From a virus, in the IMG/VR virus record IMGVR_UViG_3300031841_000872, positions 1 to 22,167 of that record: a DNA stretch of 22,167 nucleotides. One strand, written 5' to 3'. A model generated the notes under the pieces. It saw only the letters and a program-made list of their open reading frames with translations. It searched no databases and was not told the origin of the DNA. Below are positions 1 through 22,167 of this stretch, one piece after another; the first letter of the stretch is position 1, and each line of letters begins with the position of its first letter. A program made the translations under genes and the position numbers.

Positions 1-684
1 AGTTTTACGCTCAGCTGTGTAAAAATTAGTAGCTGAGAACGGTAAGTATACGTCATCAATCGGTACGAACTCAGAAGTCGGTCGATTATACTGAGCATTC
101 CACATATACTTCATATACTGCCCACCACCTAAGGGTAGTTGCGTACTGAGCTGTTCTAACTCTGAGCGGAATTCAATCATCTGCTCAGTTGTCTGCCAGT
201 TCATAAACTCAGTTTTACGCGCAGCTTTTTCTACTTTAGCTTTATCTTGCTCGCCTATCACCTTACTTTTGACAGGTCCCGTAGGAGGAAATATTTCTTT
301 GATAAATCTAGCAGAAAAATCAACGCAAGCTTCCACTAACATAGGATGTACAACTTTATTAGCACCGCTAAACTGAGCACCTCCTGGAGCGTCATCACCT
401 AATCCTGTACGACGCAACCCTTCTTCGTATTGCTTGTCTCTTTTTTGGCGAGCTTCTTTATCACGATTGATTTTAGTTAACAGGTCGTTTATAGCTTTTT
501 TAAGCTTACCTTGGTCAACATCCTCTACAATATTGGCGAAGTGCTCATTACCTTCTTTTACGGTAATAGACTCCATTTTTATCATAGCTCCACCGTCTGC
601 AGTATCTTCAACTTCAAGAGACTCCTCGGGTAGCTCAATCATAGTCATTTCTTCCTTGACTACTTCTATTTCTTCTTCAGCCAT
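1..684 (-). CDS. Phage portal protein, N-terminal part (cut by window edge)
   Basis: The reading frame is open from an ATG at 682-684 to the left edge, giving the first 228 residues. The start of the protein is acidic. From about residue 95 there is a region typical of P22-like portals: GGAQFSGANKVVHP, then FSARFIKEIFPPTGPVKSKV, an Ala/Arg/Lys stretch with FMNWQ, and QLPLGGGQYMKYMW followed by FVPIDDVYLPFSATN. Portals of this kind form the dodecameric ring at the special capsid vertex, through which DNA enters and leaves and where terminase docks. The start codon overlaps the end of the preceding virion gene by 8 nt, which suggests translational coupling. The position downstream of terminase agrees with the call. 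The family call rests on recalled motif resemblance, and the C-terminal two thirds lie outside the window. Confidence 0.8.
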   Translation of the reverse strand, partial: MAEEEIEVVKEEMTMIELPEESLEVEDTADGGAMIKMESITVKEGNEHFANIVEDVDQGKLKKAINDLLTKINRDKEARQKRDKQYEEGLRRTGLGDDAPGGAQFSGANKVVHPMLVEACVDFSARFIKEIFPPTGPVKSKVIGEQDKAKVEKAARKTEFMNWQTTEQMIEFRSELEQLSTQLPLGGGQYMKYMWNAQYNRPTSEFVPIDDVYLPFSATNFYTAERKT

Positions 685-3037
685 TGTTAGCCTCCATTAA
701 TAGTTGTACTGCATTCTTCTTAATTAGATTAGGATTATAAACTGCTCCACCTTTGGCATATCCTGAGTCACTAACTATGGTGTAAGGATCCATTAATTCA
801 AGGAATTCGCTTCTGGTTAAAAACCGAGGTATTTTAATACCGTCAGCTTGACTTCCTGCAAGCATCGATTGAAAGCTATTATCAATTACATAGCCCATAC
901 CATTATCATATTCTTCTGAAAATATATCTTTTAATTTAGCTTGAACATGATCATTGTTTTTCATATCAAATATACCAAAATCTAATATATCTCGATTTCC
1001 TCCCATCATAATGCGGTCTGTAGATATGTCATTTTGATTTTCATTCAAAAAAGTTTTTAATGCGCTACCCAATTTAGTTCTATATTCAGGGTCTTTTGAC
1101 ATGTAGTTTTGATTTTTCTCAGAAAAGAAACTATTACCTATAGGTTTAACTTCTCCGAGAACTAATGAACCTCCATCTACGCTATCGTCAATCGTTAAAT
1201 TCAGCTGTATGTGAGGACGACCTTCACCATCAAGCAACGCATACAGCCTACTACTTCCGGATCCGTAGCTCTCAGCCATTTCAGACCCTTGGGTGCACCA
1301 TCCGCCAGACTTACCTATAATTGTACAAACTTTGCCTCCTGAATCACTCGCCGCATCAGGCATCTGCACCCAGCCGCCACCTTTCTTATCAACAAAACTT
1401 AAATCAAAATCAGGTAGATCTATAACTGTGTCAGTATTGGCAATATTATCCAGTAATTCTTTTTTACCAACCTTGTCAGCTTCTTTCATTCTCCAGTCAT
1501 TAATCTTACTTATTTTTTCTACCATCTGCCGCATGGATATTTTCTTCAAATCTTTAGGCGATATCTGTAGCTGCCTTGGTAAAGTGGTGTTGGGATCCAT
1601 AGCGTTTTGAATTTCATCTATCATATGTTGAAAATTTAAATTATTAGTTAATGCGTATTCATCTACATCTCTTATAACTGTTTCAGGAGGAACTTTACTC
1701 AACCATGGGTTTTCTTCTACCAACTTTATGATTTGTTTACCCATCGCAGATTCACGCATTGGAGTACCGTCTCCTAAGCTAATGAAATCATCATCCATAA
1801 ACATATTATAACGATTTAAATACGTGCCCGCAGTTTGAGTATTTTCACTGATAGCATCGTCAGCTAGCTTTTCATAGTCTCCTGGTCCTAATGTAAATCC
1901 TTCATCTGCGGCAAGCCTGACACTATCATTCTTTGAACCCATTTCATTTAATATGAATTTACGAAGCTTAGTGTTCATCCAGTTGTCTAATGCTTCTGCA
2001 CCTTCAGTTCCTACCACATTGCTGAATACAGGAGATCTTAAGTTGGCAAGTGCCTCATCTACTGGAGCAGTGTCTAATATCTGGTCTCCTGGTTCTCGCA
2101 CCGCTTGTACTATCATACCTTGGTCGAGATACTTCTGCCTTAGCGCATCATAAGCTGAATCATCAGGAACTTGAGACGCTGCTTTATTTAAAGCTCTTTT
2201 GTTTATAGCATTAATTGCAAGTTCTGAGCCTTTCTGTAACCCAGTTCCTAGCGTGCCTCCTATAACTGCCCCAGTTCCAGCACCTTTTAATCTGCTTCCT
2301 TCTTCTGCCATACCTGCGCCAGCGATGGCTCCTTCGGTTGCTCCTACAACACCAGCTGTTCCTAGAGGTCCTAGTCTTCGCGCTCCTATGCTAGCGAGTC
2401 GGGCAAGATTACCGCTCGCTGCAGCTGTTGAAGCACCGCCAGTAAAAGGAGTCGCCACCAACGCTGCTGCGGTGGGTATCAATCCTCCTACTATTTCTCC
2501 TGCAAGTGAAGCGTAAGGACTGTCTTCGGAGTAAGCTTTGTTACCTGCTCTTATTTCTGCTACTGCTTCTTCGTAAGTACCCTCGCCTAATTTAGATCTA
2601 ACCCATGCTTCAGCTTCGTCGCCCCAGCCTAATAATAAACCTTGACCTATAACATTACGAGCTAGGTCTACGGGTCCTCCGGTTTCAACCGCTCCACCCT
2701 CGGCTGCTTTCCATTTCACCTTGTCTGCCCAATAAGCTGCAGACGACTTACCTTTAGCGATATTTTTCGCGTGGCGGTCTTTAAAAGCTTTTCGCTGTTT
2801 AGGGTTCTGGTTGGTCTTCGCTCCTTGCTCTCCGAACCTGATCATTTTATCTTTGCCATCCACTTTTGTCTTTACGACATGGGAGCTTGTAGGATGGCTA
2901 GGTGTTCTACGCGGTGTGTCTAGTTCCAAAGAATCTTTTAATGATTGACCACCCTTAGAAAAACCTTTTACTATTCTATGTAAATCTAAATCTATTTCAC
3001 CCGTAATGGGGTTTATCACCATATCTTCTTTTGCCAT
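677..3037 (-). CDS. Large polyvalent/internal virion protein with PcfJ-like domain
   Basis: This 786-residue protein has several modules. Residues 66-110 (IRFGEQGAKTNQNP, then RKAFKDRHA, then AAYWADKVKW) resemble the RFGD...NPxRRKxFRxRH...YW motif common in phage proteins (DUF6321-like), but without the usual Cys. Residues 130-270 begin with GLLLGWGDEAEAWVRS and continue into an Ala/Gly-rich stretch (SPYASLAGEIVGG, repeated GAxxGAxxG). That matches a module I know from phage polyvalent and DNA-ejection proteins, and it could interact with membranes. Residues 500-690 hold GGWCTQGSEMAESYGSG, RLYALLDGEGRPHIQL and EVKPIGNS, like the HCVG-Y...YSLRD-x-G-x-PHV...IKGxGN domain of PcfJ-like and polyvalent proteins. 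It lies between the portal and terminase, so I infer a virion protein injected with the DNA. The start has a GGGGAG site. The exact role is unknown. Confidence 0.6.
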   Translation of the reverse strand: MAKEDMVINPITGEIDLDLHRIVKGFSKGGQSLKDSLELDTPRRTPSHPTSSHVVKTKVDGKDKMIRFGEQGAKTNQNPKQRKAFKDRHAKNIAKGKSSAAYWADKVKWKAAEGGAVETGGPVDLARNVIGQGLLLGWGDEAEAWVRSKLGEGTYEEAVAEIRAGNKAYSEDSPYASLAGEIVGGLIPTAAALVATPFTGGASTAAASGNLARLASIGARRLGPLGTAGVVGATEGAIAGAGMAEEGSRLKGAGTGAVIGGTLGTGLQKGSELAINAINKRALNKAASQVPDDSAYDALRQKYLDQGMIVQAVREPGDQILDTAPVDEALANLRSPVFSNVVGTEGAEALDNWMNTKLRKFILNEMGSKNDSVRLAADEGFTLGPGDYEKLADDAISENTQTAGTYLNRYNMFMDDDFISLGDGTPMRESAMGKQIIKLVEENPWLSKVPPETVIRDVDEYALTNNLNFQHMIDEIQNAMDPNTTLPRQLQISPKDLKKISMRQMVEKISKINDWRMKEADKVGKKELLDNIANTDTVIDLPDFDLSFVDKKGGGWVQMPDAASDSGGKVCTIIGKSGGWCTQGSEMAESYGSGSSRLYALLDGEGRPHIQLNLTIDDSVDGGSLVLGEVKPIGNSFFSEKNQNYMSKDPEYRTKLGSALKTFLNENQNDISTDRIMMGGNRDILDFGIFDMKNNDHVQAKLKDIFSEEYDNGMGYVIDNSFQSMLAGSQADGIKIPRFLTRSEFLELMDPYTIVSDSGYAKGGAVYNPNLIKKNAVQLLMEANNG

Positions 3038-3038
3038 A

Positions 3039-3278
3039 TTAGCTCCCCTTGCTCAAGACGCGGTCTAACTTGTCTTCAACTCGATGTAGTGCATCTAATA
3101 CGCTTTTCATATCGTCGCGCATTTCTTTGCGGGTTACGTAATCTTCTCGCGTGCGATTTAATAGTATGTCTATTCTTTTTAATTCACTCATCATTGAGCG
3201 GAATGTCCATAGTGCTGGCGCTATGATTAAAGTGAGTATGACATTCCAAATTAACATGGAACTAAGTTCTGTTTCCAT
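3039..3278 (-). CDS. Small membrane protein with coiled-coil tail
   Basis: This 79-residue protein has one hydrophobic segment near the N-terminus (residues 8-25, MLIWNVILTLIIAPALW). A charged helix follows (about 29-75), with heptad-like Leu/Val spacing ending in LHRVEDKLDRVLSKG, so an N-terminal anchor with a cytoplasmic coiled coil is likely. Similar short proteins containing YVTRKEMRDD and a DALxRVEDKLDR-like end are common between terminase and structural genes of tailed phages, and some are annotated as holin- or spanin-like. The sequence does not settle this: one membrane span fits several roles. The start is supported by AAAGGAA 8 nt upstream. The gene begins 11 nt after the large terminase stop and ends 1 nt before the next gene, so it belongs to the packaging transcript. 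Confidence 0.65.
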   Translation of the reverse strand: METELSSMLIWNVILTLIIAPALWTFRSMMSELKRIDILLNRTREDYVTRKEMRDDMKSVLDALHRVEDKLDRVLSKGS

Positions 3279-3289
3279 TGTACATTCCT

Positions 3290-4879
3290 TTATACCGCAT
3301 AAGGGTTTACATTTTCTACCAGCCTGAGCTGAGGTTCGTCCATGTCGCGAGCCTGAGGTAGATCAAAGAAACCGTCATTTTTTAAATAAATTATAGCTTG
3401 TGTGAATGTGTCTACGTAATCGTCATGTGCGCCCACTGGGAATTTAGAGAGCTCTTTTAAGAATGGCTGCGCCCATGAAACAGCGTGCCCTGGAGTTTTC
3501 TTAGACTCTGGTATCCACACCAAACCTAATTCAAGAGTAGGAGCTGCTTGATGAGCACGACTTACCTTGTCGGCATTTCCTGGGTTATACGGTATGGCGG
3601 GAACCTTAGCAAGACGTAAGTCTTGCAAAAGAGATTGGCCACTCGCCTTCGCCTCGACGAGAATCCGGTCGGGACGTTTCTTCCTGCTGAACGGAGAGTC
3701 CTTACTCATACCGCCATACTCAGTCCCCCACTGTTTTATCGCTTTCGCTCTAAGGTCAGGGTATGCTAAGTGTTCATCCCATGCATCTATTAACATGACA
3801 TGGCGTGCTCCTTCATGAGTGAACACTGCCCACACTGTACATGCAGTAGGGTCACCTGTTGACTTTTCTGTAAACGCACAGTCATAACTCTGCAAGATGT
3901 ACTCGAACGGTGGCAGACCTGTGTTGTGTGGCCAAAGTTCAAAATACTGAGTCTTTAATATTCCACCCTCCGACGGAGTGGGCTCCTGTTGTAACTGACC
4001 AGCTGAACCGTAAGCACCCAGTAATTTTTTCAAATCAGCTATTTCATCTTCTCCGAATCTATCGGGACATATGAGTTCGCCTTTTTTCTGTCTTGGATCA
4101 TATGGACCCACACTAGTTTTTCTCCTAACACCATCCCATTCTGCGGGTATCATTAGGTGCTCCCACCCTCCAATGTCCTCTAGTATATGGCCACTTATGT
4201 CTCTCTCGTGCAAACGCTGCATAATAGTGACCATCACATCAGCCTTGGGATCATTCAAACGAGTAGACCAAACAACGTCAAACCATTCAAGAGCTGATTC
4301 ACGGATAGCATCTGATTGAGCTTCCTGTGCAGAATGTGGGTCGTCAAGTAATAACCTTGAACCACCCTCACCTGTCGCAGTACCGCCTACCGATGTTGCT
4401 AGGCGATATCCTGTTTTATCATTCTCATATCTCTGTTTAGCGTTTTGGTCTCCGGCAAGCCTAAACATGTGACCCCACCTATCCTGATACCAAGGGGACT
4501 GTATCAGTCGTCTGGCTTTTAGGTTGTCACGAATGCTTAGGTTGCCGGAGTAACTGGCGCACAAAAACTTTTGAGCTGGATCTGTTAGCCATTCCCACAT
4601 AGGCCACATGACGGAAACGATCGTAGATTTGGAATGGCGTGGTGGTATGTTGATTAGCAGCTTCCTCAGATCCCCTTCAGAACACGCTTCAAGGTGCTCA
4701 CAGATTTGCTCTATGTGCCAGCCACCAATGAAGGGCACTCCAGGCTCTACGACGTGCCAGGACTGCCTAACGAACTCGTAGAGAGACGCCGCAGCATTGC
4801 GTCTTTCTTTCTCCTCCTTCAAGAGGTCCAGCATGACAGCTGGGGAAGTAGTGGAAGCAGAGGCAGACATCTGATTCAT
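3290..4879 (-). CDS. terL: Terminase large subunit (ATPase and nuclease)
   Basis: This 529-residue packaging motor cuts concatemeric DNA and pumps it into the prohead. The N-terminal ATPase domain has a Walker A variant IPPRHSKS at 78-85 and a Walker B SRLLLDD ending at D179/D180. FLCASYSGNLSIRDN lies between them, as in other phage terminases. The C-terminal RNase H-fold nuclease shows the acidic triad expected of the family: D333 in QSYDCAF, E409 in ILVEAKASG, and D486/D487 in GAHDDYVDT. Length and motif order are normal for the Terminase_6-type family. The start overlaps the small subunit stop as ATGA, so the two are translationally coupled. No frameshift or missing catalytic residue is visible. 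A later Met4 start is possible but would not alter a domain. Confidence 0.95.
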   Translation of the reverse strand: MNQMSASASTTSPAVMLDLLKEEKERRNAAASLYEFVRQSWHVVEPGVPFIGGWHIEQICEHLEACSEGDLRKLLINIPPRHSKSTIVSVMWPMWEWLTDPAQKFLCASYSGNLSIRDNLKARRLIQSPWYQDRWGHMFRLAGDQNAKQRYENDKTGYRLATSVGGTATGEGGSRLLLDDPHSAQEAQSDAIRESALEWFDVVWSTRLNDPKADVMVTIMQRLHERDISGHILEDIGGWEHLMIPAEWDGVRRKTSVGPYDPRQKKGELICPDRFGEDEIADLKKLLGAYGSAGQLQQEPTPSEGGILKTQYFELWPHNTGLPPFEYILQSYDCAFTEKSTGDPTACTVWAVFTHEGARHVMLIDAWDEHLAYPDLRAKAIKQWGTEYGGMSKDSPFSRKKRPDRILVEAKASGQSLLQDLRLAKVPAIPYNPGNADKVSRAHQAAPTLELGLVWIPESKKTPGHAVSWAQPFLKELSKFPVGAHDDYVDTFTQAIIYLKNDGFFDLPQARDMDEPQLRLVENVNPYAV

Positions 4880-5469
4880 TGAGAGTCCTCAATCTTCTTC
4901 ATCATTTTAGTCATGCTCTCAATTTCATCGTCGCTCAGGGATTTCAAGTCTACTGCCGCTAACTGTATCGGACCTCCGTCCTGCCCTGTGTGCTCAGTGT
5001 GCAGCTTGTCCCCGTACACCTTGGGCAGCATCTTACTAAGCATCCACTTGCGGCTATCAATGCGCAGTCGGTTACGCTGAATGGCTTCACTTGACAGCGG
5101 AACCTTTACTCGCCTTTGCAGCCTCATCCCGTCTCCGTCAACGACAGGGACGCCAGCTTCGTCAACTACATCCTCTTCAACTATTGTGTAGTTTTCATCA
5201 CTGATTGAAAGTATTTCATCAGCTATCATTCTGTATCCAGCTTCACGCGCGAGCGCGTACTGCTCGGCTAAGGCTGGCTCAGTGGAAATCCAGTCCAGAA
5301 TCTGACTAGAAGTCGGAGCCTCGGGAACCATGCCACAAGCAGCAGTCAGACTCATACCGTCTTGAAGTAGAGGGAGAAGAGCACTCATGACAGCTTGACG
5401 GTCATGCTTCCTAGCTCCAGGACGTATCTTAACGACCTTAGGTTCTTTCTTCTTATCGTCTTCAGACAT
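4876..5469 (-). CDS. terS: Terminase small subunit
   Basis: This 197-residue protein is expected to recognise the packaging site and recruit the large subunit. The first third (DRQAVMSALLPLLQDGMSLTAAC and then ILDWISTEPALAEQYALAREAG) looks like a helix-turn-helix DNA-binding region. The middle has RNRLRIDSRKWMLSKMLPKVYGDK, typical of the phage family 'terminase small subunit-like' (RIDxRKWxxSKxxPKxYGDK). The acidic C-terminal tail (LSDDEIESMTKMMKK) would contact the large subunit or portal. An upstream in-frame ATG exists at 5517, but the ATG at 5469 has a GGGGAG site about 9 nt upstream and gives the usual N-terminus, so I chose it. Promoter P2 lies directly upstream, which makes this the first gene of the packaging transcript. 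Confidence 0.88.
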   Translation of the reverse strand: MSEDDKKKEPKVVKIRPGARKHDRQAVMSALLPLLQDGMSLTAACGMVPEAPTSSQILDWISTEPALAEQYALAREAGYRMIADEILSISDENYTIVEEDVVDEAGVPVVDGDGMRLQRRVKVPLSSEAIQRNRLRIDSRKWMLSKMLPKVYGDKLHTEHTGQDGGPIQLAAVDLKSLSDDEIESMTKMMKKIEDSQ

Positions 5470-5500
5470 TAAAGACTCCCCTACTTCTAGTTTGCAACTC

Positions 5501-5530
5501 ACTATACTTCCATTCATTCAAAAAGTAAAC
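5501..5530 (-). promoter_or_regulatory. Putative sigma70-like promoter P2 (packaging genes)
   Basis: On the minus strand the -35 TTTACT and the -10 TATAGT are 17 nt apart, and the -10 lies about 32 nt before the small terminase ATG. The 30-bp block is identical at 25 of 30 positions to promoter P1 at 22109-22138, including TTTACTTTTTGAAT, so conservation extends well beyond the two boxes. The likely start of transcription is near 5493. Host RNA polymerase use is inferred from the box pattern. Confidence 0.72.
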
Positions 5531-5539
5531 AGGAAAGTA

Positions 5540-5578
5540 ATCGTTCGTTCTATTAGAGAGTGCAACCGAACGAACGAT
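5540..5578. repeat. Inverted repeat IR1, 11-bp arms, 17-nt spacer
   Basis: The perfect arms are ATCGTTCGTTC (5540-5550) and GAACGAACGAT (5568-5578). The total span of 39 bp equals that of IR2 at 5645-5683, and the shared core is ATCGTTCG. It lies just upstream of promoter P2 and downstream of the primase gene. It could be an operator, part of a replication origin, or a hairpin in the primase transcript. The long spacer and matching geometry favour a protein-binding site with two half-sites. Confidence 0.75.
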
Positions 5579-5603
5579 CAACCTGAGAACCGTCTGACCG
5601 ACT

Positions 5604-5635
5604 ACGGAGAGAGGCAGAAATGCCCTCTCCTCCGT
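5604..5635. other. Strong stem-loop with GAAA tetraloop
   Basis: On the plus strand ACGGAGAGAGGCA (5604-5616) pairs with TGCCCTCTCCTCCGT (5621-5635) across a GAAA loop. That gives 13 base pairs with two single-C bulges on the 3' arm. Neither strand has a T-run after it, so it is not a textbook intrinsic terminator. It sits between IR1 and IR2. Candidate roles are RNA processing or 3'-end protection of the primase transcript, or an origin structure. Confidence 0.6.
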
Positions 5636-5644
5636 CCCTCGAGC

Positions 5645-5683
5645 GGTAATCGTTCGGTCGGCACGATGGTTTGAACGATTACC
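5645..5683. repeat. Inverted repeat IR2, 11-bp arms, 17-nt spacer
   Basis: The perfect arms are GGTAATCGTTC (5645-5655) and GAACGATTACC (5673-5683), with the same arm length and spacer as IR1. An additional half-site, CGAACGAT, follows at 5684-5691. The gap therefore holds five copies of the ATCGTTCG box: 5540-5547, 5571-5578, 5649-5656, 5672-5679 (7 of 8 bases) and 5684-5691. Confidence 0.75.
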
Positions 5684-5699
5684 CGAACGATCAATCACT

Positions 5700-7814
5700 T
5701 TACACCGCATATTTACCTCTTTCAACTGACTCTTCCACACCCAAATCAACCTGTAAATAGTGGTTAGCTCTACCGACAGGTTTATCAAGCATCACCTTCT
5801 CAATCCTACCTGAGCTGATCAGGTTATCAATGGCTCGTTCCTTACGTTCTTGACTAGCTTTAACCCCACCATCAGCCATGCTCTTACGCTCGTAGTAGCT
5901 ACGACTCTTACCAGGATCACACTTGATGAGAGTGACGAGGTCATCGCAGATGCGCTCCCACTGTTCCGACTCTTTAGCGTCTTTAATCTCTTCTTTAAGT
6001 TGTGCACGTTCGCCAGCTTGGAGCACCCGAGCAACCGAGTGCATGAACCAGATGTCTGCATCGTACCCTAAGACGTTTTTGTGTTCTTCTTTATTCGTGA
6101 CCACATCGAACGTAAGCTCTGGAAAGGTCGTAGGAAAACGAACCTTAGTAGCCTTAAGAATGCGAGGCGCATGAGCGTCCTCCCCGTCTTTAAATACTGT
6201 ATAAACCCCATGGGCGTCTCCCGTCCAAGCAGACGCTCCTCTAGGAGAGAGATAGTCAGACTCACCCGATCCCAGAACTTTTGCGGTGTGGCTGACGATG
6301 ATAACCGGAAAACCCAAGAAAGACTGTTTGATATGAGCCATAGCACGTCCGACTTGAGCATTATCATTTTCGTTTTCAAGATCAAATACTGCGTTTGCAG
6401 TGTCAAACACAACGAGTGGTAGAGCGTTATAAGTTTCGCCATTAGCTTTTTCATTAGGTACCGTCCATTTTTTATACTGTTCCGCTACTTGCGCAACTAT
6501 TTTAGGGTCTAACCTCTGCGCTTGAATAACCTTAACCCTCTGCTCGAAGTCTTCAGGTCGCATACCAGTCATGCCCCAATTACACAGAGAGTATATCACC
6601 CTCTGCACTTGTACTACAGATTCAGTTATAATTATTACATTACGCCTGACGAGCGGTCTCAGTTCAAACTCAACAGGGCAAAGATGAGCAGTAGCCAAAG
6701 CCATAGGTATTATTAAAGTAGTCTTACCTACTCCTGGAGCACCAGCTACCACATTAACACCCGTAGACATGAAGTCATCAAAGATATACTCAAAGACTGT
6801 AACCTCATGCGCACCAGAATGCGACGAGGCTTCTAAAGCTAACGGATGATCCCCTTCAAGTATTACCTCAGCTTCCTTGCTGTACTTTCCTACCCAGCCA
6901 TTATCAATAGCCATCTTGAATATGCTGCGGTAAGTGATTGAATGAGGATTGTCAATGTCTCGCTCCCACTTCCTACGCTGGTTAGCCGCATCAAATTTGT
7001 CAGAACTTGAACTCCACTCAGTCCAGACCTTATAACCGTTCTCTCCGTATGGCTTCAATGCTGTACCGACGTTAACCCAAGTCGTATAATCATCAGCATC
7101 AACATACTTGAGAGCATCACGCAAGTCATCAAACGTTTGAGCAGTGGCAATGGGTGTGCCGTTTTCCTCAGTCAGAGAGTAAGTAGCAGGAGCTCTCGCT
7201 TTACTTTTAATCAAGTCAGGTAGTTGGGAAGGCTTAACAGGGTTAGACTTACTCAGGGGAGAGCTACCTACCTTCCATTTATAATCACCGCTCACACCCA
7301 GAGTAGGTGCAACGCATATATAACCATGATGCTTGAGGTCTAAGCCTTTATCAAGAGTTCCAGGGTAAGACATGTCACTGTCAGCTTTAAATAGACGGTG
7401 CTCTCCACCTCCTTGAGTCTTAGCTACACATTCGGAGTGTAAAACACCGTGCTCAGCCTCTAAACGTGCGAGAGACTCCTGTCCGTCATTCTGAGGGTCA
7501 ATGTCAAGCGCAATAAGACCTGAGTGTGCAAGGCTAACACCAATCCCTGCGTTGGGATCAGTAGACCACCAATCTTTTATGGTCTCCTCATTTATAGTGG
7601 CGTCATGATGACCATGCGGTGTCAATGTAGATTGAGGATGCTTTCCTGGCTTGTGACCTGATTCATTGTTAGGTCTACCGCAACGACAATCACCATTATT
7701 ATCAACAGACCAGACAGGTAGCACATACCACCCGAGTTTAGCATAAGCCAGAGCGAAATCTAAGGTGCTTGGCTCATCTTCAACAGCCCATATGTGCTTA
7801 GGAGTCTTTGCCAT
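5700..7814 (-). CDS. Bifunctional primase-polymerase / RepA-like helicase
   Basis: This 704-residue replication protein is a fusion. Residues 15-205 are a Prim-Pol (archaeo-eukaryotic primase fold) domain with CRCG...GKHP (43-60), the metal-binding DID at 104-106 (LIALDIDPQ) and GGGEHRLF at 135-142. Residues 225-310 (DDLRDALKYVDADDYTTWV, then RRKWERDIDNPHSITYRSIF) look like a PriCT-type primase C-terminal domain. Residues 335-600 are a RecA-fold, RepA-like ATPase with Walker A AGAPGVGKTT (357-366) and a Walker B ending LPLVVFDT (D471). It should prime and unwind at the phage fork, working with the family B polymerase and SF2 helicase. It starts right after the helicase stop with GGGGAG upstream. 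No zinc ribbon of the DnaG type is present, so priming is of the Prim-Pol type. Confidence 0.88.
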   Translation of the reverse strand: MAKTPKHIWAVEDEPSTLDFALAYAKLGWYVLPVWSVDNNGDCRCGRPNNESGHKPGKHPQSTLTPHGHHDATINEETIKDWWSTDPNAGIGVSLAHSGLIALDIDPQNDGQESLARLEAEHGVLHSECVAKTQGGGEHRLFKADSDMSYPGTLDKGLDLKHHGYICVAPTLGVSGDYKWKVGSSPLSKSNPVKPSQLPDLIKSKARAPATYSLTEENGTPIATAQTFDDLRDALKYVDADDYTTWVNVGTALKPYGENGYKVWTEWSSSSDKFDAANQRRKWERDIDNPHSITYRSIFKMAIDNGWVGKYSKEAEVILEGDHPLALEASSHSGAHEVTVFEYIFDDFMSTGVNVVAGAPGVGKTTLIIPMALATAHLCPVEFELRPLVRRNVIIITESVVQVQRVIYSLCNWGMTGMRPEDFEQRVKVIQAQRLDPKIVAQVAEQYKKWTVPNEKANGETYNALPLVVFDTANAVFDLENENDNAQVGRAMAHIKQSFLGFPVIIVSHTAKVLGSGESDYLSPRGASAWTGDAHGVYTVFKDGEDAHAPRILKATKVRFPTTFPELTFDVVTNKEEHKNVLGYDADIWFMHSVARVLQAGERAQLKEEIKDAKESEQWERICDDLVTLIKCDPGKSRSYYERKSMADGGVKASQERKERAIDNLISSGRIEKVMLDKPVGRANHYLQVDLGVEESVERGKYAV

Positions 7815-9362
7815 TTATGCTGCTCCCCGCAGACTGTTAAAATTTTCAGTAATGACATTCCAATACTTGCCATTCTTTTTAACTTTAACAGTTTTCGGGA
7901 GTTGAGCATTCTTAATTAGATATGAAACTCGGTTAGCTGGCATAGGTAAACTGACCGCCATCCTACGTCTACGGAAGAACTCATGGTCTTTATCCTTAGG
8001 TGATGACGTATTTATAAACATTGTCGCGTTTATACGAGCGTTCTCGGGAGTGGAGCACGTGTAAGTCACCATCAACATCGGCTGTGAGCTGTTACGAGTG
8101 CGCATAACGACAGCGTTAACTTTATGCACAGGGACTTCTAACTCCGAGGAGTTACCTGCAACCGTACCCGTCATAGGGTCAATAGGAAGTATAGTAGTTA
8201 GTCCTGGATATAGCGTCCTAGGCTTTTTCTCGTATGGTCTTTGAGGTTCTGTGGCGTCTACCTTCTCGCCATTCTGTTTATAGAACGTCTCGTACATGTC
8301 AACCCCACCCAGACGGATAAGGTTACCAGCATAATCTAGAACCAGACAGTTGTTCTTACTTTCATGAAGTCTGGTTCCCCTGCCCTGGATTTGAACCCAC
8401 AGACTGGAGGAAAGTGTAGGTCTCAGGCATACTATGCAATCCAAGGCAGGGAAGTCGAACCCAGTTGTTATCATATCAACTGAGCATATTACAGATATTT
8501 CACCAGAAGCAAGATCGCTGAGAACTTTCTCGCGCTCTTCCTGAGTCATGTTACCTGTGAGTAACGCAGACTTGCGTCTGGTGGTATTATTGATGAGACG
8601 ATTAGTCCATGTGGCAGCTTTAACTGTAGGGCAGTAAACTGCGAGGTAGTTCCGGTTATAGGCGAGCTTCTCTAAAGAGTTGACGACAGACTGTAACCAG
8701 TCGTAGGTCTGAGCTTCTGCGACTTCTTTCTGCACGAAGTCTCCACTGACAGAAACGTTATCAACATCAAGCTGAATGTTAGTCTCAACACCCACAAGAG
8801 GGCAGAGCCATTTATCCTCAACTGCTTTAGTCACAGTGTAATTATAAGCTAAGGTGTCAAAGAAGAATTCTTTACCGCTGCCGTAAATGATACCATTATC
8901 CATACGCCATGGGGTGGCAGTCATAGCAACGCGTAATGCAGAACTAAACCGACGCAAGATGCTTTCGTAAAGAGTCGGCTCACCATGGTTATGAGGGACT
9001 CTATGCGCTTCATCAATAATGATGAGGTCTGGGTCTTCCATCTCACTCAAGACACCATTCATGCTTTGAATAGTGCCGAATATGATAGATTCATTGGTGT
9101 CTTTGCGGTTTAACCCAGCGCAGACCACACCAGCTCTCTCACCAGTATACTTCAAATAAGTAGCTGCGTTCTGTTTTACCAGTTGCTGAACGTGCGTAAG
9201 AATCCAGACTCGTTTACCTTCAGCCTTGTATAACTTAGCGAGTTCCGCAATAATAAGGGATTTACCAGTACCAGTTGCGAGTTGCAACACTGGGTTCTTT
9301 TTTAATGAAAGCGCATCATATGCAGCTGATACCGCTTCGTTTTGGTAAGCTCGTAATTTCAT
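7815..9362 (-). CDS. SF2 DEAD/DEAH-box DNA helicase
   Basis: This 515-residue helicase has both RecA-like lobes. LRAYQNEAV (Q-like motif) opens lobe 1, followed by Walker A LATGTGKS (28-35), DEAH at 117-120 (LIIIDEAHR) and motif III MTATPWR (147-153). Lobe 2 has ICSVDMITTGFDFP (292-305) and motif VI QIQGRGTRLHE (324-334). This pattern matches the phage/UvsW- and RecG-like DEXH group used for origin melting, branch migration or fork remodelling. The C-terminal 130 residues are not recognisable. The start has GGAGG 6 nt upstream and follows promoter P3. It is co-transcribed with the primase gene, whose ATG follows its stop at once. Confidence 0.9.
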   Translation of the reverse strand: MKLRAYQNEAVSAAYDALSLKKNPVLQLATGTGKSLIIAELAKLYKAEGKRVWILTHVQQLVKQNAATYLKYTGERAGVVCAGLNRKDTNESIIFGTIQSMNGVLSEMEDPDLIIIDEAHRVPHNHGEPTLYESILRRFSSALRVAMTATPWRMDNGIIYGSGKEFFFDTLAYNYTVTKAVEDKWLCPLVGVETNIQLDVDNVSVSGDFVQKEVAEAQTYDWLQSVVNSLEKLAYNRNYLAVYCPTVKAATWTNRLINNTTRRKSALLTGNMTQEEREKVLSDLASGEISVICSVDMITTGFDFPALDCIVCLRPTLSSSLWVQIQGRGTRLHESKNNCLVLDYAGNLIRLGGVDMYETFYKQNGEKVDATEPQRPYEKKPRTLYPGLTTILPIDPMTGTVAGNSSELEVPVHKVNAVVMRTRNSSQPMLMVTYTCSTPENARINATMFINTSSPKDKDHEFFRRRRMAVSLPMPANRVSYLIKNAQLPKTVKVKKNGKYWNVITENFNSLRGAA

Positions 9363-9374
9363 TTCTATCCTCCG

Positions 9375-9387
9375 AGTTATCAGTTAT
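9375..9387 (-). repeat. ATAACTN tandem repeat at predicted start of P3 transcript
   Basis: The minus strand reads ATAACTGATAACT, starting 6 nt after the P3 -10 box and just before the GGAGG ribosome-binding site. The same arrangement is found at 22089-22101, with a shorter version at 15581-15591. Confidence 0.55.
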
Positions 9388-9393
9388 CCGAAC

Positions 9394-9423
9394 ACTATAG
9401 TTTTATTTCCGTAAAAAAGCAAG
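9394..9423 (-). promoter_or_regulatory. Putative sigma70-like promoter P3 (helicase-primase)
   Basis: The minus strand has -35 TTGCTT, a 17-nt spacer and -10 TATAGT. The 30-bp block aligns without gaps to P1, P2 and P4, and it shares a CTTGC start and a T-rich stretch with P4. It lies in the 70-bp gap between the 83-residue gene and the helicase gene. Confidence 0.68.
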
Positions 9424-9432
9424 TTTTATTTT

Positions 9433-9684
9433 TTAATAATCATCTTCATGGTTGTCATCATACTCTCTATCTTCTCCCCAGTCTTTAAAATCACCTCTTT
9501 CTTCGTTATTTTCATAACCTTCAGTGTACTCTTTTATTTGCTGTTCAGACATGTCTTTCATTTCAATCCGATCACTAAAACCAGTCTCACCTGTAAAGTA
9601 ATGAGGTGTGTGACCTCTACGATAATAACTATCGCATGTCCCTCGATCGTACGGACCTCCGTGTCTTGTTTTTCCTTCTGTCAT
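9433..9684 (-). CDS. Conserved small phage protein, unknown function
   Basis: This 83-residue protein has RHGGPYDRGTCDSYYRRG and HYFTGETG in the first half, then a very acidic second half ending in EYTEGYENNEERGDFKDWG. Short proteins with HGGPxDRGxxDSYYxRGxxPHY and EYxxGYxxNExxGDxKDWG are recurrent in tailed phages and phage-like islands, but I know of no assigned function. The start is well supported by AAGGAGAT about 6 nt upstream. It is the last gene of the polymerase/recombination transcript before promoter P3. No membrane segment or catalytic motif is visible. Confidence 0.7.
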   Translation of the reverse strand: MTEGKTRHGGPYDRGTCDSYYRRGHTPHYFTGETGFSDRIEMKDMSEQQIKEYTEGYENNEERGDFKDWGEDREYDDNHEDDY

Positions 9685-9799
9685 ATTTATCTCCTTTTGC
9701 CATGAAATGATTAGCCACTCTTTTATCAGAGGTGATAACTAATATCCATCCCTCATCATTGTAAACTATATACTTGTTACGTCTTTCTTCTAATTTCAA
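9629..9799 (-). CDS. Possible small protein with TTG start
   Basis: An open frame of 56 codons begins with TTG, overlapping the resolvase stop as ATTGA. It reads through the 111-bp gap and 56 nt into the next gene. The first 40 residues (KYIVYNDEGWILVITSDKRV, then ANHFMAKGDKY) alternate hydrophobic and polar residues like a small beta-rich protein and look coding. The tail inside the neighbouring gene is Arg/Lys-rich and looks accidental. There is no good ribosome-binding site, so it would depend on translational coupling. Without it the gap has no gene, which is unusual in this packed genome. Confidence 0.33.
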   Translation of the reverse strand: MKLEERRNKYIVYNDEGWILVITSDKRVANHFMAKGDKYDRRKNKTRRSVRSRDMR

Positions 9800-10269
9800 T
9801 ATTTATTCTCATAAACCCATCTTGCCATTAAAAGTGCTTCAGCCCTATCTATGTGCTTCTTTAAATGCAACTCAGCATCAGGAAACATTTTAACAGCATG
9901 TGCTCTACACATCTCTTTATCTGATGTCAAATTGAAATGTTTCTTCCAAGCTCTAGGAGTAACGTATTCCATTTCAAATCTACAGGCAGCTACACATGCT
10001 CTTGCTGCTCCAAAACTATCACCTAAACTAAAAACTGAAGACACTCCTTGTCCTGGCATTGCGTTTACCCTTTCCAAAGCAACTAATATGCCTTCATCAG
10101 CTGGTGCATACTCTCTCAATATAGTAACTAGAGCACTAGGATTAACTTCATTTTTAACAGAACCCGATCCTTTTTGAATCACTGGCATATCTTCTACATG
10201 TTTATACTTGCCATTTTCCAAAAAAGCAACTGCTCCGTATATTCCTGGGTCAATCCCTATCGTTATCAT
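9796..10269 (-). CDS. RuvC-like Holliday junction resolvase
   Basis: This 157-residue protein has the RNase H-like fold of RuvC and phage resolvases. It begins MITIGIDPGIYGAVAF, with the first catalytic Asp at D7. VALERVNAMPGQG follows (E66, in the typical RuvC ERVxxMPxQG context), then SLGDSFGAARACVAA and YVTPRAWKKHFNL. The C-terminal HIDRAEALLMA supplies D141 and E144. The full acidic set is present. It would resolve branched replication and recombination intermediates before packaging. The start at 10269 has AAGGAG 8 nt upstream and overlaps the preceding small gene by 20 nt. It acts downstream of the Sak4-like ATPase, the ssDNA-binding protein and the nuclease in the same transcript. Confidence 0.9.
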   Translation of the reverse strand: MITIGIDPGIYGAVAFLENGKYKHVEDMPVIQKGSGSVKNEVNPSALVTILREYAPADEGILVALERVNAMPGQGVSSVFSLGDSFGAARACVAACRFEMEYVTPRAWKKHFNLTSDKEMCRAHAVKMFPDAELHLKKHIDRAEALLMARWVYENKY

Positions 10270-10372
10270 CTCTAAACTCCTTTATACCTTCAATGATTTC
10301 TATCACAGAGTCCATAACTTCTTCAGCCTCGTAATCCCCAATCTCTATTTCTATATTTATTTTTACTTTCAT
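10250..10372 (-). CDS. Small acidic protein, 40 residues, unknown function
   Basis: The frame starts at an ATG that overlaps the upstream nuclease stop as ATGA and ends 20 nt inside the resolvase gene. The product begins MKVKINIEIEIGDYEAEEVM and ends IEGIKEFRDDNDRD. This is an alternating beta-like start followed by an amphipathic acidic helix. GAGG lies 5 nt before the ATG. The tight coupling on both sides and the otherwise empty gap argue that it is expressed. I recognise no family. Confidence 0.6.
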   Translation of the reverse strand: MKVKINIEIEIGDYEAEEVMDSVIEIIEGIKEFRDDNDRD

Positions 10373-11205
10373 AATGCCTCGTACTCTTCACAAGCTGCTC
10401 TCTGATCATCAAAAGACAGAGTGTGGTTATTTAAGTTGCAGAGCCATTGACCATCAACTGTAGGTTGCGCCATTACACATGTCCTACAGTTACGTAGCGG
10501 CTCTTTAGTTCTAACACACACCTCTTTATAAGTACAGAACTTACACCCAAAACTACCTGCATCGTCACTGATACCTGCAGGTCTCATAGTGGCTTCTGTT
10601 AATGATTTTATTCTTTTGAGTATTTTATCCTGCTCTACCTGATCAGCTTCTATGATCTCACAGTACATCTTTTCATCATCTTTACACACTGCCAAGTAGA
10701 CGCATGAAGAGAGTCCCTGGAGCTTCATAGTGATTTGAACCTGAGCATAATGTGCAGGTTTACTTTTTTGCACACCATGTTTATATAGAGCATTGTAACT
10801 GGCTTTATTATGAGTCTTTATTTCTAATATGTGAGCACCATCTCTCTTAGGCACTCCTTTAATGATACCGTCAAGTTTGGTTATAAAATGCCCAGTATCG
10901 TCAACACATTCATACTGCTTACCGTCATCTCTTTTTTCCCAGACGCTGAAGCCAGCTCTGCGTAAATCCTCAACCACTCGGTCTTCCTGCCAGTGACCAG
11001 TACCAAACAACCTCAGAACTCTGCCTTCAAACTCTTCCCTGTCGAATGCTCTCCAACTAAACCAAATCTCTCTGATGCATTCATTACCTATTGAAGAAGA
11101 GCCTAGCCTGCCAAGATATAACTTATCATTATTATCTTCTCTGACATAACCTTCATAGATCTTATCAATAATCTCTAATCCTGAGGTATCTGGTATTGAT
11201 GGCAT
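10369..11205 (-). CDS. PD-(D/E)XK nuclease, Cas4/AddB-like with Fe-S cysteines
   Basis: This 278-residue nuclease shows GTGHWQEDRV (69-78), the metal ligand D112 in FITKLDGII, E128-x-K130 in AHILEIKTH, and QxxxY-like helix residue Q156. Cys43, with C221, C224 and C230 (CKFCTYKEVC), forms the split Cys...CxxCxxxxxC pattern of Cas4 and AddB Fe-S nucleases. A second Cys set follows (NCRTC, WLCNLNN, AACEEY) and may bind zinc. It probably resects DNA ends for recombination. An upstream ATG at 11250 would place a terminator hairpin inside the gene. The ATG at 11205 has AAAGGAAAG upstream and is preferred. No CRISPR genes or arrays are nearby, so a CRISPR role is not suggested. Confidence 0.82.
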   Translation of the reverse strand: MPSIPDTSGLEIIDKIYEGYVREDNNDKLYLGRLGSSSIGNECIREIWFSWRAFDREEFEGRVLRLFGTGHWQEDRVVEDLRRAGFSVWEKRDDGKQYECVDDTGHFITKLDGIIKGVPKRDGAHILEIKTHNKASYNALYKHGVQKSKPAHYAQVQITMKLQGLSSCVYLAVCKDDEKMYCEIIEADQVEQDKILKRIKSLTEATMRPAGISDDAGSFGCKFCTYKEVCVRTKEPLRNCRTCVMAQPTVDGQWLCNLNNHTLSFDDQRAACEEYEAL

Positions 11206-11218
11206 ATCGCTTTCCTTT

Positions 11219-11248
11219 ATAAAAGGAGAGAGCCTTGCGACTCTCTCC
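11219..11248 (-). terminator. Intrinsic terminator-like hairpin
   Basis: On the minus strand GGAGAGAGTC pairs with GGCTCTCTCC across a GCAA (GNRA) loop. The stem has 10 pairs, one of them a T-G wobble, and is followed by TTTTAT. It starts 8 nt after the DUF669 gene stop and precedes the nuclease ribosome-binding site. It is in the middle of a same-strand gene run, so it probably acts as a partial terminator or attenuator, or as a 3'-end-stabilising structure. Confidence 0.68.
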
Positions 11249-11256
11249 ACTGCATA

Positions 11257-11757
11257 CTAGTCCCAAGGGTTAGATGGTGTATCTTTTTTCACCTCAGCTT
11301 TAGGCTCTTCCTTCTCAACAGGAGCTGCCTTAGGTACTTTAGCAATATTGTCGTAGGCATCACTCCGGAGATAACCTTTAATCTTATTGCTGTCTTCGTA
11401 ACCGCCAGTGCCTTTCTCAATATCAACTGACGCTTCAAATGTTTTACCAATCAACACATCAGTGTCAGTTGCGTCAGGTTTGTTACATGCTGTAGCCCAA
11501 GCCACCAGTTGCTGCCTCCCGATACGTTGGGCGACCTCTGACGGATTATTCACATTAAAGTTTTCCCAGAGTAGCCGCCCAGTATGTTCGCCACTTACTA
11601 CCTCAAATTTCACTTTAATATATGTACCATTTCGTTTAGCTGTTTCCTTCTCCTCTGCCTCTACAGCTTGCAGCTTGTAGTTACCTTTAGGGAATGGACG
11701 ATAGTCCTGTTGAGCATCTACTTCTACTTCGTCTAGATCAAATCCAAATTTAGCCAT
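11257..11757 (-). CDS. DUF669 family protein, probable ssDNA-binding protein
   Basis: This 166-residue protein contains YRPFPKGNYKLQAVEAEEKE, then GTYIKVKFEVVSGEHTGRLL, WENFNVNN and IGRQQLVAWATA. This is the phage DUF669 pattern, in a beta-rich fold often placed with recombination genes and thought to bind single-stranded DNA. The C-terminal 35 residues are low-complexity, Lys/Glu/Pro-rich and end in SNPWD, similar to the acidic tips through which SSB proteins recruit partners. The neighbours support this role: a Sak4-like ATPase lies 11 nt upstream and a nuclease lies downstream. The start has AAGGAG 7 nt before ATG. The biochemical role is inferred. Confidence 0.8.
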   Translation of the reverse strand: MAKFGFDLDEVEVDAQQDYRPFPKGNYKLQAVEAEEKETAKRNGTYIKVKFEVVSGEHTGRLLWENFNVNNPSEVAQRIGRQQLVAWATACNKPDATDTDVLIGKTFEASVDIEKGTGGYEDSNKIKGYLRSDAYDNIAKVPKAAPVEKEEPKAEVKKDTPSNPWD

Positions 11758-11768
11758 GTTAATTCTCC

Positions 11769-12518
11769 TTATTGCGCTATTGGAACTATTTTAGTTAGGT
11801 TTTCTATCGACATCTCAATTTCCTCAGGACAGCGATAACGATTCTTTGCCATGTAAGCTGGGTTTTCAATAAAGTGTAACAATCGTTCTCCAGTCGTTAC
11901 GCCTCTATTTTTAGTATTGTTAAACCCAGCATCACTCTTGCGTATTAATACTTTGAATGCACAAAAAGCGAGGACGTCAGTCCATTCCTGCAGTAAAGCA
12001 TTACAGCGATTAGGTAGCTTGGGTTGGTACCGATCATACGGCTCTGTACGAGGGTCTTCAAATTTAGTCACTGAAGCATGAGCGACTAATACTACGTTCA
12101 TGTTCTTTTTATGACGTAAATGATCTAATCCCTGAAGTATCTCTCTAAACTCTTCAGCTACCATCATTTGCCCTTTACCGTACGCTAATTCTTTGGCATC
12201 GTGAGCAGACTCCACACTGCTTTGAATTAGCGGCTCAATCAACCAGTCGACAGTATCAACGACTACAGTCTTGAACTCATGCTCTTCTTTGAGCAGAGTG
12301 CGGATTGATTCTACTACGTCCATGACGCTTGTAGCTTTGGGGAAACTCACGACATCTAGAGAGTCTAAACCATCTTCAGTACTGATGAAAATAGGCTTAG
12401 GAAACTCTGAAGCGAGGGTTGATTTGCCGATACCATGGCTCCCGTAAATACAAATACGAGGTGGTATTTTTTGCTTACCTTTGCGTAAGCTGTCTTGCCA
12501 GTTCTTCTCTTTTGACAT
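11769..12518 (-). CDS. Sak4-like RecA-fold ATPase (recombinase)
   Basis: This 249-residue P-loop protein begins with a basic tail, then PRICIYGSHGIGKSTLASEF (Walker A at 26-33). KPIFISTEDGLDSL and a Walker B-like TVVVDTVDWL follow, then VVLVAHASV. This order matches the short RecA-like AAA_24/Sak4 proteins of phages, which act with a phage SSB in strand annealing or exchange. The adjacent DUF669 protein and Cas4-like nuclease fit a phage recombination module. The longer frame from 12554 has no ribosome-binding site at its first ATG, whereas the ATG at 12518 has AAGGAGAT 5 nt upstream, so I chose the latter. A RadA/DnaB-type helicase role is less likely because the protein lacks extra domains. 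Confidence 0.83.
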   Translation of the reverse strand: MSKEKNWQDSLRKGKQKIPPRICIYGSHGIGKSTLASEFPKPIFISTEDGLDSLDVVSFPKATSVMDVVESIRTLLKEEHEFKTVVVDTVDWLIEPLIQSSVESAHDAKELAYGKGQMMVAEEFREILQGLDHLRHKKNMNVVLVAHASVTKFEDPRTEPYDRYQPKLPNRCNALLQEWTDVLAFCAFKVLIRKSDAGFNNTKNRGVTTGERLLHFIENPAYMAKNRYRCPEEIEMSIENLTKIVPIAQ

Positions 12519-12541
12519 TTTGATCTCCTTCTTTGGATTAA

Positions 12542-12558
12542 GGCAGTTGTCCACTGCC
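12542..12558 (-). other. Short hairpin between genes
   Basis: On the minus strand GGCAGT pairs with ACTGCC across a 5-nt loop (GGACA), followed by only two T residues. It fills the gap between the 119-residue gene and the Sak4-like gene. It may modulate RNA stability, but it is too weak for a clear terminator. Confidence 0.35.
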
Positions 12559-12562
12559 GTGG

Positions 12563-12922
12563 TTAAACTGGTGCACCGTTGACATCTAGGCCAAGGCTAA
12601 GTTGGTTTGTTTCAAAGTCCCACTGCTGCGGGATATAACAGAACGTATTGCGATCCCAGCTGAGAATATCTATACAGTCAGTGTATTCAGAAGCTACTGC
12701 CATGCATACCCCACAGAGCGTGGGATCACCTAGCATGAGTAAGAAGTCTCCTTCTTGCCACTCACTGAGTACTCGTCGTGCTTTACTTATCATTTCAGCA
12801 GTATCATAAGGCTTGCGAGGATTTCCAAACACAGCCAATAAATGACCATATCTTTTTGCATCTGATAAATCTTTCTTACTATCTGCTTGAACTACGTAAA
12901 CTGTTTTCATATTATGCTGCAT
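12563..12922 (-). CDS. Conserved phage protein, unknown function
   Basis: This 119-residue protein contains KTVYVVQADSKKDLSDAKRY, GHLLAVF, ISKARRVLSEWQEGDFLLM, GDPTLCGVCMAVASEY and ILSWDRNTFCYIPQQWDF. The pattern of a KDLxxAxRYG start, a central GDFLLxxGDPxxxG motif and a final WDRxxxxYxP recurs in small phage proteins next to replication genes. I know of no assigned function. The start overlaps the polymerase stop (ATGCAGCATAA) with AGAGGAAG 5 nt upstream. Met5 at 12910 is the alternative. No membrane segment is seen. Four Cys occur but not in a zinc pattern. Confidence 0.72.
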   Translation of the reverse strand: MQHNMKTVYVVQADSKKDLSDAKRYGHLLAVFGNPRKPYDTAEMISKARRVLSEWQEGDFLLMLGDPTLCGVCMAVASEYTDCIDILSWDRNTFCYIPQQWDFETNQLSLGLDVNGAPV

Positions 12923-14741
12923 TTTTCTTCCTCTTTTTTGGAGCAGGAGCTATCAACGCCAACTCATAGTTAGTTAAATATGTGGACGCACCTACGGCCA
13001 CTGCTATTTTTATAGCTTCCTTATAATACCAGTCGTAATCTAAGTCACTAGGGTGCGTTTCAAAATTTTCTACGGTCATACATGCTCTTGCCCCATCGCT
13101 CTTTGGTACTTTATTATCGTTTTTATAATACCGAATAGGCTCTACTGATTTCGTACTTTGGTACCACCTGACAACCTTACCTAGATATTTACCTTCCTGT
13201 TTACCCCCACCAGTCACGTTTCTCGCGCTTATAAAGTCCTTAAAAGGAGCTGCGTAAATAGTCTCACCCAAGGGTACTCCATGGGCTAACCACGCTCCTA
13301 CAGCGTCTGAGCATACCTGAGCAGTGGGGTTCTTACGTAGGCTAAGAGGAGCATAAATACCTTTTACTTTGAGGCTCCTGTCAGGCTTAACTGCTATGTA
13401 ATTATTAACGTCTTTCATCGCTAATGCTCGGTATGGTGTAAACTCAAACTCAAATTTAGAGAGCTCACTAAACTCTGCTATGACTTGATCTACTTCGTCG
13501 GCTCTATGCTGATCGTATCTCACAGCTATGCCGTCAGTGTTTGCGCTTAAAGTTTCAACTCCTAACTTTTCTAACCTTTCTATTAACATTAACAGTGTCA
13601 GCTGACCAGTTAGAGTGACAGCCAGCATCAAGTCTGGAGAATACAGTACGCTGTAGCGACTCGCTAATTTACCGAATGTACCGTTCAAACTAATTTTAAG
13701 AGTCTCACTGGTAGTCTTATCACCGCTAGCTTTCGCTGCTAATCTCTCAGTATAAATCTTTTGATATTCTGCTGTAAAATCTGAACCCAAAGACTGCGGA
13801 GTAAAACCACATTTAATAATGATTGAGGGATAAAAAGAAGCTGCATCTATCTCACCCATTATTTTGCCGTCAGCTATGTAACATACTTTTTTGTCATGAA
13901 CTGAGTGTATGCCACCTACTCCGAGTTGATATCTACCCACTCCATGAGATACGATCTCTTTACCCAGGAACTCGGGCAATATGACATGACCAGTCTTTTG
14001 ATTCATAAAGAACACATGTGAGGTTATTTTTTCCAACAGCTCTTTGAGCGCATCACTCTCAAAACTGAGGAAAGCAGGAGGCATATACTTGATGGTTTTG
14101 GGTACAGTATTTTCTCTCTTTTTCAAACCCATGCTTTTAATGTAAGCCTGTTCTGCCATTTGAGAGTCTGACTTACTCCGCAGGTCAACACCATACCTAC
14201 GACTCATCTCAACTCTCAACATTATCTCAGACTCTAACATGCTTAATAATCTTTCAGTAGTGTCAACATCATTATGACAATAATCTAGTATCTGCTGTTC
14301 CTGATAAGGTTTCACCATGGTGCCATGAGCTAGGGGCATGTCTTGCAAAGTAGGCATGTGCATCCTTGCACCATATGCCTTGAGTCCCACGAAAGATGGG
14401 GCGACCTCAATAAGATCTATATGGTCTTTTAAATGTTTACGTAAATGAAATTTCTTATAAGCCTCCCAGTATGGTGTTCTATTGACGATCAAATCATCTG
14501 CTATTCTTTTTATTTCTAACTCTGACCTGCCCGCACAAAATGCTGAAACAATGACATCATCAAAATAAATAGAGTTAAATCCAACAAAAGTTTTATTACC
14601 TTCTGCTATAAAATAACGCAGTTTTTCCACCGCATCCTGTTCATGACGCCATATATCAAACCACTCCCCTGTCTCAATGCACTTAGCACTGAGCAGGGTG
14701 CGGTTCGGTAACGTCTCGGTGTCAAATACCCACGTACTCAT
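12912..14741 (-). CDS. Family B DNA polymerase with 3'-5' exonuclease
   Basis: At 609 residues this is a compact replicative polymerase. The exonuclease domain has ExoI FDTET (D7, E9), ExoII FNSIYFDD (N56, D61) and ExoIII YCHND (Y154, D158). The polymerase domain has motif A EIDAASFYPSI (D299), motif B KISLNGTFGK (K349, N353) and motif C SANTDGI (D403). The usual family B motif C is DTDS. Here the first Asp is Asn and the Ser is Gly, but the Asp equivalent to the main catalytic one remains. The length is well below that of T4-type enzymes and no terminal-protein insertions are evident. It must copy DNA containing bulky thymidine derivatives if the upstream pathway works. It is coupled to the DUF3310 gene by ATGA. 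Confidence 0.92.
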   Translation of the reverse strand: MSTWVFDTETLPNRTLLSAKCIETGEWFDIWRHEQDAVEKLRYFIAEGNKTFVGFNSIYFDDVIVSAFCAGRSELEIKRIADDLIVNRTPYWEAYKKFHLRKHLKDHIDLIEVAPSFVGLKAYGARMHMPTLQDMPLAHGTMVKPYQEQQILDYCHNDVDTTERLLSMLESEIMLRVEMSRRYGVDLRSKSDSQMAEQAYIKSMGLKKRENTVPKTIKYMPPAFLSFESDALKELLEKITSHVFFMNQKTGHVILPEFLGKEIVSHGVGRYQLGVGGIHSVHDKKVCYIADGKIMGEIDAASFYPSIIIKCGFTPQSLGSDFTAEYQKIYTERLAAKASGDKTTSETLKISLNGTFGKLASRYSVLYSPDLMLAVTLTGQLTLLMLIERLEKLGVETLSANTDGIAVRYDQHRADEVDQVIAEFSELSKFEFEFTPYRALAMKDVNNYIAVKPDRSLKVKGIYAPLSLRKNPTAQVCSDAVGAWLAHGVPLGETIYAAPFKDFISARNVTGGGKQEGKYLGKVVRWYQSTKSVEPIRYYKNDNKVPKSDGARACMTVENFETHPSDLDYDWYYKEAIKIAVAVGASTYLTNYELALIAPAPKKRKKNAA

Positions 14742-15085
14742 TTGTCGTAAGGATCCTTATAATCGCCATCAAACTGTTTGAAACGTAGATCACCTTTATA
14801 AACGTCTGGGTCTTGATTGACGTAAGCACCAGATGCCTCTTCATCTTGATGCTTAGCCTCCTCAATCTCAATCAACTTATCAATAAAATGCTTAGCCTTA
14901 TTGAGATCTTGAACAGTGTAGAATGGATGCTTAGCTTTGAGGTAACACCGCTCAATATACTTAGTAGCGCACGCCTGGAAATAGTTAAGACCGAGCCTAG
15001 ACACCCTGTCCCAGTGCTCCTCACCACCAGATGTAGACTTATAATGATCACCACCGATCTGAGTCTTATTCACTTTACTTGTCAT
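14738..15085 (-). CDS. DUF3310 protein
   Basis: This 115-residue protein starts with KVNKTQIGGDHYKSTSGG. LGLNYFQACATKYIERCY, DLNKAKHFIDKLIEIEEAKH and an acidic tail follow. The GGDHY plus Y-x-x-xxATKYIxR plus DLxKAxHYIDxLI pattern is that of DUF3310, a family frequent in phages and sometimes called nucleotide kinase-like without solid proof. No P-loop is present here, so I would not infer kinase activity. The start lies inside the end of the HD nucleotidase gene (11-nt overlap) with GAGGAG just upstream, and its stop overlaps the polymerase ATG, so all three are translationally linked. Confidence 0.85.
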   Translation of the reverse strand: MTSKVNKTQIGGDHYKSTSGGEEHWDRVSRLGLNYFQACATKYIERCYLKAKHPFYTVQDLNKAKHFIDKLIEIEEAKHQDEEASGAYVNQDPDVYKGDLRFKQFDGDYKDPYDK

Positions 15086-15569
15086 TAATCATCTCCTCAA
15101 TAACATCAAATAACAATCTCTCGCGACCTTTAAGAACCATTTGCCGAGCATAAGACATGTAAGTGTCAAAGATCTTTTTAAGTTTGATATTCCCTAGGTT
15201 GACCTCAGTAGCACAGAAAATAGCTCCGGAAGCAATGTCAGCTAACTTGAGTGTTCTTTTATCTTTTTCGTTTAGACTGGGGAACGCCACACCTGCTTCA
15301 CGCATAAGACTCTCCTCTAAGTCACTTACTTGAGAAAGTATCCCATACTCTCTTTTAGCAGGACTGGGTATGTCTCCGGTTATATGTTCGCTGAGATCAT
15401 GGAATAAAGCTGCCATCATTAATGCTTTACTGGCGGTGATATCCATTAATAGGCACAGCATCGCAACATTATGTGAGTGATGACCAACAGTGTCTTGAGT
15501 GATGGTAGTGACGGTATGAAATCTTTTAACTGCAGATCCGTCAATAATAAATTGAAGTGTCTTTTCCAT
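15075..15569 (-). CDS. YfbR-like HD-domain 5'-deoxynucleotidase
   Basis: This 164-residue metal-dependent phosphohydrolase has VKRFHTV, then VGHHSHNVAMLC (His31), the HD pair ALFHDLSEHITGDIPSPAKR (H57, D58) and a later LADIAS Asp. The set and the spacing LFHDxxExxTGDxPxPxK are those of YfbR, which hydrolyses deoxynucleoside monophosphates. The function in this phage is probably pool adjustment. Given the hydroxymethyl-dUMP pathway next door, removal of dTMP (or dTTP) so that the modified base is used is an attractive but unproven role. It is the first gene after promoter P4, with AAAGGAG 7 nt upstream. A DatZ-type dATPase was considered but lacks its partner genes here. Confidence 0.85.
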   Translation of the reverse strand: MEKTLQFIIDGSAVKRFHTVTTITQDTVGHHSHNVAMLCLLMDITASKALMMAALFHDLSEHITGDIPSPAKREYGILSQVSDLEESLMREAGVAFPSLNEKDKRTLKLADIASGAIFCATEVNLGNIKLKKIFDTYMSYARQMVLKGRERLLFDVIEEMINDK

Positions 15570-15580
15570 TTAGTTCTCCT

Positions 15581-15591
15581 TTATAAGTTAT
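15581..15591 (-). repeat. ATAACT repeat at predicted start of P4 transcript
   Basis: The minus strand reads ATAACTTATAA, starting 7 nt after the P4 -10 box. The second unit is incomplete and runs into the AAAGGAG ribosome-binding site. It corresponds to the full tandem repeats at P1 and P3. Confidence 0.42.
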
Positions 15592-15598
15592 GGAATAT

Positions 15599-15628
15599 AC
15601 TATCGTTTATTTTACTACAAAAGGCAAG
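15599..15628 (-). promoter_or_regulatory. Putative sigma70-like promoter P4 (polymerase/recombination genes)
   Basis: The minus strand has -35 TTGCCT, a 17-nt spacer and -10 GATAGT. It aligns over 30 bp with P3, sharing CTTGC, a TTTT run, AAATAAA and ATAGT. It is squeezed into the 61-bp gap after the thymidylate-synthase homologue, with its -35 end 3 nt from that stop codon. The -10 has one fewer match than the other three, so it may be weaker. Confidence 0.62.
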
Positions 15629-15630
15629 TG

Positions 15631-16602
15631 TTATTTTACTCGCCTCTCTAACCAATTACGAGTGGCTAATCTCCAGTCAGTAGCAGCTATATCGTCAACT
15701 ATATGCATGCCATCGCTTACTTTTTCTTTGCGCTCTTTATAAATTTGAGCCATGGGTGCGGCCACCTCTTTGAAGAATGAATGTTTATAATTACTCGTCA
15801 CATTTTGAAAAGTGCAAAACTTTTCACAATCTTCTAAAAAAGCATTCATATTCATATTGTCCATTATTGGGTAAGCACTTACTGAGCCTGCATTATATGC
15901 GTCATGGTCTTTACTCGGAGGAGACTGTAAAAAGTTTCCTATGTTGTAAAGCTCAGTATATAAATGAAAGTTAACCGAGATTTGATTATACCGACCTACT
16001 TCTAAAGCCAATGACCTCGCAACAAACTCTTGCAGGAAACTGAAGTGAACTGCGTTAGCCCCGTAAGCCCCCCACCAAAGATCATTTGACCTGTTGAACA
16101 CTGTCATCGTCAGCTTATTATCAATCACCTGGAACACTATCTGAGTATTACAAGCTTTATCCAAGGTCTTTTTATATAAATCATGTGAATCCCACATCTG
16201 CACAACAGCTTGGCGAGTATCAGGATCTTTCCTTAATAATTCAATCACATCAAGCAATTGATCATGACCGAAATGCTGCCTCCATCGCCATCCGTATGCA
16301 GCGTTGAAATCTACTTTATTATCAGAAAAATTTTCCATATTTTTATTAAACTGTTTGACAAACCTTACATCTTTCCGACCTGCTATCATCCAGATCGATT
16401 CCATAAGATGAAAAATAGGGTTAGCGTCTCTTTGCGGATCAAACAGAACTCTCTCCTCGGGATGACGATAAGTCGTAGTTACTATCTCAGGATAAACCAG
16501 TGCAGGGCCATTACGAGTCTTTTGAGGTTTCAAGTTAAGAACTTTAAACTTCCAGAAAATTTCTGAAAATGCCTCGTTTACATTATCAACTATTAATTCC
16601 AT
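15631..16602 (-). CDS. Thymidylate synthase homologue, probable dUMP hydroxymethylase
   Basis: This 323-residue member of the thymidylate synthase fold has YGWRWR (103-108), DTRQAVVQMWD (128-138), catalytic Cys151 in DKACNTQIVFQV, RSNDLWWGAYGAN (171-183) and NFHLYTELYN (211-220). In canonical ThyA the catalytic motif is PCH. Here it is ACN, and the FN region is GANAVHFS, as in phage hydroxymethylase-type relatives. Retention of Asn (N183), where dCMP hydroxymethylases use Asp, points to dUMP as substrate. The product hm-dUMP would feed the modification cluster, of which this is the last gene. The ATG at 16602 directly follows the previous stop with GGAG 9 nt upstream. An upstream ATG at 16650 has no support. 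A true thymidylate synthase cannot be excluded from sequence alone. Confidence 0.85.
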   Translation of the reverse strand: MELIVDNVNEAFSEIFWKFKVLNLKPQKTRNGPALVYPEIVTTTYRHPEERVLFDPQRDANPIFHLMESIWMIAGRKDVRFVKQFNKNMENFSDNKVDFNAAYGWRWRQHFGHDQLLDVIELLRKDPDTRQAVVQMWDSHDLYKKTLDKACNTQIVFQVIDNKLTMTVFNRSNDLWWGAYGANAVHFSFLQEFVARSLALEVGRYNQISVNFHLYTELYNIGNFLQSPPSKDHDAYNAGSVSAYPIMDNMNMNAFLEDCEKFCTFQNVTSNYKHSFFKEVAAPMAQIYKERKEKVSDGMHIVDDIAATDWRLATRNWLERRVK

Positions 16603-16603
16603 C

Positions 16604-17533
16604 TTAAAACTCCATCTCTGGTCGATACATAGTCTTAGGTTTTCCCTCACCTAAAACAGTCCTGGTATATTTACTGTACTCACACATAACATTTTGAACG
16701 TCATGTAAGGTGAGGTCAGTGATCTCTAAATTAGACTTGATATTTTCATTAATACTCATAAGCTCGCTATTGAAATCATCCTGTGACCAAGAAGCATAAG
16801 GACCTCTGCCTAGCAGGTAATTCAAACCTTTACTACTGCCAGGACCGATAGGTGCGTAGCTATAAAGATCACTAGCCTTGGATAATACAGCGTCGCCATA
16901 AGTTAAATCAGCTGCTACTTGCCCAGCTATAAATGTGCTTATACCAAAACAGCCGGAAAGCACTCTTACAAAGTCAGCTATTGAATTATGCTCAAAGAAA
17001 GAGCCATCAATATCATCTCCTATGTCAAGTGTAGGTTCAATAATATACCTCGCTAAAGATAAAGACTTGACTGACCCTACATCTTTTTTAGTGGGGTAGA
17101 CCATGTAAGCTCCGGAGTAAACTTTCTTGCCATTTAAACTTTCTCTAAATTCTTCAATAGACTTAGAAAATTTACCAGTGTCAAAATCTCCTGCAGCTTG
17201 GAGTAATATCCCTTCATCGATCAAATGCTGCAGGGTCGGTGGCCAATTAATCAAACGACATATCAATAAAACGAACCATAAATCCTGCCTGTAATTTTCA
17301 GTAGGGTAAAGATATATCACATTCTTAATGATCCATTCACTAACTCGATCATCCTTCCTTCTAATATTAGTGAACTTATATTTACTTAAAATAGGATCAA
17401 GAGTCAATGCACCGTTAAATCTATTTTCTTTAGCGATGCGCATAGCCTCTCGCTCCCACACAAAATAAAGTAATGCGTTCGTTGATATAACAGTATCTTT
17501 ATCAGGCATGTTATACGGATTACTATCGATCAT
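16604..17533 (-). CDS. aGPT-Pplase superfamily enzyme, probably clade 2 (thymine hypermodification)
   Basis: This protein of about 309 residues belongs to the alpha-glutamyl/putrescinyl-thymine pyrophosphorylase superfamily, which is related to helix-hairpin-helix DNA glycosylases. Near the N-terminus is KFTNIRRKDDRVSEWI, the family signature FxNxxRxxDRVS. Later come YAPIGPGSSKGLNYLLGR (hairpin-like GPGxxxGL loop) and, at the C-terminus, DVQNVMCEYSKYTR and LGEGKPKTMYRP. In known phages such enzymes displace the phosphate from phosphorylated hmdU in DNA and attach an amine or amino acid. The next gene upstream encodes the matching kinase. A TTG at 17539 extends the frame by two codons, but the ATG at 17533 has AAGGA at a normal distance and is preferred. 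It overlaps the kinase gene by 11 nt. Confidence 0.83.
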   Translation of the reverse strand: MIDSNPYNMPDKDTVISTNALLYFVWEREAMRIAKENRFNGALTLDPILSKYKFTNIRRKDDRVSEWIIKNVIYLYPTENYRQDLWFVLLICRLINWPPTLQHLIDEGILLQAAGDFDTGKFSKSIEEFRESLNGKKVYSGAYMVYPTKKDVGSVKSLSLARYIIEPTLDIGDDIDGSFFEHNSIADFVRVLSGCFGISTFIAGQVAADLTYGDAVLSKASDLYSYAPIGPGSSKGLNYLLGRGPYASWSQDDFNSELMSINENIKSNLEITDLTLHDVQNVMCEYSKYTRTVLGEGKPKTMYRPEMEF

Positions 17534-18104
17534 TTTCAAAGTCCTTTATTATTTTGAGTAATGGGGGATGAGTGTCAATGTGACTTATGTCGACTACTCT
17601 TAAATCGGCATCAGTTAAATTCTTACGGCAGTTTGAAACACTCTTAAACTTGTCAATTAGATTTTTCGGGTTGAACTCTTTTTCATTACCTGCTTCTTTG
17701 CGTCGCCCGATAACCCTGTCTATGCATTTATCTTGAGGAGTGTCTAAGAATGCATAAACAGTGCATCCTGTTTCCTCAGTCATTTGAGTAACTTTACCGC
17801 CCAGACCTGAAGCAGAAACTAAAGCACCCTCGTAAAGCACATGCCCATATTTATGAGCCTCTAATATTCTTTCAGCAATCGCGAGCTGAGTGGGCATACT
17901 ATCAGTCCCCCCACAAACATTATCATATTTACCGATAATGTAAATAGGATTGTTTATACCGACTACTTTACAATCGACACCGTAACCCATAATCTTATCA
18001 TCTTTTTTCAAGATTGAGTGTGGGTAATCATTTATAAACCTTCTGACAGCAGTCGTCTTACCACTGCCGAATGTTCCTGATAATCTCAATATTATATTAG
18101 CCAT
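17523..18104 (-). CDS. P-loop 5-hydroxymethyluracil DNA kinase
   Basis: This 193-residue P-loop kinase begins MANIILRLSGTFGSGKTT (Walker A at 10-18). IYIIGKYDNVCGGTDSMPTQ follows, a motif I associate with phage 5-HMU DNA kinases. Then come HVLYEGALVSA (Walker B-like region with Glu), CTVYAFLDTP and CIDRVIGRR (lid arginines). The enzyme phosphorylates the hydroxymethyl group of hmdU already in DNA, making it a leaving group for the aGPT-Pplase step. The frame is open back to 18173, but that part lies inside the previous gene. The ATG at 18104 has GAGGGGAGC about 9 nt upstream and the P-loop close to the N-terminus, so it is the start. Genes for two aGPT-Pplases flank it, which supports DNA rather than nucleotide as substrate. 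Confidence 0.86.
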   Translation of the reverse strand: MANIILRLSGTFGSGKTTAVRRFINDYPHSILKKDDKIMGYGVDCKVVGINNPIYIIGKYDNVCGGTDSMPTQLAIAERILEAHKYGHVLYEGALVSASGLGGKVTQMTEETGCTVYAFLDTPQDKCIDRVIGRRKEAGNEKEFNPKNLIDKFKSVSNCRKNLTDADLRVVDISHIDTHPPLLKIIKDFENDR

Positions 18105-19104
18105 GTAAAAAATGCTCCCCTCGGAATGGTGTACCTGTGTTTGCAAATATAGCCGCATGCTTATTAATGTCAACCTTATTATTAGAACACTCGGCTCTAA
18201 GCCATGTCGGTAATAGCTCAGATCTCATGTCCTTAAACTCTTCAACATCTAAGCCTTTTTCTTCTGCCCATTCAATACGTGACCATGCCATATCAGCGTA
18301 GACTCCTGGATAACGTCTTCCAAAGAAATGATTTTTGAAGGTGCAGAGATTACTTTCAAAAGTGAAGTTACCCACGTTAGGTACTTCGGGATTTAACTGA
18401 GAGTAACGATCTAAATAAGAACTCGCCGCAGTGTTCAGCCAATCACATATTTTAGAAAAGTCTGGATAATCTCCTGTGAAATCATTTTTCATACGCTTGT
18501 CCCAGACGTACTGATCAGCACCGTATAAAAACATCATACCATTACGATGAGACTTACTGCCTGATTTATCTTCAAATAATAAGTCATCACAGTCTGCACC
18601 GAATCCATTCAAGTATACGTATTCCAGGTAACTAAATGCTGACAATCTGCCAAAAGAATCATACCCATCTCTGACCCTCTTCCACAGTGTTTGATAATCA
18701 CCTGTGAGCATTTCCTCTTGAGAGTTGAAACCATCTAACAGGCTCGCATAAGACTTGATAGCTTCAACTGTATCTTTCTTTTGATATCTGCGGTCAGTGT
18801 CGTATTGCAGAGTTTCCCAGTTTTCATCAAACCAATTAGTGAACTTAGTCAAAGCTGCCCCAGCAGGAGGCACCTCAGGAAGCTGCTCTAGAAGCCTTAA
18901 TGATGTTATGGGGTTTTGGGTCATGCCATTCAAGAAAGCATACCAGAGACGCTGCTCAGTATCCCAGTTATACCGCTTAGCCAGTTCAGGCATGTACAGG
19001 TAAACTAATCCTGGCATAATGCCATAATTTAAGTTTAAAGTGTAAAGCGCATCGAAGTATTTTATTCGGTTTTCTCTCAACCGATAATCTATATCAGTTA
19101 TCAT
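18097..19104 (-). CDS. aGPT-Pplase superfamily enzyme, probably clade 3
   Basis: This 335-residue protein has AFLNGMTQNPITS (56-68), WFDENWETLQYDTDRRYQKK (91-110), DDLLFEDKSGSKSHRNGM (173-190) and, near the end, WSRIEWAEEKGLD. I recognise the NGMTQNPxTS...DTDRRYxKK...DxSGSKSHRNG series as the alpha-glutamyl/putrescinyl-thymine pyrophosphorylase group often called clade 3. It clearly differs from the second paralogue at 16604-17533, so the two probably do different steps, for example adding different groups or forming a complex. The start has AAAGGAA about 6 nt upstream and follows the methyltransferase-like gene by 2 nt. The stop overlaps the kinase start by 8 nt. Direct enzymology of this clade is limited, so the exact reaction is uncertain. 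Confidence 0.78.
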   Translation of the reverse strand: MITDIDYRLRENRIKYFDALYTLNLNYGIMPGLVYLYMPELAKRYNWDTEQRLWYAFLNGMTQNPITSLRLLEQLPEVPPAGAALTKFTNWFDENWETLQYDTDRRYQKKDTVEAIKSYASLLDGFNSQEEMLTGDYQTLWKRVRDGYDSFGRLSAFSYLEYVYLNGFGADCDDLLFEDKSGSKSHRNGMMFLYGADQYVWDKRMKNDFTGDYPDFSKICDWLNTAASSYLDRYSQLNPEVPNVGNFTFESNLCTFKNHFFGRRYPGVYADMAWSRIEWAEEKGLDVEEFKDMRSELLPTWLRAECSNNKVDINKHAAIFANTGTPFRGEHFLHG

Positions 19105-19106
19105 AG

Positions 19107-19853
19107 TTATTCCTTTACTGGTTGTAAGCCTTTATAACCTTCTCCTGCTACAATCTTTTTAAATCTGACAGGAGAATATTCTAAGTTAGTAGGCTCTATT
19201 TTAATATAGAAACAGGTACCATGGTAAGCCATGGCAGTTACCCTATAACCATATTGTTCTTCAAAGTAATCGCTAAAGACTGTCGCATAACTCTCTCTAT
19301 CATTAGAAACATCATGCCCTCTAGCAATTAAATTAGGTACTGTAAAATGCCATCTACAGCTTGACCCATCAGTAATGATTATAGCTTCAGGTTTATGAGA
19401 TATCATTCTTTCCATCTCAGTTCTCCATTTACCATTACTGTGCTGTATCAATGTGAAAAATGGGAAGTCACAGACATAGATATCAGCTGGCATAACTCCG
19501 AGTCTTTCGTGGGCATCTTCTTTAGAGACTACAACATTAGAATAATCAGCCATGCAATACTTGAGCTGATTAACACAGTCATCATCTAACTCTCCGATAA
19601 AATGATGCTGAGGTTTAACTACATGCTGTAAGGCAACCGAAAACACTCCGCATCCTCCGAATGGTTCTTGAATAACCGAAGCTCCTTTATGTTCGTTTAG
19701 AAGAAACTCCTGACATAAAACATTCTTTCCGGTCTCCTGCCAACGCTTATTAAGATATTGATAATAGCTGTAGTCGCCATCAGGCATCAGCTGAGGCTCT
19801 CCTGGCAAAAGTTCAAAGTCATATTGCTGAAGTATTTTCCATTTAGTCGTCAT
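19107..19853 (-). CDS. Methyltransferase-like Rossmann-fold protein in modification cluster
   Basis: This 248-residue protein has a SAM-binding motif I-like EPFGGCGVFSVAL (63-75), an acidic ELDDD after the next strand (88-92, ribose-contacting position) and VCDFPFF (127-133) at the motif IV position. There, DNA amino-methyltransferases have (D/N/S)PP(Y/F), so D-F-P-F differs by one residue. The last third (CFYIKIEP) fits a closing beta strand. The most likely identity is a SAM-dependent methyltransferase acting on DNA or on the hypermodified base. It is coupled by ATGA to the PLP enzyme and lies 2 nt before the clade-3 gene, so a role in the same pathway is likely. I do not recognise an exact family, and a degenerate or non-methylating role is possible. 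Confidence 0.6.
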   Translation of the reverse strand: MTTKWKILQQYDFELLPGEPQLMPDGDYSYYQYLNKRWQETGKNVLCQEFLLNEHKGASVIQEPFGGCGVFSVALQHVVKPQHHFIGELDDDCVNQLKYCMADYSNVVVSKEDAHERLGVMPADIYVCDFPFFTLIQHSNGKWRTEMERMISHKPEAIIITDGSSCRWHFTVPNLIARGHDVSNDRESYATVFSDYFEEQYGYRVTAMAYHGTCFYIKIEPTNLEYSPVRFKKIVAGEGYKGLQPVKE

Positions 19854-20806
19854 GCTGGGTTCTCCGTATAAAATGGTCTGATAACTTTTCTATTAGCAGC
19901 ACTACCGACTATCCAGAAACCTGTACTGTCATCATAATCAAGTTCGTTATTTTCTTTTAACCATCTCCACATCTTAGCCTCGTACGTAGGATGGAAGGTT
20001 ATATCTTCATGCGTCTCACCAGTAAATTTTTGAGAGTAAGAAGCATATTTGTTGTCGTGTAAAGAATAATGCTTCCACCGGAATGGTAAATTTTTATAAT
20101 TTACTCCCATAATTTCAAGACGTTTTGCCATCCAGTCTCTTTTATCAGGACCTATGGCGATTGTAAATAATTCTTTTAGGTTGTTGCAGTTGCGACTGAG
20201 ACCTAGCACTACGCTAGTCAAAGAGTTACAAGATCCTGCAGGGACGATGAGTCTCTCAACTTCATCAGGCATATTACTAGTCTGATGCGCTCCGACCTCG
20301 TGAAATTTTTGAACAGTTTCACCATCATATTTAGTGTGAGGTACAGTGATACCATATTCTACGACAAGTGAAGTAGGCTGAGTCAGATCTGCAACTCTCT
20401 TTTGAATGATAGGATTATAAGGACCGTTCGCATATTCAAATACCGCACCGAACCCTGCAGCGATCCTAGGATTGTCATGCGTAAGAACAGTATGGGGTTT
20501 GCTATAAACGACCTGTCTATTTTTGAGACCATAATGAGAGCCCACGATGGCACTCATGCTCAGCTGAGGAGACTGAATAGACGCTCCTGTGACTATGTGA
20601 GACTTACCCTCTTTGAACCGATTGACATACCATATCAGCTGTCTCATTTTAGAACCATTAGGACCGCTATAACCGAGCGGTGCGAAATAGTCTTCTCTCT
20701 TGAACCACACCCCAGCTTTATTCTGCCAAGGAGTTAGAGTGGCCAAGTAGTTTTCCCACTTGACCTCCTCTCTATTTATCGCCAGCTTGTTAAACACGCT
20801 ATCCAT
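19850..20806 (-). CDS. PLP-dependent enzyme, fold type II (thymine tailoring)
   Basis: This 318-residue enzyme resembles ACC deaminase, D-cysteine desulfhydrase and tryptophan synthase beta. VWFKREDYFAPLGYSGPNGSK leads to the presumed Schiff-base Lys53 (GSKMRQL, compare GNKxRKL). VTGASIQSPQLSMSAIVG follows, the usual substrate-binding Ser/Asn segment. IVPAGSCNSLTS (187-198) is the phosphate-binding loop. Related PLP enzymes occur in phage thymidine hypermodification clusters, where they are thought to decarboxylate an amino acid already attached to the base, leaving an aminoalkyl group. Adjacency to both aGPT-Pplases and the kinase supports that role over general metabolism. The ATG overlaps the previous stop by 8 nt. 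Substrate specificity cannot be read from the sequence. Confidence 0.82.
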   Translation of the reverse strand: MDSVFNKLAINREEVKWENYLATLTPWQNKAGVWFKREDYFAPLGYSGPNGSKMRQLIWYVNRFKEGKSHIVTGASIQSPQLSMSAIVGSHYGLKNRQVVYSKPHTVLTHDNPRIAAGFGAVFEYANGPYNPIIQKRVADLTQPTSLVVEYGITVPHTKYDGETVQKFHEVGAHQTSNMPDEVERLIVPAGSCNSLTSVVLGLSRNCNNLKELFTIAIGPDKRDWMAKRLEIMGVNYKNLPFRWKHYSLHDNKYASYSQKFTGETHEDITFHPTYEAKMWRWLKENNELDYDDSTGFWIVGSAANRKVIRPFYTENPA

Positions 20807-21287
20807 TACGCTTTAATCCTGACTGAGCTAATTCAAATGTACGCTCGTTGATGGTTACAGATTCTCTAACCCCAGCCTTAGCAGCTGTGTAGAGCACTCG
20901 AGTGAGCCTGTCAACCTGAGCACCAGTGACCCACTTAGGATAAGCTTTCCAGAGCTGATGAACATTATGGAACATTCCTAATGATGAACCTTTAGTATCA
21001 TAAACTATGATTCTGCGATCTAACTGAAGAGAAGAACTCATAGCCTGTCTCCTTGTCGGCACTTGAGGCTTGACAGGGTCGTCACCGTTAAATGATTCTT
21101 TCAATTTAGAAGTAAGAGGTTCTGCAGACTCACCATTCTGTTTAATTGTGATGGCAAAATCAGAAAGCTCTTGACATTTTCTTATAGCTGTAGCTTTGTC
21201 ACGAAACTTTTTAACTGGTCTTTCACATAAGTTATTATAAAAAGCAACCAGCTCTTTAGACGACATTGTTTCAAATCCAGTATTCAT
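20799..21287 (-). CDS. Small basic protein, unknown function
   Basis: This 162-residue protein has an N-terminal segment SSKELVAFYNNLCERPVKKF followed by RDKATAIRKC. The ELVxxYNxLxxxPVKKFxDKxTAxRR motif recurs in various phage and bacterial proteins as a short helical module, but I know of no defined function. A linker (55-85) follows, then a C-terminal part with RRIIVYDTKGSSLGMFHNVH and VTGAQVDRLTRVLYTAAKAG. The start has AAGGAG 8 nt upstream. It is the last gene before the modification cluster and its stop overlaps the PLP-enzyme ATG, so it may be functionally linked, perhaps by binding DNA. Confidence 0.68.
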   Translation of the reverse strand: MNTGFETMSSKELVAFYNNLCERPVKKFRDKATAIRKCQELSDFAITIKQNGESAEPLTSKLKESFNGDDPVKPQVPTRRQAMSSSLQLDRRIIVYDTKGSSLGMFHNVHQLWKAYPKWVTGAQVDRLTRVLYTAAKAGVRESVTINERTFELAQSGLKRNG

Positions 21288-21289
21288 TT

Positions 21290-21493
21290 TTATTCTCCTT
21301 GTATTTCTGCGAGAGCATTATAAGCTTTATCGCAATATTGATACGTGTCATTATAATCTGGCCAGATACCAGTTTCAACCATCTGGCAGTAATTTACTTG
21401 AGACCTGACCTCATATTCATAGTCTTCATTTCCTACTAGTCCTAAGACTAGCAGGAATGTTAAAAAACCTAAACCTGCCCAAAAATAATTCAT
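21290..21493 (-). CDS. Small single-span membrane protein
   Basis: This 67-residue protein starts with a hydrophobic stretch, NYFWAGLGFLTFLLVLGLVG (residues 2-21), that fits either a membrane anchor or an uncleaved signal. An acidic domain follows: NYCQMVETGIWPDYND and then YQYCDKAY. The two Cys, spaced 20 residues apart in a YCxMVxxxxWPDYNxxYxxC pattern that I have seen in other small phage proteins, could form a disulfide if the domain faces the periplasm. GGAGGTG lies 5 nt before ATG, one of the best ribosome-binding sites in the window. The role is unknown. An early envelope-associated protein, such as an exclusion or host-modulating factor, is speculation. Confidence 0.68.
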   Translation of the reverse strand: MNYFWAGLGFLTFLLVLGLVGNEDYEYEVRSQVNYCQMVETGIWPDYNDTYQYCDKAYNALAEIQGE

Positions 21494-21494
21494 G

Positions 21495-22076
21495 TTACAC
21501 CTCCATACCGAAACGACTACGGCAAATAGGACCCATGCCGTACTCTATTGAAATAGGATTAGTTAGTTCCCGAGAACACATACAGCAGCAACCAGTCTTC
21601 AGACCATATTCTTTCATAACTGCTTCAGGGTCTGCAAGCAACTCTGCTATTTCTTCGGCTTCCTCAGAGGAGCACTCAGGGATTTTATAGAAAACCCCAG
21701 AGGTAATCTTACCAAGGTACTCCTCATCCCTCTTAACGTAGAGAGATCCTGGATTACGGCTGTTAGGACCAGCCATAGTAACCTTAACATTATGGAGGGT
21801 GACTCGTGGCCATTTCAAACCTGACTCTCTAGCATGAGCAAAGAACTCTTCTAGCTTGGCAGATTCAACTGCTACAGGTTTATTATTTACACGAGCAAGA
21901 TTCTTACGGATAGCACCCATCTGGTTCTCAGTGAGACCACCCCACTGATTGAGTGAATCAAACAGACTAGCGGCAAAGTCATTCTGCGCTTTATTTTGTA
22001 AAAGCCAGTCACGCTCTGCAGGGTTATTAACGAACCAAGATGCTACTTTAGTGGAGATGGATGATGTGTCGTTCAT
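21495..22076 (-). CDS. Phage protein with C-terminal zinc-binding DUF6011-like domain
   Basis: This 193-residue protein is the first gene after promoter P1. The N-terminal half is helical (ERDWLLQNKAQNDFAASLFD, then GGLTENQMGAIRKNLAR). The middle has KLEEFFAHARESGLKWPRVT, followed by GPNSRNPGSLYVKRDEEYLG and KITSGVFYKIP. The C-terminus GCCCMCSRELTNPISIEYGM and GPICRSRF has CxxC plus a later C, the G-x-CxxCxRxLTxPxSIxxGxGPxC pattern of DUF6011, a small zinc-binding domain. Proteins with this arrangement are common in phage early or replication regions, with no proven role. The domain suggests nucleic-acid or protein binding. The start has GAGGA 8 nt upstream. Confidence 0.74.
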   Translation of the reverse strand: MNDTSSISTKVASWFVNNPAERDWLLQNKAQNDFAASLFDSLNQWGGLTENQMGAIRKNLARVNNKPVAVESAKLEEFFAHARESGLKWPRVTLHNVKVTMAGPNSRNPGSLYVKRDEEYLGKITSGVFYKIPECSSEEAEEIAELLADPEAVMKEYGLKTGCCCMCSRELTNPISIEYGMGPICRSRFGMEV

Positions 22077-22088
22077 TATAAAGTCCTC

Positions 22089-22101
22089 AGTTATTAGTTA
22101 T
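22089..22101 (-). repeat. ATAACTN tandem repeat at predicted start of P1 transcript
   Basis: The minus strand reads ATAACTAATAACT, starting 7 nt after the P1 -10 box and followed by GAGGA. It has the same form and position as the repeat after P3. Confidence 0.55.
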
Positions 22102-22108
22102 AATATCT

Positions 22109-22138
22109 ACTATACCGCCAATGATTCAAAAAGTAAAG
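22109..22138 (-). promoter_or_regulatory. Putative sigma70-like promoter P1 (early and modification genes)
   Basis: The minus strand has -35 TTTACT, a 17-nt spacer and -10 TATAGT, 33 nt before the ATG of the first gene. It is 25/30 identical to P2. It would drive all genes from 22076 to 15631, including the thymidine modification cluster. The sequence upstream (22139-22167) is AT-rich and holds no gene that I can see. Confidence 0.72.
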
Positions 22139-22167
22139 GATTATTTTTCCCTATAGAAAATATGTTT

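Follow-up and report, generated by a model that had tools for sequence, protein, structure and literature searches.

The window, meaning the whole stretch of DNA analysed here, is a virus record of 22,167 bases; it is a fragment, the longest relatives reaching about 55-60 kb. Within it, a closely packed series of genes, all on the minus strand, runs from a PLP enzyme to a DNA polymerase:

19850-20806, minus strand: fold-type-II PLP enzyme of the ViI type (phrog_3650, 3.4e-78; 35% identity with the Vi01 protein across 99% of its length; lysine of the NGSK motif present)
19107-19853, minus strand: protein X, predicted SAM-methyltransferase fold (AlphaFold pLDDT 87; RsmD/RlmL/Trm5-type matches, Z 14-14.7)
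18097-19104, minus strand: ADDT, aGPT-Pplase clade 2 (PF18724, 4.6e-18)
17523-18104, minus strand: P-loop 5-hmdU DNA kinase (PF18748, 1.5e-6), overlapping the end of ADDT by 8 bp
16604-17533, minus strand: HEL, aGPT-Pplase clade 1 (PF18723 "HMUDK_hel", 3.9e-38)
15631-16602, minus strand: thymidylate-synthase (TS) homologue, probable dUMP hydroxymethylase (PF00303, 5.5e-20; phrog_5131, 4.6e-103)
15075-15569, minus strand: HD-domain protein like the 5'-deoxynucleotidase YfbR, with a probable role in pool control (PF12917, 3e-13; placed as M6 gp059)
14738-15085, minus strand: DUF3310-like protein
12912-14741, minus strand: PolB-type DNA polymerase (phrog_1252, 1.2e-159), where M6 has PolA

The original prediction described two divergent aGPT-Pplase paralogues on either side of the kinase gene. 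The arrangement itself holds: open reading frames at 16604-17539 and 18097-19104, both on the minus strand, enclose that of the kinase (17523-18173, minus strand, with a likely start at 18104), and the signature motifs NGMTQNP, SGSKSHRNG, FTNIRRKDDRVS and GPGSSKGL are all present. The PLP enzyme and protein X, which lie directly upstream, had been overlooked. As part of the whole interpretation developed below, which is held with moderate confidence, the locus is a thymidine-hypermodification cassette with an M6-like layout and ViI-type chemistry, and the gene set is largely of a known kind. Where dS is measurable, dN/dS against two relatives (L006 and L007) is 0.04-0.15 across the genes of PLP, X, ADDT, kinase, HEL and TS, which points to purifying selection, strong in the case of ADDT. 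That one of the two aGPT-Pplase genes is an unneeded or decaying relic, a possibility raised earlier, was rejected on the basis of values of about 0.04-0.17 for both HEL and ADDT.

The window ADDT matches PF18724, "Amino acid:DNA transferase", with 66.2 bits against a cut-off of 26.2; PF18724 and PF18723 correspond to aGPT-Pplase2 and aGPT-Pplase1 in the naming of other annotators. By BLAST, it is 38-39% identical to the proteins of Bane1 (3e-51) and Montesquieu (2e-52) and 26% identical to that of Vi01 (ViI, 6e-26), and it has no BLAST match to the ADDT of M6 or phiW-14. These similarities place it in the ViI-type subgroup, nearer to Bane1 and Montesquieu than to ViI, so that they do not establish serine as its substrate. 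Support for the view that clade 2 contains the amino-acid transferases, as previously stated, comes from M6, where ADDT (gp051) hits the structure of the PaMx11 glycinyltransferase, 8z2m, at 1.2e-90, whereas HEL (gp055) has no match in the PDB. The window ADDT is thus a putative amino acid:DNA transferase that would act on 5-phosphomethyl-dU (5-PmdU).

HEL belongs to PF18723, "5-hmdU DNA kinase, helical domain" (131.9 bits, cut-off 25), and does not keep the ADDT motifs. No sequence homology between the two families is detectable by hhalign of their alignments (probability 0.3%, E 0.19), sequence and profile searches of the PDB with HEL and ADDT gave nothing useful, and scanning the genome contigs with a profile of HEL yielded no relative. 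The only structural link is therefore a fold match. The all-helical model of HEL (pLDDT 91) has as its best PDB match the PaMx11 5-PmdU glycinyltransferase 8z2n (Z 11.2, rmsd 4.2, 230 aligned residues), a comparison that reaches ADDT by way of 8z2m and 8z2n, members of the M6 ADDT family, and that concerns helical folds, which easily attain middling Z scores. Further matches are 8-oxoguanine glycosylases, other HhH-GPD proteins and the queuine salvage enzyme DUF2419. The match favours a shared fold: HEL and ADDT probably have a base-handling fold in common, and "paralogue" is fair in that distant sense alone.

The presence of a second aGPT-Pplase type had been regarded as puzzling, yet both families are standard in such phages. 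They occur together in M6, YuA, ViI, phiW-14, Pam3 and RHph_I65, and both have been published for M6-like (PMC9476957) and ViI-like phages (PMC10458263). The gene for HEL stays close to that of the kinase, with a median gap of 3 bp and a gap below 300 bp in 81 of 84 related contigs, and kinase, HEL and TS are all present in 50 of the 52 ADDT contigs with enough flank. Of the 13 named records with HEL that were tested, 12 also have a TS homologue, the exception being Nodularia phage kac65v151. Conversely, cassettes with a TET/JBP oxygenase (Bane1; L119, L120, L077 and L172/L232) carry ADDT and a P-loop kinase but neither TS nor HEL, and HEL is absent even from those that keep ADDT, PLP or X. 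Microbacterium phage SirVictor has TS, kinase and a HEL gene overlapping that of the kinase. In SirVictor and the Nodularia phages, ADDT was not detected by PF18724, a family model of limited reach that also misses the Montesquieu ADDT. The co-occurrence of HEL with the TS route and its absence from TET/JBP-route cassettes indicate that it goes with TS and kinase, not with amino-acid transfer.

HEL is thus probably a DNA-reading or base-flipping partner of the kinase step, and not a second amino-acid transferase. It would help the kinase to find and flip 5-hmdU where every T may be hmdU. The 5hmdU DNA kinase favours TG and TC contexts (PMC6449724, PMC7653180). The window kinase shares 27% identity with its counterparts in M6 (gp054) and Vi01, in each case at about 4e-9. 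Among the related contigs, no fusion of kinase and HEL was found; the sole fusion is that of PLP and ADDT. Some observations run against a role of HEL in the kinase step. The solved structure closest to it in fold is that of an amino-acid transferase (8z2n), and the residues invariant in the family alignment include polar ones (D, H, Q, N, C, E and K) that look catalytic. Besides, two cassettes have no HEL beside the kinase (L147 and L164), and in the Nodularia record HEL is present but TS is not. L147 and L164 are HEL-less TS-route cassettes on short contigs, with TS directly after the kinase (L147:5265-6856 and L164:8739-10341).

As a side observation, 5-hmdU kinases such as those of M6 (gp054, L185), YuA (gp13, L178) and L183 (orf32) are widely misannotated as "terminase small subunit", an error spread by the name of phrog_800.

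Alternatively, HEL might itself transfer an amino acid to DNA, differing from ADDT in its substrate or in the sites that it selects, and 5-PmdU would then give rise to two adducts in the phage. The fold match to the PaMx11 glycinyltransferase over 230 residues, the many invariant polar residues and the low dN/dS would all suit such an enzyme. However, HEL lacks the ADDT motifs, no homology to ADDT can be detected in its sequence, and it follows TS and kinase and not ADDT: SirVictor and the Nodularia phages have HEL with no ADDT detected, and Bane1 and other TET/JBP cassettes have ADDT but not HEL. For each of M6, ViI and phiW-14, a single main hypermodified base is reported (PMC6449724). A second transferase is therefore unlikely.

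The tie to the TS route also fits an enzyme that sorts, clears or reverts 5-PmdU, for example to thymidine, in phages with hmdU at every T. HEL tracks this route and is missing from TET/JBP-route cassettes with the same ADDT, PLP or X, whose phages would never need it. In phiW-14, thymine is said to be formed from hmU after replication, according to older work, which agrees with this idea. If true, it would explain the TS-route tie, the absence from TET/JBP cassettes and the fact that only a fraction of T is hypermodified. But there is no obvious gene for a reductant partner, no cofactor site was identified in the helical, glycosylase-like fold, and the pattern is also accounted for if HEL flips bases for the kinase. 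We regard a sorting or reverting enzyme as decidedly improbable.

Both the PLP enzyme and the search for a radical-SAM gene bear on the nature of the final base. The window PLP enzyme resembles the ViI enzyme along its full length, conserves the catalytic lysine and shows scarcely any similarity to its M6 counterpart (BLAST E 0.05). Homologues are present in 34 of 39 relatives; the five contigs in which none was found (L023, L034, L038, L056 and L061, or G003, G007, G010, G014 and G015) all keep ADDT, kinase, HEL and TS, and these phages may carry an undecarboxylated adduct. In one related phage, PLP and ADDT form a single protein of 712 residues (contig G036, L232:3353-5491), which is good evidence that the two act together. 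This fusion gene adjoins a ParB-like gene, a TET/JBP oxygenase gene and a P-loop kinase gene. The PLP enzyme is a candidate for decarboxylating the amino acid once it is attached to DNA, and its chemistry could also be elimination instead of decarboxylation.

Scanning of window proteins revealed neither a radical-SAM nor an acetyltransferase family, in line with the original prediction. For radical-SAM, this absence proves little by itself because the window is a 22-kb fragment and its relatives reach about 55-60 kb. A partner hidden elsewhere in this phage type was rejected as well: neither PF04055 nor the M6 radical-SAM protein as query gave a match in any of the 39 relatives' contigs, many of which are 50-60 kb long, and both queries find the enzymes of YuA, Pam3 and RHph_I65. 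The cassette accordingly has no radical-SAM isomerase of the M6-type 5-NedU pathway, and it has what marks the ViI-type 5-NeOmdU pathway, a ViI-type PLP enzyme with its catalytic lysine and no radical-SAM gene.

ViI DNA bears 5-(2-aminoethoxy)methyl-dU, and M6 DNA bears 5-(2-aminoethyl)-dU (PMC6449724). Given the ViI-type PLP enzyme, the ViI-type ADDT, the PLP-ADDT fusion and the lack of radical-SAM genes, the likeliest product in the window phage, by analogy with ViI, is a decarboxylated thymidine derivative of the aminoethoxymethyl type. A simple aminoethoxymethyl-type base or an amino-acid adduct had been proposed in preference to a carbon-carbon-rearranged product. The non-rearranged, aminoethoxymethyl-type part of this proposal stands, while the raw adduct becomes less likely in the window, since a decarboxylase candidate is present, even though five of the 39 relatives lack PLP.

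Protein X has no Pfam, PHROG or NCBIfam match, and NCBIfam gives no informative name for HEL or ADDT either. The model of X is closest to E. coli RsmD/YhhF (Z 14.7), with RlmL-type proteins also matched. The sequence EPFGGxG, corresponding to SAM motif I, is invariant, as is DFPxF in the place of motif IV. X occurs in about 20 viral contigs and, more distantly, in two others (L119 and L120), and there is a weak match in the Pam3 cassette. Where no contig end intervenes, it nearly always adjoins ADDT, with or without PLP, in TS-route as well as TET/JBP-route cassettes (relatives including L171, L173, L054, L061 and L119). Its absence from most relatives that keep PLP marks it as an add-on and not as a core step. 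The predicted fold makes it a candidate extra tailoring enzyme that may methylate the adduct, or it may be an ordinary DNA methyltransferase. On the contig with the PLP-ADDT fusion, a gene whose product is 80% identical to the window X lies about 8 kb from the fusion gene.

The methyltransferase fold of X, its position beside ADDT on both routes irrespective of PLP, and the lack of PLP in five of 39 relatives allow another view of the product, in which it is undecarboxylated or methylated, X methylating the amino acid and PLP doing something else. The full-length resemblance of PLP to the ViI enzyme, with the lysine kept, and the absence of X from most PLP-keeping relatives, as expected of an add-on, speak against this view, which we consider quite unlikely.

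The reading that we hold to be reasonably probable combines an M6 layout with ViI chemistry, HEL acting in the kinase step and an aminoethoxymethyl-type base as the product. The TS homologue would make 5-hmdUMP, which would then enter the DNA. The P-loop kinase, assisted by HEL, would phosphorylate selected 5-hmdU bases, HEL most likely flipping or selecting hmdU for the kinase with a glycosylase-like base-handling fold that it probably shares with the transferases. ADDT would swap the phosphate for a free amino acid, presumably serine by analogy with ViI. Decarboxylation by the PLP enzyme would turn the adduct into a base of the aminoethoxymethyl type, with no rearrangement by a radical-SAM enzyme, and X might add a methyl group.

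The closest layout is that of M6 and YuA, which share the order kinase, HEL, TS, HD, DUF3310 and DNA polymerase, have ADDT and a fold-II PLP gene upstream, and contain both aGPT-Pplase families. Unlike the window, M6 has a radical-SAM gene, Nmad5 and PolA instead of PolB, and BLAST scarcely, if at all, relates the M6 ADDT and PLP to those in the window. ViI (Vi01) shares the full-length PLP similarity, the ADDT subgroup, the presence of HEL and kinase and the lack of radical-SAM, but its genes lie dispersed across 157 kb and do not form one cassette, its HEL and ADDT are longer, and X is a feature of the window cassette. PaMx11 gp46 (PUGT; 8z2m, 8z2n) represents the M6 ADDT family and gives the best fold match of HEL, yet neither ADDT nor HEL of the window matches it in sequence, even when profiles are used. 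TET/JBP-route cassettes (Bane1 and Tonitrus; L119, L077 and L232) have ADDT in common with the window (PMC11955845), and the new loci among them (L119, L077 and L232) also have PLP and/or X. They differ from it in a different P-loop kinase, in lacking TS and HEL, and in that hmdU is presumably made on the DNA by the TET/JBP oxygenase.

One contig, IMGVR_UViG_3300047121_000347 (101,830 bases; L028 and L041), contains two different copies of the whole cassette, with HEL proteins 58% and 55% identical to that of the window; it probably represents two phages joined in assembly.

These results settle which member of the look-alike pair encodes the transferase and supply a decarboxylase candidate, which makes the product predictable. 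They also offer a comparative clue to the function of the clade-1 aGPT-Pplase, which follows the TS route and the kinase and not amino-acid transfer. The PLP-ADDT fusion and protein X suggest that tailoring modules move between TS-route and TET/JBP-route systems, which is useful in the search for new DNA bases.
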